From Acidiphilium sp. 37-60-79 (lineage in GTDB: Bacteria; Pseudomonadota; Alphaproteobacteria; Acetobacterales; Acetobacteraceae), in assembly GCA_002279355.1 (NCBI GenBank), contig NCBV01000019.1, positions 62,001 through 126,000 on the forward strand: a DNA stretch of 64,000 nucleotides, read 5' to 3'. The notes under the pieces are model-generated. The model was not told the origin of the DNA and searched no databases. It was given only the letters and a program-made list of their open reading frames with translations. Both the position numbers and the translations under genes were made by a program. Of this stretch, positions 1-64,000 are shown piece after piece. Numbering within the stretch: position 1 is the stretch's first letter; each line of letters starts with the position of its first letter.

Positions 1-732
1 GCCCTGATAGGCGCGCAGATATTCCTCGATCTGGCTGTTATCATCAGCACTTTCATTGATCGGAATGCGGATTTTGCCACAAGGCGATGTTAGCGCCCGG
101 CTGATCAGCCCGGTCAGTTTGCCCTCGATCGCAAAAAACCGAATTTCCTTGAAATTGAACACCTGACTGTAAAAATCATACCAGGTGCTCATCGCATGGC
201 GCGCCACATTATGGGTCAAATGATCGATATAATGAAATCCAACCCCCGCCGGCTGCGGGTCAGGCTCGCCGAGCCAGTCAAATGAAGCCGCATAGGGTGA
301 GCCTTTATCGCCATAAATCTCCACCAAATAGAGCAGCGATCCGCCAATCCCGACGATGGCGGGCACATCCAGCGTCTTATCCGCTCCATGATATTCAACC
401 GCGCCATACTCAAGGCAGCGCCGCAGCGCGTGCTGGGCATCCACCACCCGCCATGCCATCGCGGGCGCGCAAGGCCCGTGCTGCGCGCAAAACCGCCCCG
501 CATGGCTCTGCCAATCCCGATTGACCAGATAATTGATCGACCCTTGCCGATAGAGCGAAATATCGCGCTGGCGATGGCGCGCCACCTCCACATACCCCAT
601 CTGCCCGAACAAATTTTCCAAAGCACCCGGCTCCGCGCTGGCAAATTCGACAAATTCGAACCCATCGGTGCCAGCCACATTCACATCATCAATTCGCGCC
701 GTCGGCGCATCGTGCGGGAAGGGACCCATCAT
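1..732 (-). CDS. hppD: 4-hydroxyphenylpyruvate dioxygenase, C-terminus outside window
   Basis: Fe(II) enzyme of tyrosine catabolism that turns 4-hydroxyphenylpyruvate into homogentisate. The frame opens at ATG 730-732 and stays open for 244 codons to the left edge, so roughly the last third is missing. Visible are the N-terminal vicinal-oxygen-chelate repeat (DGFEFVEFAS near residue 23), and GFHYIDHLTHNV around residue 171, whose His is the first iron ligand in the family. Further on is TSPCGKIRIPINES, typical of bacterial HPPD. It is divergent from the lrp-hmgA-fahA genes, which act on its product. The leader between the ATG and the regulator contains a palindromic repeat (762-882). Confidence 0.93.
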   Translation of the reverse strand, partial: MMGPFPHDAPTARIDDVNVAGTDGFEFVEFASAEPGALENLFGQMGYVEVARHRQRDISLYRQGSINYLVNRDWQSHAGRFCAQHGPCAPAMAWRVVDAQHALRRCLEYGAVEYHGADKTLDVPAIVGIGGSLLYLVEIYGDKGSPYAASFDWLGEPDPQPAGVGFHYIDHLTHNVARHAMSTWYDFYSQVFNFKEIRFFAIEGKLTGLISRALTSPCGKIRIPINESADDNSQIEEYLRAYQG

Positions 733-761
733 GCAACTCCATCCATTGAACGGGTTAATTC

Positions 762-882
762 TAGTGTCCTGCCCCTGAAATTCATTAGATGAATTCAGGG
801 ATAAGCAGGCCACTAAATCATTGAATTTTCTAGTGTCCACTCTGATTCCGAAATCCAACGGATTTCAGAATCGGGACACTAG
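762..882. repeat. double-palindrome intergenic repeat, copy 1
   Basis: Two imperfect palindromes, both bounded by TAGTG/CACTA-type ends, lie side by side. Unit B (762-815) pairs CCCTGAAATTCA with TGAATTCAGGG. Unit A (831-882) pairs TGATTCCGAAATCC with GGATTTCAGAATC and ends in TAGTGTCC...GGACACTA. They are joined by a 15-base AT-rich linker. The same arrangement, inverted, recurs at 36979-37134. It sits 30 bases upstream of the hppD start codon, inside the intergenic region shared with the Lrp gene. It resembles REP or MITE-like elements. No transposase is present. Confidence 0.85.
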
Positions 883-913
883 GCCCAACACAGCGATAAC
901 GGCTTGCAAATTT

Positions 914-948
914 CACGGAATAGGCATTTAATATGCACGGAATACGCA
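914..948 (+). promoter_or_regulatory. tandem operator-like repeats upstream of the Lrp-family gene
   Basis: CACGGAATAGGCA (914-926) and CACGGAATACGCA (936-948) form a direct repeat spaced 22 bases start to start, about two helical turns, ending 15 bases before the regulator start codon. Lrp/AsnC proteins bind as multimers to helically phased sites and usually regulate themselves and a divergent operon. This makes an operator for lrp and hppD plausible, but that role is inferred. Confidence 0.5.
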
Positions 949-963
949 AATCAGAGCATAAAT

Positions 964-1437
964 ATGCAAACGATCAGCATTGATGGTCCCGACATCGCAA
1001 TCCTGCGCGCCTTACAGCGTGATGCCAGCCTGACCAATGCGCAGCTGGCGGATTTGGTGCATCTCTCACCCTCGCAATGTTCCCGCCGCCGCGCCGCACT
1101 CGAATCCAGCGGTTTCATCAAGGGCTACGCCGCCCGACTCAATGCCGAAGCCCTCGGGTTTGGCCTGCGTGCGATCACTCGGATCAATCTACGCACCCAT
1201 GGCGGCGATCATGACGATAATTTCGTCGCTTTCATCCGGCGTCACGGCCAAATTCGCGGCGCCTACTCGGTCTCCGGCGATGCGGATTATCTGCTCGATA
1301 TTCACGTGCGCGATTTGCAGGAATTCGCTGAATTCATCCATCATCATTTGCTGGCGCACAAGCTGGTGGCCCAGGTGCGCTCTGAAATTGTGCTGATGAC
1401 CATCAAGGATGACGGCGATTTGCCGCTCTTGCGCTGA
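964..1437 (+). CDS. Lrp/AsnC-family regulator of tyrosine catabolism
   Basis: A 157-residue DNA-binding regulator with an N-terminal winged helix-turn-helix (about residues 4-65, including [20 protein letters not shown] and [19 protein letters not shown]). A C-terminal RAM ligand-binding domain follows (about residues 70-150, [20 protein letters not shown]). The ATG at 964 was chosen over the upstream TTG at 904 because it gives the usual family length and sits directly after the phased operator-like repeats. It lies between divergent hppD and co-oriented hmgA (22-base gap), so a role in sensing an aromatic amino acid or homogentisate pathway ligand is likely from context. Confidence 0.88.
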
Positions 1438-1459
1438 CAAAAATATCGAGGAGGAAACC

Positions 1460-2776
1460 ATGAAGCTTCCCGCCATGACCGGCTTTGGCAATGATTTTGC
1501 CACCGAAGCCTTACCCGGCGCCTTGCCTCAAGGACAAAATTCCCCGCAAAACTGCCCGTATGGCCTGTATGCCGAGCAATTATCCGGCTCGCCCTTCACC
1601 GCCCCGCGGGCCACCAATGAGCGCTCTTGGCTATACCGGATCAGCCCGTCCGTGCTGCATTTTGGTCAATTCGGCCGCATCACCCAGCCGCTTTGGCACA
1701 CCGCGCCACACCGCCCGGCGCACAACCTCCCGCTCGGCCCGCTGCGCTGGGCCCCGGTGCCGGTGCCGGATGCCCCATTGAGCTTTTTTGATGGCATCCG
1801 CACCATCACCAGTGCGGGGGATGCCGATAGCCGCATTGGCTGTGCCATCCATCTTTATCTCGCGAACGCACCGATGGCTGATCGCTATTTTGCCAATGCC
1901 GATGGCGAAATGCTCATCGTGCCACAAACCGGCGCCTTACGGATTGCCACTGAACTCGGCGTGATCGAGCTTGGCCCCGCCGAAATCGCGGTGATCCCGC
2001 GCGGCATGATTTTCCGGGTCGATCCGCTCGGTGCGACGGCGCGGGGCTATATTTGCGAAAACTACGGCGCGCCGTTTACCCTGCCCGATCGCGGGCCGAT
2101 CGGGGCAAACTGCTTAGCCAATGCGCGTGACTTCAAAACACCCGTCGCCGCCTATGAAGACCGTGCCGATCCGGGCCAGCTCATCCTCAAATGGGGCGGC
2201 CAATTCCACCAAAAAACCCTGACCCATTCGCCGCTCGATGTTGTTGCCTGGCACGGCAATTACGCGCCCTATAGCTATAATCTTCGGCATTTTGCACCCA
2301 TCGGTGCCATCGGCTTTGATCACCCCGACCCCTCAATCTTTACCGTGCTCACCGCACCGAGCGGCGAGGCGGGCACCGCCAATATCGATTTCGTGATTTT
2401 CCCCGAACGCTGGATGGTTGCCGAACATTCCTTCCGCCCGCCTTGGTATCATCGTAATATCATGTCAGAATTTATGGGTCTGATCGAAGGCCAATATGAT
2501 GCCAAGGAAACCGGCTTCGCGCCCGGTGCCATGAGCCTGCATAACGCGATGTTGCCACACGGCCCGGATACCGAGGCGTTTCTCAAGGCCAGCACCGCCA
2601 ATCTCGTGCCGACCAAGCTCACCAACACGTTGGCTTTCATGTTCGAAACCCGCCTGCCGCAATATATCACCGAATTCTCCGCGACATTGCCAACGCTTGA
2701 TCAAAACTACGCCGCTTGCTGGCAGGCTTTGCCGCGCCGATTTGATCCAACCAACCGGGAGGGCAGGGGGCTATGA
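1460..2776 (+). CDS. hmgA: homogentisate 1,2-dioxygenase
   Basis: Non-heme iron enzyme that opens the homogentisate ring to maleylacetoacetate. It has 438 residues, the normal family length. ATG 1460 follows a clear GAGGAGG ribosome site. Recognisable segments are [18 protein letters not shown] at the N-terminus, [19 protein letters not shown] near residue 330 with the iron-binding His and Glu, and [15 protein letters not shown] near residue 360 with another iron-ligand His. Its stop overlaps the start of the next gene (ATGA), indicating translational coupling with fahA. Confidence 0.97.
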
Positions 2777-3750
2777 AGCTCGCATCATTGCGCAACGGCG
2801 AACCCGATGGTCAGCTCGTCGTTGTTAGTCGTGACCTCACCCGCTGCAGCCTTGCTGACCCGATCGCCCATACCATGCAACAGGCGCTCGATCACTGGGC
2901 AGCGCTCGCCCCGCGCCTGCAATCGCTGGCCGATCAGCTCGAAGCGGGCAGCATTCCCGATCGACGCTTTCATGAACGCGATGCATTGGCCCCCCTACCA
3001 CGCGCTTATCAATTTCTTGATGGCTCTGCTTACGTCAATCACGTTGAGCTTGTGCGCCAAGCTCGGGGTGTGGCCATGCCCGAGCGCTTTTGGACCGATC
3101 CGCTGATGTATCAGGGCTGCTCGGATCATTTTCTGGCCCCGCGTGACCCGATCCCAAAGCCGCAGCCCGATGATGGGCTTGATTTCGAGGCCGAACTCGC
3201 GGTCATCACCGGCCCGGTCGCCACCGGAACCAAGCCCGCCGAGGCAGCCAGCGCGATCAAGCTGGTCATGCTGCTCAATGACATCTCGCTCCGCCATGTG
3301 ATCGCAGCAGAATTACCGAAGGGCTTTGGCTTTCTGCATGGCAAACCCGCCTCCGCCTGCTCGCCCGTCGCGGTGACGCCGGATGAGCTTGGCGCCGCTT
3401 GGGATGGCGGGCGCCTGCATCGGCCGATGCTGGTCACGGTGAACAACCACTTGTTCGGCCAACCGGATGCTGGCACCGACATGATTTTTGATTTTCCACA
3501 TCTGATTGCCCATGCGGCGACAACACGTCCACTAACGGCGGGCACCATCATCGGCTCCGGCACCATCTCTAACCGCGATCCCGCCGGCACCATCGGCTAT
3601 GCCTGCCTCGCCGAACGGCGCGCCGTTGAGACCATCCGCAGCCATGCGGCCCACACGCCATTCCTCACCACGGGCGATGTTGTGCGCATCGAAATGCGAT
3701 TACCCACCGGCCAATCGATTTTCGGGGCGATCGAGCAGCCGGTTGCTTAA
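2773..3750 (+). CDS. fahA: fumarylacetoacetate hydrolase family protein
   Basis: Last step of tyrosine breakdown: fumarylacetoacetate to fumarate and acetoacetate. The 325-residue protein has the FAH metal site pattern DFEAELAVI (about residue 137) and LLNDISLR (about 170), plus [16 protein letters not shown] (about 256). It is of the shorter bacterial type often paired with hmgA. It is coupled to hmgA by an ATGA overlap. No maleylacetoacetate isomerase gene (maiA) accompanies it here, so isomerisation must be encoded elsewhere or be spontaneous/glutathione-dependent. Confidence 0.9.
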
Positions 3751-3817
3751 CGCGGGGGATTGCTCCTAGAAGCGGCGGCGCCAACACGGTCGCACCATCG
3801 AGGAGCCTGACGAACCC

Positions 3818-4711
3818 ATGCCCGCTGTCCTGTTCCTCACCGTTGTTGTCGTCTGGGGCCTCACTTGGTTTGCGATTCATCTCCAGCTCGGCACCACGCC
3901 TGATGTCGTCTCAATCTTTTGGCGCTTCGCCAGTGCCTCGATTTTGCTGTGGATGCTGCTGCTCGCCACAAAATCATACCGCCCCGGCCCGTGGCGACGC
4001 CATATCGGCTATGCCGGGCTTGGCCTCTGCTTATTCTCGGTCAATTTTTTATTTCTCTATGCTGCGGGCCGGCATATTTCGAGCGGATTGGAATCGGTGG
4101 TGTTCAGCCTCGCCACCGTGCTCAACGTGTTCAATCAATTCCTGTTTCGGCGCATTCGCCCCAGCGCGCGCGTGCTGATCGGTGCCATACTTGGCGCTGG
4201 CGGCGTGGCGCTTTTATTCGCCGACCAACTCATCGGCCCGCATGTTGATGCGCTCGGCATTCTGCTCGCCCTCGGCGGCACCTACTCGTTTTCGCTGGGC
4301 AATTTGCTCTCCACCCGCATCACCGCTGATGGCACCACCCTCGCGAATGCCATGGTCCGCGCTATGAGCTGGGGTGCGGCATGTCTCGGCCTGTTGGTCA
4401 TCGCCAGCGGCGATCATTTCGCTGTAAGCACCAACAAATTCTATCTCGGCGGCCTTGCTTATTTATCCATCTTCGGCACCATCATCGGCTTCTTCACCTA
4501 TCTCACGCTGGTCGCGCGCATCGGCCCCTCGCGCGCCGCCTATGTCACGGTGATCACCCCCGTCGTCGCGCTCACCATGTCGACCTTCTTTGAACATTAC
4601 CACTGGACTGGCCTCGCGATTCCGGCGACCATTCTCATCCTCCTCGGCAATCTGATCATTTTTCTGCCCAGCCGCCGACGCGCGGTAACGCACGTCAGCC
4701 TTGTCAAATAA
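3818..4711 (+). CDS. EamA/DMT-superfamily transporter
   Basis: A 297-residue inner-membrane protein made of two EamA repeats with about ten hydrophobic helices. It begins directly with a membrane segment, LFLTVVVVWGLTWFAIH, and contains the usual FWRFASASILLW of the first repeat and LGGTYSFSLGNLLSTR opening the second. Family members export amino acids or other metabolites. No substrate can be read from the sequence. A short hairpin with a T-run follows the stop codon. It is flanked by the tyrosine genes and the XRE/hyf operon, and may belong to neither. Confidence 0.88.
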   Translation: MPAVLFLTVVVVWGLTWFAIHLQLGTTPDVVSIFWRFASASILLWMLLLATKSYRPGPWRRHIGYAGLGLCLFSVNFLFLYAAGRHISSGLESVVFSLATVLNVFNQFLFRRIRPSARVLIGAILGAGGVALLFADQLIGPHVDALGILLALGGTYSFSLGNLLSTRITADGTTLANAMVRAMSWGAACLGLLVIASGDHFAVSTNKFYLGGLAYLSIFGTIIGFFTYLTLVARIGPSRAAYVTVITPVVALTMSTFFEHYHWTGLAIPATILILLGNLIIFLPSRRRAVTHVSLVK

Positions 4712-4731
4712 GCGCTGTTTCATCCAGGAAT

Positions 4732-4750
4732 ATCGGTTATACCGATTTTT
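4732..4750 (+). terminator. short hairpin with T-run after the EamA gene
   Basis: ATCGGT-TAT-ACCGAT followed by TTTT forms a six-base-pair stem with a three-base loop and a five-T run, 20 bases after the EamA stop codon. It fits a weak intrinsic terminator. It could alternatively be a binding site for the XRE regulator that starts 24 bases later. Confidence 0.5.
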
Positions 4751-4761
4751 ATGTCGATATC

Positions 4762-4776
4762 CATGTTTGAAACATG
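4762..4776 (+). promoter_or_regulatory. perfect palindrome over the XRE gene start codon
   Basis: CATGTTTGAAACATG is a perfect 15-base palindrome with a single central base. Its last three bases are the ATG of the XRE regulator gene. A symmetric site of this size at this place suits an autorepressing HTH_3 dimer and would also control the hyf-like operon that starts 1 base after the regulator. The binding itself is inferred. Confidence 0.6.
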
Positions 4777-5031
4777 ATTTCTGCGGGTCAACTCAAGGCG
4801 GCGCGTGCGCTCCTCGGGATCGACCAGCGGGAACTCGCCGAGCTTTCCGGCCTGTCGCTGCCAACAATCCAGCGGATGGAGAGCAGTGACGGCGTCGTTC
4901 GCGGCAATGTCGATTCGCTGGTGAAACTGCTCGCAGCACTTGACCGTGCCGGAATCATCGTGATCCGGCCAGGCGATGTGTCCGATGGCACGGCCGGACG
5001 CGGCGTGCGCCTGAAGGGTGACGTGATGTGA
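4774..5031 (+). CDS. XRE-family helix-turn-helix regulator
   Basis: An 85-residue, single-domain Cro/CI-type DNA-binding protein. The HTH spans about residues 6-60: LKAARALLGIDQRELAELSG, then LSLPTIQRMESS as the recognition region. There is no sensor domain beyond the short tail GRGVRLKGDVM. The stop codon is one base from the GTG of the hyfB-like gene, so the regulator and the membrane complex are probably one transcript. The palindrome over its start codon suggests autoregulation. The signal it responds to is unknown. Confidence 0.87.
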   Translation: MISAGQLKAARALLGIDQRELAELSGLSLPTIQRMESSDGVVRGNVDSLVKLLAALDRAGIIVIRPGDVSDGTAGRGVRLKGDVM

Positions 5032-5032
5032 C

Positions 5033-6989
5033 GTGACGCCGGTCATCCTGATCTGCGCCCTGGCTTCGCTGATGCTCGCTGGAGTGGCGGTAACAGTCGC
5101 GCGTGCGCGGATCGGACGCTTGATCATCTATGGCGGCTCGCTCGGTGTTGCCGTGATCGCCTTGCTCGCAGCGCTGGCGCAACTCGCCCTCGGCCTCGCC
5201 CCCGAACCCACCGTGATTTTGCCAATCGGCTTGCCCCAACTCGGCATGCATTTCAGCATGGACGCGCTGGCTGCGAGCTTTCTGGTCATGACCAATCTCG
5301 GCGCGGCGGCGGCCAGCCTGTTCGCCCTCGGCTATGGTCGGCACGAACCCGCGCCTGAGCGCGTCTTGCCTTTCTATCCGGTGTTTCTCGCGGCCATGAA
5401 CCTCGTGGTGCTCGCCGCGGATGCGTATAGTTTTCTGCTGTCGTGGGAGTTGATGTCGCTGGCCTCCTGGGCCTTGGTGATGGCGCATCATGGCGCGGCC
5501 GAAACCCGCCGCGCCGGGATCATTTATCTGTTGATGGCGAGTGCGGGCACCTTGGCGCTGCTGCTGTGTTTTGGCCTGCTCGCGGGCCCGCACGGCCAAT
5601 ATGTTGGGCGCGGGATCGAAAGCCGGGCTGGTGCCGCTGCATGTTTGGCTCCCGCGCGCGCATCCCGCCGCCCCCAGCCATGTCTCGGCACTGATGAGCG
5701 GGGTGATGACCAAAGTCGCCATCTATGCCTTCATTCGCATCGTGTTCGCACTGGTCGGCCCCGCCGCTTGGTGGTGGGGCCTCGTGGTTCTGGTGCTCGG
5801 CGGCATAACCGCCGTGCTCGGCGTGCTTTATGCGTTAATGGAAGATGATATCAAAACCATTCTGGCCTATAGCACGATTGAGAATATCGGGCTGATTTTC
5901 GTCGGGTTGGGCCTCGCTTTGGCCTTCAAAGCCGACGGCATGATGCTCGCCGCAGCTTTGGCACTCACCGCCGCGCTGTTTCACGCATTCAATCACATGC
6001 TGTTCAAATCCACCCTGTTCTTCGGCGCCGGTGCCATCCAACACGCGACCGGCACGCGCGATCTGGCGCAGCTTGGCGGGCTCATCCACCGCATGAAGAT
6101 CAGCGCGGTGCCCATGCTGATCGCCGCGATGGCCATTGCCGCCCTGCCGCCGCTCAACGGCTTCGCCTCCGAATGGCTGTTGCTGCAAGCCATCCTGCTC
6201 AGCCCGGCGCTGCCGCAATTCGGCCTCAAGCTGGCGGTTCCGGCCATCGGCGCGCTGGTCGCCCTGGCGGCGGCCTTCGCGGCGGCCTGTTTCGTGCGGC
6301 TATTTGGCATCGCCTATCTCGGCAAACCGCGCAGCCAAGCCGCCGAAGCCGCGCCTGAAACCGATGCAGCCTCGCGCAGCGCGATGATCGGGCTTGCAGC
6401 ACTCTGCGTGATCGCAGGATTGCTCCCCGGCTTGGTGATCGACCTGTTCGCCCCGGTCTCGGACAATTTGCTCGGTGTGCGGGTGCCAACCCAATCGGGC
6501 CTGCCTTGGTTAACCATCATGCCGGTTACCGCCAGTCGCAGCTCGTATGATCCGCTGCTGATCGCCCTTTTCGTGACCATCAGCGCGTGCCTCGCCTTTC
6601 TCAGCTTACGTCGGTTTGGCTCGCGCATCATCCGCAGCACACCCGCCTGGGGCTGTGGCTATCAGGAATTCGGCCCTCAAGCGCAAACGCGGCTCAGCCA
6701 ATATACCCCCTCCGGCTTCGCCCAGCCAATCCGGCGGGTATTCGCGGCCAGCGTGTTTCGCGCGCATGATTTGGTCACCATCCCACCCCCCGGCGATGCC
6801 GCGCCAGCCCGCTTCACCTCAAGCTGGACCGATCCAGCATGGGCAACACTCTACACCCCACTGATCAGCGCCCTTGACTGGACGGCGGACCGGATGAACC
6901 GGCTGCAATTTCTAACCATCCGGCGCTATCTGGCCTTCGTGTTTGCGGCCCTGGTTGTATTGTTAGTTTGGGTCGCGCTATGGCGTTGA
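5033..6989 (+). pseudogene. hyfB: hydrogenase-4 component B-like antiporter subunit, frameshifted with internal loss
   Basis: Proton-pumping Mrp/NuoL-like membrane subunit of a hydrogenase-4-type complex. Frame 1 (GTG 5033 to about 5610) encodes the N-terminal helices and ends in normal sequence at LLCFGLLAGPHGQY. The remainder (about 5611-6989) continues in the next frame from LGAGSKAGLVPLHVWLPRAH through IKTILAYSTIENIG to the C-terminal membrane segment. Family members have roughly 22-25 more residues between these two blocks, so a short segment is missing and the frame is shifted by one. Both halves are otherwise well conserved without further stops, so the lesion is recent or is a sequence/assembly error. 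Confidence 0.8.
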
Positions 6990-7936
6990 TCACCCCACTA
7001 TTGCTGCAATTAGTCCAAATGGCCCTGGTCTTGGCCATAGCACCGCTGCTCGCGGGCTTGGTGCGGGTGCTGAAAGCGCGGCTGCAACGCCGGGCAGGCC
7101 CACCGCTGCTGCAATTTTATCGTGATTTAGCGAAGCTGATCATTAAGGATGCGATCGTTGCGACCGGCACGTCCTGGATTTATCGCGCGGCTCCCTACGT
7201 GATTTTTGCCGCAAGCTGGGTTTCCGCGTCGCTGGTGCCGAGTTTTGGTACCAATTTGTTATTTTCCTGGTCGGGCGATCTCATCGTGATCGTGGCGTTG
7301 CTCGGCACGGCCCGATTTTGCCAAATGTTAGCTGCCCTTGATCTTGGCACCGCCTTCGGCGGCCTTGGGGCCAGCCGCGAGGCCATGTTCGCCTCGCTCG
7401 CCGAACCGGCGATGCTGATGATTGTGTTTACCGTGGCCCTCATTGCCGGTTCCAGCCAGCTTTCGGTGATCGCAACCTTCATGCATTCCGGTGCCGCTGG
7501 GCTGCGCCTGTCGCTGGGCCTTGGTTTGGTCGCGCTGGTGATCGTTGCCCTCGCCGAAACCGGGCGCTTCCCGGTCGATAATCCCGCAACCCATCTCGAA
7601 CTCACCATGGTCCATGAGGCGATGGTGCTCGATTATACCGGGCGCCATCTCGCACTGCTCGACCTCGCGCACGCGCTCAAACTAACCCTGTATATGTCGC
7701 TGATCGCCTGCATCTTCGTGCCATTCGGCATGGCCGGGCCGGGAGCGGCACCCGCGTCATTGGCGCTCGGTTTGCTCGCTTATCTGGGCAAACTCGTCCT
7801 CGGTGCCGTGTTGCTGGCCATATTCGAAACCGCCATCGCCAAAATGCGCGTGTTCCGCGTGCCCAATTTCATCGGTGCTGCGCTGATGCTCGGGCTGCTC
7901 GGCACACTCCTGCTCTTTGTCTCGGCAACCTTATAA
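6980..7936 (+). CDS. hyfC: hydrogenase-4 component C-like (NuoH-type) membrane subunit
   Basis: A 318-residue membrane protein homologous to HyfC/HycD and complex I NuoH, which anchors the soluble arm and forms part of the ion path. Markers are LKARLQRRAGPPLLQFYRDL (about residue 32), LGTARFCQMLAALDLGTAFG (about 112), the NuoH-like acidic motif AETGRFPVDNPATHLELTMV (about 192) and MRVFRVPNFIGA near the end. ATG 6980 overlaps the end of hyfB by ten bases and was preferred over TTG 6968. The stop overlaps hyfE (TAATG). Confidence 0.93.
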   Translation: MALITPLLLQLVQMALVLAIAPLLAGLVRVLKARLQRRAGPPLLQFYRDLAKLIIKDAIVATGTSWIYRAAPYVIFAASWVSASLVPSFGTNLLFSWSGDLIVIVALLGTARFCQMLAALDLGTAFGGLGASREAMFASLAEPAMLMIVFTVALIAGSSQLSVIATFMHSGAAGLRLSLGLGLVALVIVALAETGRFPVDNPATHLELTMVHEAMVLDYTGRHLALLDLAHALKLTLYMSLIACIFVPFGMAGPGAAPASLALGLLAYLGKLVLGAVLLAIFETAIAKMRVFRVPNFIGAALMLGLLGTLLLFVSATL

Positions 7937-8622
7937 TGCTCAGCCCCACCGAACTGTTTTCCTCCGCCACCACGCTCAGCATCGCCCATGTGCTGGCCGG
8001 CGCGCTGGTCTTGGCGAGTTTCATGATGCTGTATCAAAACCGGCTGTCATCGGTGATCAACGTGCTGGCGCTGCATTCTGCCGTGCTCGGCATCGCGGTT
8101 GGCTGGCAGGCGGCCATCCAGCATGCCCCTGAATTATACATAACGGCGGGGCTCGCGCTCGGCTTTAAAGCGATCATCATCCCCATCGCGTTGCAACGCA
8201 TCGTGATCCGCCTTGGCATTCACCGTCAGATCGAGGCGGTCGGTGGCATCAGCCTGACCATGCTGGCCGGAATCGGGCTCGTCGCCCTGTCGTTAGTGGT
8301 CATGCTGCGCACGGCCGCCCATGCCGACGCGCTGGCGCGCGAGGATGTTGCCCTGGCCCTCGCGGTGATTTTGCTGGGTATGCTGATGATGGTCACGAGG
8401 CGCAACGCGGTGAGCCAGATTGTCGGCTTCATGTCGCTCGAAAACGGGCTGATCCTCGCCGCCGCCGGCGCGCAGGGAATGCCGCTGGTGGTGGAAATCA
8501 GCGTCGCCTTCTCGGTTCTAATCGCCTTCATCGTGATCGGCGTGTTCTTGTTTCGGATCCGCGAGCGGTTCGATACGGTGGACAGCGCCGCCCTCGATGC
8601 GTTTCGCGGCGAAGCCCAATGA
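7936..8622 (+). CDS. hyfE: hydrogenase-4 component E-like (NuoK-type fusion) membrane subunit
   Basis: A 228-residue polytopic protein of the HyfE family. HVLAGALVLASFMMLYQNRL at the N-terminus and the NuoK-like half NAVSQIVGFMSLENGLILAA (about residues 155-175), with its membrane Glu, support this. It is probably part of the ion-translocating arm. It is linked by overlapping codons to hyfC upstream and hyfF downstream (ATGA), so all are expected in fixed stoichiometry. Confidence 0.92.
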   Translation: MLSPTELFSSATTLSIAHVLAGALVLASFMMLYQNRLSSVINVLALHSAVLGIAVGWQAAIQHAPELYITAGLALGFKAIIIPIALQRIVIRLGIHRQIEAVGGISLTMLAGIGLVALSLVVMLRTAAHADALAREDVALALAVILLGMLMMVTRRNAVSQIVGFMSLENGLILAAAGAQGMPLVVEISVAFSVLIAFIVIGVFLFRIRERFDTVDSAALDAFRGEAQ

Positions 8623-10067
8623 CGGGCATTGCCTATGATGCGGTGATCGGCACCATCGCCATCCCCGCCGCAGCGTCTTTGATCCTCGCAATCGTGCCAT
8701 CCTGGCGTCTTGCCGCCGCGCTCAATGTGCTGGCCAGCTTCCTCACCATCGCCGTGTCCGCCGTGCTGCTATGGCACCGGCCTGCACCCACCAAGCTGAT
8801 CCTGATCGATGATCTGAATATCGTGTTTTTGCTGCTCAACGGCTTCGTCGGCTTCACCACCAGTGTCTTTAGTGCCAGCTATATCGACCATGAGTTGCAA
8901 ATTGGTCATTTAACGCCGCGTTATTTACGCTTCTATCATGCCATGTATCAAGTAATGATGGTGGGCATGAATCTCGCGTTAATCACCAATAATCTCGGCC
9001 TGATGTGGTTCGGCGTCGAACTTGCCACCCTCTCCACCGTGATGATGGTGGGCATCTATCGCACCCCGGCCTCCATCGAAGCCTCGTGGAAATATCTCAT
9101 TCTGGGCAGTGTCGGCATTGCCCTCGCTTTGTTCGGCACCATCCTGATTTATCTCGCCGCCAAACCAATCCTCGGCACTGGCATGAGTGCTATGCAATGG
9201 ACCCGCCTGCTGCATCATGCCCCCGCCCTTGATCCGGCGCTGCTGAATGTCGGGTTCATCTTCCTGCTCATCGGCTACGGCACCAAGGCCGGGCTGGTGC
9301 CCATGCATGCCTGGCTACCCGATGCCCATGCCGAAGGCCCCACCCCCATTTCCGCCGTGCTCTCTGGCCTGCTGCTCAACGTAGCCCTTTACGCCATCCT
9401 GCGATTCAAAGTTCTCCTCGCGATGAGCCATGCCACGATTGAACCAGGGATTTTGATGATCGGCATCGGCCTATTGTCGCTGTTTTTTGCAGCGTTCATG
9501 CTTTACCGGCGCCGCGATATCAAACGGCTCTTCGCCTATTCCTCGATCGAGCATATGGGGATCATCGCCTTTGCATTCGGTATCGGCGGTCCGCTCGGCA
9601 ATATCGCGGGCTTGTTGCAAATGATGCTGCACAGCCTGACCAAATCAGCGATCTTTTTCTCGGTCGGTCATATCGCCCAAGCCAAAGGCACGCAAAAAAT
9701 CTCCGCCATCACGGGTCTCACCACCAGCCACCCGCTGCTGGGCTGGACTCTGGTAGCGGGCGTTGCCGCCATCGCTGGCCTGCCGCCCTTTGGCATTTTC
9801 ACCTCGGAATTCCTCCTCATCACCTCAACCTTTAATCGCGCGCCTCTGCTCGCCATCCTGCTCGGCCTTGGTATTCTGCTTGCCTTCGGGGCCTTGTTGC
9901 TGCGAATGACCTCGATTTGCTTTGGCGAACCCAGCGCAGGCGCGCACCCGATCACCGCCTCATCAATGCCGATTTTCCTGCATCTTGGCGTGGTGTTGTT
10001 CATCGGCCTCGCGCTGCCCGGCTTTCTGTATGCCTGGTTCGCCCATGTCGCGACATTACTCGGATGA
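8619..10067 (+). CDS. hyfF: hydrogenase-4 component F-like antiporter subunit
   Basis: A 482-residue NuoL/M/N-type proton antiporter-like subunit, of usual length. Conserved blocks are FGVELATLSTVMMVGIYRTP (about residue 131, with the key membrane Glu), GTKAGLVPMHAWLPDAHAEG (about 222, with the helix-7 Lys), RRDIKRLFAYSSIEHMG (about 296) and MMLHSLTKSAIFFSVGHIAQ (about 332). Unlike hyfB, it is intact. It is the second antiporter module of this operon. Confidence 0.94.
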   Translation: MTGIAYDAVIGTIAIPAAASLILAIVPSWRLAAALNVLASFLTIAVSAVLLWHRPAPTKLILIDDLNIVFLLLNGFVGFTTSVFSASYIDHELQIGHLTPRYLRFYHAMYQVMMVGMNLALITNNLGLMWFGVELATLSTVMMVGIYRTPASIEASWKYLILGSVGIALALFGTILIYLAAKPILGTGMSAMQWTRLLHHAPALDPALLNVGFIFLLIGYGTKAGLVPMHAWLPDAHAEGPTPISAVLSGLLLNVALYAILRFKVLLAMSHATIEPGILMIGIGLLSLFFAAFMLYRRRDIKRLFAYSSIEHMGIIAFAFGIGGPLGNIAGLLQMMLHSLTKSAIFFSVGHIAQAKGTQKISAITGLTTSHPLLGWTLVAGVAAIAGLPPFGIFTSEFLLITSTFNRAPLLAILLGLGILLAFGALLLRMTSICFGEPSAGAHPITASSMPIFLHLGVVLFIGLALPGFLYAWFAHVATLLG

Positions 10068-10074
10068 TCCGCCG

Positions 10075-11502
10075 ATGATGGTTAATTCTCGCACATGGCA
10101 AGCCGCCGCATCAGATTTGGCCACAGGCCGATCAATATTCGTCGCCCTCTGGGCCGAAGCGCAGGACGATGGCTGCATCATTCACCTCGCCGGACGCCCG
10201 CAAGGATCGGGTGAGGTGCGCCTACTCAGCCTTGCCGCCCCGGACCGGCTCTTCCCCTCAATCGCCCAGCATCACCCCGCCGCAAGCCTAATGGAGCGGG
10301 CTTTGTGCGATGTGCACGGGCTGACCGCCGAAGCCTCGCCAGACCCGCGCCCCTGGCTCGATCATAGCACGCCCTATTTGTTCAAACCGGTCACCGGGGA
10401 TGGTGTGCACCAAATTCCCGTGGGTCCGGTTCATGCCGGCATCATCGAGCCAGGGCATTTCCGCTTTTCCGTCAATGGCGAAACCATCATTCGGCTCGAA
10501 GTCCGGCTCGGCTACACCCATAAAGCCACGCTCGGCCTGATGCGCGGCCACATGATCGACCACGCCGCCCAACTCGCCGGGCGGATCTCTGGGGACTCCA
10601 CCGTTGCCTATGCCTTTGCCTTCGCGCGCGCGGTTGAGCAGGCCCTCGGCATCAAAGCGCCGCCGCGCGCGACCGCCCTGCGCGGGATCATGGCAGAGCT
10701 CGAACGGCTCGCCAATCATTTTGGTGATATCGGCGCAATCTGTAACGATGGCGGATTCCCGCTGATGAATGTTCTCACCGCCGCCCTGCGCGAGCGGGTG
10801 CTGCGCCTTGCCGCCACCTGCTTTGGTCACCGGCTGATGATGGACCGGATCATCCCCGGCGGTGTCACCACCGACCTGACGGCTGCCCATGCCAAGCTGG
10901 TGCTCACCACCCTGACCGATCTGCGCGGCCAATGGGCGCGCCTGTTCGAGCTGTATGAAAAAACCGCCTCGCTGCAAGATCGTGTGGTGACCAGCGGTTG
11001 GCTGGACCCGATGATCGCCCAACGCCTGGGCTGCGGCGGTTATGTCGGGCGTGCCTCCGGACAGGATTTCGACGCACGGCGCGATGCCTGCTACCCACCC
11101 TATGACACGCTCGCCATCACCGTGCCGCACCTCACCGCCGGTGATGTGGATGCACGCCTTCGCATTCGCATGGCCGAACTTGAGCAGAGCGTCACGGTGA
11201 TCCGCACTCTCCTCGCCACAATGCCGCCCGGCGCGCTATGCACCCCGTTGCCGGACCCCGCGAATTTAACGACCATCGAGCGAAATGACGCGCGCGTCGG
11301 TCATGCCCTGATCGAAGGATTTCGCGGCGATATTTTTGCCCATGTCCGCGTGCATCGGGGCCGGATCGAGGATGTCATGCTGCGCGATCCGTCATGGTTT
11401 TTCTGGCCAGCCCTAGAGGCGGCGATTGAGGGCAATATCGTCGCTGATTTCCCGCTCTGCAACAAATCATTCAACCCCAGCTATTCTGGCTGTGATCTGT
11501 AG
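10075..11502 (+). CDS. hyfG: NuoCD/HyfG-like large subunit lacking Ni-ligand cysteines (Ehr type)
   Basis: A 475-residue fusion of a NuoC-like N-terminus (about 1-110) and a hydrogenase-large-subunit/NuoD-like body. QIPVGPVHAGIIEPGHFRFS (about residue 104), RLEVRLGYTHKA and AELERLANHFGDIGAICND (about 205) place it in the HyfG group. The two cysteine pairs that hold NiFe in true group 4 hydrogenases (CGxC and DPCxxC in HycE) are replaced by RISGDST (Ser172, Ser175) and NPSYSGC at the C-terminus (Ser469, Gly472). A NiFe centre is therefore not expected. ATG 10075 was chosen, eight bases after hyfF. ATG 10045 is an alternative. Confidence 0.88.
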   Translation: MMVNSRTWQAAASDLATGRSIFVALWAEAQDDGCIIHLAGRPQGSGEVRLLSLAAPDRLFPSIAQHHPAASLMERALCDVHGLTAEASPDPRPWLDHSTPYLFKPVTGDGVHQIPVGPVHAGIIEPGHFRFSVNGETIIRLEVRLGYTHKATLGLMRGHMIDHAAQLAGRISGDSTVAYAFAFARAVEQALGIKAPPRATALRGIMAELERLANHFGDIGAICNDGGFPLMNVLTAALRERVLRLAATCFGHRLMMDRIIPGGVTTDLTAAHAKLVLTTLTDLRGQWARLFELYEKTASLQDRVVTSGWLDPMIAQRLGCGGYVGRASGQDFDARRDACYPPYDTLAITVPHLTAGDVDARLRIRMAELEQSVTVIRTLLATMPPGALCTPLPDPANLTTIERNDARVGHALIEGFRGDIFAHVRVHRGRIEDVMLRDPSWFFWPALEAAIEGNIVADFPLCNKSFNPSYSGCDL

Positions 11503-11507
11503 GCCGT

Positions 11508-12044
11508 ATGCGCAAAACCCTGATCGAGAATCTGTTTCGCGGCAAACTAACCGAACCACCGCCGCCGGTGGCGGATGGCGAAATCGCTGATCTGGTCAGC
11601 ACGCTCGCCCGCACCACCCAGCAGCGCCTCGGCCGCTCGCTCGCCATCCGCGCGCTCGATGCCGGGTCTTGTAATGGCTGCGAACTCGAAATGATCGCGC
11701 TCGGCAACGCCTATTACGATCTCGAACGCTTTGGTCTGAAATTCGTCGCCTCACCGCGTCACGCCGATGTGCTGATGATCACCGGCCCGATCACCATCGC
11801 CATGCGTGAGGCCCTGCGCCTGACCGATGAGGCCATGTCCGCACCCAAATTTGTCATCGCCTTGGGCGATTGCGCCTGCACCGGCGGCCTGTTTGCTAAC
11901 AGCCCCGCTTGCATCGGCGCGGCGGCGCAGGTGATCAAGGTCGATCTGCACATACCCGGCTGCCCGCCCGATCCGATCACCATCCTCAAAGCCCTGATCG
12001 GCTTCACGGACAGCCTGAAACATCCCGCCGCCGGCCGGGCCTAA
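11508..12044 (+). CDS. hyfI: NuoB/HyfI-like small subunit with 4Fe-4S motif
   Basis: A 178-residue electron-transfer subunit of the hydrogenase-4/complex I small-subunit family. The proximal cluster ligands are all present: SCNGCE (Cys55, Cys58), GDCACTGG (Cys122) and PGCPPDP (Cys152). The electron-transfer cluster is thus kept even though the partner large subunit has lost its Ni ligands. It is the last gene of the operon, and its stop abuts that of the convergent DUF2892 gene. No ferredoxin-like hyfA/hyfH and no hyp maturation genes are present nearby. Confidence 0.92.
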   Translation: MRKTLIENLFRGKLTEPPPPVADGEIADLVSTLARTTQQRLGRSLAIRALDAGSCNGCELEMIALGNAYYDLERFGLKFVASPRHADVLMITGPITIAMREALRLTDEAMSAPKFVIALGDCACTGGLFANSPACIGAAAQVIKVDLHIPGCPPDPITILKALIGFTDSLKHPAAGRA

Positions 12045-12248
12045 TCACCGAAACGCACAGCCGGGCTTTAACCCTAGGCGCTTAAAAATCATCGCCGCTG
12101 GACAAAAGCCGGTAATACCGGCCTGCAACAAATTAAGTCCTGCAAAAGCGCTCAGCAAATAAAAATACGGGCTCACCAGCCAGCCCAGCAGCAAACCGAG
12201 CAGCACAATGGCTCCGGCAAATGACAGTACAGCGTTATCGATCGTCAT
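12045..12248 (-). CDS. DUF2892 small membrane protein
   Basis: A 67-residue protein with two hydrophobic helices: AVLSFAGAIVLLGLLLGWLV, then YLLSAFAGLNLLQAGITGF followed by CPAAMIFKRLGL. This is the DUF2892 domain also found fused to rhodaneses (YgaP) and next to sulfur-responsive ArsR regulators. It lies 23 bases downstream of trxC on the same strand, so both are probably co-transcribed from the promoter shared with the SqrR-like gene. A role in handling reactive sulfur or thiosulfate is inferred from context only. Confidence 0.8.
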   Translation of the reverse strand: MTIDNAVLSFAGAIVLLGLLLGWLVSPYFYLLSAFAGLNLLQAGITGFCPAAMIFKRLGLKPGCAFR

Positions 12249-12271
12249 TGGTTTTACCTTTCACAGTTTTA

Positions 12272-12721
12272 TCAAGCTGGTGCGCCACAATGGCTTTGCA
12301 CCCAGTGCACCATCTGTTCGAGCGGCATGGCACCGGCGGTTTGGCCGATGGGTGTGCCGTTACGAAAAAGCAATAAGTTTGGAATCGAACGAACCCCGAA
12401 CCGCGCCAAAATCGCGGGCGCCGTATCGGCATTCAGCTTGATCAAGCGCATCTGCGGCTCCAGCCGCGCCGCCGCTTGCACAAAAATTGGTGCCATCGCC
12501 CGGCACGGCCCGCACCACGGCGCCCAAAGATCGGCCAGCACTGGAATCTGGTCATGCTGAAGATGGCGATCAAACCCCGCCGCATCAACCTCAGCCGGAT
12601 GCCCATCAAATAACCGAGCATGGCACGAACCGCAGCGCGGCCCAGCGGCAAGCCGTGCAATTGGCAGTCGATTGATCGACTGACAGGAGGGGCAAACCAA
12701 TGTGAGGGTTGTTTCGGTCAT
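12272..12721 (-). CDS. trxC: thioredoxin 2 with N-terminal zinc ribbon
   Basis: A 149-residue thiol-disulfide reductase. An N-terminal zinc ribbon is formed by CPSC (Cys10, Cys13) and CGSC (Cys30, Cys33). The thioredoxin fold carries the active site WAPWCGPC (about residues 66-73) and the cis-Pro loop VRSIPNLLLF. This layout is that of TrxC. It is divergent from the ArsR/SqrR-like regulator across a short region that contains an inverted repeat, and is followed by DUF2892. A thioredoxin in a persulfide-regulated unit could reduce protein persulfides. Confidence 0.93.
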   Translation of the reverse strand: MTETTLTLVCPSCQSINRLPIARLAAGPRCGSCHARLFDGHPAEVDAAGFDRHLQHDQIPVLADLWAPWCGPCRAMAPIFVQAAARLEPQMRLIKLNADTAPAILARFGVRSIPNLLLFRNGTPIGQTAGAMPLEQMVHWVQSHCGAPA

Positions 12722-12774
12722 CCTAATCCCGGCTCAGCCGGCCTTCTGTGCGGGTGCGTGGCGTCATGCTTGAC

Positions 12775-12798
12775 TATATATTCTTAAATTCGTATATA
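12775..12798. promoter_or_regulatory. AT-rich inverted repeat between trxC and the ArsR gene
   Basis: TATATATTC at 12775-12783 and its near-mirror TTCGTATATA at 12789-12798 form an AT-rich inverted repeat, with ATATA and TATAT arms at 12776-12780 and 12793-12797. It lies in the only gap between the divergent trxC and ArsR-family genes. ArsR-type repressors such as BigR and SqrR bind AT-rich dyads of this kind over promoters, so this is the probable operator for both directions. Confidence 0.55.
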
Positions 12799-12826
12799 CG
12801 CAAGTATGAAAACACGAGCGGATGCC

Positions 12827-13198
12827 ATGATGTCAAAATCAGCCGCTGCCAGCGACTTACTGAAGTCTCTGGCCAATCCGCATCGCTTGATGATCCTCTG
12901 CCAGCTATCCCAAGGTGAGCGGTCAGTGGGTGACCTCGCCGCAGCACTCGATTTGCGGGTATCCACCATGTCGCAGCATCTCGCCTTGCTCCGGCGTAGC
13001 GGGCTCGTCGCCACCCGCCGCGATGGCCAAACCATGCATTACCGTATCGATGATCCCGATGGGCAACGAATCCTGGAAACCTTGTTTGCAATCTATTGCG
13101 AGCCGTATCGTGCTCTGCCAGCGCGCCCTCATCACGATGAGGATCATGAGAGGATGTGCGCAATGACGCGAACCATCCCCGATCAGGAATTGCCATGA
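12827..13198 (+). CDS. ArsR-family regulator of the SqrR/BigR persulfide-sensor type
   Basis: A winged-helix repressor: LLKSLANPHRLMILCQLSQG, then DLRVSTMSQHLALLRRSG as the recognition region, then the DGQTMHYRIDD wing. Counting from ATG 12827 it has Cys25 (MILCQL) and Cys91 (AIYCEPY), spaced 66 residues. This matches the spacing and sequence setting of the two redox cysteines of SqrR/BigR, which form a tetrasulfide bridge with reactive sulfur. ATG 12806 is an in-frame alternative, but it lies only eight bases after the operator-like repeat. The stop overlaps the RND adaptor start (ATGA). Persulfide sensing is inferred from the cysteines and from the trxC/DUF2892 neighbours. Confidence 0.82.
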   Translation: MMSKSAAASDLLKSLANPHRLMILCQLSQGERSVGDLAAALDLRVSTMSQHLALLRRSGLVATRRDGQTMHYRIDDPDGQRILETLFAIYCEPYRALPARPHHDEDHERMCAMTRTIPDQELP

Positions 13199-14262
13199 TG
13201 CCCGCGCCGATCATTCATTCGCACCCAGCACGCTCATGGATCCTGCCCGCGGCACTGGTCTGCGCGCTGACCATCGCCACCCAATCGACCCGCGCACAGT
13301 CGGCGCCAACGCGAGCAGCGCCAATCAGCTTCACCGTCACGCGCCAAACCATGACCGAACTCGCACCCGTTTTCGGCACGATCGAGGGTGTGCGCACCTT
13401 GCCCGCGCGCGCGCGCATCGCGGGCACCGTCGCCCAGATCGATGTGCGTGACGGCGATCAAGTCACCGCCGGCCAAACCATCGCCACCATCGCCGACTCC
13501 ACCTTGCTCACCCAGCGCGCCACGCTCGATGCCCAGGTCAGAGGCGCGCGCGCCCAACTGGCCCAAGCCCAGCTCAATTTTGCCCGCGCCCAGCAGCTCG
13601 TCGGGCAAGGGGCAGTCTCGCGTGCCAGTTTCGATCAAGCCCGTTCAGCCCTTCGCGTTGCCCAAAGCGCGCTGGCGGCGGTGCTGTCCCAGCGCAACAC
13701 CATCTCCAAACAAATCGACCAAGGGGCGGTGCGCGCCCCGCATGGCGGCCTGGTGCTCCATACCCCGATCGCCGCCGGCAGCGTGCTGATGCCCGGCGAT
13801 GTCGTGGCTGAATTGGCCCAAGCGCCGTTTCGCGTGCGCCTCGCTGTGCCCGAACGCTATAGCCGCTTTCTCCATCCCGGCGCACTGATCCGGGTGAATG
13901 GCGCCGAGCTGGGTGTCGCGCGCACCCTGTTTGGCACCATCGATGAAATCAAACCCGCGATCACCGATGGCCGGTTGATCGCCTACGCCACCGTACCGGG
14001 CCTGCCAAACCGTTTCGTCGGCGTGCGGGTCGAGGTCAGCCTGCCCGCGCAGACCCACCAAGCCATCGTCATCCCGAAAAATTTCGTGCTCACTTTGTCC
14101 GGGTCCGATTATGCCGCGCTGCGCCAAGCCAACGGCACCGTGATCGATGTGCCGATCCAGCGCGGCGCCGCACGGCCAACCCCCGCCATGCCCAACGGAA
14201 TCGAAATCCTCTCTGGCTTGCATAATCACGATATAGTGGTCGCCCCACAGGCCGCGCCATGA
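13195..14262 (+). CDS. RND efflux periplasmic adaptor (membrane fusion protein)
   Basis: A 355-residue HlyD/AcrA-type adaptor linking an RND pump to the outer membrane. It starts at the ATG overlapping the ArsR stop. An N-terminal Sec signal sequence (SWILPAALVCALTIATQSTRA) ends near residue 35. Then come the lipoyl half GTVAQIDVRDGDQVTAGQTI (about 91-110), a hairpin rich in Ala and Gln (RGARAQLAQAQLNFARAQQL), the second lipoyl half GAVRAPHGGLVLH, and the beta-barrel. It is coupled to the pump gene by a four-base overlap. Control by the upstream ArsR protein is probable. Confidence 0.9.
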   Translation: MMPAPIIHSHPARSWILPAALVCALTIATQSTRAQSAPTRAAPISFTVTRQTMTELAPVFGTIEGVRTLPARARIAGTVAQIDVRDGDQVTAGQTIATIADSTLLTQRATLDAQVRGARAQLAQAQLNFARAQQLVGQGAVSRASFDQARSALRVAQSALAAVLSQRNTISKQIDQGAVRAPHGGLVLHTPIAAGSVLMPGDVVAELAQAPFRVRLAVPERYSRFLHPGALIRVNGAELGVARTLFGTIDEIKPAITDGRLIAYATVPGLPNRFVGVRVEVSLPAQTHQAIVIPKNFVLTLSGSDYAALRQANGTVIDVPIQRGAARPTPAMPNGIEILSGLHNHDIVVAPQAAP

Positions 14263-17200
14263 AGCTCGGTATTTCAGGGGCGATCACACGCAGCTTCATC
14301 CGCTCGAAACTAACGCCGCTGCTCATTATCGCGGCACTGCTATCCGGCCTCTTGGCACTCAGCTCGATCCCGCGTGAGGATGATCCGCAAATCAAAGCCC
14401 CGATCGTCGATGTCTCGATCACCGCAAACGGGCTGAAGGCGGCAAACGCCGCCGAACTCGTCACCAAGCCGCTGGAAACCATTCTAAAATCGATCCCCGG
14501 GGTCAAGCATATCTATAGCCAAACCCAGGACGATCAAATCATGGTCGGCGCTGAATTTCATATCGGCACCCCAGAACAAGACGCCGTCATCCGTGTGCGC
14601 AACCATATCCAGGCCAATATCCAAAAACTACCCATCGGAATCCCAGCCCCGCTCATCGTGGGCCATGGCATTAACGATGTCGCCACCGTGGTGATGACAC
14701 TAACCCCCAAGCCCGGTGCCGCGAAATACTATACCGAGGCGGATCTGTCGCGCATCGCCCGCAAAGTGCAAACCGCCTTAATCCGGATCCCCGATATTGG
14801 CCTCTCTTACATCGTTGGCAATATCCCCGATGAAATCAGGATTGAACCAGACCCGGCCAAACTCTCGCTCTATGGCGTGACGTTTCAACAATTAGTGGCC
14901 AGGATCACCGAGGCGAATAAGAGTTTCAATCCCGGCAATCTGTTCGCCCACGGCAAGCTCGATGCCGTTATCGTCGGCCACAGCCTGCAGCCTGGCGCCA
15001 ATATCGGTCTCTTGCAACTCACCACCCGTGCCGGCCGCCCGGTCTATGTCGATGACGTCGCAACAATCGTGACCGGCCCCGCACCCACCACGCATAAAGT
15101 GTTCATGCTCCAGCGCACCGGCAAAAATGGCTGGCGCACCACCCCCGCCGTGAGCATCGCCTTCGCCAAGCGCTCAGGCTCGAACGCGGTGGTCATCGCC
15201 CAATCAATCCGCAGTCGCCTGGCCTCGCTGCAAGGGCGATTAATCCCGCAGGATGTCGCCGTCACCATCACCCGCGATGATGGCCGCGGTGCTAACGCCA
15301 AAGTCAATGATCTGCTGCTGCATCTCGCCCTTGCAACCTTGTCGATCGTGGTGCTGATCAGCGTCGCCATCGGCTGGCGCGCCGCCGCTGTGACCGCCGT
15401 GATCATCCCCACCACGGTGCTGCTGACCATTTTCGCCTCCTGGGTGTTCGGCTTCTCAATCAACCGTGTTAGTTTGTTCGCCTTGATTTTTTCCATCGGC
15501 ATCCTGGTCGATGACGCCATCGTGGTGATCGAGAATATCTCGCGCCACTGGGACATGAACGACACCCGCACCCGCATGCAGGCGGCAATCGAAGCCGTCG
15601 CCGAGGTCGGCAACCCAACCATCATCGCCACCCTCACCGTGATCACCGCCTTGTTGCCCATGCTGTTCGTCTCGGGCTTGATGGGGCCTTATATGGCGCC
15701 GATCCCGATCAACGCCTCAACCGCCATGGTGATGTCATTTTTTATGGCCACCATCGCCGCACCATGGATGCTCCTGAAACTCGCCCCGCGCGCGGTTAAT
15801 CCCCACACAACCCATCACGATCCGCGCAACCGCTTAGGCGAACTCTATTGGCGGGTGGCCGAGCCCGTCATTCGCACCCGTCGGCGCGCACTCGCCTTCC
15901 TATTATTGGTCGGCATCGCCACCCTGGCCGCTATCTCGATGTTCTATTTCGAGTCCGTCACGGTAAAATTATTGCCCTACGGCAATAAATCCCACCTCAC
16001 CGTGGTGCTTGATCTGCCAGCCGGCGCCTCGCGTGAATCAACTGAGCGCAATCTGCTCGCCCTCGCGCAACGCGCCGCAACCCTGCGCGATGTCAAATCC
16101 GTCACGCTCTATGCCGGCACCGCTGGCCCGTTTGATTTCAACGGCCTGGTGCGCGGCTATTACGCACGGCAAAGCCCGAACCAGGGCGAATTGCACATCC
16201 TGCTCACCCCGCGCGATCAGCGTAGCGCCCTCACTAACAGTATCGCCGAGCAGTTGCGCGCGGTCCTGCGCCCGGTGGCGCTCCCGTCCGGCGCCACCAT
16301 GCAGATTGTGCAAGCACCGCCCGGCCCGCCCGTGCTCGCCCCGCTGGTCGCTGAAATCTATGGCCCCACCGCCGCCCTGCGCCGGGCTGAAGCAAAAGAG
16401 ATCAAAACCCTGTTCAGCCAAATCCCTTACATCACCGACATTCATGATTCCTGGGGTTATCGCCGTCCGCAACTCGAAATCGATGTCGATCAAAGCAAGC
16501 TCAATTTCTACGCGGTCAATCAGTCCGACGTAAACCAAACCATCGCCGACCTGCTTGGTGGCGTCAGCGTCGGCTATGCCTATCGCGGCGCGCAACATCT
16601 GCCAATGAACATCACGGTCGGTTTGCCGAACCGCGCCCGTAGCTGGAATGACCGCCTCGCCGCCACGCCAATCCAAGCCGCCTCGGTGCCCGGCGCGAAA
16701 GCAATCGTTGAACTCGGTCAGGTCGTCACCGCACGGCAAACCAACGGCTCCACAACGCTATACCGGCGCGATGGCCAATATAGCGACATGGTGGAAGCCG
16801 ACATGGCGGGCAAGTTCCAAGCGCCGATCTATGCCATTCTCGCGGTCGATCACCTGATCGCTGACCATCACTGGACCAAAAACCTGCCACGCCCGACGAT
16901 CAGCCTGTCAGACCCACCGCTTAACGCCACAACACCGACCATCCGCTGGTCCGGTGAATGGCGCATCACCTACGTCACCTTCCGCGATATGGGCGGCGCG
17001 TTCATCGTCGCGCTGCTGGGCATCTATGTCCTTGTGGTCGGCCAATTCCGCAGCTTCAAAATCCCGCTCATGATCCTAACCCCAGTGCCGCTCACCTTGA
17101 TCGGCATCATGCTCGGCCACTGGCTACTGAACGCTTATTTCACCGCCACCTCGATGATCGGCTTCATCGCGCTCGCCGGCATCATTGTGCGCAACTCGAT

Positions 17201-17474
17201 TTTGCTGGTCGATTTCATTCGCCACGGCCAAGACGGCTCCACGCCGCTCCGCCGCGTTCTGCTCGAGGCGGGTGCGATCCGCGCTAAACCGATTTTGCTC
17301 ACCGCCGTCGCCGCGATGATCGGTGCCGCCGCAATCCTTCCAGACCCGATTTTCCAAGGGCTCGGCATCTCGCTGCTGTTCGGCCTCGCCTCCTCAACCT
17401 TGCTAACCCTGCTGGTCATCCCAGCGATCTATGTCGTCCTGCGTGATGACGGCAAGCTGATCACGGAACGCTGA
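14259..17474 (+). CDS. RND-family efflux pump permease
   Basis: A 1071-residue AcrB/HAE-type proton-driven pump of the inner membrane. There is one N-terminal helix, two large periplasmic loops (about residues 45-355 and 590-900), and six-helix bundles after each. TM4 carries the double Asp of the proton relay (GILVDDAIVVIENISRHW, Asp418 and Asp419). In TM10 the Lys used by AcrB is replaced by Arg978 (GIIVRNSILLVDFI). The substrate is unknown. The company of an SqrR-like regulator suggests a link with reactive sulfur or other thiol stress. No outer-membrane TolC-type gene is adjacent. The 3' end overlaps the convergent Crp-family gene by 14 bases. Confidence 0.93.
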   Translation: MKLGISGAITRSFIRSKLTPLLIIAALLSGLLALSSIPREDDPQIKAPIVDVSITANGLKAANAAELVTKPLETILKSIPGVKHIYSQTQDDQIMVGAEFHIGTPEQDAVIRVRNHIQANIQKLPIGIPAPLIVGHGINDVATVVMTLTPKPGAAKYYTEADLSRIARKVQTALIRIPDIGLSYIVGNIPDEIRIEPDPAKLSLYGVTFQQLVARITEANKSFNPGNLFAHGKLDAVIVGHSLQPGANIGLLQLTTRAGRPVYVDDVATIVTGPAPTTHKVFMLQRTGKNGWRTTPAVSIAFAKRSGSNAVVIAQSIRSRLASLQGRLIPQDVAVTITRDDGRGANAKVNDLLLHLALATLSIVVLISVAIGWRAAAVTAVIIPTTVLLTIFASWVFGFSINRVSLFALIFSIGILVDDAIVVIENISRHWDMNDTRTRMQAAIEAVAEVGNPTIIATLTVITALLPMLFVSGLMGPYMAPIPINASTAMVMSFFMATIAAPWMLLKLAPRAVNPHTTHHDPRNRLGELYWRVAEPVIRTRRRALAFLLLVGIATLAAISMFYFESVTVKLLPYGNKSHLTVVLDLPAGASRESTERNLLALAQRAATLRDVKSVTLYAGTAGPFDFNGLVRGYYARQSPNQGELHILLTPRDQRSALTNSIAEQLRAVLRPVALPSGATMQIVQAPPGPPVLAPLVAEIYGPTAALRRAEAKEIKTLFSQIPYITDIHDSWGYRRPQLEIDVDQSKLNFYAVNQSDVNQTIADLLGGVSVGYAYRGAQHLPMNITVGLPNRARSWNDRLAATPIQAASVPGAKAIVELGQVVTARQTNGSTTLYRRDGQYSDMVEADMAGKFQAPIYAILAVDHLIADHHWTKNLPRPTISLSDPPLNATTPTIRWSGEWRITYVTFRDMGGAFIVALLGIYVLVVGQFRSFKIPLMILTPVPLTLIGIMLGHWLLNAYFTATSMIGFIALAGIIVRNSILLVDFIRHGQDGSTPLRRVLLEAGAIRAKPILLTAVAAMIGAAAILPDPIFQGLGISLLFGLASSTLLTLLVIPAIYVVLRDDGKLITER

Positions 17475-18273
17475 CCGGGTCCGCGAACCCCCGATCCATT
17501 TCGGCCACCGCGCCGCCCATTGCCTGGTTGAAAGCGTCACGGTCAATAATCCGAAACCGGTGCCGCCCATCAACATGGATCACCCGATCACGGTGCAATT
17601 TTTGCAGCACCCGACTAACGCTTTCGATTCTCAACCCCACATAATCAGCAATATCCGCCCGGTCCATCGGAATCGTGACCTGCTCGTTCTCGCGCTCATG
17701 TAGCTCAGGATGCCGATCGAGAAAATCCAAAAACAACGAAACCCGCTGAACCGCGTTGAATTTCCCCAGCATAATCGCCTGCCGCTGGGCAACCCGCAGC
17801 TCATGGGACAGTTTGCAGAGAAAATGTAATTGCAAATTCGGGTCGCGCCGGAGCAACTGTTCTAACGCATCGGCGGGCAAACGATACGCCGTGAGCGGCG
17901 TAACGGCCTGGGTTGATTGCGCATAGCGGCTGCCCTCGAACATGCCGACCAAATCATGATGAAAAAAAAATGCCAGCACCGCATGCCGCCCATCCTCGAG
18001 CAGGGTCACCGATTTCGCCACGCCCGAAATGATATTATACACCGCCGTAGCCGGATCGTCCTGATGAAACAAATACGCCCCGGCTTCATAGCGCTGGATC
18101 GAGGCCAGCAATGCCAATCGTCGGCGCTCATCGGCTGACAAAAGCTGGCGCGGCGCCCGCGCCGTCCCGTGGAGCGTCGTGGCAAAAATCGACGGTCCAA
18201 CCCCGCCATCCGGCGCGCTGCTCGGGCTGCTCCCCATTACCGATGGCCCCTCATCATCGACCTGTTCAAGCAT
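17461..18273 (-). CDS. Crp/Fnr-family transcriptional regulator (FixK-like, no Fe-S cysteines)
   Basis: A 270-residue regulator. An N-terminal extension of about 50 residues is followed by a cyclic-nucleotide-binding-type beta-barrel (YEAGAYLFHQDDPATAVYNI to about residue 170). A C-terminal HTH follows, RADIADYVGLRIESVSRVLQ. The recognition helix has the E-x-x-S-R pattern that reads TTGAT half sites in FNR/FixK. The FNR N-terminal cysteine cluster is absent; the single Cys (HFLCKL) lies in the dimer helix region. Direct oxygen sensing by Fe-S is therefore unlikely. ATG 18271-18273 was chosen over a TTG at 18315, which would fall inside the FNR-type box. Confidence 0.88.
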   Translation of the reverse strand: MLEQVDDEGPSVMGSSPSSAPDGGVGPSIFATTLHGTARAPRQLLSADERRRLALLASIQRYEAGAYLFHQDDPATAVYNIISGVAKSVTLLEDGRHAVLAFFFHHDLVGMFEGSRYAQSTQAVTPLTAYRLPADALEQLLRRDPNLQLHFLCKLSHELRVAQRQAIMLGKFNAVQRVSLFLDFLDRHPELHERENEQVTIPMDRADIADYVGLRIESVSRVLQKLHRDRVIHVDGRHRFRIIDRDAFNQAMGGAVAEMDRGFADPVSVP

Positions 18274-18285
18274 GGTTCGCCCGCA

Positions 18286-18315
18286 TTGATCTTTGATCGA
18301 GATCAATAAGATCAA
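18286..18315. promoter_or_regulatory. FNR/FixK-type box upstream of the Crp-family gene
   Basis: TTGATCGAGATCAA at 18293-18306 is a perfect TTGAT-N4-ATCAA palindrome, the consensus of FNR/FixK/ANR proteins. It is nested inside a second dyad, TTGATC (18286-18291) with GATCAA (18310-18315). It lies 20 bases before the ATG of the Crp-family gene, whose own recognition helix fits this sequence, so autoregulation (probably repression, given the closeness to the start) or control by another FNR paralog is likely. Confidence 0.75.
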
Positions 18316-18454
18316 TCTTCGCGCCGTATGACATCCGTGATGCGCGACCGTCAGACGATCAGCGGCTCAACCTTGGGCAGGGCAGGGCGGTGCAAAGCCC
18401 GATCAATGCCGACGGCCCGTGCGTTTGAACTCATTTGCAAAAATCTGGAAACCC

Positions 18455-18529
18455 TGGTGGGTGCGACAGGGATTGAACCTGTGACCCTCGCCGTGTGAAG
18501 GCGATGCTCTCCCGCTGAGCTACGCACCC
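18455..18529 (-). tRNA. tRNA-Val (anticodon CAC)
   Basis: 75 bases read on the minus strand fold as a full cloverleaf. The acceptor is GGGTGCG with CGCACCC, followed by discriminator A and an encoded CCA. The D arm is GCTC...GAGC, the anticodon stem TCGCC/GGCGA with loop TTCACAC giving anticodon CAC, and the T arm ACAGG-TTCAATC-CCTGT. It decodes GUG. It stands alone between the Crp-family gene and a membrane-protein operon. Confidence 0.97.
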
Positions 18530-18576
18530 TAAGGTCCGCACGATCTACCGCCCCTCGCGCCGCGACGCAAGCACCC

Positions 18577-19137
18577 CTAGCGCATCGCCGTTGGCCGCGC
18601 GCTGGCAAAGCAATATCCCAAAAACGCGCATAGGCACGCAACGCTCACCCCGTTCAGCGTCACCAAATCCAAACTCTCCGTAGCACCCATCCGCACCATT
18701 GGCCCGATCGGGGCATAGCGCAACACCGCGTAAGCCAAAAATGGCAAGGCGGTCAGCCCAAACATCAGCCGCCGCTCCGCGCGATGAAACCCTAATGTCG
18801 CCAACAAAATGCACGGGATCAAAAACAGCGCGATGCCGGTATCGAACCCCAGCACCGCGGCGCACCATACCGTATTGAGCACGCCAACCACGGTCAAAAA
18901 CACCCGCGCCGCCACGCCGCTGCGCCGGGCAATCACCGGCACCGCGCACCAAAAGGGCAGGGAGCAGAGGGTCAACAACAGGGCTGGAGTCGCATCCCGC
19001 CCCAGAACCACATACAAATAAATCGGATAAAACGGCGTATTACCCGCCAACACCGCTGCCACTGTATTCATCGCCGCCGTCAACGGGTCCGGAGCATCCA
19101 GCGCCCGCCCGAGGGCCGTCAACGCCCGACCAATCAT
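18577..19137 (-). CDS. hypothetical membrane protein
   Basis: 186 residues with about five to six hydrophobic helices, for example NTPFYPIYLYVVLG, LLLTLCSLPFWCAVPVIA and GIALFLIPCILLATLGF. No family was recognised with confidence. It is the last gene of a set DUF1295 - CFA-like methyltransferase - this gene on the minus strand, starting ten bases after the methyltransferase stop, so it may serve the same lipid or membrane process. Confidence 0.65.
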   Translation of the reverse strand: MIGRALTALGRALDAPDPLTAAMNTVAAVLAGNTPFYPIYLYVVLGRDATPALLLTLCSLPFWCAVPVIARRSGVAARVFLTVVGVLNTVWCAAVLGFDTGIALFLIPCILLATLGFHRAERRLMFGLTALPFLAYAVLRYAPIGPMVRMGATESLDLVTLNGVSVACLCAFLGYCFASARPTAMR

Positions 19138-19146
19138 GCGCTAATC

Positions 19147-20175
19147 CTAAGCTGCCGTCAGCCGATAATGGCTAACCCCCCACGCTTGCCCATCACGGTA
19201 GCCGAACAACCCCTCAGTCGCCAAGAAAAATAACCGCCAGCGCCGACGCCAAACCCCGGCCTGCGGACCATAAACGCGCTCCAATACCTCACTGATCGCA
19301 CCCGCATGCCGGTCATAATTCGCCAGCCAATCGCGCGCTGTTCGCGCATAATGCGTGCCATCCCAATGCCATTCAGCCTCGCAATTGAACAAATCCGGAA
19401 ATTGCTTGATCAACCCATGGCTGGGCATGAGCCCACCGGTGAAAAAATGCTGAGCAATCCAATCGGCCCGATCATGATGATCAAACCGATACGCCCCCTT
19501 GCGATGGGTAAACACATGCACAAACAGCTTGCCACCCGGCGCCAGCCAGCCCTTCACCCGGCTCAACAAGCCACGCCAGTTGGCCATATGCTCAAACATT
19601 TCCACTGAAACGACCCGATCAAATTTTTCTCCGAGGGCAAAACCATTCATATCTGCCGTGATCACCGTCAAATTCTCAAAACCACGCGCCAACGCGACCG
19701 ACTCGATATAAGTGCGCTGCGAGGCGGAGTTCGATACTGCGGTAATCCGTGCGGCAGGATAATTCTCCGCCATCCACAGGCTGAGCGAGCCCCATCCGCA
19801 GCCCAACTCCAAAATACGCTGCCCATCAGCAAGTTCGGCATGAGCACAGGTCTCATTCAACGCCCGTTCCTCGGCCTGATCCAGCGTGCTGACGGGCCCA
19901 TCATACAGGCAGCAGGAATATTTCCGCCGCGCCCCGAGCGCCAGTCCAAAAAAAGCGGCTGGCACCTCATAATGCTGCGCGTTGGCGGCATCCGTATGCA
20001 GCGCAATCGGCAACGCCGCCATTTCCGCCGCAAATTGCCGCTCGGCCTCCGCGCCAATCCGGGTCAAAGCCCGGTCAGTTCGCCCCACCAGCTGCGCCAC
20101 GCCAAAGCGCAGCAGACGATCGGGAAGCACCACGCGCTCCGCTAAACCTGTCATCGCCGTTACCGAAAAGCTCAT
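19147..20175 (-). CDS. cyclopropane-fatty-acid-synthase-family methyltransferase
   Basis: A 342-residue SAM-dependent enzyme of the CFA/mycolic acid cyclopropane synthase group, acting on unsaturated acyl chains of phospholipids. The SAM site is RILELGCGWGSLSLWMAE (about residue 120), with YDGPVSTLDQAEERAL before it and VSVEMFEHMANW (about 190) after it. The N-terminus is shorter than in E. coli Cfa, as in the two-gene form with DUF1295. ATG 20175 was preferred to TTG 20187. It follows the DUF1295 gene in the same orientation. Confidence 0.88.
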   Translation of the reverse strand: MSFSVTAMTGLAERVVLPDRLLRFGVAQLVGRTDRALTRIGAEAERQFAAEMAALPIALHTDAANAQHYEVPAAFFGLALGARRKYSCCLYDGPVSTLDQAEERALNETCAHAELADGQRILELGCGWGSLSLWMAENYPAARITAVSNSASQRTYIESVALARGFENLTVITADMNGFALGEKFDRVVSVEMFEHMANWRGLLSRVKGWLAPGGKLFVHVFTHRKGAYRFDHHDRADWIAQHFFTGGLMPSHGLIKQFPDLFNCEAEWHWDGTHYARTARDWLANYDRHAGAISEVLERVYGPQAGVWRRRWRLFFLATEGLFGYRDGQAWGVSHYRLTAA

Positions 20176-20235
20176 CACCCATTCCAATCAACCTATTCTT
20201 GATTGGAATACGCCCTCAATCCAGCAATGGATGCG

Positions 20236-21045
20236 CTAGGTCCTGCGGCGTGGCGGACGCGGAAAAAATGCGCTCACCCGGCCTTGATACGCGGCATAAG
20301 ATGCAGGCCGTGATTCCAACATCTCCCGCTCCAACGGCGGAATCCCCGAAATTTTGGTCAATAGCCAAACCATCCCCAACGGCCCGATCAGCGCAATAAG
20401 CCCCGGCGCCCACCCTCCCGCCAGACCAATCAGCGGATATGCCAGCCAAATCGACGCCTCAAAAAAATAATTCGGATGGCGTGACCAGCCCCACAATCCC
20501 CGATCACAAACCTGCCCCCGATTGGCCGGATTGGCCCGAAACACATGCATCTGTGCATCCGCGACCGCCTCGCCCCATAATGATCCGCCAAACACCGCAA
20601 GACCCGCCAGGGTCCATATCCAAGCCGTCCCCGTCATTGGCGTCGGATCATTGGCGGCAATCATCACCGCAATCACCAACACCCACGCCACCACCGCCTG
20701 GATCATCAAGAGCCAAAACATGCGCGTCTCGAACGCGGCACCCCACTGCGCCCGAAACCGCGCATAGCGCGCATCCTCATGGCGTATCGCGCGCGTCCGC
20801 CGGATGATGTAACCGCCCAACCTGAACGCCCATACCAGCACCAGCGCCGCAACCAACAGCCGTCGTGCAGCCGGTGCCGTGCCAAGCGGCACCAACGCGC
20901 CAACCGCCGCGGCCCCGCCGGTGCCAAAGGTCCAAAACGCATCCACCCAACCGGAATTGCGGGTCCGCTTTTGCGCAAGCCACGCCCCGCTCATCACCAA
21001 GCCGAGCAAAACCAGCAGCACCAGGCTCAAAATTATGTATTCCAT
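20236..21045 (-). CDS. DUF1295 membrane protein (steroid 5-alpha-reductase-like)
   Basis: A 269-residue integral membrane protein with about six helices. It carries the conserved NSGWVDAFWTFG near the N-terminus and the C-terminal signature GLWGWSRHPNYFFEASIWLA (about residue 190), typical of DUF1295/ICMT-like enzymes that use NADPH or act on lipids. It is commonly encoded with CFA-like methyltransferases in proteobacteria, as here. ATG 21043-21045 was chosen over an upstream in-frame start at 21081 that gives an implausible leader. Confidence 0.87.
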   Translation of the reverse strand: MEYIILSLVLLVLLGLVMSGAWLAQKRTRNSGWVDAFWTFGTGGAAAVGALVPLGTAPAARRLLVAALVLVWAFRLGGYIIRRTRAIRHEDARYARFRAQWGAAFETRMFWLLMIQAVVAWVLVIAVMIAANDPTPMTGTAWIWTLAGLAVFGGSLWGEAVADAQMHVFRANPANRGQVCDRGLWGWSRHPNYFFEASIWLAYPLIGLAGGWAPGLIALIGPLGMVWLLTKISGIPPLEREMLESRPASYAAYQGRVSAFFPRPPRRRT

Positions 21046-21145
21046 GCCCCCGGATGTTTCCCTCACTCGCCCAAACGTCAAGCCCCTCTTTCAGCCCGCG
21101 CCCAATAAACCTATTCTGCCGACAAAGCCTTGCCAGGAGCCCCTC

Positions 21146-21676
21146 ATGTCGCGCATCGATGAATCTCGACCCTTCGTCCCCGTCGCCATCGCCGTTCTCA
21201 CGGTCTCCGACACCCGCACCCCAGCCAACGACACGTCCGGCGACACGCTGGCCGGCCGCATCATCGCCGCCGGCCATCATCTCGCCGCACGCACCCTCCT
21301 GCCCGATGACGCGGACGGCCTCACCGCCCAACTGCGCGACTGGATCGCCAATCCGGCGATCGATGTGATCATCACCACCGGCGGCACGGGCATCACCGGG
21401 CGCGATGTCACGCCCGAAGCCTTCTCCCGCGTGCTCGACAAAACCATCGAAGGGTTCGGCGAACTCTTCCGTATGCTGAGCTTTCAAAAAATCGGCACCT
21501 CAACCATCCAATCGCGCGCCATCGGCGGCGTCGCTGGCGGCACGTATTTGTTCGCGCTCCCCGGCTCAACGGGCGCGGTCAAAGATGGCTGGGACGATAT
21601 TCTCCGCTGGCAGCTCGATATCCGCCATCGCCCCTGCAACCTCGTCGAACTCATGCCCCGCCTGATGGAGCGTTAA
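21146..21676 (+). CDS. moaB: molybdenum cofactor biosynthesis protein B
   Basis: A 176-residue MoaB/MogA-fold protein that adenylylates molybdopterin before molybdenum insertion. Key pieces are AVLTVSDTRTPANDTSGDTL at the N-terminus, the TTGGTGITGRDVTPEA loop (about residue 74), and FALPGSTGAVKDGWDDIL near the end. ATG 21146 sits eight bases after an AGGAG site (CAGGAGCCCCTC). The 3' end overlaps the convergent ribF gene by 26 bases. SorA in this window (59.2-60.5 kb) is a molybdenum enzyme that would need such a cofactor. Confidence 0.92.
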   Translation: MSRIDESRPFVPVAIAVLTVSDTRTPANDTSGDTLAGRIIAAGHHLAARTLLPDDADGLTAQLRDWIANPAIDVIITTGGTGITGRDVTPEAFSRVLDKTIEGFGELFRMLSFQKIGTSTIQSRAIGGVAGGTYLFALPGSTGAVKDGWDDILRWQLDIRHRPCNLVELMPRLMER

Positions 21677-22604
21677 ACCACGCGCGCGCCGCATCGGCAT
21701 CGCGGGTAATTTGTCCGCGCAGCGCCTCGAAACTCTCGAATTTGCGCTCCTCGCGGATGAAATGATGCAGCGCCACACTCAGCGTCGCGCCGTACAAATC
21801 GCCATCGAAATCGAACCAATGCGCCTCCAGCCGGGCAATTGCTCCCTCCGCCACGGTCGGTCGTCGGCCAATATTTGCAACCCCACGGCGCACAATCCCG
21901 TCCGGAAACAAGGCGCTCACCGCATAAACCCCCCGCGCCGGCTCAAGATGCCGCCCCAGCGCGATATTCGCGGTGGGAAACCCAATCGTGCGTCCCCGCG
22001 CATCGCCATGCACCACCTCGCCGCGCACCACCGGCTCACGCCCGAGCAACGAAGCCGCCCGCTCCGGATAGCCATCCTGCAACAGCCGGCGAATCCGCGT
22101 CGAGGAAATCGGCCCCTCGGCATCGTCCAAATGCGGCACCACGCTCAACCCAATCCCCAACGCCGCACAATGTGTCGCCAGCAGCCGCGCATCCCCGCCG
22201 CGCCGATGGCCAAAGGCAAAATCCGCCCCGCACGCCACATGCGCCGCGCCTAACCCGCGATGCAGCACCGCATCGATAAAATCCTCAGCACTCAAAGCCG
22301 AAAAAGCCCGATCAAACGGCAATTCAACCAAAATCTGCACCCCCAGCGCCGCCAAAGCGTCGGCCCGCTCAGCTTCCAAGGTCAGCCGAAACGGCGGATC
22401 ATCGGGGCGAAAAAACTCCCGTGGATGCGGCGCAAAACTCAACACCGCCCGCGGCGCGTCCGGCCGCGCCGCATGGGCTGCGCGCAACACTTCCGCATGA
22501 CCGCGATGCACCCCATCAAAATTCCCCAACGCCACGCTCGCCCCGCGCGCATGCTCTGGCACCGCCCGCCAATCGCGCAGTATCGTCAATTCACCCACAA
22601 TCAC
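21651..22604 (-). CDS. ribF: bifunctional riboflavin kinase / FAD synthetase
   Basis: A 317-residue cytoplasmic enzyme that phosphorylates riboflavin to FMN and adenylylates it to FAD. The N-terminal FAD synthetase domain has GNFDGVHRGHAEVL (about residue 27), ADFAFGHRRGGDARLL (about 126) and SSTRIRRLL (about 165). The C-terminal kinase domain has GRTIGFPTANIALG (about 203). The GTG start at 22602-22604 lies just after GAAGGAG. It is convergent with moaB. The downstream coding overlap means the last residues are encoded inside moaB on the other strand. Confidence 0.94.
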   Translation of the reverse strand: MIVGELTILRDWRAVPEHARGASVALGNFDGVHRGHAEVLRAAHAARPDAPRAVLSFAPHPREFFRPDDPPFRLTLEAERADALAALGVQILVELPFDRAFSALSAEDFIDAVLHRGLGAAHVACGADFAFGHRRGGDARLLATHCAALGIGLSVVPHLDDAEGPISSTRIRRLLQDGYPERAASLLGREPVVRGEVVHGDARGRTIGFPTANIALGRHLEPARGVYAVSALFPDGIVRRGVANIGRRPTVAEGAIARLEAHWFDFDGDLYGATLSVALHHFIREERKFESFEALRGQITRDADAARAWFNAPSGGA

Positions 22605-22627
22605 GCACTCCTTCTCGTGCCGCCATG

Positions 22628-24637
22628 TTACCGCTCACGCCACCAAGCCAAAACCACCAGCAGCAGCGCCAAAATCGCCACCGGTCCCGGCGGCAATAAA
22701 CGCGCCCGCCGCAACCCGGTGACCATCACCGCATGCCGATCACGCAACAAACCGCGCCATGACGGCGTCGGATCGCGCCCCAACCACACCACCCGCCCGC
22801 CCGTGCGATCAACCAGCGGCGCCAAAATCCGCTTGCTCGCCGCCAAATCCCGATATTCGGGCGCATCGCTGGTCGCCGCCCCGGCATAAGCGGTCAAGCC
22901 CCCGGCCTGTGCGCGCCAGACGCCCGGCATGCTCGCAGGCAGCGCCGCCCGATACCGCCCGGGCGCAATTTTGGTCATCACCACAATCCGGCGCTGTCCA
23001 TCCGGCGCGGTGATCGCCACCGGCCCTGCCGGCCCGCCCGCAATGCGTCGCTGCGTGACCTCGAATTGCCCCTGTGCAATCCGCGCTGCCAGAAAATTCC
23101 CCGCCAAATCCGGCGTCCCTAGCAACCAATGCACCGTGCGCCGCAGCAGCGGCAGCGCCGGGCCCGCGAGCGTCGGGTCCTGCCCCAAACTGCCGCGCGC
23201 CCAAATCCAAAATTGATCGGACATCAACATCGCCACCCGCCCGCGCCCGGCATGGCCCAGAACTAACAACGGCGCATCGCCCGGTGCCCGCAGCACTGTC
23301 CGGCCAAAACGCCGCCGCCCTTGCTCAAACCGATACCATGGCCCCATCGTTGCTTGCGCCAGCGCGGCCGTCACCGGATGCCGCCGCCCGACGGCCGACA
23401 AATGCGGCACAAACGCCCCCACCACCGTCCCACCCGCTATCGGCGCCACCGGCAGCACGGCGCGCAGGTTCGTGAGCGCCAAACTCGCCCGCCCGTCATA
23501 GCTCGGCCCGGTCTCCACTAGCAAAGCGCCGCCTTTGCGCACATGGGCGGCAATATTCGCCAAAGCAAAATCCGGCAACACCCCATCCGCACCGAACTGA
23601 TCCAAAATCACCAAATCAAACCGGTGCAAATCAAGCCCGAATAATCGCCGCACCGGAAATGGGATCAACGCCACATCCTGCTCCGGTGCGGCTAACGGCT
23701 CGTCAGGATCGCGCAAAATGGTGAAATTCACCAGCCGCACCGATGGATCAGATTTCAGCAATAACCGCCAACTGCGTAGCCCCTGATTGGGCGAGCCCGC
23801 AATCAGCAACACCGTCAGCCGCCGCCTGATCCCATGCAGCGCAAACACCGCCTGATCATTCAACGTGGTCACCGCCCCCGGCAACGCTGCCGCTGCCAGA
23901 TCCACCACCACCCGCCCGGCATGCTGCACCATAATCGGCACCGCCCCCGCCACCCCCACCTGTGCCGCCACACGCTGCACCACCTGCCCATCCACACTCA
24001 CCCGCACCGCCACCGCCGCGCCATGATCCGCCACCCCATGATCACGCACCACAAACCGCACCATCACCTGATGCCCCACCAACCCGTAGCGCGGCGTCGC
24101 CAACAACCGCAGTTCCCGGTCGGTCTGCGCCCCGCGCGCCGGGATCAGCAATGACACCGGAAATTGCCGCCCCGCCGCAGCCAACCGCGCCCGATCCGTG
24201 GCCTCGCCATCGCTCAGCACCACCACCCCCGCCCGCTGCGCCTCCGGCACCGTCGCCACCGCCCGCCGCAGCGCCGCGAATAAATCCGTGCCTGTCCCGG
24301 CCCCCGGCGGCAGCGTCACAATCTTGAGCCTGGTCCCGCTCGGCAGTTCAGCGCGCAAATGCGCCAGTGCGGCGCCCACCAGCCGCCGCCGATGATCAAT
24401 CGCCATCGAGGCCGTCTGATCCACCAGCGCCACCACAATATTATCAAGCGGCGCCGTGTGGCGCACCGTGCGCAGGGGCCCTGCTAACATGGCCAACAAA
24501 ACGGCAAACGCCGCCGCCCGCCAAACCGCCCCCCGCGCCCGCCGCCAAACCGCTAGACCGGTAAGCGCGATCGCCGTCAAACCCAGCAAAACCAGCACCC
24601 ATCCGGGCACCAGCGGCGCGAATGTCAAGCCACTCAC
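22628..24637 (-). CDS. VWA-like membrane protein with glutamine-amidotransferase-like domain
   Basis: A 669-residue protein of the MoxR-cluster type. There are two N-terminal helices (about 8-60). A VWA-like fold follows, in which the metal-site region reads VALVDQTASMAIDHRR (DxTxS in place of DxSxS), with VVVLSDGEATDRARLA later. After that come a beta-rich stretch, a class I glutamine-amidotransferase-like region (VILDQFGADGVLPDFA, GGALLVETGPSYDGR) and one C-terminal helix. It is translated with the preceding DUF4159 gene (GTGA overlap). Such clusters help assemble or fold periplasmic complexes. The precise target is unknown. Confidence 0.75.
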   Translation of the reverse strand: MSGLTFAPLVPGWVLVLLGLTAIALTGLAVWRRARGAVWRAAAFAVLLAMLAGPLRTVRHTAPLDNIVVALVDQTASMAIDHRRRLVGAALAHLRAELPSGTRLKIVTLPPGAGTGTDLFAALRRAVATVPEAQRAGVVVLSDGEATDRARLAAAGRQFPVSLLIPARGAQTDRELRLLATPRYGLVGHQVMVRFVVRDHGVADHGAAVAVRVSVDGQVVQRVAAQVGVAGAVPIMVQHAGRVVVDLAAAALPGAVTTLNDQAVFALHGIRRRLTVLLIAGSPNQGLRSWRLLLKSDPSVRLVNFTILRDPDEPLAAPEQDVALIPFPVRRLFGLDLHRFDLVILDQFGADGVLPDFALANIAAHVRKGGALLVETGPSYDGRASLALTNLRAVLPVAPIAGGTVVGAFVPHLSAVGRRHPVTAALAQATMGPWYRFEQGRRRFGRTVLRAPGDAPLLVLGHAGRGRVAMLMSDQFWIWARGSLGQDPTLAGPALPLLRRTVHWLLGTPDLAGNFLAARIAQGQFEVTQRRIAGGPAGPVAITAPDGQRRIVVMTKIAPGRYRAALPASMPGVWRAQAGGLTAYAGAATSDAPEYRDLAASKRILAPLVDRTGGRVVWLGRDPTPSWRGLLRDRHAVMVTGLRRARLLPPGPVAILALLLVVLAWWRER

Positions 24638-27360
24638 CGCGCCCGCCGTGGCGCCAAGCGTTGCAGCAGCATCGGCAATTGTACCTGATCGGATTTATAA
24701 GTGCCGGTCAGCGCATAAATTACCAAATTCACCCCAAACCGCTCAGCGTCGGTGCGCTGCCCCGGATCGCCGGGCAAGACCGCATGCAGCGCCGCCCCGT
24801 CGCGCCCCCGCGCCCATGCGCCCACCCAATCATTCTGCCCAAGCACCACCGGGCTCATCCCATCGGCGTCGCGCCCGCCCTTCGCCGCAATCAACACCGG
24901 CGCGCCAACAAACCGCCCCGGAAATCGTCGCACGATAAAAAAACTATGCCCTAACGTCGCCCGATCGGTGAGCGGGGCCAGGGGCGGAATCGCCAAACAC
25001 GCGGTCGCCCGGCGCAGCGCCGCCAGCGCTCCCGGATCAAATCCTGCGCCTGAACCGCCAGCATTGGCGTCACCGCCGTCCGTGTCGATGACTAACAAAC
25101 CACCGCTCGCCATGAAGCCATCGAGCGCCCGGCACGCTTGCCCATCCGGCGTTGGGGTCGCCGCCGTCACCGGCCAGTACAGCATCGGATACAAATCCAA
25201 CGGCTCGGCCCCCGGCACCACCGCGCGCGGTCGGCCAAGTCGAGCCGCCGTCTCGTGCCCAACCAGGCGTGAAATTTCGCGCAACCCCAAGCGGGTCGTC
25301 CGGTCCCGCGCCGCATCGCCGGTGGCAATATAGGCAAGCCGGGTGTGTAACGCCGCCGCAGGCACCGCCGTAGTCAGCGCCGACCCAGAGGGCCCGTCCG
25401 CACGCGCCTGATGCACCCCGCCCCAACACGCCACCCCCAGCAATGCAGCACTCAACATCGCGCGCCCGGGCAACAAGCCGCGCAACCAGAGCGATACCAG
25501 CAGATCCACCAGCAGCAGCATAAAGCCCGTCGCGATGAATATTGGCCCATATCGCCGTGTGCGCCGCAATCCTGACAGCGTCGCCCGCGCCACCCCGCTT
25601 GGCACCCGCCCCGCGCGCAGCACCGGCACATGCGCCCCCACATTCACCGCAATCCGCCCCTGCGCATTGCCCCATAATCCCGGCGGATGCGCGGGCGACA
25701 CCATCATCTTGGGCAAATCCGCCACCGGCACGGCGCGCGCCGCCGCACCTGCGGGGCCCAATTGTCCGCGCCCATCCATCGCGCTGATCACCTGCACCGG
25801 GCCATGGCGTGGCCGCGCCCCCACCCCAAGGCGCAGCAACCGTTCCATCACCAGCGGAAAATCCGCCGCCAACACCCAGTTGGACCATGCGGCATTGGCT
25901 GAGGTCAGCAGATAAACCAGCGTCCCACGCCCCTGGCGCATCCCCAGCACAATCGGCGTGCCATCGCGCAGCCGCGCCCAAACGCGCGTCGGATCAAGCC
26001 GCGTCGGGTCAACCAAGCGTGCCGCCGATACCCGCACATCGCGCGGCACCGCCAAGCCCGCCAGCGGCGAGCCCGCCGCAAAATCGCCAATCCGCCCTGG
26101 CGTGCCTGCCCCCAACGCGCCGCCCAAATGGCGCACCCCGGCCACCAGCGGATCGGGCGTCAAGCCATCATCGGCGGTCGCACTCAGAGGCCCGGCAAAG
26201 CGAATTATTACGCCGCCGCGCGTCAAAAACCGCTGCAAACGCAGCACCTGCGCCGGATCAAGCCGCACATCCGGCAAAATCAGCACCCCCGGCTGATCCG
26301 CGAGTAAGGTTCCCAGCGCCCCCACCCGCACAGCATCCGCGCGCGGGATCGCCCGTTGCACATAATAATCCGCGCCAATAAATTTCTGCGCCGCCTGCGC
26401 CCCGCCGACAATGCCCACACTCACCCGCCGCGCCGCGCCATCGAGCAGCAAAACCCCCGCCGCATGCACGGGCCCCGCCAAAACCAGCCGCGTCACCTGA
26501 TCGAGCAACGGCGGCGGCAAATGGATCACCGCCGAGCCAACCCGCGCCCCCGGCGCCACCCGAATGATTGCCCGTGCCAGCACCGCCCCTGCCGGGGTTT
26601 CCGCCAGCACCGCCGCCAGCACGGGCCGATCCTGCGGCACCACCGCGAGGCGCACTTGCAGCCCGCCATGGAGTCCAAGTCGGGCCCCCTGCAACAGGCG
26701 TACCCGCTCAGCACCGTCCGACAGAATCAGCACCGGCGCCAAGACATGGATCAATGCAGCGCGTCCCGGCCCGGCCACACCATCGGTGAGAAAAATCGGC
26801 CGCATCCGGCGGCGCTGCGTCATGGCCCGCAAAGCGACCAACGCGGCACGATCATCATCCGGCCAGGGTTGCACCCGCAGCACGCCCAACTGCGCCAAAG
26901 CCGCTCGCGGCGTCAGCACCCCGCTCGCACGCAATTTTTGCCCCGCCGCCTCCGGCGCGGTCGCGAGCAAAACCACGCCATCATGGCCGGCCTGCGCGAT
27001 CACCCGCCGCGCCGCTCGCTTCATCGCGGCAAAATGCGCGCCCGCCGCAAAGCCATTATCCACCACCAGCAAAACCGGCCCGTGCCCTGGCAAGAGCGGC
27101 GGTGGCACACGCGCAGGTCCCGCCAGGCCGATGATCAACAGCCCCAGCGCCACCAGCCGGACCAACAAAATCCAAAGCGGCATCCGCGCGGGCGTGCGCT
27201 CCGTCGGGTTCAGCCCGCGCACCAAAGCCAGCGCCGGAAACGCCACCCGCCGGGGCAAAGGCGGCGTTGCCCGCAGCAAAAAATACAAAGCGGGCAAGCC
27301 GAGCAGCGCCAGCAAAATCAAAGGCGCGGTAAAACTAATCCCACCCAGCATCATGCCCAT
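24634..27360 (-). CDS. DUF4159 protein with BatA-like N-terminus
   Basis: A 908-residue membrane-anchored protein. The N-terminal BatA-type helices (SFTAPLILLALLGLPALYFL; LWILLVRLVALGLLIIGLAG) are followed by a VWA-like domain whose expected DxSxS is VLLVVDNGFAAGAHF, so the metal site is degenerate. A long beta-rich region and another transmembrane segment (about 650-680) come next. A C-terminal DUF4159 domain follows (LYPMLYWPV, GGLLVIDTDGGDANAG, DAERFGVNLVIYALTGTYKSDQ). ATG 27360 overlaps the DUF58 stop. It belongs to the moxR-DUF58-DUF4159-VWA set. Confidence 0.85.
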   Translation of the reverse strand: MGMMLGGISFTAPLILLALLGLPALYFLLRATPPLPRRVAFPALALVRGLNPTERTPARMPLWILLVRLVALGLLIIGLAGPARVPPPLLPGHGPVLLVVDNGFAAGAHFAAMKRAARRVIAQAGHDGVVLLATAPEAAGQKLRASGVLTPRAALAQLGVLRVQPWPDDDRAALVALRAMTQRRRMRPIFLTDGVAGPGRAALIHVLAPVLILSDGAERVRLLQGARLGLHGGLQVRLAVVPQDRPVLAAVLAETPAGAVLARAIIRVAPGARVGSAVIHLPPPLLDQVTRLVLAGPVHAAGVLLLDGAARRVSVGIVGGAQAAQKFIGADYYVQRAIPRADAVRVGALGTLLADQPGVLILPDVRLDPAQVLRLQRFLTRGGVIIRFAGPLSATADDGLTPDPLVAGVRHLGGALGAGTPGRIGDFAAGSPLAGLAVPRDVRVSAARLVDPTRLDPTRVWARLRDGTPIVLGMRQGRGTLVYLLTSANAAWSNWVLAADFPLVMERLLRLGVGARPRHGPVQVISAMDGRGQLGPAGAAARAVPVADLPKMMVSPAHPPGLWGNAQGRIAVNVGAHVPVLRAGRVPSGVARATLSGLRRTRRYGPIFIATGFMLLLVDLLVSLWLRGLLPGRAMLSAALLGVACWGGVHQARADGPSGSALTTAVPAAALHTRLAYIATGDAARDRTTRLGLREISRLVGHETAARLGRPRAVVPGAEPLDLYPMLYWPVTAATPTPDGQACRALDGFMASGGLLVIDTDGGDANAGGSGAGFDPGALAALRRATACLAIPPLAPLTDRATLGHSFFIVRRFPGRFVGAPVLIAAKGGRDADGMSPVVLGQNDWVGAWARGRDGAALHAVLPGDPGQRTDAERFGVNLVIYALTGTYKSDQVQLPMLLQRLAPRRAR

Positions 27361-28226
27361 CAACGCGCCGCCTGGCGCGAAGCATTGAGCGCCGGATAAA
27401 TCCGCGCCAACGCCGCCAGCGCCGGTTGATCGGTCCGGTGCAACACCGGTGTCAGCGTCGCTGCCCGCGCCACCCGCGCCACCGCCTCGATCTGTGCTGC
27501 CATCCGGGCGCGAAAAGCCGGCGCAATCGCCTCGGCCCGCGCCACATCCTCATCCGGCCCGCCCGCCGTGACATCCTGAAACAACACCCGCCCGTGATAC
27601 GGAAATTCCACCTCCGCCGGGTCCAAAACCTGCACCAAAACCCCCCCGCGCAGTCCCGCCCCCAGCGCGCCGAGCCGCTCCGCGAGCAATGGCGGCGCCT
27701 CCAAAAAATCGCCGAACAGCGCCAGTACGCCCTCGCCCCGCTCGAAACCCGCGCCTGTCGGTGCAGGCTGCACCAGCGCCTCGGCCAAATGGGTCAATGC
27801 CGCCCCGCCCACCAGTGGTGCGCGGCACCCCAACGCCGCCACCCGCTCGCCGCCCGCCAGCGCCAAACAGCCGCAGGCCAATGCCAACAGCAACGCCCGT
27901 GCCTGCTTGCTCGCCAATGCCGGCGCACTCGCCCAACCCATGCCAGGATGCCGATCAACCTCAATCAGCAGCACCGCCGCCGTTTCCGCCTCCCGCTCGC
28001 GCCGGAACAAGGTTTCACCGCGCGCGCTGCGCCGCCAATCAATCCGGCGCAGCGAATCCCCCGGTTCAGCCTCGCGATATTGCCAAAATTGCTCGCCCGG
28101 CCCCGCCCGCCTGCGCCCATGCAGCCCCGCATCGAGTTGCCCGGCCAATTGCCGTGCCGCCAACACCAAGGCGGGCAGGGCGGCGGCCAGCGCCTCAGCA
28201 CGATCCCGATCAGCGCGGCTATTCAT
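27360..28226 (-). CDS. DUF58 domain protein
   Basis: 288 residues. The DUF58 signature RIDWRRSARGETLFRREREA, preceded by EQFWQYREAEPGDSLRR, lies around residues 45-75. A VWA-like core follows with LLIEVDRHPGMGW. Proteins of this family act with MoxR ATPases, usually at the inner membrane, in maturation of partner complexes. It starts at an ATGA overlap with moxR and ends overlapping the start of the DUF4159 gene. Confidence 0.9.
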   Translation of the reverse strand: MNSRADRDRAEALAAALPALVLAARQLAGQLDAGLHGRRRAGPGEQFWQYREAEPGDSLRRIDWRRSARGETLFRREREAETAAVLLIEVDRHPGMGWASAPALASKQARALLLALACGCLALAGGERVAALGCRAPLVGGAALTHLAEALVQPAPTGAGFERGEGVLALFGDFLEAPPLLAERLGALGAGLRGGVLVQVLDPAEVEFPYHGRVLFQDVTAGGPDEDVARAEAIAPAFRARMAAQIEAVARVARAATLTPVLHRTDQPALAALARIYPALNASRQAAR

Positions 28227-29266
28227 CCCAGCGCGGCGGCAACCAAACGCTGGATCAACGCTTCAATATCCGCACCCTCAGCCCGCGCCGCAAAACCCAG
28301 CCCAAGCCGATGCCGCAAAACCGGCGCCGCCAGCGCCGCCACATCCTCAAGCCCCGGCGCCTCACGCTGATGCAGCAACGCCCGCGCCCGGCAGGTCAAC
28401 ATCAATGCTTGCGCCGCGCGCGGCCCCGGCCCCCAGCTCAACATCGTGGCCAATTCCGGCAAAATCGGCGTCTGCGGCCGCGCCCCGCGCACCAGCCGCA
28501 TAATCGCCCCCAACACCCGCTCACTCACCGGCATGCTCCGCACCAAACGCTGCAATGCCATTAACCCCGCCGCATCCAGCACCGGCGCGGTCTGCACCGC
28601 CTCCATCCCGGTGGTCGCGAGCAGCATCGCCCGCTCATCCTCCACATTCGGATAATCAATGCGAATTTCCAGCAAAAACCGATCAAGTTGTGCCTCTGGC
28701 AGCGGATAAGTGCCTTCATGTTCCAGTGGATTTTGCGTTGCCAACACATGAAACGGCGCTGGTAACGCCCGATTAATCCCCGCCACCGCCACCCGCCGCT
28801 CCGCCATCGCCTGCAACAAGGCCGACTGTGTGCGCGGGCTCGCCCGGTTAATCTCGTCGGCCATCAGCAACTCGGTAAAAACCGGCCCCTCAATAAACCG
28901 GAACCGCCGCGTCCCATCCCGATCCTGATCCAGCACTTCGCTGCCCAAAATATCCGCCGGCATCAAATCGGGCGTGCATTGCACCCGTCGGCTGCTCAGC
29001 CCCAACGTGCCCGCCAGCACATCGACCAGCTTGGTCTTGCCCAAGCCCGGCACCCCCACAATCAATCCATGCCCGCCCGCGAGCAACACGCATAAACAAT
29101 GCTCCACCACCTCGCTTTGGCCAAATATCTCCCGCGCAATCTCAGCCCGCACGTGCGCCAACCGCTCAGCACCGGCGGCAAACCCGGCAAGTGTGTCGTC
29201 AAGGTCGCTCATCGGCACAGAAATGCGAACAGATGTCATTTGTAATCGTCCAATAGGTTTTTTCAT
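28223..29266 (-). CDS. MoxR-family AAA+ ATPase
   Basis: A 347-residue chaperone-like ATPase. Walker A is GVPGLGKTKLVDVLAG (about residue 78). Walker B is LLMADEINRASPRTQSALLQ (about 136). The sensor region is VLATQNPLEHEGTYPLPEAQ and the arginine segment DRFLLEIRIDYP. The first ATG (29266) was chosen because a strong AGGGAGGA lies seven bases upstream; in-frame ATGs at 29239 and 29212 lack one. It leads the four-gene cluster and is divergent from the DUF1285 gene across a 52-base gap. Confidence 0.93.
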   Translation of the reverse strand: MKKPIGRLQMTSVRISVPMSDLDDTLAGFAAGAERLAHVRAEIAREIFGQSEVVEHCLCVLLAGGHGLIVGVPGLGKTKLVDVLAGTLGLSSRRVQCTPDLMPADILGSEVLDQDRDGTRRFRFIEGPVFTELLMADEINRASPRTQSALLQAMAERRVAVAGINRALPAPFHVLATQNPLEHEGTYPLPEAQLDRFLLEIRIDYPNVEDERAMLLATTGMEAVQTAPVLDAAGLMALQRLVRSMPVSERVLGAIMRLVRGARPQTPILPELATMLSWGPGPRAAQALMLTCRARALLHQREAPGLEDVAALAAPVLRHRLGLGFAARAEGADIEALIQRLVAAALG

Positions 29267-29318
29267 CTACGTATCCTCCCTATATGGCATGAATCGTGGA
29301 AATACATGAAGGGTCGCG

Positions 29319-29906
29319 TTGGATACCGTGAGTGAAGCAAGCCGCATCATCGATTTGGGCAAGCCGAAACCAAAAGAAGCTGGATCAGCGCGCATTCCGG
29401 TCGATTGCGGCGCGTTACCGTTCCTGATCCAGCGTGACGGCACTTGGCTCTATCGCGGCAGCCCGATCGGGCGAAAATCCATGGTCTGCTTGTTCGCCAG
29501 TGTCCTCAAGCGCGATGATTTGGGCAAATTCCGCCTCGAAACCCCCGCCGAGCGCGGCGAAATCGAGGTCGAGGACGCGCCCTTCATCGCCATTGGCCTT
29601 GATTGGAGCGGCAGCGGCCGCACCCAACGCCTCAGCTTTTGCACCAATATCGATCTTATGGTCACCGCCGGACCCGACCACCCGATCCGCATCGCCCATG
29701 ACCTATTTAGCTGCAACCCCACCCCTTATGTGCATATGCGCAATGGCGATGGCCGCTACCCGATCGAGGCACGCATCAACCGCGCCGTCTATTACGAGTT
29801 GGTCGCCCTCGCTGAGCCCGGCTTTTGCCGCGGCAAACGGGTCATGGGCGTCTGGAGCGACGGGATATTTTTCCCGCTCGGCGAAATTCCCAACACCGAT
29901 AGCTAA
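29319..29906 (+). CDS. DUF1285 protein
   Basis: 195 residues, a widespread proteobacterial family of unknown role. Family features are IPVDCGALPFLIQRDGTWLY, GSPIGRKSMVCLFASVL and ARINRAVYYELVALAE. A TTG start at 29319 follows AAGGG by five bases; GTG 29328 is an alternative. It is divergent from the moxR cluster and seven bases ahead of a Nudix gene, then cca a little further on. That order (moxR divergent, DUF1285, CoA pyrophosphatase, cca) is familiar in alphaproteobacteria. Confidence 0.85.
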   Translation: MDTVSEASRIIDLGKPKPKEAGSARIPVDCGALPFLIQRDGTWLYRGSPIGRKSMVCLFASVLKRDDLGKFRLETPAERGEIEVEDAPFIAIGLDWSGSGRTQRLSFCTNIDLMVTAGPDHPIRIAHDLFSCNPTPYVHMRNGDGRYPIEARINRAVYYELVALAEPGFCRGKRVMGVWSDGIFFPLGEIPNTDS

Positions 29907-29912
29907 GCGCGC

Positions 29913-30497
29913 GTGTCCACCAATCAACGCCGAGTGCCCGATGCTGATTTCCTGCGCCGTATCCTGGCTAACCGCCCAGCGCGGTCGCTCGCCGCCGGTA
30001 TCGCCCGCCCCGCCGCCGTGCTGGTCGCGCTGGAGCCGGGGCAGGGGGTCTGGCTCACCCGCCGCGCCGCGCATCTCTCCAAACATGCCGGCCAAGTCGC
30101 CCTCCCCGGCGGCACCATCGATGCCACCGATGGCTCGCCCGAAGCAGCCGCCGTGCGCGAAGCCCATGAAGAAATCGGCCTCGACCCCACGCAAATCGAG
30201 CTACTCGGCCGCCTCGATGATTTTCCCACCGGCACCGGCTTTCGCATCACGCCGATCACCGCAATCTTGCACGGCGCCCCGCATTTTGCGCCCGCCCCCG
30301 GCGAGGTCGATGCCGTGTTTCGGCTTGATTTCGCAACCTTACTGAGCGACGAACAGCCGCAATGGCGCCGCGCCACCTGGCATGGCGGCACCCGCGACTA
30401 CCCGATCTGGCCCCATCCCGACCACGTCATCTGGGGAGCGACCGCCTGGATTTTGCTCCGCCTCGCCAAAGCGCTCCGCGAAACATCCGGTGCGTAG
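29913..30497 (+). CDS. nudL: CoA pyrophosphatase (Nudix hydrolase)
   Basis: A 194-residue Nudix enzyme. The CoA-specific motif ahead of the Nudix box is WLTRRAAHLSKHAGQVALPG (about residue 46). The box itself follows, with REAHEEIGL supplying the metal-binding glutamates. These enzymes cleave CoA and oxidised CoA to 4'-phosphopantetheine and ADP. It uses a GTG start at 29913, seven bases after DUF1285. Confidence 0.9.
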   Translation: MSTNQRRVPDADFLRRILANRPARSLAAGIARPAAVLVALEPGQGVWLTRRAAHLSKHAGQVALPGGTIDATDGSPEAAAVREAHEEIGLDPTQIELLGRLDDFPTGTGFRITPITAILHGAPHFAPAPGEVDAVFRLDFATLLSDEQPQWRRATWHGGTRDYPIWPHPDHVIWGATAWILLRLAKALRETSGA

Positions 30498-30506
30498 GCG
30501 CGCTGG

Positions 30507-30965
30507 TTACGATGTAGGCTGACCGGTCGGCGCAGCGCTCGGCGCGGTCGTCGCGCTCGCGCTGGTCGTTGGGGCCATCGGCACCGTGATTAAGCTCGGA
30601 TAATCATAGGCGGCACCATCGGCAGCATCGACGCCCACGCCGATCAATCCACCAAACAACAAATTACCAAAGGCCATTCCTTTGGTGCTCGAGGCCACGG
30701 TTGTCAGCCCAGATTGATAGCCAACTTTGCTGCAATCCACATGCAAAGCCCCATAATCCCGATGAACCGTCACAGTCCCCGGCGTTTTCACATAAAATGT
30801 ACCATCACCATTCTTCAGCGAGCATTGGGCACCATCCACATCCTGCCCGGCGCTGATCGTTTTCACCGAAACAACCTGCTTCGTGCCATCAACGATCGAG
30901 GCACAACCCGCAAACGGCATGACCGCCGCCAACAAAACAATAGTTCGCCAATGCTTAATCATCAT
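30507..30965 (-). CDS. outer-membrane lipoprotein, paralog 1
   Basis: A lipoprotein of about 152 residues: signal helix TIVLLAAVMPFAGC with lipobox FAGC at about residue 19-20, then SIVDGTKQVVSVKT, KTPGTVTVHRDYGALHVDCS and KVGYQ. A Gly-rich hydrophobic stretch, GNLLFGGLIGVGVDAADGAA, precedes a low-complexity Ser/Thr/Ala-rich tail. The first of two consecutive ATGs, at 30965, follows CAGGGA. It resembles the next gene downstream on the map over its full conserved part, implying local duplication. Its role is unknown. Confidence 0.8.
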   Translation of the reverse strand: MMIKHWRTIVLLAAVMPFAGCASIVDGTKQVVSVKTISAGQDVDGAQCSLKNGDGTFYVKTPGTVTVHRDYGALHVDCSKVGYQSGLTTVASSTKGMAFGNLLFGGLIGVGVDAADGAAYDYPSLITVPMAPTTSASATTAPSAAPTGQPTS

Positions 30966-31086
30966 GGAATCCCTGCGTGTGAATGAATATAACAAGCCGC
31001 AATCATTTCGATCGCCGCTTCAGTTACAAACAAGTAACCCGCAGGGTCAATCAGTCACACGGTAACGATCTCGTGATCGGCACGTC

Positions 31087-31518
31087 TTATCGGCTGGCCG
31101 TCTGCGGCGGCAAATCCGCCCGATTAACCATCGTCACCGTCACCACATCCGGATATTTATACGCCCCGCCGGTGCCCATATCAACCAAAGTGCCCACCAT
31201 CAGCCCGGCAACCGGGTTGGCAAACGCAATGAACCGCGTATGCGAATTCACCGCCCCTAAATTCGCCAAATACCCCGCTTTGGTGCATTCAACAGCCATC
31301 GGCGAATTGCTTTGGCGCACCACGACCGACCCCGGCGTGCGCACAAACCACCGTCCCCGATTATTGGTCAGCGTGCAAAACGCCCCGCGCACCGGGTGTC
31401 CGGCCCAGGTGGTTTTCACCACCATGCTCTGATTGACCCCGTCCACCATCGTGCCGCACCCTGCCAACGGCATCATTAACGCCAAAGCCGGCACCAAACC
31501 CAACCGCCAACGTGCCAT
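31087..31518 (-). CDS. outer-membrane lipoprotein, paralog 2
   Basis: A 143-residue lipoprotein with signal LGLVPALALMMPLAGC and the same scheme as its neighbour: TMVDGVNQSMVVKTTWAG, FCTLTNNRGRWFVRTPGSVV, VECTKAGY, and a hydrophobic NPVAGLMVGTLVDMGTGGAY near the end. The start ATG 31518 has GGAGG five bases upstream; more upstream in-frame starts lack a site. Both paralogs are on the minus strand, 122 bases apart, and probably have separate promoters. Confidence 0.8.
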   Translation of the reverse strand: MARWRLGLVPALALMMPLAGCGTMVDGVNQSMVVKTTWAGHPVRGAFCTLTNNRGRWFVRTPGSVVVRQSNSPMAVECTKAGYLANLGAVNSHTRFIAFANPVAGLMVGTLVDMGTGGAYKYPDVVTVTMVNRADLPPQTASR

Positions 31519-31650
31519 CAAAGCCTCCATCCTGTTGCGACGTCCCAGCGCGCTCTCCCTATTCATTGCAGAGGCTTAACCGTTCTTCAATCCCCCATCG
31601 CCACGGCACCCCGATTTACCTGAATTCATTGCCCCTGTAGCCTACCCGCC

Positions 31651-32817
31651 ATGACCATGCCCCTCCTCGCGGACCCTGCCTTGCGTCGCCTCTGGCAAGC
31701 CTTGCCCGAAGCCCGCATCGTCGGCGGCGCCGTGCGCGATCTGATCGCCGATCACCCGATCACCGACATCGATCTGGCCGTCCCGCTCCCGCCCGAAACC
31801 GTGCAAACCCGCCTCGCCGCCGCCGCCATTCGCACCATCCCCACCGGCCTCGATCACGGCACCCTCACTGCACTCATCGGGGGGCGGGGCTTTGAAATCA
31901 CCAGCCTGCGGCGCGACATCGCCACCGATGGCCGCCACGCCACCGTGGCTTTTACCGATGATTGGCAAACCGATGCGGCCCGCCGCGATTTCACCATCAA
32001 CGCCATGTCGATGGACCGCGCTGGCCATATTCATGATTACTTCCAGGGCAGGATAGACCTCGCCGCCGGCCGCGTCCGCTTCGTCGGCATCGCCGCCGCG
32101 CGCATCACCGAGGATTATCTCCGCATCCTCCGTTTTTTCCGCTTTTTCGCCCGCTACGCCCAATCGCCACCCGATCCTGACGCAATCGCGGCAATCCAAA
32201 CCCACCGCGAGGGTCTCGCCCGCCTCTCGCCCGAACGCGTTTGGTCCGAACTCAAACGCATTCTCGCCGCCGCCAACCCGATCACCGCCCTCACTTTAAT
32301 GGAGCAGACCGGCATTTTGCCGCTCATCCTGCCCCACGGCACCGATCTCCCCGCCGCCCGCACCGCCATCGCCCACGGCCTGTCGCACCCGCTCGCCCGG
32401 TTCGCCCTGCTCAATGCTGGCCCCATCGATCAAGTCGCCGCAGCCCTGCGCCTGTCGGACGCCGAACGCACCAGCCTGCACCAAATCCAAGCCGCCCCAA
32501 CGCTGCCGCCCGATGCCGATGATTTTGCGCTGCGCACCGCACTCGCCAACCATGACCGCGCTGCCCTGCGCGCCAACACCTATCACGCGCCGGGCGCCGA
32601 TGGGCTGCGCGCGCGCCTCGATGCCATGCCCCAACCCGAATTTCCGCTCCGTGGTGCCGATCTCATCGCCCTCGGCATCCCGCCCGGCCCCGCCATCGGC
32701 GCGGCGCTAAACCACGTGCGCCAAAATTGGCTCGCCACCGGCTGCACCGCTGACCGCACCGCCTGCCTCGCCCAACTCGCCGCGATTCTTGACCAACCCC
32801 GCCCAACCAAAGCATAA
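31651..32817 (+). CDS. cca: CCA tRNA nucleotidyltransferase
   Basis: A 388-residue class II nucleotidyltransferase that adds or repairs the 3' CCA of tRNAs. The catalytic head has RIVGGAVRDL (about residue 22) and ITDIDLAVPL with the two metal-binding Asp. RRDFTINAMSMD (about 111) and EDYLRILRFFRFFARY (about 154), which bind ATP/CTP and template the bases, follow. A second in-frame ATG lies six bases downstream. It is followed by a strong GC hairpin and ileS. Confidence 0.95.
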   Translation: MTMPLLADPALRRLWQALPEARIVGGAVRDLIADHPITDIDLAVPLPPETVQTRLAAAAIRTIPTGLDHGTLTALIGGRGFEITSLRRDIATDGRHATVAFTDDWQTDAARRDFTINAMSMDRAGHIHDYFQGRIDLAAGRVRFVGIAAARITEDYLRILRFFRFFARYAQSPPDPDAIAAIQTHREGLARLSPERVWSELKRILAAANPITALTLMEQTGILPLILPHGTDLPAARTAIAHGLSHPLARFALLNAGPIDQVAAALRLSDAERTSLHQIQAAPTLPPDADDFALRTALANHDRAALRANTYHAPGADGLRARLDAMPQPEFPLRGADLIALGIPPGPAIGAALNHVRQNWLATGCTADRTACLAQLAAILDQPRPTKA

Positions 32818-32865
32818 CAGCGTGATGAATAGGTATGGTTCCGCTCCCATCGCGCGAATTAGCAG

Positions 32866-32902
32866 CCCGGCCGCCTAGCGTCCCGTTTTCGCTGCGGCCG
32901 GG
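32866..32902 (+). terminator. GC-rich hairpin between cca and ileS
   Basis: CCCGGCCGC (32866-32874) pairs perfectly with GCGGCCGGG (32894-32902), with an additional inner GCG/CGC pairing, followed by TTTA. It fits a terminator for cca. It could also be a structured leader of ileS, which begins 54 bases later. Confidence 0.55.
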
Positions 32903-32956
32903 TTTATCGCCTATTCCCCTCCACGATGCGCCCGCCGCACAACCGGATAACCGATC

Positions 32957-35821
32957 ATGAACGACCAGCCCGCCCCGCCGCGCGACTACCGCAGCACCGT
33001 ATTCCTGCCAAAAACCGAGTTCCCGATGCGCGGCGATCTTCCCACCCGCGAACCCGAAACCCTCGCCCGCTGGCAAGCGCAAAACCTGTTCGCCCGCCTG
33101 CGCGCCGATGCCAAAGGCCGCACCCCCTTCATCCTGCATGACGGCCCGCCTTACGCGAATGGCAATCTGCATATCGGCCACGCGCTGAACAAAATCCACA
33201 AGGACGTCATCAACCGCGCCCGCCAAATGGCCGGCTTTGATGCCAATTACATCCCCGGCTGGGACTGCCACGGCCTGCCGATCGAATGGAAAGTCGAAGA
33301 GCAATATCGCAAAGTCGGCAAAAACAAAGACGACGTGCCGGTGCTCGATTTCCGCGCCGAATGCCGCGCCTACGCCGCCCATTGGCTTGCCATCCAGGCC
33401 GATGAATTCAAACGCTTGGGCGTCGAAGGCGATTGGGCCAACCGCTACGCCACCATGGATTTTCGCTCCGAAGCCGCCATTGCCGCCGAAATCCACAAAT
33501 TCGCGGCCAACGGCGCGCTTTATCGCGGCCTGCGCCCGGTCATGTGGAGCCCGGTGGAGAAGACCGCCCTCGCCGAAGCCGAAGTCGAATATCAAGACAA
33601 AAAAGACACCGCCATCTGGGTCCGGTTTAGGATCGATTCGTCTCCAGTGAGGCCATACCAGGACGCTGGACCCGTCACAGACGACGATCTGGGCATGTAT
33701 GGATCGTCAATTGTCATCTGGACGACTACGCCGTGGACGATCCCCGGAAACCGAGCAATAGCGTTCAACCCCCACCTAGATTACGAGTGGATAAAAGTCG
33801 GAGCAGTTGCTCCGGGTTCACTGGCAATCGCTGGCGAACGCCTCGTAGTGGCATCGGCTTTGGTCGAAAAGTTCTGCTCCGACGTTGGCATTGAAGATTA
33901 CGAGACTCTTCAAACCTTTGAAGGTAATCGTTCGCCGGGCACGTCACCACTTGAGAATCTTCTGTGTGCTCATCCCTTGCGAAAATTTCTTCAGTCAGGT
34001 GAGCAACAATATACGTTTCCCGTTCCTGTATTGCCAGGCGAATTCGTAACCGACGAAGCAGGCACCGGCTTTGTTCACATGGCCCCCGCCCATGGCGAGG
34101 ATGATTTCTTCCTCTGCCGCGCGCACAACATCGAAGTCCCCGAAACCGTGCAGGATGATGGCACCTACGCGCCCGATGTGCCGCTCTTCGCGGGTATGCA
34201 TGTCTATAAGGTCGCCAACGCCGTCTGCGAGGCGCTCAGCCAAACCGGCGCCCTGCTCAAACGCGAGGAATTCCTCCACTCCTACCCGCATTCCTGGCGC
34301 TCCAAAGCCCCGCTGATCTATCTCGCCCGCCCCAATTGGTTCATCCGCATGGATGGCCCCGAGCAAATCCGCGAACACGCGCTCAAAGCCCTCGATGCCA
34401 CCCAATTCGTCCCCGATCAGGGCCGCAACCGTATCCGCGCGATGGTCGAAACCCGGCCCGATTGGTGCATCTCGCGCCAGCGCGCCTGGGGCGTGCCGAT
34501 CGCCATTTTCGTCGATAAAACCACCAAACAGATCCTCAACGACCCCGCCGTGTTCGCTCGCACCCGCGCCTTGTTCGAGGCCGAAGGGGCGGATGCTTGG
34601 TATGCCCGCCCCCCCGCCGATTTTCTGGGTAATGCCTACAACCCGGACGATTACGACCAAGTGTTCGACATCGTCGATGTCTGGTTCGAGAGCGGCTCAA
34701 CCCACGCTTTCGTGCTCGAAGCGCGTGGCCTACCCTGGCCAGCCGATCTCTATCTCGAAGGCTCGGATCAACATCGCGGCTGGTTCCAAGCCTCCCTGCT
34801 CGAAGCCGTCGGCACCCGTGGCCAAGCCCCGTTCAAAGCCATCGTCACCGATGGCTTCGTGCTCGATGAGCAGGGCCGCAAAATGTCCAAATCGCTCGGC
34901 AACGTCACCGCCCCGCAAGAGGTGATCGATGTCTATGGCGCCGATATTCTGCGCCTCTGGGTGATGAATGCCGATATCCATAACGATCTGCGCATCGGCA
35001 AAGACATTCTCAAACAACAAGCCGATCTCTATCGCCGGATTCGCAACACGCTGCGCTGGCTGCTCGGCGCGCTCGATGGTTTCACGCAAGCTGAAATCAT
35101 CGCCGATGAAAATTTGCCCGAACTGGAACGCTATATCCTGCACAAGCTCGCCGAGCTTGACGCCATGGTCCGCAACGCCGTCGCCACCCATGATTGGACC
35201 GGCGTGTATCCGGCCATCCACCAATTCTGCAATAACGATCTCTCAGCGTTTTATTTCGATATCCGCAAAGATGCCCTCTATTGCGATGTCACGCTCGATG
35301 CCGTGCAGCAGCAAACCAAGCAAAGCGCCACCCGCAGCGCCTGCCGCACCGTCCTCGATATCACGCTCCGCTGCCTCTGCACCTGGCTCGCCCCGGTGCT
35401 GCCCTTCACCGCCGATGAAGCCTGGCGAGCCCGCTTCGGCACCGATCGCTCGGTCCATTTGGAACAATTCCCCGCAAATCTTGCAGCCAAGCTCAACCCA
35501 ACGCTGCATCAGCGCTGGGGCCAAATTCGCGATACAAGGAGCGCCATCACCCTCCAAATCGAGCAAATGCGCGCGCAAAAAACCATCGGCTCCTCGCTGC
35601 AAGCCATCGCTCTGATCCCGCAAGACCAAGCCGCCAGCCTCTCCCCCGAAGGTTGGGCCGAACTCTGCATCACCTCCGGCGCCCAATTGGGTCAGGCGGT
35701 GGCCGGTGCCGCCGTCGCCACCGGCGCAAAATGCGCCCGCTGCTGGCGCGTGCTCCCGGATGTCGGGACCAATGAGGATCATCCGAGCCTCTGTGGCCGT
35801 TGTTGCGAGTATGTCGCATGA
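32957..35821 (+). CDS. ileS: isoleucyl-tRNA synthetase with mosaic editing domain
   Basis: 954 residues, normal length, charging tRNA-Ile. Class I motifs are NLHIGHALNKI (about residue 72) and KMSKSLGN (about 642). A C-terminal zinc-binding tail is formed by CARCWR and CGRCC. The CP1 editing domain includes IVIWTTTPWTIPGNRAI (about 253) and GTGFVHMAPAHGEDDF with the conserved Asp region. Codons 224-374 use far more A/T-ending and rare codons (CGA, ATA, GGA, AGG, CTA) than the flanks, although the protein reads through intact. The stop overlaps lspA (ATGA). Confidence 0.96.
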   Translation: MNDQPAPPRDYRSTVFLPKTEFPMRGDLPTREPETLARWQAQNLFARLRADAKGRTPFILHDGPPYANGNLHIGHALNKIHKDVINRARQMAGFDANYIPGWDCHGLPIEWKVEEQYRKVGKNKDDVPVLDFRAECRAYAAHWLAIQADEFKRLGVEGDWANRYATMDFRSEAAIAAEIHKFAANGALYRGLRPVMWSPVEKTALAEAEVEYQDKKDTAIWVRFRIDSSPVRPYQDAGPVTDDDLGMYGSSIVIWTTTPWTIPGNRAIAFNPHLDYEWIKVGAVAPGSLAIAGERLVVASALVEKFCSDVGIEDYETLQTFEGNRSPGTSPLENLLCAHPLRKFLQSGEQQYTFPVPVLPGEFVTDEAGTGFVHMAPAHGEDDFFLCRAHNIEVPETVQDDGTYAPDVPLFAGMHVYKVANAVCEALSQTGALLKREEFLHSYPHSWRSKAPLIYLARPNWFIRMDGPEQIREHALKALDATQFVPDQGRNRIRAMVETRPDWCISRQRAWGVPIAIFVDKTTKQILNDPAVFARTRALFEAEGADAWYARPPADFLGNAYNPDDYDQVFDIVDVWFESGSTHAFVLEARGLPWPADLYLEGSDQHRGWFQASLLEAVGTRGQAPFKAIVTDGFVLDEQGRKMSKSLGNVTAPQEVIDVYGADILRLWVMNADIHNDLRIGKDILKQQADLYRRIRNTLRWLLGALDGFTQAEIIADENLPELERYILHKLAELDAMVRNAVATHDWTGVYPAIHQFCNNDLSAFYFDIRKDALYCDVTLDAVQQQTKQSATRSACRTVLDITLRCLCTWLAPVLPFTADEAWRARFGTDRSVHLEQFPANLAAKLNPTLHQRWGQIRDTRSAITLQIEQMRAQKTIGSSLQAIALIPQDQAASLSPEGWAELCITSGAQLGQAVAGAAVATGAKCARCWRVLPDVGTNEDHPSLCGRCCEYVA
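33626..34078 (+). other. compositionally foreign segment inside ileS
   Basis: My hand count gives G or C in the third position of about 79 of 154 codons here (51 percent), against about 35 of 46 just upstream and 29 of 37 just downstream (76-78 percent). The change is abrupt at both ends and coincides with the editing domain. The frame is kept. It looks like a recombinational replacement of part of the gene by a donor allele of different composition. Confidence 0.75.
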
Positions 35822-36306
35822 TGGGTGCCACCAAACGCCGCGCGCTGGGTCTGCTCATGGTCTTGCTGGTGCTCGCCGTCGATCAAGCCTCGAAATACTG
35901 GATTCTCTATGGGCTGAACCTCCCGGCCAAACAGGTGATCAAAATCCTGCCCATCCTGAATTTCGCCATGGTCTGGAATCACGGCGTCACGTTCGGCCTG
36001 CTCAGCGGTGCCAATGCCAGCACATTGCTGGTCTTGGTCGCCGTCGGCGCGGTCATCTTTCTCGCCGTCTGGCTCTGGCGCGCACCCTATCTCAGCACCA
36101 GCCTCGCCCTCGGCGCCATCATCGGCGGCGCCCTCGGCAATGTCATCTCCCGCCTCTATTACGGCGCGGTGGTCGATTTTCTGGAGTTCCATCTTGGCCG
36201 CTATGAATGGTATGTTTTCAACATCGCCGATGCCTGCATCGTCTGCGGCGTTTTTGCGCTCATCCTCGATAATCTGCGCCGCAACGACGCCAAATCCGCC
36301 CCCTGA
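35818..36306 (+). CDS. lspA: lipoprotein signal peptidase
   Basis: A 162-residue, four-helix inner-membrane aspartic protease that cleaves prolipoproteins. It shows DQASKYWILY in helix 1, MVWNHGVTFGLLSG (about residue 52), the catalytic Asp in VVDFLEFH (about 118) and the second in YVFNIADACIV (about 134). ATG 35818 overlaps the ileS stop. ileS-lspA is a common pairing, and the lipoprotein gene that follows would be a substrate. Confidence 0.95.
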   Translation: MMGATKRRALGLLMVLLVLAVDQASKYWILYGLNLPAKQVIKILPILNFAMVWNHGVTFGLLSGANASTLLVLVAVGAVIFLAVWLWRAPYLSTSLALGAIIGGALGNVISRLYYGAVVDFLEFHLGRYEWYVFNIADACIVCGVFALILDNLRRNDAKSAP

Positions 36307-36417
36307 TCGCCCCACAACGCGAATTTTGCGCCATTGCCGGCCAAACTTTGCCGCATCAGACCGTTTCCCGAAGGCCACACCCTTGCCGCCGGATCAGCCG
36401 AGCGATATGAACGCGCC

Positions 36418-36981
36418 ATGAAGCGCATCTCCGCGATCCCGACCGCCACGCTGTTCGCCACCCTGGCCCTCGCCGGTTGCAGCGGCGCGTCCAAAACCTT
36501 TGGCCTGAGCCTCACACCGCCGAACGCGTTCGATGTGGCCACCGAAGCCCCGCTCTCGATGCCGCCTGAGCTCGCCAGCCTGCCCAGGCCCAATCCCGGC
36601 CAGCCACGGCCCCAGCAAATTTCCTCGTCCCAGCAGGCCGAAGCCTTGTTGGCGCCCTCCAGCGTCACCACCGCATCCAGCGCCCATATCGGTCCCGGCC
36701 AATCCGCTCTGCTGGCCCAAGCGGGCCCCACCCCGCCGTCCGATATCCGGGCGGTGGTCAATCGCGAAGCCGGTGAAACCAGTAAATCCGCAGGCTTTGT
36801 CTCGCGAATCATGAATTTCGGCGTGACTCCCTCAACCACCCCCAGCGTGGTCAACGCCGCCGCCGAACAGCGCCGCCTGCAAGAAAACGCCGCCCTCGGC
36901 GCCCCCGCCACCCAAGGCGCAACCCCGCAAACCACCGCCGCAAAGCCCGGCTTGCTCGGCCGGATGATGAATTTCTTCTAG
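36418..36981 (+). CDS. DUF3035 (BamF-like) lipoprotein
   Basis: 187 residues. The signal MKRISAIPTATLFATLALAG is followed by the lipobox Cys at about 21. Then come FGLSLTPPNAFDVATEAPLS and MPPELASLPRPNPGQPRP, which is the DUF3035 pattern that alphaproteobacteria place after lspA. The family has been linked to the BAM outer-membrane assembly complex (BamF); I rely on memory for that link. ATG 36418 was chosen because it starts the signal peptide. The last codon is directly followed by the first TAG of a repeat element, which supplies the stop codon. Confidence 0.8.
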   Translation: MKRISAIPTATLFATLALAGCSGASKTFGLSLTPPNAFDVATEAPLSMPPELASLPRPNPGQPRPQQISSSQQAEALLAPSSVTTASSAHIGPGQSALLAQAGPTPPSDIRAVVNREAGETSKSAGFVSRIMNFGVTPSTTPSVVNAAAEQRRLQENAALGAPATQGATPQTTAAKPGLLGRMMNFF

Positions 36982-37134
36982 TGTCCCGATTCTGAAATCC
37001 GTTGGATTTCGGAATCAGAGTGGACACTAGAAAATTCAATAATTTAGTGTCCCGATTCTGAAATCCGTTGGATTTCGGAATCAGAGTGGGCACTAGAAAA
37101 TTCAATGATTTGGTGGCCTGCTTATCCCTGAAAT
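36979..37134. repeat. double-palindrome intergenic repeat, copy 2 (two A units plus partial B)
   Basis: Two near-identical 51-base palindromic A units (36979-37029 and 37045-37095; TAGTGTCC...GGACACTA ends, one G for A change) are separated by a 15-base AT-rich linker. The second linker is followed by the first arm of the B unit (GGTGGCCTGCTTATCCCTGA) at about 37112-37134. The order is the inverse complement of copy 1 at 762-882. Here the A unit is duplicated and the B unit is truncated. The left end overlaps the stop codon of the DUF3035 gene. Confidence 0.85.
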
Positions 37135-37154
37135 CGATCGGCCAACAAAGGCCA

Positions 37155-37184
37155 GAGCGTGATTGATGATCAGCAATCACGCTC
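37155..37184. repeat. perfect 11-base-pair hairpin upstream of the MFS gene
   Basis: GAGCGTGATTG at 37155-37165 and CAATCACGCTC at 37174-37184 are exact inverted copies around an eight-base spacer. There is no T-run, so it is not a classic terminator. It may be an operator, a REP-like palindrome or a rho-type 3' structure between the DUF3035 gene and the MFS gene. Confidence 0.6.
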
Positions 37185-37250
37185 CAACCCGCATAGCTGC
37201 CCTCATCGCCCTTTGCTTGATCTTGCGGCAAGCCGGATCATATTCCGCTG

Positions 37251-38465
37251 ATGCTGCGCCGCACCATCGATGACACCAAATCCGGCCCTTCCGCAGCGCT
37301 GACGCTCGTATTCGCCATCGCCACCGGCGCGATCATCGGCAATCTTTATTACGCCCAGCCCTTGCTCGCCCTGATTGCGCGGGATTTACACATGGCGCCG
37401 CATTTGGCCGGCCTGCTGGTTACCGTGACCCAGCTGGGCTATGTGCTTGGCTTGCTATTCATCGTCCCGCTCGGCGACCGACTCGAGAATCGTCGCCTCG
37501 TCCTCGGCTTGCTGGTCGCTGTCACCCTCGCTTTGGGCCTCACCGCCCTCGCGCCGAATACAGCCTGGTTCCTGTTCGCCGCCATCCTGGTCGGCATCGC
37601 CTCCTGTGCGGTGCAAATCCTGGTTCCCATGGCCGCCAGCCTTGCCGCCCCCGCGCGGCGCGGCGCGGTCGTTGGTAATGTCATGGCGGGCCTGCTGCTC
37701 GGCATTCTACTCGCCCGCCCCGCCTCCAGCCTGATCGCCTATGTCGCTGGCTGGCGCGCCGTCTTCGCCATCGCCACTGCGCTGATGGCGGCCCTGTTGA
37801 TCGTGCTGCATCGCTTTCTGCCGCGCATCCAACCCACCGGCACCATGGCCTATCCGGCGCTGATTGGCTCGATGCTGCGCCTCTACGCCACCGAGCCGGT
37901 TTTGCGCCGTCGCGCCCTCTACCAATTCGCCGCCTTCGGCACGTTCAGCCTGTTCTGGACCGCGGTCCCGCTTCTGCTGGCACGCGATTTTCACCTGACC
38001 CAGCTCGGCATCGCCGCCTTCGCCCTGGTCGGCGCGGCGGGCGCAGCCTCGGCGCCCATCGCCGGGCGTCTGGCGGATCGCGGCTATAGCCAAATCGGCA
38101 CAGCCGCGTCGCTCATCCTGATCATCATCGCCTTCGCGATCTCCGCCCGCGCAGTCGCCATCCATAGTCTCATCCTGTTGGCCGCCGCCGGAATCCTGCT
38201 CGATATCGGTGTACAAGCGAATAATGTGCTTGGCCAACGCGCCATCTACGCGCTGGCACCGGCGCTACGCGCCCGCCTGAATGGCGCCTATATGGCCGCG
38301 TTTTTCGTGGGCGGCGCCGCAGGCTCGGCGCTCGGCAGCCAGCTCCTGCTCAATCAGGGCTGGTCCGGCGTTGCGCTGGCGGGCGCCATTGCCCCCGCCC
38401 TCGCTTTAACCAGTCTCGCTATTCACCTTATGCGGGCGAAGGCGCCACGCCAGCAGCCCGGATAA
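37251..38465 (+). CDS. MFS transporter
   Basis: A 404-residue, twelve-helix major facilitator of the drug/sugar-acid antiporter kind. IGNLYYAQPLLALIARDL (about residue 29), QLGYVLGLLFIVPLGDRLEN with the RxxR-type loop (about 61), and GRLADRGYSQIGTAASLILI in the second half support this. Related proteins are annotated as general efflux pumps. The substrate is unknown. Its 3' end overlaps the convergent hydrolase gene by 38 bases. Confidence 0.9.
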   Translation: MLRRTIDDTKSGPSAALTLVFAIATGAIIGNLYYAQPLLALIARDLHMAPHLAGLLVTVTQLGYVLGLLFIVPLGDRLENRRLVLGLLVAVTLALGLTALAPNTAWFLFAAILVGIASCAVQILVPMAASLAAPARRGAVVGNVMAGLLLGILLARPASSLIAYVAGWRAVFAIATALMAALLIVLHRFLPRIQPTGTMAYPALIGSMLRLYATEPVLRRRALYQFAAFGTFSLFWTAVPLLLARDFHLTQLGIAAFALVGAAGAASAPIAGRLADRGYSQIGTAASLILIIIAFAISARAVAIHSLILLAAAGILLDIGVQANNVLGQRAIYALAPALRARLNGAYMAAFFVGGAAGSALGSQLLLNQGWSGVALAGAIAPALALTSLAIHLMRAKAPRQQPG

Positions 38466-39333
38466 ACGCCGCACTCTCATCCAATGTGTGCCGCGCTTCC
38501 GGCAAAATCCCGTGCATCAACGGCCAAACATGCGCCACCACCGGCCAGACCCGCAACAAGCTCACCCCGCCCGCCGCCCGGATTTTCTCATCCAGCCGCA
38601 CGCTATCATCACGCAACACCTCGCGCTCGCCCACATGGGTCAGCACGGGCGGCAAGCCAGCCAAATCCCCCAGCAAGGGTGAGGCATACGGGTCATCCGC
38701 ATCCGCCCCCGCCAAATACATCGCCGCCCCATCGCCAATCTTGCTGCCATCCAGCATCGGATCGCGGTCTTTATTCTCCACAGCACTCGCCCCGGTGCCG
38801 AGCAAATCAACCCAAGGCGAAAACAGCACCACCCGCGCGGGTAACGGCACGCCCTCCGCCTTCGCTTTCAGCAACACCGCCAGCGCCAAACCACCGCCGG
38901 CCGAATCCCCGCCAATCGACAGGCGCTCCGGCGCCACCCCTTGATCGAGCAACCCGCGATAGGCCGTCAGCCCATCCTCCACCGCCGCCGGAAACGGATG
39001 CTCCGGCGCCAGCCGATAATCCGCCGCAAACACCCGCACCCCCCGCTTGGCATACCCGCCGGTAATCGGCCGATGGGTGCGCGGCGAACAGGCAATATAC
39101 GCGCCGCCATGCAAATACAGCAGCGTCATCGCGGGTGCCGCCCCATCCGCCGGTTCAGCCCACTCCCCGCCAACCCCGCCGATCACCGCCTCGGTAAACC
39201 GCACCCCGCGCGGCACCGGCAATTTCGCCCCAAACGCTTTGCGAATATCCTGCGCCGTGCTGGCCTTCACCAGCTTACGCTTCACTTGAAAACGCAGCAG
39301 CGGATTGATCAAATGCGCAGCAATACTGGCCAT
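38428..39333 (-). CDS. alpha/beta hydrolase (hormone-sensitive-lipase family)
   Basis: A 301-residue esterase-type enzyme. The oxyanion-hole motif is YLHGGAYIACSPRTHR (about residue 73), the nucleophile elbow is IGGDSAGGGLAL (Ser about 144), and the acid/base residues lie in EREVLRDDS and VVAHVWPLM (His about 268). It probably hydrolyses short acyl esters. The stop is ten bases after the SDR gene in transcription order reversed: the SDR gene lies upstream on the same strand, and the two may be co-transcribed. Confidence 0.9.
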   Translation of the reverse strand: MASIAAHLINPLLRFQVKRKLVKASTAQDIRKAFGAKLPVPRGVRFTEAVIGGVGGEWAEPADGAAPAMTLLYLHGGAYIACSPRTHRPITGGYAKRGVRVFAADYRLAPEHPFPAAVEDGLTAYRGLLDQGVAPERLSIGGDSAGGGLALAVLLKAKAEGVPLPARVVLFSPWVDLLGTGASAVENKDRDPMLDGSKIGDGAAMYLAGADADDPYASPLLGDLAGLPPVLTHVGEREVLRDDSVRLDEKIRAAGGVSLLRVWPVVAHVWPLMHGILPEARHTLDESAAFIRAAGVAPSPA

Positions 39334-39343
39334 AACGGTTCCT

Positions 39344-40192
39344 TTATCGGGTTGGAGCGGGAGTTTTCACCAAATTGCCCATCTTGCCAAGCCGACGATT
39401 AATCAATGACCAATAACGCACCGGAAACACGCGCTGAATAACATCAATCGCCTGCGCATCCGGCCCAATCAACAGACGCGGCCGATCCTGCTGGATCGCA
39501 GCCACAATGCGCCGCGCCGCAACCTCCGGCGGCGTAATCAGCGCCACTTCAAACGCCTTGATCCCGGTTTGCGCTTCCGCCGCGTCCACCCCGGCGGTCA
39601 CCCGCGCGCGCTTGGCAATATTGGTGCGAATCCCCCCAGGATGCACCACCGTCACCCCCACTTTGGTGTCGGATAATTCATGCCGCAACGACTCGGCAAA
39701 GCCCCGGATCGCGAATTTCGACGCGCAATAGGCTGTCTGCCCTGCCGGCGCGATAATCCCGAACACTGACAAGATAAACACAATCCGCGCCTGTGGTGCC
39801 GCCAATAAATCGGGCAGCATCGCCCGCGTCAGCCGCACGCCTGCCTCGAAATTAATCCGCATCAGCCAATCAAACGCGTCCGCCTCGGTCTGATCAAACC
39901 GCCCAACCAGCGCCACCCCCGCATTATTAATCAATAAGGTCGCCGCCCGTCCCTGCGCGGCTTTCACCGCCTCGGGCAGGGCAGGGATGGCTGCACCATC
40001 CGCCAAATCGGCCTCATGGGTTGTCACCTTGACCCCAAAGAGCCGCACCTCTTGCGCAATCGCCGCCAAACCCGCCGCATCGCGGTCCACCAGCGCCAAA
40101 TCCGCCCCCTGCACCGCCAGCAATCGCGCCGTCGACGCGCCAATCCCGCTCGCCGCCCCGGTCAGCAGCACCAATTGTTGACAAACCTGCAT
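39344..40192 (-). CDS. short-chain dehydrogenase/reductase
   Basis: A 282-residue classical SDR. The NAD(P) site is TGAASGIG (about residue 11), with LLINNAGVAL (about 87), catalytic Ser in SVFGIIAPAG, and YCASK (about 155). The C-terminal extension, with IDVIQRVFPVRYWSLINRR, is like that of membrane-associated fatty acyl or retinol-type SDRs. ATG 40192 follows AGGGAGTGAG; GTG 40204 is possible. The next gene on this strand is the hydrolase. Confidence 0.88.
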   Translation of the reverse strand: MQVCQQLVLLTGAASGIGASTARLLAVQGADLALVDRDAAGLAAIAQEVRLFGVKVTTHEADLADGAAIPALPEAVKAAQGRAATLLINNAGVALVGRFDQTEADAFDWLMRINFEAGVRLTRAMLPDLLAAPQARIVFILSVFGIIAPAGQTAYCASKFAIRGFAESLRHELSDTKVGVTVVHPGGIRTNIAKRARVTAGVDAAEAQTGIKAFEVALITPPEVAARRIVAAIQQDRPRLLIGPDAQAIDVIQRVFPVRYWSLINRRLGKMGNLVKTPAPTR

Positions 40193-40254
40193 GATCTCAC
40201 TCACTCCCTATCTTTGTCCCGCTTGGCCAGCGCCGCGAAAGCATATTGACAGTA

Positions 40255-41979
40255 ATGACAATCATCACCCGCCTCACGCAAGAGACCATCAACCGCATCG
40301 CCGCCGGCGAGGTGATCGAGCGTCCCGCCGCCGCGGTCAAAGAATTGGTCGAAAACGCGCTCGACGCCGACGCCACCCGGATTGACATCGCCATCGAAGG
40401 CGGCGGCATCGCCCGGATCGCTGTCATCGATAATGGGTCCGGCATCGCCCAGGCGCAACTCCCGCTCGCCATCGAGCGTCACGCCACCTCCAAACTGCGC
40501 GATGACGCGCTGATCCACATCACCACGCTCGGCTTTCGTGGCGAGGCGCTGCCCTCAATCGGCGCCGCCGCCCGCCTCACCCTCACCTCGCGCCCCGCGC
40601 AACAAGACAGCGCCGCCCGCATCACCGTCGAAGGCGGCGTCATCAGCCGCGTCAGCCCCATCGCCGCCCCATTCGGCACCAGCGCCGAGGTCACCGACCT
40701 GTTCTTCGCCACCCCCGCCCGCCGCAAATTCCTCCGCTCCATTGGTGCCGAAACCGCCGCCTGTAGCGACATTGTGCGCGATCTCGCCCTCGCCGCGCCC
40801 GCCGTCGGCTTCGCCTTTCGCGTTGATGGCAAAACCCAGTTCGACCTCCCTCCCCAAGACCGCCGCGCCCGCCTCGCCGCCCTGATCGGCCATGACGACG
40901 CCGCCCAACTGATCCCAATCGATACCGGCGAATCGCCCCTCACCATCACCGGTTTCATCGGCCCTGCCAGCCTCACCCGCGCCGCCGCCCGCCATAATCA
41001 CATCACCGTGAATGGCCGCCCGGTGCGCGACCCGATGCTACGCATGGCCGTGCGCCTCGCCTATCGCGAGGTGATCCCCCCCGGCCGTCATCCCATCGCC
41101 GCCCTCTGGCTCAACCTCGCCCACGACCAGCTCGACGTGAACGTCCACCCCGCCAAATCCGAACTCCGCTTCGCCGAGGCCGATGCCGTGCGCAGCGCGC
41201 TGATCCGCACCATCCGTGCCGCCCTCGCCAGCCCCGCCACCAGCCAAGCCGCCCCGTCTTTGCGCTATTACCAACCCGCCCGACCATCAATGGCGCTCCA
41301 GCGCGGTTTCGCCGAGCGCGAAATCGCCACCGGTTTTGACCTGCCCGCCCCGGCCCTGCGCCCAATCACCCCATCGCCCGATTCATCACCTTACCCGCTC
41401 GGCGCCCCCATCGCTCAAATTTTCGACACCTACATCCTCGCCCTCGCCGCCGATGACACGCTGATCCTGGTCGATCAGCACGCCGCCCATGAACGCCTCA
41501 CCGAGGAACGCTTGCGCCGCGAGCGCGATCAATCGGGCATCGCCCGCCACGCTTTGCTGTCCCCAATCCCAGTCGATCTGCCCGCCCCCGACATCGATCG
41601 ATTGCTCGCCGCCGCCCCCGACCTCGCCCAACTCGGTCTCGACCTCGAAAGCTTCGGCCCCGGCGCCGTGCTGGTCCGCGCCATCCCCGCCGCCCTCGAC
41701 CGCGCCAACCCCGCCGCCTTGATCCGCGATATCGCCGATAGTCTCGCCGACCATGGCAGCGCCGTCGCCCTCACCGCCAGGCTCGATGCCGTGCTGATCC
41801 GCATGGCCTGCCACCGCTCAATCCGCGCCGGCCGCCGCCTCACCGCCGAAGAAATGTCCGCCCTGCTGCGCGCCATGGAGGCCACCCCCCGCGCCCAAAC
41901 CTGCCCGCATGGCCGCCCCACCGTGCTGCGCCTCAGCCGCGACGCGCTGGAACGCATGTTCGGTCGCGCCGGCCTCTAA
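40255..41979 (+). CDS. mutL: DNA mismatch repair protein MutL
   Basis: A 574-residue GHKL ATPase that couples MutS to strand excision. The N-terminus has all four ATP motifs: VENALDADA, DNGSGI, ATSKL and GFRGEALPSIG. NGRPVRDPML and DVNVHPAKSELRF follow near residue 280. The C-terminal dimerisation domain contains VDQHAAHERLTEERL (about 410) and PHGRPTVLRLSRDALERMFG at the end. No endonuclease DQHAX2EX4E motif of the metal type is complete beyond the common QHAAHE, as in many alphaproteobacteria. The lipidome genes upstream are unrelated. Confidence 0.95.
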   Translation: MTIITRLTQETINRIAAGEVIERPAAAVKELVENALDADATRIDIAIEGGGIARIAVIDNGSGIAQAQLPLAIERHATSKLRDDALIHITTLGFRGEALPSIGAAARLTLTSRPAQQDSAARITVEGGVISRVSPIAAPFGTSAEVTDLFFATPARRKFLRSIGAETAACSDIVRDLALAAPAVGFAFRVDGKTQFDLPPQDRRARLAALIGHDDAAQLIPIDTGESPLTITGFIGPASLTRAAARHNHITVNGRPVRDPMLRMAVRLAYREVIPPGRHPIAALWLNLAHDQLDVNVHPAKSELRFAEADAVRSALIRTIRAALASPATSQAAPSLRYYQPARPSMALQRGFAEREIATGFDLPAPALRPITPSPDSSPYPLGAPIAQIFDTYILALAADDTLILVDQHAAHERLTEERLRRERDQSGIARHALLSPIPVDLPAPDIDRLLAAAPDLAQLGLDLESFGPGAVLVRAIPAALDRANPAALIRDIADSLADHGSAVALTARLDAVLIRMACHRSIRAGRRLTAEEMSALLRAMEATPRAQTCPHGRPTVLRLSRDALERMFGRAGL

Positions 41980-42041
41980 ATCACCGCCAAACCACCCAGC
42001 CCGCGCTTGCACTCAACCGCCCCGGATGCCAGTGAGAGCCG

Positions 42042-42933
42042 ATGCCAAGCACCCCACCCACCAGCCCATTGCTCTACACCAATGCCGACCTTGATCGCGC
42101 CGGCCCTTACCGCGAAAACCCCGACTGGATCGAAGCCGCCCGCGCTAACCCCGCCACCCGATGGATCGCCTATTGGCGCGGCCAACTCCTGATCGATGGT
42201 GATGCCAGCGCCGCCCGCGCCATTATCGATGCAGCGCCCCCGCCCAACAGCCCGTCAGTCTTTCTGGGGCTTTGGCACGATCATCCCGTCTTCGCCGCCG
42301 ATTTATCCCATCACGCCGAACCGCTCGCCGCCCTGGCCCGCCCGCGCGGTCAATTCGCCGAGCTACGTGCCATCGCCAGCGGCCTCCCCGCCAGCGAAGC
42401 GGGATTGCTCGCCACGGTGGCAATCGCGCCATCAATTTTGCGGCCTTTGCGGCGGCGCTTGCACGCCAGAACGCGCCGGCCATGTCATGCGCTGCACCGC
42501 CTGTCGCGCCGAACATTTCCCCCGCACCGACCCTGCGGTGATTATGCTGGTGTACCGCGATGATCGCTTATTGCTCGGCCAATCGCACAAATTCCCGATC
42601 GATCGTAACTTCTTCTCCACCCTCGCCGGCTTCGTCGAGCCAGGCGAAAGCCTCGAAGAAACCGTTCGGCGCGAAGTGTTCGAAGAAGTCGGCGTGCGCG
42701 TGGGCGACGTGACGTATGAGGCCAGCCAACCCTGGCCCTTCCCCGCCTCGCTCATGCTCGGCTTTCGCGCCGAAGCCCGGACCGAAACCATCACACTCGA
42801 TACCAATGAAATGCGCGCCGCCCGCTGGTTCACCCCAGCCGACATCGCCAATCGCCACGCGCTCGGCTTCAATCTCCCGCCGCGCGACTCCATCGCCCGG
42901 CGGTTGATCGAAAGCTTCCTCGCTGGGTTGTAA
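42042..42933 (+). pseudogene. nudC: NADH pyrophosphatase NudC, frameshifted
   Basis: A zinc-ribbon Nudix enzyme for NAD(H) and NAD-capped RNA. Frame 1 (ATG 42042 to about 42415) encodes the N-terminal domain to ASEAGLLA. The rest, in another frame, starts at WQSRHQFCGLCGG and continues through the zinc site (CGLC, CTAC), HFPRTDPAVIMLV, the Nudix box with REVFEEVGV, and the NudC hallmark SQPWPFPASLMLGF. Between GLLA and WQS the family has about seven residues, but here only four bases remain, so about 17 bases are lost. Both parts are otherwise intact. Confidence 0.82.
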
Positions 42934-42936
42934 GCC

Positions 42937-43365
42937 TTACGCGCCGGGCTTCGCGCCCAACCCCGCCGCCTCAATCCCGGCAATCGCGCAAATCTCATCA
43001 TTATCCGAATTATCGCCCGAAATTCCCACCGCGCCAATCACCCCATCTGCGCCCAACACCAACACCCCGCCCGGTACCGGCACCATCCGCCCCTGCGTCG
43101 CCGCGGCAAACCCGGTCAAAAACCCTTGCCCCCCCGCATTCCAGCGGTCGAACAACGCCCGCGACCCAATCCCCACGCCCAGCGCGCCCCACGCCTTGCC
43201 CGTCGCAATTTCAATCCGCGCAATCCCGGAATGATCTTCGCGCGCGCTCGCCACCACATGCCCGCCCGCATCCAACACCACCACCGTCAGTGGCGCCAAA
43301 TTCAGTGCCCGCCCCTTGGCCCGCGCCGCCTTGATGATCTGTTCAGCCTGTTCCAATTTCAACAT
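42937..43365 (-). CDS. GlcG/HbpS-family (DUF336) protein
   Basis: A 142-residue, single-domain protein: LTVVVLDAGGHVVASARED (about residue 26), TAKAW-like ATGKAWGALGVG, and VPVPGGVLVLGADGVIGAVG (about 94). Family members bind heme or small ligands or serve as chaperones. The function here is open. A strong GAAGGAGCG site precedes the ATG. It lies 35 bases after uvrA on the same strand and could be read through from it. Confidence 0.85.
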   Translation of the reverse strand: MLKLEQAEQIIKAARAKGRALNLAPLTVVVLDAGGHVVASAREDHSGIARIEIATGKAWGALGVGIGSRALFDRWNAGGQGFLTGFAAATQGRMVPVPGGVLVLGADGVIGAVGISGDNSDNDEICAIAGIEAAGLGAKPGA

Positions 43366-43400
43366 TTTTTCGCTCCTTCCTGTTGATCACGCCGCGCGTG

Positions 43401-46295
43401 TTATACTGCTTGCTTGCGTTTGCGAACGGGCTTTCGTTCGGTCACCCGCCCCGCCATCCGGCCCGCCAGTAACGGCGCCAAAAACCGCGCCGTATGTGAC
43501 GCCGTCACCATCGCCACCTGCTCAGGCGTGCCCTCCGCCACAATCTCGCCGCCACCATCGCCGCCCTCAGGCCCCAAATCAATCACCCAATCAGCGGTCT
43601 TGATCACTTCAAGATTATGCTCGATCACAATCACACTATTGCCCGCATCCACCAGCGCATGCAAAACCTCCAGCAATTTCCGCACATCTTCGAAATGCAG
43701 CCCGGTCGTCGGCTCATCCAAAATATACAAAGTCCGCCCCGTCGCCCGCCGCGCCAACTCCTTCGCCAGCTTAATCCGCTGCGCCTCCCCGCCCGACAGC
43801 GTGGTGGCCGATTGCCCGAGCTTGATATAGCCCAGCCCCACCTCCATCAATAACCGCAGCCGGTCGCGAATGCGCGGCTGGGCCGAAAAATACCCCATCG
43901 CCGTTTCCACATTCATATCCAAAACATCCGCGATCGATTGATCACGAAATTTAATCTCTAACGTCTCCCGATTATAGCGCCGGCCCTTGCACGTATCGCA
44001 GGTCACAAACACATCGGGCAGAAAATGCATCTCAATCTTAATCAGCCCATCGCCCTGGCACGCCTCGCAGCGCCCGCCTTTAACATTAAACGAAAACCGC
44101 CCGGATTTATAACCGCGCGCCCGGCTCTCCGGCAGCTCCGCAAACCAATCGCGGATCGGCGCAAATAAATCCGTATAGGTCGCCGGGTTCGAGCGCGGCG
44201 TGCGCCCAATCGGCGATTGATCAATCTCAATAATCTTATCAAGCTGCTCCAACCCCTCAATCCGCTCATAAGGGGTCGGCACCTGCCCCGAGCCCATCAG
44301 CCGACGCGACACCGCCTTATACAGCGTGTCGATCACCAAGGTGGATTTCCCGCCGCCCGACACGCCGGTAATCGCGGTAAACACCCCCAACGGAAATCCC
44401 GCCGTCACCGCCTTCAAATTATTGCCCCGCGCCCCCACCAGCGTCAGCATCCGCGCAGGGTCCACCACCCGCCGCTGCGCTGGAATCGGCACCATCCGCC
44501 GCCCGGATAAAAAATCCCCGGTCAATGATGCCGGGTTCGCCGCCACCTGATCCATCGTCCCCTCGGCAATCACCTGCCCACCATGCACCCCCGCTAACGG
44601 GCCCATATCAATCACATGGTCCGCACTGCGAATCGCATCCTCATCATGCTCAACCACCAGCACCGTATTGCCCAAATCGCGCAACCGCCGCAGCGTGCCC
44701 AAGAGCCGCTCATTATCACGCTGATGCAGCCCGATCGAAGGTTCATCGAGCACATACAACACCCCCGTCAGCCCCGACCCAATCTGGCTCGCAAGCCGAA
44801 TGCGCTGGCTCTCCCCGCCCGATAGCGTCGCTGAGCCACGCGCCAGCGTCAGATAATCCAGCCCCACATCCACCAAAAACTGCAACCGCTCATTAATCTC
44901 GCGCAAAATCCGCCGGGCAATATCCTGGCGCTGCGGCGTCAGCGTCTCATACACCGTGGCAAACCAATCCCGCGCCGCCCGGATCGACAGGAACGAGGCA
45001 TCCGCAATGCTCGACCCGGCAATTTTCACCGCCAACGCCTCCGGCCGTAACCGCGCCCCCTGGCAGCGCTGACAAGGCTGATCCGCCTGATAGCGCGATA
45101 ATTCTTCGCGCACCCACACACTATCGGTCTCGCGCAGCCGCCGCGCCAAATTGGTCACCACCCCCTCAAACGGCTTCTTCACCGCATAAGCGCGCACCCC
45201 GTCCTTGTAGGAAAACTCAATCTCATGAAGCCCCGCGCCAAACAAAATCGCCTGCCGCACGGCAACCGGCAAATCCTCCCATGGCGTCGATGTTTTAACT
45301 TTGAAATGCTTGGCAATCGCCGCCAACGTCTGATCATAATAAGGCGATTGCGCATTGGCCCACGGCGCAATCGCCCCATCTGCGAGCGATTTAGTGTCAT
45401 CGGGCACAATCAAGGCCGGATCAAACACCGTCTCCGTCCCCAACCCATCGCAAACCGGGCACGCCCCGTGCGGCGAGTTGAAACTAAACAAGCGCGGCTC
45501 GATTTCCTCAATGGTAAACCCCGAAACCGGGCAGGCAAATCGCGCCGAAAACACTGTCCGCTCCTCAGCATTATCGGCATTTTCCGCGTACACAATCCCA
45601 TCCGACAAGCCCAACGCCGTCTCAAACGAATCCGCCAAGCGCTGCTCCGTGCCCGCCCGTACCACCACCCGGTCAACCACCGCCTCAATCTCATGCTTGG
45701 TTTTCTTGTTCAGCGCCGGCACCGCGCCAATCTCGAATAATTTTCCGTCAATTTTCACCCGGGTAAAACCGCGCCGCTGCAACTCAGCCAATTCCTTGCG
45801 ATATTCCCCCTTGCGGTCGCGCACCACCGGCGCCAACAACAAAAGCCGCGTGCCCTCCGGCATCGCCATCACCCGGTCCACCATTTGGCTCACCGTCTGC
45901 GCCTCAATCGGCAGTCCCGTCACCGGCGAAAACGGCACCCCCGCCCGCGCCCACAGCAAGCGCATATAATCATGGATCTCGGTCACCGTCCCCACCGTCG
46001 AGCGCGGATTTTTCGAGGTGGTCTTCTGCTCGATCGAGATCGCCGGTGACAGCCCCTCAATCGAATCGACATCCGGCTTACCCATCAACTCCAAAAATTG
46101 CCGTGCATAGGCCGAAAGACTCTCCACATAGCGCCGCTGCCCCTCGGCATAAATCGTATCGAACGCCAAGGATGATTTGCCCGACCCCGAAAGCCCGGTA
46201 ATCACCGTCAACTGATCGCGCGGAATCCGCACGTCGATATTCTTCAAATTATGCTCGCGCGCCCCGCGCACCACAATAAAATCACTGCCAGCCAT
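43401..46295 (-). CDS. uvrA: excinuclease ABC subunit A
   Basis: A 964-residue damage-recognition ATPase of nucleotide excision repair. There are two ABC modules: Walker [15 protein letters not shown] (about residue 32) and [14 protein letters not shown] (about 660), with signatures [16 protein letters not shown] and [16 protein letters not shown]. The second zinc finger is complete (CEAC...CDTC). The first has CPVS in place of CxxC before CPVC, so it is degenerate. ATG 46295 gives the conserved start [20 protein letters not shown]. It is divergent from ssb. Confidence 0.96.
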
Positions 46296-46424
46296 GCCCA
46301 CCGCCCATTCGTTCAGCCCCGGATATGGCGTTAAACACAGGCCCTGGAAAGGGGGCACGCAATCCGCTAAGATCGCGCTAATAAGTAATCACCCACCCGA
46401 TCACATCATCTCAGGGGAACGCAC

Positions 46425-46919
46425 ATGGCCGGCAGCGTCAATAAAGTCATTTTGGTGGGCAATCTCGGCAAAGACCCCGAAATTCGCAACACCCAAACCG
46501 GCATGAAAATCGTCAATCTCGCCCTCGCCACCTCAGAAAGCTGGAACGATAAAACCAGCGGCGAACGCCAAGAACGCACCGAATGGCACCGCATCGTCAT
46601 CATGAATGATCGCTTGGCGGACGTTGCCGAGAAATATCTGAAAAAAGGCTCAAAAATCTATCTCGAAGGCAAATTGCAAACCCGCAAATGGACCGATCAG
46701 TCCGGCCAAGAAAAATACACCACCGAAATCATGCTCGGACGCATCGGCGCCGAACTTGTGCTCCTCGACCGCCCCGCCAATAGCGGCAGCGCCAACGCCT
46801 CCTACGGCGCCAGCAACTACGCCGAACCCACCCCAGCCCCCGCCCGCAACCAACCCAGCGGCAGTTGGGATGCCGGCCGCAGCAGCCACGCCGATATGGA
46901 CGACGATATCCCCTTCTAA
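46425..46919 (+). CDS. ssb: single-stranded DNA-binding protein
   Basis: A 164-residue OB-fold protein (about 1-110; [59 protein letters not shown]). A Gly/Pro/Asn-rich linker and the acidic partner-binding tip DMDDDIPF follow. uvrA and ssb are divergent across 129 bases. I saw only a single GAAC/GTTC half of the alphaproteobacterial LexA pattern on either side, so no SOS box is claimed. Confidence 0.96.
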
Positions 46920-47017
46920 TTTTTCGCTCCACCACCTTGCCCGACCCCAGCCAGCAAAATCAGGCCACCCCTTTTTCGCGCCTTGCGCACCCCGTCGCCC
47001 CTGTGCAATATTAACGC

Positions 47018-47674
47018 ATGGCGATTCAAACTAACTCTTCTGCACCATCCCTCGCCGACCGTCTCTCCGGCATTTTGCTCATGCTCCGCCAAATCCTCGG
47101 CACCCACGAACAGTCTCGCTCCCTTGAGCAAAACCTCAAATGGGCCATCTGGCATCGCCTAATCTATTTCGCCCGCCGCTTCTCCGCCCTCGCCGCCAAT
47201 CCCCCCAAACCCCGCCCCAAACCCAAAACCGTCATTGCGAGCGGTGCAAAACAATCCATAACATTGGCATCGCCAAATCCCCAGGCGGCAACACCAAGGC
47301 GCGAACTTCTGCGCCGCAAAGGTTGGCTATTTCTCCTCCTCCCCGGCTACCAAGTCGCCGGCGCCCGCTCCCAACTGATGCACCTCCTCGATGACCCCGA
47401 CCTCATCGAACATCTGAGCACAAACCCCAGCCTCGGCCGCGTCCTGCGCCCGATGTGCCATATGCTGCGAATTCCGCTCCCCGCCCACCTAAAATTGGAG
47501 CGAAAACCGCAAAAACCCCGCAAACCGCGCGCCCCCCGCACGAAGCCCGCGCGCAAACCCAAACCAACCCAATCCCTCTACGACTATTTCCTCGAAAAAT
47601 ACCCGCCGCCGCCCCGCCCCATGCTCCCCAGCCACCGTTACGCACCGGTGCAAAAATTCAAAAATCGCCCTTAA
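47018..47674 (+). CDS. hypothetical basic protein with embedded repeat
   Basis: 218 residues of no recognised family. The N-terminal half has RLSGILLMLRQILGTHEQS and LIYFARRFSALAANP. The middle has GWLFLLLPGYQVAGARSQLM and MCHMLRIPLPAHLKL. The C-terminus is very basic and proline-rich (RKPQKPRKPRAPRTKPARKP), then QSLYDYFLEKYPPPPRP. Residues TVIASGAKQSI (about 71-81) are the translation of a widespread palindromic repeat, and that part is probably an insertion tolerated in the frame. The long ORF and codon pattern favour a real gene. Confidence 0.65.
   Translation: MAIQTNSSAPSLADRLSGILLMLRQILGTHEQSRSLEQNLKWAIWHRLIYFARRFSALAANPPKPRPKPKTVIASGAKQSITLASPNPQAATPRRELLRRKGWLFLLLPGYQVAGARSQLMHLLDDPDLIEHLSTNPSLGRVLRPMCHMLRIPLPAHLKLERKPQKPRKPRAPRTKPARKPKPTQSLYDYFLEKYPPPPRPMLPSHRYAPVQKFKNRP
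47229..47260 (+). repeat. GTCATTGCGAGC-type palindromic repeat inside a CDS
   Basis: CGTCATTGCGAGCGG...CAATCCA is the core of a repeat frequent in Rickettsia and many other bacteria, often read as VIASxAKQSI when it falls in a gene. Here it is in frame and gives VIASGAKQSI. The half sites ATTG and CAAT mark the short palindrome. Confidence 0.7.
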
Positions 47675-47721
47675 CCGACTGGAGCGAAAATGCGAAATAA
47701 TCGTTGCGGAACAAAAACAAA

Positions 47722-48276
47722 TTAGCTGGCGGGCACCCAAAGCACATCGTTCCGCCCGTCATCGTTGAGCACCCGCGCGAGGACGAACAGCAAGTCCGAC
47801 AGCCGGTTCAAATACGGGATCAAGAGCGGCGAAATTGCCTCCTCAGCACTCAACGCCACCAGCTCTCGCTCCGCCCGCCGCACCGCCGTTCGCGCCAAAT
47901 GCGCCCGACACGCCGCGTCTGTCCCGCCGGGTAAGACAAAGCTCATTAATGGTTGCAATCGACGGTTGTATATTACGAGATTTTCATCTAAATATACCGC
48001 ATAGCGTTCATCAATCTGCGGCCCGCTGCGCCGCACCCCTGGCGTCGCCAAATCGGCGCCCAAATCAAACAAATGATTTTGCACCCGCCGAAGCAAATTG
48101 CTCATCTCAGCGCGATCAACGCAAGCCGCCTGCAAAAAACCAATCGCGCTATTCGCCTCATCGAGCGCGCCAAATACCTGGATCCGTGCATGATCCTTGC
48201 GTACCCGCGCCCCATTGGCCAGCGATGTTTCCCCACCATCACCGCCGCGCGTTACAATCCGATCCAATTTTACCAT
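47722..48276 (-). CDS. pduO: cob(I)alamin adenosyltransferase, PduO type
   Basis: A 184-residue enzyme that makes adenosylcobalamin from cob(I)alamin and ATP. The ATP site is IVTRGGDGGETSLANGARVR (about residue 7). FGALDEANSAIGFLQAA (about 36) and VRRAERELVALS (about 135, with the conserved Arg/Glu) follow. ATG 48276 was chosen; the upstream in-frame start at 48348 would overlap the CDF gene deeply. It is the last gene of the riboswitch-led btuB-CDF-pduO series, 22 bases after CDF. Confidence 0.92.
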   Translation of the reverse strand: MVKLDRIVTRGGDGGETSLANGARVRKDHARIQVFGALDEANSAIGFLQAACVDRAEMSNLLRRVQNHLFDLGADLATPGVRRSGPQIDERYAVYLDENLVIYNRRLQPLMSFVLPGGTDAACRAHLARTAVRRAERELVALSAEEAISPLLIPYLNRLSDLLFVLARVLNDDGRNDVLWVPAS

Positions 48277-48298
48277 GTTCGCTCCTGTTTCGGGCCGC

Positions 48299-49195
48299 TC
48301 AACCGAGCAACACGCCCTCGCGTTTTGCCTTGCCATCGGGCTCGACATGAATAGTAATCACCACACCCGGCATTTCCAGCTTCAATGCCGCTTCAATCCG
48401 GTCACAAATCTCATGGGCTGCCGCAACACTCATCGCCCCCGGCACCACCAAGTGAAATTCCAAAAACCGCGAGGTTCCTGCCTCGCGCATCCGTAAATCA
48501 TGCGCCTCAATCGCCCCCGCCCCATGCGCGCGCAGCAAGGCCTGCACCCGCGCCGTCACCAATGGCGAGGGAGCCCGATCCAACAAGGTACTCAACGACC
48601 GCAGCACCGTCCGCACCCCAATCACGGAAATCTCAATCGCCACCAGCGCCGCAATAATCGGATCGAGAATCGGCAAATTCAGCAAAATCGCCGCCCCCAA
48701 CCCAACCAAAATACCCATAGTGGTCAGCGCGTCCGCAACCAAATGCCCCGCATCGGCGGCAATCGCCGGATGCCGCGTCGCCGCACCCGACCGGTGCAAA
48801 AACAGCGCATACAGCGCATTCAGCGCGCCACCCGCGCCATTCAAACCCAGCGCCAAAGCAGCCTGACGGGGCAGGGCAGGGTGGCCAATCTCAGTCAGCA
48901 CCCGCTGCAAAATCAGCACAGCGGCGATAACAATCATTCCTCCCTCAGCCACCGCGCTAAATAATTCCGCCTTGGCGTGACCATAAGGATGCTCGCGATC
49001 CGCAGGCTTCGCCGCCGTGCGCAGCGCGTAAGCCAGCAATATCGCGGCCGCCACGTTCACCAGCGATTCCAGCGCATCAGAATAGAGCGCCGTGCTCCCG
49101 CTGATATGCCAAGCCAGCAATTTCATTGCGAACACCAAAACCCCAAGGACAATGCTCCCTTGAGCAAGGCGAAACGGGGTCAGGGTGCGTGTCAT
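48299..49195 (-). CDS. cation diffusion facilitator (CDF) transporter
   Basis: A 298-residue, six-helix metal/proton antiporter. The transport site is formed by SDALESLVN in TM2 (about residue 39) and HLVADALTTMG in TM5 (about 150). HPYGHAKAELFSAV (about 70) lies between them, and a cytosolic metal-binding domain is at the C-terminus. Most relatives export Zn, Fe, Co or Mn. It sits between btuB and pduO on one strand (gaps 35 and 22 bases), so cobalt or corrinoid-related metal handling is a reasonable inference. Confidence 0.9.
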   Translation of the reverse strand: MTRTLTPFRLAQGSIVLGVLVFAMKLLAWHISGSTALYSDALESLVNVAAAILLAYALRTAAKPADREHPYGHAKAELFSAVAEGGMIVIAAVLILQRVLTEIGHPALPRQAALALGLNGAGGALNALYALFLHRSGAATRHPAIAADAGHLVADALTTMGILVGLGAAILLNLPILDPIIAALVAIEISVIGVRTVLRSLSTLLDRAPSPLVTARVQALLRAHGAGAIEAHDLRMREAGTSRFLEFHLVVPGAMSVAAAHEICDRIEAALKLEMPGVVITIHVEPDGKAKREGVLLG

Positions 49196-49230
49196 ATCCA
49201 CGCGCCCTGATACCCCGAAGCTGCCCGCGA

Positions 49231-51270
49231 TTACAGCCCGAACCGCCCGCGCAGCCCAAATAGAAAATTCTGCCCCGGAATCTGCAGCCCATTCACCGGC
49301 TCAAACCGCGAATTGGCGAGGTTCCGCCCATCAGCAAACAAGGTCACCGACCGATCAATCCGATAACTCACGGTCAAATCCGCAATCGTCCCTGACTTCG
49401 CGAGCCCAATGCCCGATGGATAGCCGCTATTCGCATAGAGATAATCCGAAAATCGCCCCACATAGCGCACCACCGGCTCAATCGTCAGGCGTGGCACCGG
49501 GCGAATATCCAACACCATCGATCCCGCATTTTCAGGCCGGCGCAGCAACGCCGTCCCCGCCGCCGGATCGCGCGCAATCGTGCGGGTATAATTTAAATGC
49601 GCAGCAAGCCAGGGGGCCGGCCGCAGATCAATGGTCGCTTCAACCCCGTGAATCCGCGCTTGGGCGATATTCTGCTCGGTCGAGCTGCCATTGGGCAAAT
49701 AAGCAAACTCGATCAAATCCTTGATGTCGTCATGAAAATAATTCGCCCCCAGCGTCACCGCCCCTGCTCGTCCAAACGCGGCGAGTTTGGTGGTAAACCC
49801 CGCCTGATACCCAAGGCTACGCTCAGGATGCAGTGCCGGATTGCCTTGGTATCCAAAACTATCCACCCCGTATAAATCATATAGCGACGGCGCGAGAAAA
49901 CCGCTCCCAATCGAGGCCCTAAACCGCGTCGCAAGCCCAGGCACCGACAGCACCGCCCCGGCCCGCTCGGTCAACACATTGCCATACCCACTGACCGCAT
50001 CATCGCGCACGGCCCCTTGCAGCGAAACATCGCGCGCAATCACCGTCTGCACCCCCACATGACCAGAGGTCTTGGTCTGCGTGGCATCCACCGTCGACAC
50101 GTAAGGCGAGCCGAAGAAACTCTCGTTTAAATTCTGATAGGCCGTATCGTGATTACGCACGACCCCAAACACCACATCACTCGCGCTGAACGCACCTTCG
50201 TCCGGTAGCCGCACAATATTGTTGAACTGGATCGTGGTGCGATCACCGCGATAGGCACTATTCCCAGCAAACCCATTCGGATCGAGCGGATCAAGCAAGG
50301 TCAAATACCGCCGATCATCCTGGCTATGCGCCACCACCAGCGAGGTAACCCAATGGCGGGTAAAAAAATGCGATTTCACCCCAAACCGGATAAACAAGTT
50401 CGAATCATAGCTATTCTCATACGGATCATCGAACACCGGATATCCCAAATCCGGATAAATCGTCCCATCCTGGCGTGCGCGCACAATCAGCGAAATCCGG
50501 GTGCCCGCAACCGGGCGATATCCCAGATTGACCGCCGCCAATTTGTAACGAAACGGATCACGATGCCCCGCATAAACACTCAGCCGCTTTGCCGTCGCAT
50601 CAAACCCCGCTTGCTGAATGGTCGAGAGCGTCAACGCGTAGTCAAACCGCCCTGTCGCTCCCGATAAGGTGGCGCTCGCCTCGCCTTGGCCAGGAAACCC
50701 GCCACCCAGCGTATAATCGACATGCGGCTTTCCATGGCCGCGCTTGCTGATCAAATTAATCACGCCGCCAATCGCACTCGAGCCATACAGGCTGGACATC
50801 GGCCCGCGCACCACCTCGATCCGCGCGAGATCGCCAATCCCCGCATTGCCGAAATTGAACGCGCCATTCGCGACGGACGGGTCATTCACCGGCACGCCAT
50901 CCCGCAGCACCAGCACATCCTCTGAATTTGCACCCTGCACGAACACCGAAGCCTGATTACCCGGCCCACCCGAGGGCACCACCATCAAGCCCGGCACAGT
51001 CTGCAGCGCCTGGGTCAAGGTGCTTATCCCGCGTCGCGCCATTTGCGCCGCAGTAATAATCGTCACATCCGCTGGCGTTTCCCGTAACGGTGTCGGCACA
51101 TAGGAAGCCGTCACGCTCTGCACCCGCACCGAATAGGATTTTTTCGATTGTGTCGGCGTGGTTTGGGCTTGCGCCATAACGGTAAATGCAGTAATACTAA
51201 CAAATGACCAGCCCATCACATGCCGCGATGAAACTTTTCGAGGACGAAAAAACATCGATCCGCTCCGCAT
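49231..51270 (-). CDS. btuB: TonB-dependent receptor, BtuB-like
   Basis: A 679-residue outer-membrane receptor for corrinoids. The signal sequence ends near MAQAQTTP. A plug domain (TPADVTIITAAQMARRGIST, QTVPGLMVVPSGGPGNQAS, DVLVLRDGVPVNDPSVANGA, VVRGPMSSLYGSSAIGGVIN) precedes a 22-strand barrel that closes in LFGLRGRFGL with a terminal hydrophobic residue. A cobalamin riboswitch about 100 bases upstream identifies the substrate class. In-frame ATGs at 51270 and 51255 are both possible. Confidence 0.93.
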   Translation of the reverse strand: MRSGSMFFRPRKVSSRHVMGWSFVSITAFTVMAQAQTTPTQSKKSYSVRVQSVTASYVPTPLRETPADVTIITAAQMARRGISTLTQALQTVPGLMVVPSGGPGNQASVFVQGANSEDVLVLRDGVPVNDPSVANGAFNFGNAGIGDLARIEVVRGPMSSLYGSSAIGGVINLISKRGHGKPHVDYTLGGGFPGQGEASATLSGATGRFDYALTLSTIQQAGFDATAKRLSVYAGHRDPFRYKLAAVNLGYRPVAGTRISLIVRARQDGTIYPDLGYPVFDDPYENSYDSNLFIRFGVKSHFFTRHWVTSLVVAHSQDDRRYLTLLDPLDPNGFAGNSAYRGDRTTIQFNNIVRLPDEGAFSASDVVFGVVRNHDTAYQNLNESFFGSPYVSTVDATQTKTSGHVGVQTVIARDVSLQGAVRDDAVSGYGNVLTERAGAVLSVPGLATRFRASIGSGFLAPSLYDLYGVDSFGYQGNPALHPERSLGYQAGFTTKLAAFGRAGAVTLGANYFHDDIKDLIEFAYLPNGSSTEQNIAQARIHGVEATIDLRPAPWLAAHLNYTRTIARDPAAGTALLRRPENAGSMVLDIRPVPRLTIEPVVRYVGRFSDYLYANSGYPSGIGLAKSGTIADLTVSYRIDRSVTLFADGRNLANSRFEPVNGLQIPGQNFLFGLRGRFGL

Positions 51271-51374
51271 TCGTGCGCCCGCCTGCAGCGGTGCGCATCA
51301 CTAACAGGACGACCGATGACATTGGGACTCTACCCTTCGCATCCGGTGCACCCCGCCCGAATCCGCGCCGCTGG

Positions 51375-51545
51375 TCTCGATGAGGGCCGGTCTCCTGGCT
51401 CATGGGTCATCGGCCTCTCCCGCCTTCTCACCGGTTCAAAACCAAACCGGCAATGGCATCCAAGGAGCGCCTCGCCATTCACAGTTGCGGGGGCAGCCGC
51501 AGCTTCACCGCGCGCGGTGTTCTGCATTCCCGTTTCAACCCTTTC
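51375..51545 (-). promoter_or_regulatory. cobalamin riboswitch upstream of btuB
   Basis: On the minus strand the B12-box core is clear: GCTGCCCCCGCAACTGTGAA, then GGATGCCATTGCCGG, GAGAAGGCGGGAGAGGCCGA and TGACCCATGAGCCAGGAGAC. These match the conserved blocks of AdoCbl riboswitches in order. Upstream GGTTGAAACGGGAATGC gives the 5' stem. It lies after the phoR stop and before btuB, so corrinoid should turn down btuB and probably the CDF and pduO genes. The exact 5' and 3' limits are approximate. Confidence 0.93.
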
Positions 51546-52920
51546 GGGTCACCATCATCTGCGTGTCCGTTAACCCTTTCTCCGCCTCCGGCGCAAGGGG
51601 CAGCCAGACCCGGCATTTGGTGCCAATATTTTCCGAGCTTTCGATCATAAAGCGCCCTCGATGTCGCGACACCGCATGTTTAACAATCGCAAGCCCGAGC
51701 CCGGTTCCACCCACGGTTCGGCTGCGCCCCTTATCCACCCGATAAAACCGCTCGGTTAGTCGTGGAATATGTTCGCGTGCGATCCCCAACCCGTCATCGA
51801 TCACATCGATCAAAATTCCGGGCAACGGCAATTGTTCGGTGGGTGTGAGTGTGGTCTCTATTTTCACCGTCCCGCCGCGCTTGCCATATTTGATCGCGTT
51901 ATCGAGCAAATTGGTAAATACCTGGGTCAACTGCCCAGCATCGCCGCGCAAATCGGGCAGCCCATCGGGCAACGCCAGCTCCAGCCGAGTTTCTTGCCGG
52001 TCAAGCAATGGTGCCATGAACCCCGCAACCTCTTTTAAGACTCGTGCAATCGACACGCGCTGCTCGGGTGGCTGATGTTCCATCATTTCGATACGCGACA
52101 GGCTGAGCAAATCCGCGATAATGCGCTGCATCCGATCCGCCTGCTCGGCCATGATCCCCAAAAATTGCTGGCTAGCCTCAGCATCACCGGCCGCAGGCCC
52201 GCGCAGCGTTTCGATAAAGCCAATCAAGCTGGTCAGTGGTGTGCGCAGCTCATGGCTGGCATTGGCCACAAAATCCTGCCGCATCCGGTCCAAGCCGCGC
52301 TCGCGGGTCCGGTCGCTCAACAACAAAAACAGCGGCGCGCCAGGCCCGTCCGCCGCTCGGATCAACACCGCATCCAAATCACGCGGCACGGGCGCCGCCA
52401 AACCAATCGACACGCGCACCGGCTGCTCCGCCATCTCGGCTTCAACAATCGCCGCACGCAATCCTGGATGGCGCAGCAATGCCTGTGCATCCGCGCCAAA
52501 TGCCCCTTCTGCGGAAGGGTTCTGCCAAACCACCCGCCGCGCCCCGCCCTCACGATCAAGCCGGAACAACGCATCCGGCAACCGATCAAGCAAAGCCTGA
52601 TTGGCCGCCGCCGCAGGAACCAGCCGATTGAGCTTGTCACGCTCCACGGTAATGGCACGAATAGCGTTCAGCGCCAGCGTGTTCAGTCCCGGCGTAATAA
52701 AATGCAATTGATCGAGCGAGGCATCCTCAATCGAACGCCGAAACGCCGCCAAATCCCGTGCCAAAATTAGCCCCGCCCCAGCCGACCACAAGGCCGTACC
52801 AATCAACCCGATAACTCCAAGGCGTGGATGCACGACACCCGAGACCAGCAAGGCCACGATGGCCAGCGCCGGAATTGCCCCCAGCCAGACGGTGATCGTA
52901 ATAACCGGACGCGATGGCAT
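51535..52920 (-). CDS. phoR: PhoR-like sensor histidine kinase
   Basis: A 461-residue membrane kinase: two N-terminal helices (about 5-55), a PAS-like region with ALLDRLPDALFRLDREGG (about 108), the phosphoacceptor in FVANASHELRTPLTSLIGFI (His about 228), the N box NLLDNAIKYG (about 355), and G boxes DDGLGI and GGTGLGLAIV. The order and the short cytoplasmic PAS resemble PhoR of the phosphate regulon. No phoB or pst gene is adjacent, so the partner is elsewhere and the phoR name is provisional. Confidence 0.85.
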   Translation of the reverse strand: MPSRPVITITVWLGAIPALAIVALLVSGVVHPRLGVIGLIGTALWSAGAGLILARDLAAFRRSIEDASLDQLHFITPGLNTLALNAIRAITVERDKLNRLVPAAAANQALLDRLPDALFRLDREGGARRVVWQNPSAEGAFGADAQALLRHPGLRAAIVEAEMAEQPVRVSIGLAAPVPRDLDAVLIRAADGPGAPLFLLLSDRTRERGLDRMRQDFVANASHELRTPLTSLIGFIETLRGPAAGDAEASQQFLGIMAEQADRMQRIIADLLSLSRIEMMEHQPPEQRVSIARVLKEVAGFMAPLLDRQETRLELALPDGLPDLRGDAGQLTQVFTNLLDNAIKYGKRGGTVKIETTLTPTEQLPLPGILIDVIDDGLGIAREHIPRLTERFYRVDKGRSRTVGGTGLGLAIVKHAVSRHRGRFMIESSENIGTKCRVWLPLAPEAEKGLTDTQMMVTRKG

Positions 52921-52936
52921 TCAGGCGTGGACCATC

Positions 52937-54226
52937 TCAGCCTGTCGGCGTGGTCAGGCGCAGCGGCGCGGGAGAAATAATGGTCGGACCGCCCGGCGTC
53001 ACCTTGAACACCGCAAGCCCCCTGCGCACTTGCCCATTATCGAGCAATACCAGCACTCCATCGGTGCCAAGAAAGCCCGTCGGATTGGTCAGCACCTGGG
53101 TCGTGAACCCGCCTTCATGCGCTGCCAATACCGCGATCGCCGCCCCGTCGAATGCCACGTCATCAAGCGTGGGAGGAGCGCCACCACCATTGGCCGCCTC
53201 GAACTTTTGCACAAAAGCGGCACGCAAAGCGGGATCAGGTGCCGCGTAAATTGCCCCGCGCAATCCATCATGTGTGGCCATCGATGTCGCATCCTGCGCC
53301 CATAGCATCGGTCCGGCGAGTTGAACCGCTGGCGCGCCGACATCAAAATATGGCAGTAGCGTGCCCATCTCGGCCAGTTGTTCGCCGGTCGCGGCGAGAA
53401 GCAGGGTATCGAAGGGCGGGGGTGGAATCGGCTCCCGCGACAATTTAGCGGCTAGGATTCGTCCTGCCTGATTATCCTGATCCCGTGCTGCGCGAATTCG
53501 CGCCTCCAAGCCGGCGCCCCGACCGTTGAAATCGGAAACCGACCGAACCGTCGCGGTCAAGCTCGAAAAATTACCGCTCTGATAAAATCCGATTTGCGGC
53601 GCTGGTTCACCTAAATGCTGCGTTTCGTCGCGCAACGCGGCAGCCATAATCTGACCAAAAGCATTTTCAGGCAGCACCGCGGCCGTCCGCGTGCGGCCAT
53701 TCTGTGCCGCGAAACTAATCACGCGCCGCACCTGTTGTCCCGGCGAAATCCCCAGGGTCCAAAGGCCCGGCGCATCCAGCGTCTCATCGTTAGTGAAAGC
53801 CAGCACATTCACGTCGGCCTTTTGCGCGATGGGCGCCACCGCCGCGGTCTCGTCCTTGGTTAACGGCCCCAGGATAATTCCATCCCCCGCCGCAATCGCC
53901 GCCTGCGCGGCCTGCGCGGCGCCTGCCGGTGTGCCTCCCGTATCGCGCACATCTAATTTCGGCGCACTAGGTTCGGCAAAAGCCAGCTTCGCTGCCTGCT
54001 CCATCGATTGTCCGATCGAGGCCAGCGGACCCGAGAGAGGCAACAATAGGGCAACGCGGCCGCCGCGCTGTCCCGCCTGCATTGGTCGAGCCATGGAATT
54101 CGCCAATGGCGGGCCATTGGCGCTGATTGCCCCAGGCGCGTAATAGGATTGTTGCATGCCGCAGGCGGCGAGGCCCAGGCAGGATGCAAAACACACACTC
54201 AACCGAATAATGGACCGACGTGACAG
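52937..54226 (-). CDS. lpoA: LpoA-like penicillin-binding protein activator lipoprotein
   Basis: A 429-residue lipoprotein with a type 1 periplasmic binding fold (LPLSGPLASIGQSMEQAAKL about residue 60; GPLTKDETAAVAPIA about 125; AAVLPENAFGQIMAAAL about 185). It lies next to, and divergent from, rsmI, the same synteny as E. coli lpoA (yraM) and rsmI (yraL). A CTG start at 54224-54226 is proposed: it follows GGAGG and gives a signal with an RR n-region before CLGLAACG. TTG 54202 would leave a weak, uncharged signal. The C-terminal fold substitutes for the LpoA UvrA-like N-terminal TPR part, which is absent here. Confidence 0.8.
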   Translation of the reverse strand: MSRRSIIRLSVCFASCLGLAACGMQQSYYAPGAISANGPPLANSMARPMQAGQRGGRVALLLPLSGPLASIGQSMEQAAKLAFAEPSAPKLDVRDTGGTPAGAAQAAQAAIAAGDGIILGPLTKDETAAVAPIAQKADVNVLAFTNDETLDAPGLWTLGISPGQQVRRVISFAAQNGRTRTAAVLPENAFGQIMAAALRDETQHLGEPAPQIGFYQSGNFSSLTATVRSVSDFNGRGAGLEARIRAARDQDNQAGRILAAKLSREPIPPPPFDTLLLAATGEQLAEMGTLLPYFDVGAPAVQLAGPMLWAQDATSMATHDGLRGAIYAAPDPALRAAFVQKFEAANGGGAPPTLDDVAFDGAAIAVLAAHEGGFTTQVLTNPTGFLGTDGVLVLLDNGQVRRGLAVFKVTPGGPTIISPAPLRLTTPTG

Positions 54227-55128
54227 CTGAACCTCCTAATACCCGCATCAATGAGCCCGAGGCACGCCGCCCCGCGCTGGTTCTGGTTTCGACGCCGATT
54301 GGTAATCTCGGCGATTTATCCCCCCGCGCGCTCGCTGCCCTGCAGGACGCCGATGCAATCTTGTGCGAAGACACCCGCCATACCATGACTTTACTCGCAG
54401 CGCACGGCCTGCGCCGCCGATTGATCGCTTTACATGATCATAACGAAGAACAGCGCAGCGCTGGGCTCATCGCCGCGATGCAGCGCGGCGAGCATTTCGC
54501 CTTGGTGAGTGACGCGGGCGCTCCGCTGATCGCTGATCCAGGCTTTCGCTTGGTTCGAGCCGCGCTCGCCGCTGGTCTGCCAATCAGTGCGATTCCGGGC
54601 CCTAACGCGGCTCTAATGGCGCTTGCTCTCTCCGGTTTGCCGCCCCAGCCGTTTCTGTTTCATGGATTTTTACCGCCCCGCTCAGGCCAACGCCGGACGG
54701 CCTTGGCCCACATTGCCGCAGCTGAAGCGGCAGGCTTTTCGGCTACATTAATTTTTTATGAAGCGCCCCATCGTCTCGCGGCCTGCCTGCATGATGCGGC
54801 TGAGACCCTCGGTGATCGCCCAGCGGCGGTTGCGCGCGAATTGACCAAACGGTTCGAAGAAGTTCGTCGCGACACGCTTGCGTCGCTTGCGGAATTTTAT
54901 GCCGAGGTCGCGCCGCGTGGGGAGATCACCTTAATCATTGGCCCGCGCCCCGAACCGGCCCCGCTATCCGAGCAAAGCCTGGACGAAGCTCTGCGCGACG
55001 CTTTGCGCACCCAGCGCGTGCGCGACGCGGCGAGCAGCGTCGCAGAGCGTCTCGGCGTGCCGCGCAACCGTGCTTATCAGCGTGCCATTGCCCTGCGCGC
55101 TGCTGACGACGTCGGCGCACCTGACTGA
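54220..55128 (+). CDS. rsmI: 16S rRNA (cytidine1402-2'-O)-methyltransferase
   Basis: A 302-residue SAM-dependent enzyme that 2'-O-methylates C1402 of 16S rRNA. Conserved segments are STPIGNLGDLSPRALAAL (about residue 24), EDTRHTMTLLAAHG, VSDAGAPLIADPGFRLVR (about 93), IPGPNAALMALALSGL (about 126) and FYEAPHRLAACL (about 182). GTG 54220 is the only plausible start, with an in-frame stop four codons upstream. It overlaps by seven bases the proposed CTG start of the divergent lpoA-like gene. The 3' end overlaps the convergent membrane-protein gene by 52 bases. Confidence 0.95.
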   Translation: MTAEPPNTRINEPEARRPALVLVSTPIGNLGDLSPRALAALQDADAILCEDTRHTMTLLAAHGLRRRLIALHDHNEEQRSAGLIAAMQRGEHFALVSDAGAPLIADPGFRLVRAALAAGLPISAIPGPNAALMALALSGLPPQPFLFHGFLPPRSGQRRTALAHIAAAEAAGFSATLIFYEAPHRLAACLHDAAETLGDRPAAVARELTKRFEEVRRDTLASLAEFYAEVAPRGEITLIIGPRPEPAPLSEQSLDEALRDALRTQRVRDAASSVAERLGVPRNRAYQRAIALRAADDVGAPD

Positions 55129-55730
55129 TCCGCTTGCAAATTCTGGATAACGCGCTGGCGTAGCGCCGGATCAACCGAAATCGTCGCGGTGGTAATCAGC
55201 GCAGGCATTGATTGCATCATCAGGAGAACCAAGGCGGCCGATATCCCGGCAATTCGCAGCCCGGCTTTCAAAATGAACCATTGCACATAGAGCAAAAAGC
55301 CAACGATCATGCCAACCGCGCTCGCTGCTGCAATCGGCGGCGGCAACCCAACCAGCGCCAGTAGGGCTTCCGTCAGCGTTGCGGCTAAAAATAGCGGCAC
55401 GACCAGCCAAACCGACCAGTTGAGCGCAGTGCTGGTCACGAGCCAATACGCCTCGCGCTGCAGCTTGCGCGCCACGCCTTCAATGACCACCGGCGATACC
55501 AATATGCAGCTCATCAAGAGCAAGCCCAATAGAAGGCCTTGGGCAATCTCATCCTGCGCCGTGAAAATGAGCGCCGTGCAGAGTGCAAAGGCCGTGAGGG
55601 GTGCGAGTGAGGCACCAAATGCGGCCGTCGAATCGCCGAATTGCTCGATACCGCCAGGGTTGCCCTGCAACAACAGGTGAAAGCCCCGCAAAATATTGCC
55701 GCTCCGAGGTTTTCGCGCGGGCTGCGGCAT
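55077..55730 (-). CDS. hypothetical membrane protein downstream of dapE
   Basis: 217 residues with a soluble N-terminus (RGFHLLLQGNPGGIEQF) and about five hydrophobic helices (LAPLTAFALCTALIFTA, GLLLGLLLMSCILVSPVVIE, SVWLVVPLFLAATLTEALLA and others). No family was recognised. It starts eight bases after dapE on the same strand (ATG 55730), so co-transcription with dapD and dapE is likely. Its last codons overlap the end of rsmI on the other strand. Confidence 0.75.
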   Translation of the reverse strand: MPQPARKPRSGNILRGFHLLLQGNPGGIEQFGDSTAAFGASLAPLTAFALCTALIFTAQDEIAQGLLLGLLLMSCILVSPVVIEGVARKLQREAYWLVTSTALNWSVWLVVPLFLAATLTEALLALVGLPPPIAAASAVGMIVGFLLYVQWFILKAGLRIAGISAALVLLMMQSMPALITTATISVDPALRQRVIQNLQADQSGAPTSSAARRAMAR

Positions 55731-55737
55731 GATGCTG

Positions 55738-56862
55738 TTAGGCCTCAAACCAATCAGCGAGCAGGGTTGCGTAAATCCTGCTTAGCTCTCGCAATTCCTG
55801 CACCGGCACCGCCTCGTCATTGCGATGCATCGTGGCACCGACCAATCCAAACTCCGCTACTGGACAGTAGCGGCTGATAAAGCGTGCATCGGACGTGCCG
55901 CCCCCCGTGTCCAATCGAGGCACCAGCCCGGTGACTGTGCCGATTGCTTGAGTGAGCGAGGCTGTCAATTTACCGGCTTGGGTGCGAAACGCCTCACCAC
56001 TCACCTTAATCGCGACCAGTGCGTCTGGCGCGTATTCGACAATTTTTGCGCTGATCCATGCTTGCAGCGCCGTGCCTTGATGCAGATCATTGAATCGGAT
56101 GTTCAGTCGCGCGCGCGCCTCTCCAGGGATTACGTTGCCTGCGGCATTGCCGACATCGACACTGGTGATTTGCAAGCTCGATGGCTCGAAGAATTCCGTC
56201 CCATGATCCAGGGGAGCGCAGCGCAATGCTTCGAGGGCGGGCAGCAGCCGATGCAGCGGGTTGTCGGCTCGGTGCGGATAGGCAACATGCCCCTGGATGC
56301 CGCGGACGGTAATATCGGCGGAAATACTGCCCCGTCGTCCAATCTTGATGGTATCGCCCAGCGTGGTCACCGATGTCGGCTCTCCGACGAGGCAAGCCTC
56401 CGGCATAGCGCGGCGCGCGGCAAGATTTTCAAGAATGCGCACTGTACCATCGGTCGCTTCGCCTTCCTCATCGCCGGTAATTAATAAGGTTAGCGGCCCC
56501 AATCGTCGCTCGGCATTGCGATGTTGAGCGAGCGCCGCGACAAAAGCAGCTATCGCGCCCTTCATATCAACTGCGCCGCGCCCGTGCAGCATGCCTTGGC
56601 TGATGGTGCCAGCAAACGGATCATGCGCCCAGCCATCGCCGGCGGGCACGACGTCGGTATGGCCGGCAAAACCAAGATGCGGCCCGTCACCGGCCAAGGT
56701 CGCAATTAAATTATGCACCATCCCATCGCGACGGCGTTCGATCGAAAATCCGAGCGGCACCAGGGCGGCCGCGAGCACATCCTGTGCGCCTGCATCGTTC
56801 GGTGTGACCGAAGGACAACGCAGCAACGCCTGTGCCAGCGGCAGCGGGTCGGCGTTAATCAC
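55738..56862 (-). CDS. dapE: succinyl-diaminopimelate desuccinylase
   Basis: A 374-residue M20 zinc amidohydrolase of lysine and peptidoglycan precursor synthesis. Metal ligands are in [12 protein letters not shown] (about residue 66), GRGAVDMKG (about 95) and [12 protein letters not shown] (about 130). The dimer domain contains [18 protein letters not shown] (about 188). The final His is in [13 protein letters not shown]. The GTG start overlaps the dapD stop (GTGA). Confidence 0.95.
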
Positions 56863-57698
56863 GCCCGCAATAGCTCATTGATCGCGGTTTTTGCCCGCGT
56901 GCGTTCATCAACGCGTTTGACAATGACGGCGCAGGCGAGCGCTGGTCCGGGTGACCCGTCAGGCAGAGGTTTGCCCGGCAAGCTACCCGGCACCACCACA
57001 GAGTAGGCAGGTACGCGACCATAGATAATCTCGCCGGTTTCGCGATCAATTATTTTGGTCGATGCGCCGATGAATACCCCCATGGCCAACACTGCGCCTC
57101 GTTCAATAATCACGCCTTCCGCGACTTCCGAGCGGGCACCAATAAAGCAATGATCCTCGATAATGACGGGTGTCGCCTGCAAAGGTTCCAAGACACCCGC
57201 TATGCCAACCCCGCCGCTGATATGGCAATGCGCACCAACTTGCGCACATGACCCGATTGTGGACCAGGTATCGACCATCGTCCCGGCACCGACCCGCGCT
57301 CCAACATTGATGAAACATGGCATCAACACCGCACCCGACTCGATAAAGGCGGAATGGCGGACGACGGCCCCCGGCACAACGCGAATAGCGGCGCTGGCAA
57401 AGCGTCCGGAATCCCAATCGGCAAACTTCATCGCTACTTTGTCAAAGACAGGCGCGCCGCCAGCCCCTGGCAGGGGCGCATTATCCGCGATTCTGAACGA
57501 CAATAGAACCGCTCGCTTGAGCCAGTCATGGACTATCCAGCCATTGGCGCTAGGTTCGGCGATGCGCAGGCGCCCGCTATCAAGCGCCGATAAAGCCACC
57601 TCAATCGCAGTTCTATGGGCATTCTTGGCACGTAAATCAGGGCTGTCGCGGTGGTCCCACGCGGTTTCGATGGCAGCACGCAAGTCAATGTCGTTCAT
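56859..57698 (-). CDS. dapD: tetrahydrodipicolinate N-succinyltransferase
   Basis: A 279-residue left-handed beta-helix enzyme that uses succinyl-CoA to succinylate tetrahydrodipicolinate, the step before DapC and DapE. The N-terminal helical domain ([14 protein letters not shown]) is followed by hexapeptide repeats ([40 protein letters not shown]) and a C-terminal tail with [20 protein letters not shown] 57698 matches the family start [11 protein letters not shown]. It forms an operon with dapE and the following membrane gene. Confidence 0.95.
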
Positions 57699-57734
57699 GG
57701 TCCGATCCGTGAAATAAGGTTGTGCCGGACCATG
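57696..57734 (-). promoter_or_regulatory. inverted repeat over the dapD start codon
   Basis: CATGGTCCG at 57696-57704 and CGGACCATG at 57726-57734 are exact inverted copies. In the dapD mRNA they would pair into a nine-base-pair stem that includes the AUG, with the ribosome-binding region GGATCGGA partly in the stem. It could limit dapD translation, or be an operator. Only the sequence symmetry is observed. Confidence 0.5.
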
Positions 57735-57866
57735 GTGACGCGGCGCCAAACTGTCAATCGCGCGCTAACGATCTATTCATTTTTTCCTGCTAGCTTAGCG
57801 TGATCGGCGTCACTAAAGGATAGGACTGATGGTTTTTTGCCAGAACAAGCGGTTGGATGCGGGGGA

Positions 57867-58778
57867 ATGAGTCAATTTCCCGATTTTCAACTTAGGCTTG
57901 AATCGCTTCACCGGCTGATCCTCAGCCTTGCCGGTCTCCCTGATGCCCGCACGGCTGCGGCGGCGTGCTGTGCATTGATCGCGGCCGATTTTGGCGATGC
58001 TGGCGTTGCGCTGGTTCGCCATGATCCTGGTCGCGCTGGCGATGTTATCTTGGCTGATTATCCAAGTGGGCTTGGCCTTGATGGCGGTGTGCGGGCCGAG
58101 ACGATTAGTGCCGCCTCAATCTCGCAGGCGGGTGTTGCGATCGAATTGCTCGCTTGGCGCAGCGACGGTGACCGTCGGTTTGGCGCTGTGGAGCGTCAAC
58201 TCTTGACTGCCCTGGTTATTGATATGGTCGGCTTCGCAGATCGTATCGAACGGGCAGCCGAGCCGATTGCGAGCAGCCCGCTGGATGAGGAAACCGGATT
58301 ATGGCGGCTAAGCCCGTTCATTGATCAAATTGAACGACGTTTGGACCGGTTGGATGTTGAAGATCGGGCTGGTTCCATGCTCGCCTTCGGCTGGGTGCGG
58401 AGCGATGGTCTGGGCAAGGTGGAAGCCAATGCGGCTGTGGTGCGAGCCTCGGTCGAATGTTTGCGCGACATGTTGCGGCCGACTGATTTGCTTGGTCGCG
58501 TTGGCCCTACGCGCATTGCCGCCTGGTGCGACGGCATTGATCATCTGATCGGCGCCGAGCGTGCTGATCGCATTACCGCCAAGCTCCAATTGCTGCTGGC
58601 AGAAACCGGACGTCAAGTGGCTGTTGGTATCGCAACGCGCTGGCCGCAATCGGGCGATGACCCCAGCAATTTGCTCATCCGGGCACGGGCTGGCTTAGAG
58701 CGTGCTCGTCTGGCCGCAGCCACTGCGGGGAAGCCCGCCATTCGCGTTTGGCAGGGTGACGCGCGCGAGGGCGTATGA
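57867..58778 (+). CDS. GAF-like plus degenerate GGDEF-domain protein
   Basis: 303 residues. The N-terminal region (about 10-135, LILSLAGLPDARTAAAACCA to LVIDMVGFADRIERA) looks like a GAF-type sensor. The C-terminal part follows the diguanylate cyclase fold: DEETGLWRLSPFIDQIERRL in place of DxLTGLxNR, RPTDLLGRVG before the active-site position, then GPTRI instead of GGDEF, and VAVGIATRWP in the family SxG position. Diguanylate cyclase activity is unlikely, and a binding or regulatory role is possible. ATG 57867 is preceded directly by a G-rich run. The flanking DNA has more relaxed base use than the genes to the left. Confidence 0.7.
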   Translation: MSQFPDFQLRLESLHRLILSLAGLPDARTAAAACCALIAADFGDAGVALVRHDPGRAGDVILADYPSGLGLDGGVRAETISAASISQAGVAIELLAWRSDGDRRFGAVERQLLTALVIDMVGFADRIERAAEPIASSPLDEETGLWRLSPFIDQIERRLDRLDVEDRAGSMLAFGWVRSDGLGKVEANAAVVRASVECLRDMLRPTDLLGRVGPTRIAAWCDGIDHLIGAERADRITAKLQLLLAETGRQVAVGIATRWPQSGDDPSNLLIRARAGLERARLAAATAGKPAIRVWQGDAREGV

Positions 58779-58848
58779 CATCGCGCCGAGGAGCGGTCTC
58801 GTTGTCCAAAAGGAACATTTATGCAGAGGATATTTTAACCTTATTGGG

Positions 58849-59187
58849 TTAATGAGCCGTCTGCTGGCGTGCGACCAAAGCCGCGACGATTTTTGGTATC
58901 TCTGCCTTGCTGTAGGGCGCACCAAACGCTACCTTCATTTTGGAGACTTCGATCGTCCACGTGGCCGCTGGTAAGGCGGGTTGGCGATTAACAAAGCCGG
59001 CTGAATGGCAATAGGCACAATTCTGATTGAGCACGGTAGCATCAGTGCCCTCAAAATAGGCACCTGGCACCGGGATTTTTACCGATTCAGACTTAAACAT
59101 CGGGCTTGGCGTCGCCGCGATTGCGATGGTGATGAACCCTGCGGCCATAACGCTCACCGTCAGCCCGACAACAATTTTTTTGGTCAT
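58849..59187 (-). CDS. sorB: sulfite dehydrogenase cytochrome c subunit
   Basis: A 112-residue periplasmic monoheme cytochrome. The Sec signal is VVGLTVSVMAAGFITIAIAA, the heme site is LNQNCAYCHSAGFVNRQP (about residue 55) and a likely axial Met lies in EVSKMKVAFGAPYSKAEIP. ATG 59187 follows AGGGGAA. It starts 13 bases after the SorA-like gene and would accept its electrons for the respiratory chain. Confidence 0.88.
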   Translation of the reverse strand: MTKKIVVGLTVSVMAAGFITIAIAATPSPMFKSESVKIPVPGAYFEGTDATVLNQNCAYCHSAGFVNRQPALPAATWTIEVSKMKVAFGAPYSKAEIPKIVAALVARQQTAH

Positions 59188-59200
59188 GGTGCGGTTCCCC

Positions 59201-60469
59201 TTATGCGACTGAGATATCGACATGTTCAACGCCATTATACATGAAGCCTCCGGGGTTCCAGCCAGCAACCATTGGCTGAACATGGCCTCCGACATTGGTG
59301 GCCCTAACCATCAGCCGGTAGCGACCGGGCTTGGGCAGTGTCACCTGTGCCTGCCATTGGCGGAATCCATAGGCGCCATAATTTTTCGCCAACATGGTGC
59401 TGCGCCATGTTTTGCCGCCATTGGTCGAGATCTGCACCGATTTCAATGCGCTTCCGCCACCAAAAGCAAATCCCGTCAGCATCGCCGGTTTACCCGCGGG
59501 CAGCGTCGCGCCGTTTTCAATGCTGGTGAAAAAGCTGCGCGGCTTCATTTTGTTGATGGGTACGAATTTGACGTCAGCCTCTCCGGGTTTCATTTCGCCG
59601 GTCGGCGTATCAGGGATTTTATACGCGACCGCCATCCAAAACCCGGTGCCCGGGTGGTCAATGACCTCGATCTCGGTCAGCATTTTGACCCAGTAGGTTG
59701 AATACCAGCCGGGTACGATGAGGCGAACCGGATAGCCGTTCAATAGGGGCATATCGGCGTCATTCATCTGATAGGCCACCATGACGTCGCCGTCATTGGC
59801 GCGATTGAGTGGTAAAACTTTTTCGAACGTGGCTCTGGGCGGGTAGAGACCGCCGCCCTGTTCAAGGCTGCGGAATGCGACATGCGTTCCTTTGCCCGTC
59901 AGCCCGGCATGGGCGAGCAACCGACTGAGCGGCACGCCGGTCCACATCGCATTATACATCGCGCCATTCGCCCATTGTGCACCAGCCACGCGGGGATTGA
60001 TAAATCCGCGGCTGTTGCCGGAACATTGATTGACGGCCGCCATGCGTTTTGCCGGAAACATTCGAACCAGTTCCTCCAGCGTCAGCTCAAACGGCTTCTT
60101 GACAGCACCGGACACTTTGATCCGATAGGTATTCGTGTCCACACTGGTCGGGAAATCGGCCACATGCCAGCGCACATAGGCTTGATCATTCGGCGTGAAT
60201 AAGTGCTTTTGAAATACCGACCAAGGAGTTTCCAGAAGCGGTGCGCGAGTGCGTTGCAGGATCATTTCGCCTTTTTGTGGGAAGGTTCCCGCGGGGACTA
60301 TCGGTCGATCACCGTTGGCAAAGGGTAGTGCCACCGTTTTTGTGATCGCGGCATCTGCGCGGCCGAGTCCGCCGCTGAGCGCATAGGCGCTGAGCGATGC
60401 TGCACCGGCCATGACGGTGCGGCGACTGGTTCCAACTCGGCTTATTTGAACTGAGAATTCATTCTGCAT
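59201..60469 (-). CDS. sorA: sulfite dehydrogenase molybdenum subunit
   Basis: A 422-residue periplasmic oxidoreductase of the sulfite oxidase family, oxidising sulfite to sulfate. A Tat signal with SRRTVMAG lies near residue 15. The Mo-binding Cys is in AAVNQCSGNSRGFINPRVAG (about residue 148). GYPVRLIVPGWYSTYWVKML (about 242) and the C-terminal dimer domain (AFGGGSALKSVQISTNGGKT) match SorA and YedY-type relatives, with SorB directly downstream. It requires molybdenum cofactor; moaB is at 21.1 kb in this window. Confidence 0.9.
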   Translation of the reverse strand: MQNEFSVQISRVGTSRRTVMAGAASLSAYALSGGLGRADAAITKTVALPFANGDRPIVPAGTFPQKGEMILQRTRAPLLETPWSVFQKHLFTPNDQAYVRWHVADFPTSVDTNTYRIKVSGAVKKPFELTLEELVRMFPAKRMAAVNQCSGNSRGFINPRVAGAQWANGAMYNAMWTGVPLSRLLAHAGLTGKGTHVAFRSLEQGGGLYPPRATFEKVLPLNRANDGDVMVAYQMNDADMPLLNGYPVRLIVPGWYSTYWVKMLTEIEVIDHPGTGFWMAVAYKIPDTPTGEMKPGEADVKFVPINKMKPRSFFTSIENGATLPAGKPAMLTGFAFGGGSALKSVQISTNGGKTWRSTMLAKNYGAYGFRQWQAQVTLPKPGRYRLMVRATNVGGHVQPMVAGWNPGGFMYNGVEHVDISVA

Positions 60470-60666
60470 CTGGTTCCCCCGAAATTTTTTAGATTTTATC
60501 GTTTTCTCGGCATTGCCGACACAATGATGACGCCTTGTGCCACCACTCTGTTATCCGTGATTTCAACTATCATATGCAGAGATTGGAATAGAAGTAAAGG
60601 AAATTTTTCGGATCCATGGTTCCATCGCTGATTTGCGCTTGGCTCGAGTAATGCCATAAGGTGATC

Positions 60667-61335
60667 ATGCGAATCTTGTACCACTTGCCATTGTCGCCGG
60701 CAGCCCGAAAAGTAAGGTTGGTCTTGGCCGAAAAGCGCCTGCCTTTCGAGTTGCGGGCAGAGAAAACTTGGGAACGTCGGCCGGAATATCTGGCTCTTAA
60801 TCCGGCGGGCACCGTACCGACGCTGGTTGAAGATAATGGCCTGACAATTCCACATTCCGGTGCCATTTGTGAGTATCTGGATGAGGCCTATCCCGATATT
60901 GGCTTGATTGGTCGCACCTTCGCAGAGCGGGTAGAGATTCGCAGTGTTACGGCCTGGTTTGATGAACGCTTCACCCAGGAAGTCTCGCGGAATTTGCTAT
61001 ACGAGAAAATTATGAAACCCGCTGCTGGCCGTGGCGCGCCCAACGCGACCAATCTACGCGAGGGCTATGCTGCTTTGCGCGTGCATCTGGCTTATATTAG
61101 TTGGCTCGCCGAGACCCGAAAATGGCTCGCTGGCGCACATCTTTCTTTGGCTGATTTTGCAGCGGCGGCTCAACTCTCTTCACTTGATTTCATTGGTGAT
61201 GTTGATTGGAGCATCGCTCCTGCCGCTAAGGATTGGTATGCGCGCATCAAGTCACGCCCCGCTTTCCGCCCGCTGTTAGCCGACCGAGTTTCTGGCGTCA
61301 CGCCGCCACCGCATTATGCTGATTTAGATTTTTGA
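60667..61335 (+). CDS. fzlA: FzlA-like GST-fold FtsZ-binding protein
   Basis: A 222-residue protein with a thioredoxin-like N-terminus (MRILYHLPLSPAARKVRLVL, LNPAGTVPTLVEDNGLTIPH) and an all-helical C-terminus. The end PLLADRVSGVTPPPHYADLD followed by a final Phe is the hallmark of the alphaproteobacterial FzlA group, which bundles curved FtsZ filaments and is needed for division in Caulobacter. A general GST or maleylacetoacetate isomerase role is less likely given that tail. ATG 60667 follows AAGG. The 3' end overlaps the convergent gene by 38 bases. Confidence 0.82.
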   Translation: MRILYHLPLSPAARKVRLVLAEKRLPFELRAEKTWERRPEYLALNPAGTVPTLVEDNGLTIPHSGAICEYLDEAYPDIGLIGRTFAERVEIRSVTAWFDERFTQEVSRNLLYEKIMKPAAGRGAPNATNLREGYAALRVHLAYISWLAETRKWLAGAHLSLADFAAAAQLSSLDFIGDVDWSIAPAAKDWYARIKSRPAFRPLLADRVSGVTPPPHYADLDF

Positions 61336-63590
61336 GGTCGGCGGGCGCAGCGTCTTCGCAGGCGCTCCGCCACGCTTGGCGCAACGCAATGCCAAGGTTT
61401 CTCCCGAAGCGCGCCGCGTCGCAGAGGGGACTTGCGAGCATCTGCGCGCGCAGACCCAATCGAAGCGCTGATAAGCTATTTATGTCGTTCGCTGCGGTAA
61501 CCGCCCGCTCAACGTAACCATCGGCAGAATCGGTCACCCAGTCATGCAGTCCAACATTGGATAAATGGCTCGCCGAGTGCCGTGCGGCGAAAAACTCACC
61601 CGCGAGAGTGACAACCGGGACACCCATATAAAGTGCCTCGCATGTCGTCAGCCCGCCGGAATAGGGCGCGGGATCTAACGCGATATCAATCGATCGATAG
61701 CCCGCAATGAAATCCGGATGCGCGGCGCGCCCCAAGATTGTTAACCGTGCCGGATCGATACCTAGCCGAGTCCACCGGCGCAGGAAGGCGTCGGCGATTG
61801 CCTCCTGGGAAAACTGCGGACAACGCAACACCAACCTTGACTGCGGAACGCGCGCTAATATACGAGTCCATAAATAGAGCGTCTTATCCGACAATTTGGT
61901 GACATTATTAAAGCATCCAAATGTCACATGGCCGGTCGATATGGCCGGCAAAACCGACGGGACTGGCGCATAGTCTGGCGGTGTATAGCACACATAACCA
62001 TCCGGAAGTTTTAATAGACGCTCGGAATAGAAGCGCTCAAATCCTGCAGGCGTCTCCCACCGATCGGTGATCATCCAGTCAATTTCAGGGAGTCCGGTTG
62101 TCGCACATTGCATACCCACCCATTTAATTTGCACGGGCGCCGGCTTGAATGCGGCAGCTTGGATGAGTCCAGCATCGCCATAGCCGCCCATATCAATTAA
62201 GATGTCGATCGATTGGCTAGACACAAAATTGGCAGCGTTGATATCGCTCATGCCCTCAATCGCATGCCATTCAGAAACAGACCACATCAAATTGGGTTCG
62301 ATCAAGTCGTTCAATGCCGGCCAGGGTTAGCCAGCCTACCGGATGGCGTCGTAGCGTGTTGGAGAGTAATCCAACCCGAAGTTTTCTCTCAGGCTGACTA
62401 GGCGGTAAGAAGCGACGCTGATGGTCGCGAGGCAAGCGATTGCCGAGTGCGGTCATCGCATTGCGTAAATCTTGCCCAGAAGTTTGTTCCATGTAGGGTA
62501 ATAACGAGGCTTCCGTGCGCAGTATTCCGACCTCTTCGTCCCTCGGTCGCTGGTCATTGCAAAAGTCAGCACGGTTCAACGGTTCGCTCAGTTGGTTTGC
62601 AGCTAAAATGTCGCGCGCTCGGCTCAGATCACCGCGCGCTAAGTCGATCAAACCCATCGAGGCGCGCTGCACGGCGCGATTACAAAAAATACGACTGTGC
62701 TGGCGACCGCGTTCAATTAATCGGCTCATGAGCGCGTCAGCTTCAGCGTAGCGATAAAGGCGTGCCAAAGCGATTGAATAATCATGGATAATTGTTGTGT
62801 CGCTCGGTTGCAGGCACACAGCTTCGCGGAGCAACGGTTCTGCGAGTTCTGGCTGCATTTGCAACATACGCAAGGAGGCCAGGGCCGTATAAGGCCAAGC
62901 CTCGTCGGGGGCGAGCGCGATTAAGGCTTCCAGTATGGGTTCTGCTGCACCCAGTTCGCCTGCGTTCAAAGCGCATCGAGCCTTGAGTGCTATCTGCACC
63001 GCCATTGGGATGCGTGCGAGAAAATGCTGGTCACCCATCAAGTTGTCGTCGCTCGAATAACCGGCAGAAATCCAAGCCTCTGCCAGATTAAAGCCACATG
63101 CCAACCCCGTCGGGTTTAGATCAAGTGCCCGAGTAAAGTTCGCGATCGCATCCTGCCAATTATGCGTGACCAACCGCGCCATGCCAAGGGCATGCAATGC
63201 CTGAAAGAGGAGCTGTCGATTATAGCCCTCCGGTCGCTCGTCCAGAATAGCGACGGATCTCTTCAGAAAACTGCATGCGTTACCATTGTTGCCCGTCTGA
63301 AATGCGATTACGCCGCGGGCGATCCAACCCTCTGCGCGATCTGGATTACAGCCGATTGCTTGTACATAGGCATTATCCGCGGCGCCCAATTGACTAGAGT
63401 CGCGCAGGATTTGTCCTAGTGCAAGCCAGCATTGGTCAGAATGAGCAAATAAGTCAACGGCGCGTCGAGCAATTTCCAAAGCCAGATCAATCTGGCCATC
63501 GTGGCTGAACCGCAATGCCGTGGCAATTAATTGATTCACATCTTGTTCTAAAGATGGCTCCCCACCGTTTAAAATAGCAAAATTATCCAT
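61298..63590 (-). pseudogene. TPR and O-GlcNAc-transferase-like protein, frameshifted
   Basis: A TPR domain (about residues 1-320, starting MDNFAILNGGEPSLEQDVNQ; repeats such as QCWLALGQILRDSSQLGAAD) is fused to a GT41-type glycosyltransferase. The N-terminal catalytic Rossmann half starts KLRVGLLSNTLRRHPVGWL and runs to FDVVCF, after which the frame meets a stop at 62271. The rest continues in another frame from SEWHAIEGMSD through IDILIDMGGYGD, GLPEIDWMITD and APYSGGLTTCEALYMGVPVV to the end. Only about four bases remain between FDVVCF and WHAIEG, where relatives have about 19 residues, so about 53 bases are missing. Codon use differs from the left part of the window. Confidence 0.75.
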
Positions 63591-64000
63591 CAAGACCCAT
63601 CCGCGCGACAGTCTCATCACATAATTTTGCCGCTTTCGACCAGTTTTGACTACATCCGGCGGCTTCTATCGCAAAAAGGCGCGTCGTGGCGTTGGCGACG
63701 CCTGATTCTATTGCTTCGTCAGCGGCATCACAGGCTGCCGCGATCTGCTTTTGATCAAGCAGCCTACGGATTAGTGCGTTGCGAATATCGATATTGTTGT
63801 CGTGAATTTTTATGCCATCGCGCAATAGCGAAATGGCTTGGTCAGGCAATGATTGCGCCATCATTTGCCGCACCTCCAGATTATTTGGGTTGCTGTCAAG
63901 CACCTCACGGAAACAGATAGCCGCTTGTTCAGTTTTTCCGAGGGAGAATAATGCGCGCCCCAAGAGTGCCTTTGCCTGCATCGATGGCGGATCATTGATC
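63583..64000 (-). CDS. TPR-repeat protein, N-terminus outside window
   Basis: The visible 138 codons give tetratricopeptide repeats: ALLGRALFSLGKTEQAAICF, REVLDSNPNNLEVRQMMAQS, QAISLLRDGIKIHDNNIDIR and QKQIAAACDAADEAIESG. The frame is open through the right edge, so the start is not seen. The final codons overlap the start of the TPR/transferase gene (ATGGATAA), suggesting translational coupling. It may be another TPR-transferase or an adaptor for it. Confidence 0.75.
   Translation of the reverse strand, partial: INDPPSMQAKALLGRALFSLGKTEQAAICFREVLDSNPNNLEVRQMMAQSLPDQAISLLRDGIKIHDNNIDIRNALIRRLLDQKQIAAACDAADEAIESGVANATTRLFAIEAAGCSQNWSKAAKLCDETVARMGLDG

Follow-up and report, generated by a model that had tools for sequence, protein, structure and literature searches.

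Evidence for recurrent in-frame exchange of part of the isoleucyl-tRNA synthetase editing domain in Acidiphilium and other Alphaproteobacteria

The isoleucyl-tRNA synthetase (IleRS) gene, ileS, of Acidiphilium sp. 37-60-79 is interrupted by a segment of low third-position GC (GC3), raising the question of whether part of the proofreading domain of this essential enzyme has a different origin from the rest. In class Ia synthetases, the CP1 editing domain is an independently folding unit with two connections to the body; that of IleRS handles Val-tRNA(Ile). The gene lies in the 64,000-nucleotide stretch of DNA analyzed here (hereafter referred to as the window; Table 1), has an intact reading frame of 954 codons and is the one full-length ileS copy in the genome (G000), which falls in the same GTDB genus as Acidiphilium iwatense. 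The product contains both the HIGH and the KMSKS motifs and aligns to the solved IleRS structures 8c9e and 1ffy over residues 10–953 (E values down to 1e-221); the match to 8c9e (E 1e-221), which is a type 1 enzyme sensitive to mupirocin, makes it an ileS1-type product.

The GC3 of ileS was 0.762 in codons 1–223, 0.503 in codons 224–374 and 0.734 in codons 375–954, and none of 1000 shuffles of synonymous codons reached a dip of this size. The lowest-GC3 segments in a scan started at codons 264–279 and ended at codons 368–373, with z values of about -6.3 to -6.4 (best, -6.39). Codon counts in the dip segment, compared with those in the upstream and downstream flanks, were 4 vs 0 and 0 for GGA, 2 vs 0 and 0 for ATA, 2 vs 0 and 1 for both CGA and AGG, and 1 vs 0 and 1 for CTA. 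Thus, the fall in GC3 within the gene and the clustering of these five codons, which an earlier note on this DNA had described, are real. The note had also let the dip coincide with CP1; it does lie inside CP1 but covers only the first two thirds, since alignment to the CP1 structures 1WK8 and 1UDZ extends the domain to about residue 437.

Table 1. Features of the window ileS gene and its editing domain (positions are those of the window)
Feature	Residues	Position	Strand	Evidence
ileS, bacterial-type isoleucyl-tRNA synthetase	954 aa	32957..35821	+	open frame; homology to solved IleRS
CP1 editing domain	~221-440	33617..34276	+	alignment to 1WK8/1UDZ; AlphaFold model; Foldseek
Putative foreign recombination tract	~225-368	33629..34060	+	informative-site switches; dS saturated inside
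Hypervariable core common to swaps	261-340	33737..33976	+	identity drop in swapped pairs
GC3-dip core	264-373	33746..34075	+	scan statistic; GC3 about 0.45
5' anchor EVEYQDKKDTAIWVRF	209-224	33581..33628	+	near-identical between alleles, two independent swaps
Thr-rich editing motif TTTPWT	256-261	33722..33739	+	inside the putative foreign tract
3' anchor and native catalytic block GTGFVHMAPAHGEDD	369-383	34061..34105	+	conservation; native side of junction
Second, weaker variable module	~841-905	35477..35671	+	before C-terminal zinc ribbon

To place the segment, we compared the gene across 13 Acidiphilium genomes, among which G007 is the nearest relative of the window strain and G001 is more distant. 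The N-terminal part was 97% identical to that of G007 in protein and 94% in DNA, whereas residues 224–366 were only 52% and 54% identical, respectively, with 28 gapped columns. Against G001, the identity was 88% in the N-terminal part and 78% in CP1, where the alignment was free of gaps. The synonymous divergence (dS) between the window gene and that of G007 was 0.24 in the N flank and 0.36 in the C flank but saturated in CP1. Separate trees of the three parts conflicted with strong support. The window sequence grouped with G007 in the N-part tree (97/98; grouping with G001 rejected, p-AU 6e-6) and in the C-part tree (100/100; grouping with G001 rejected, p-AU 3e-79) but with G001 in the CP1 tree (100/98; grouping with G007 rejected, p-AU 4e-4). 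The proposal that the segment has a source of its own, made in the earlier note together with the suggestion of three-part phylogenies, therefore stands: the parts yielded neither a single tree nor a composition shared by vertical descent. A sharp in-frame divergent block between flanks of high identity, a jump in dS and conflicting trees are the marks of homeologous recombination, and this comparison of sequences indicates that the window segment is a replacement by recombination.

The limits of the tract were read from informative sites, which were G007-like up to codon 224, G001-like in codons 225–368 and G007-like again from about codon 372, the switch back falling between codons 368 and 372. 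A further stretch, codons 414–440, also favored G001 over G007 and may reflect divergence of G007 there. The codons of GTGFVHMAPAHGEDD follow the native lineage, and the foreign tract stops just short of them, spanning roughly the first two thirds of CP1; the replacement is not domain-precise, as had been supposed, and the editing site is thus composed of foreign and native parts. The Thr-rich motif comes from the foreign tract and HMAPAHGEDD from the native part. Both editing motifs, TTTPWT and HxAPxHGxDD, are intact in the window IleRS and conserved in all alleles: TTTPWT was invariant in an alignment of 61 sequences, and G369, T370, G371, V373, H374, P377, H379, G380 and D383 were at least 95% conserved in 129 relatives. 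The frame and the fold have been kept, as the earlier note held. An AlphaFold model of residues 215–445, built from this family only, had a mean pLDDT of 90.8, and Foldseek matched it best to IleRS and to IleRS editing domains. Leaving aside its final few residues, the model was least certain in a loop at about model residues 19–30 (residues 233–244 of the window enzyme), inside the foreign tract. With the motifs conserved and the predicted fold retained, the chimera probably still edits Val-tRNA(Ile).

A second pair in the genus is cleaner still in its contrast. The ileS genes of G001 and G002 were 98–99% identical in their N and C parts but only 51% in CP1, where 24 alignment columns were gapped in one of the pair and dS was saturated; outside it, dS was 0.09 in the N flank and 0.05 in the C flank. 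Their valS genes were 96–100% identical in every window of the comparison. The junctions lay at conserved motifs in this pair as well as in the window/G007 pair. The 13 Acidiphilium genomes carried at least five CP1 types, which differ by whole blocks and indels: type A (the window strain and G001), type B (G002), type C (G003, G004, G005, G007, G009 and G010), type D (G012) and type E (G006, G008 and G011). In the ileS of G012 (L015), GC3 was low (0.35) up to about residue 440 and identity was reduced up to about residue 480, so that the swapped tract there appears to include the remainder of CP1.

We then surveyed 129 alphaproteobacterial ileS genes for closely related pairs with a diverged CP1, counting one pair per event. 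Eight separate swapped pairs were found: window/G007 and G001/G002 in Acidiphilium; G233/G404 and G370/BA416 in Acidocella (genus g69, so labelled because records named as Acidocella have the same sequences); G289/G074 in another genus of Acetobacteraceae (g63); and, in Sphingomonadales, L095/L108 (Sphingorhabdus group), L101/L102 (Porphyrobacter group) and L071/L113 (Croceicoccus). The nucleotide identity of the swapped pairs was 0.38–0.59 over residues 261–340 and mostly 0.85–1.00 in the flanks. This core of about 80 residues, bounded by TTTPWT and a conserved HP motif, was common to the pairs that we laid out window by window, while the outer limits varied. For L108, a donor lineage is visible: its core matched that of L080/L083 (identity, 0.82–0.85), with a core dS against L080 of 0.44, below the flank dS of 0.69–0.82, and its flanks were sister to L095/L098. 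What had been presented as a single striking case is therefore present in the window strain, but Alphaproteobacteria have swapped this segment many times. These comparisons suggest that the CP1 stretch behaves as an exchangeable, hypervariable cassette in related bacteria.

As controls, we scored drops, defined as a 60-residue window more than 0.35 below the median of the pair, in close pairs of Acidiphilium and Acidocella. Drops occurred in 23 of 53 pairs for ileS (19 in CP1 and 4 near the C-terminus, at 800–900), in 1 of 59 for valS and in 3 of 43 for leuS, the last all at the N-terminus of one truncated sequence in a set drawn from Acidocella plus the window genome; neither control gene thus had a convincing drop. 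These counts are descriptive, as the pairs share history and are not independent, and Fisher values computed from them should not be read at face value. When the threshold was swept, the ileS excess held at all settings, with many weak valS and leuS drops at loose ones. The valS and leuS controls rule out a general trait of class I editing domains. Nor is the pattern general to ileS: CP1 drops were absent from all 269 close pairs among 25 genomes of one gammaproteobacterial genus, and a strongly diverged CP1 was absent from 5375 E. coli genomes, in which its identity to the query segment never fell below 90%. Within E. coli, CP1 DNA (query L238:900-1320) fell into two classes, with 4256 genomes at 95% or above and 1119 at 90–95%, hinting at a milder exchange of alleles.

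CP1 seems to be the main hotspot in ileS but not the sole one, as sections near the C-terminus are swapped too. Residues 841–900 were 25–35% identical in amino acids between Acidiphilium species. The dS of this module jumped to 1.60 vs 0.19 in L095/L098 and to 1.75 vs 0.20 in L095/L108. In E. coli SC418 (NZ_LR778147.1, L238:301-3129), residues ~801–900 of ileS are replaced by a diverged segment (33–55% nucleotide identity), the rest being 88–100%, mostly 93–100%, identical to K-12 per 20-codon block; this type of segment occurred in 1 of 5426 E. coli genomes. Like the swap described here, that of SC418 is an in-frame replacement within IleRS, of about 100 residues, but in a module other than CP1.

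Could the divergence have arisen without any exchange? Vertical descent, with a weakly constrained CP1 that evolved very rapidly or relaxed its codon usage, would account for the lower identity of CP1 than of its flanks across the family, and the dN/dS within alleles was indeed higher in the core (0.09–0.36) than outside (0.04–0.14), mostly by 2- to 5-fold. The dS of the core between carriers of the same allele was, however, roughly equal to that of the flanks, which points to relaxed purifying selection on the core rather than a mutation hotspot. A CP1 saturated at synonymous sites beside flanks at 0.05–0.09 in G001/G002, the significant tree conflict in the AU tests and allele lengths that differ by whole blocks all speak against descent in place, which we consider very improbable; for the pairs tested, with flank dS of 0.05–0.36, vertical hypervariability is refuted by the saturated dS and the AU tests. 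In-place hypermutation, for example by a diversity-generating retroelement, is likewise rejected by the normal core dS within alleles and by the blocks and indels that separate alleles. An artifact of assembly or binning, which would have joined another strain's CP1 into the contig, deserves consideration because the genomes are drafts, probably metagenome bins (98 contigs for the window genome, 580 for G001 and 280 for G007). The window allele nevertheless occurs independently in G001 at 78% nucleotide identity, G002, with its ileS on a contig of 3.6 Mb, has a swap as well, the pattern recurs between named isolates (L071/L113, L101/L102 and L098/L100), and no such patches occur in valS and leuS from these genera. 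With the allele common to two genomes and the pattern present in isolates, a chimera of assembly is just as unlikely as vertical descent.

We thus consider it highly likely that codons ~225–368 of ileS were exchanged in frame in an ancestor of the strain, by motif-anchored homologous recombination with an AT-richer donor, and that the same segment has been swapped repeatedly in other Alphaproteobacteria. In the mechanism that we propose, DNA of an AT-richer alphaproteobacterial donor would enter the cell and recombine with ileS, with EVEYQDK...WVRF and GTGFVHMAPAHGEDD, the near-invariant motifs that flank the segment, as pairing anchors. The crossover or gene-conversion tract would end at these conserved motifs, as the positions of the junctions suggest, and the divergent middle would be exchanged as a unit, giving a chimera that folds and edits Val-tRNA(Ile). 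A foreign CP1 would be tolerated because the domain is self-contained and attached at two points. The anchoring of homologous exchange in conserved motifs is well supported by the sequence comparisons. As for the donor, of the 129 genes, 73% had a lower GC3 in CP1 than in the flanks (19% by a margin exceeding 0.15) and only 5% a GC3 higher by more than 0.05; foreign alleles thus tend to be AT-rich. In the CP1 tree, types B and E and an Acidocella allele formed a clade (95/91), beside which the window type was placed weakly (72/74). Type E comes from a lineage of Acidiphilium with low GC3, making a low-GC acidophilic relative a plausible donor of the window allele. The best matches to the window CP1 outside Acidiphilium, in 397 genomes of the family and 385 of the class, were at about 45–58% amino acid identity, with no close match among them, so the suggestion of an AT-rich relative draws on composition and on the weak grouping (72/74). 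Plasmids, phages and viral contigs contained no close copy (best protein matches below 60%; DNA matches covering 10–11% of the query), and we rejected an ileS cassette borne by a mobile element or phage. Two IMG/VR contigs, L240 (149 kb) and L242 (332 kb), encode relatives of IleRS CP1 with 41% and 35% identity; these may be viruses with a synthetase of their own or misassigned bacterial DNA.

Why this segment is exchanged so often is a separate question. The diversity of alleles may reflect relaxed constraint on the core of about 80 residues combined with frequent exchange, a weaker inference than that of the exchange itself, and selection for rare alleles possibly contributes. A form of such selection, diversifying or negative frequency-dependent, could act on the alphaproteobacterial CP1 alleles if an antagonist recognized the CP1 surface: an inhibitor or natural product, a phage factor or a delivered toxin, from which a swap to a rare allele would offer escape while the catalytic residues are kept. 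The extreme diversity of alleles, the swapping of the same core in at least eight separate pairs and the contrast with valS, leuS and the gammaproteobacterial genus agree with this idea, but the within-allele dN/dS is below 1, the open-access literature searched names no agent that acts on the IleRS editing domain, and neutral exchange into a tolerant module predicts the same pattern. We regard such selection as possible though rather unlikely, and keep it in consideration because valS and leuS, whose editing domains are similar, lack swaps, a contrast that tolerance by itself leaves unexplained. Adaptation of each lineage to a different tRNA(Ile) or to a different editing demand, such as norvaline, homocysteine or acid stress, appears more doubtful. 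CP1 handles Val-tRNA(Ile) and the swapped part contributes the editing site's Thr-rich half, as such co-adaptation would have it; yet G001 and G002, which hardly differ in valS or in the ileS flanks, carry different CP1 alleles, and the catalytic residues are conserved. A tRNA(Ile) query matched only one genome (G010), too few for a comparison.

Intragenic recombination as such is already known, while a CP1 swap or hotspot has no earlier report in the open-access literature searched. Intragenic 'homeologous' microdiversity loci were described in 2010 in bacterial core genomes, from strains of three species, with homeologous recombination among the causes proposed for the diverged blocks (PMC2884548); the main text names neither ileS nor any other tRNA synthetase. 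Those loci are likewise short, in-frame, highly diverged blocks within otherwise conserved genes, whereas in our case the exchanges fall again and again, and across genera, on a single domain of an essential gene, with evidence from trees and one donor lineage. Whole ileS genes (ileS1/ileS2) are transferred horizontally, with a link to mupirocin resistance, and ileS1 agrees with species trees, full and trimmed alignments giving no significantly different topology (PMC4861432). IleRS alleles move between bacteria in both cases, but here the unit that moves is a portion of CP1, within an ileS1-type gene, rather than the whole gene, and alignments of whole or trimmed ileS1 would miss a swap of ~140 residues. 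The IleRS CP1 structures 1WK8, 1UDZ and 1WNY share the fold and the conserved editing motifs with the window allele, which differs in having about 30% sequence identity to them and extra loops near residues 232–247 and 322–352.

These results indicate that IleRS, essential though it is and encoded by a gene reported to track the species tree, has an exchangeable proofreading half-domain. As whole-gene ileS trees hide CP1 swaps, ileS can mislead locally when used as a marker. G001 and G002 constitute a natural domain-swap pair, nearly identical enzymes with a CP1 only ~48% identical, which offers a test of how much CP1 variation the enzyme can bear before fidelity suffers. An adaptive cause of the recurrence would imply an agent, as yet undiscovered, directed against IleRS editing.
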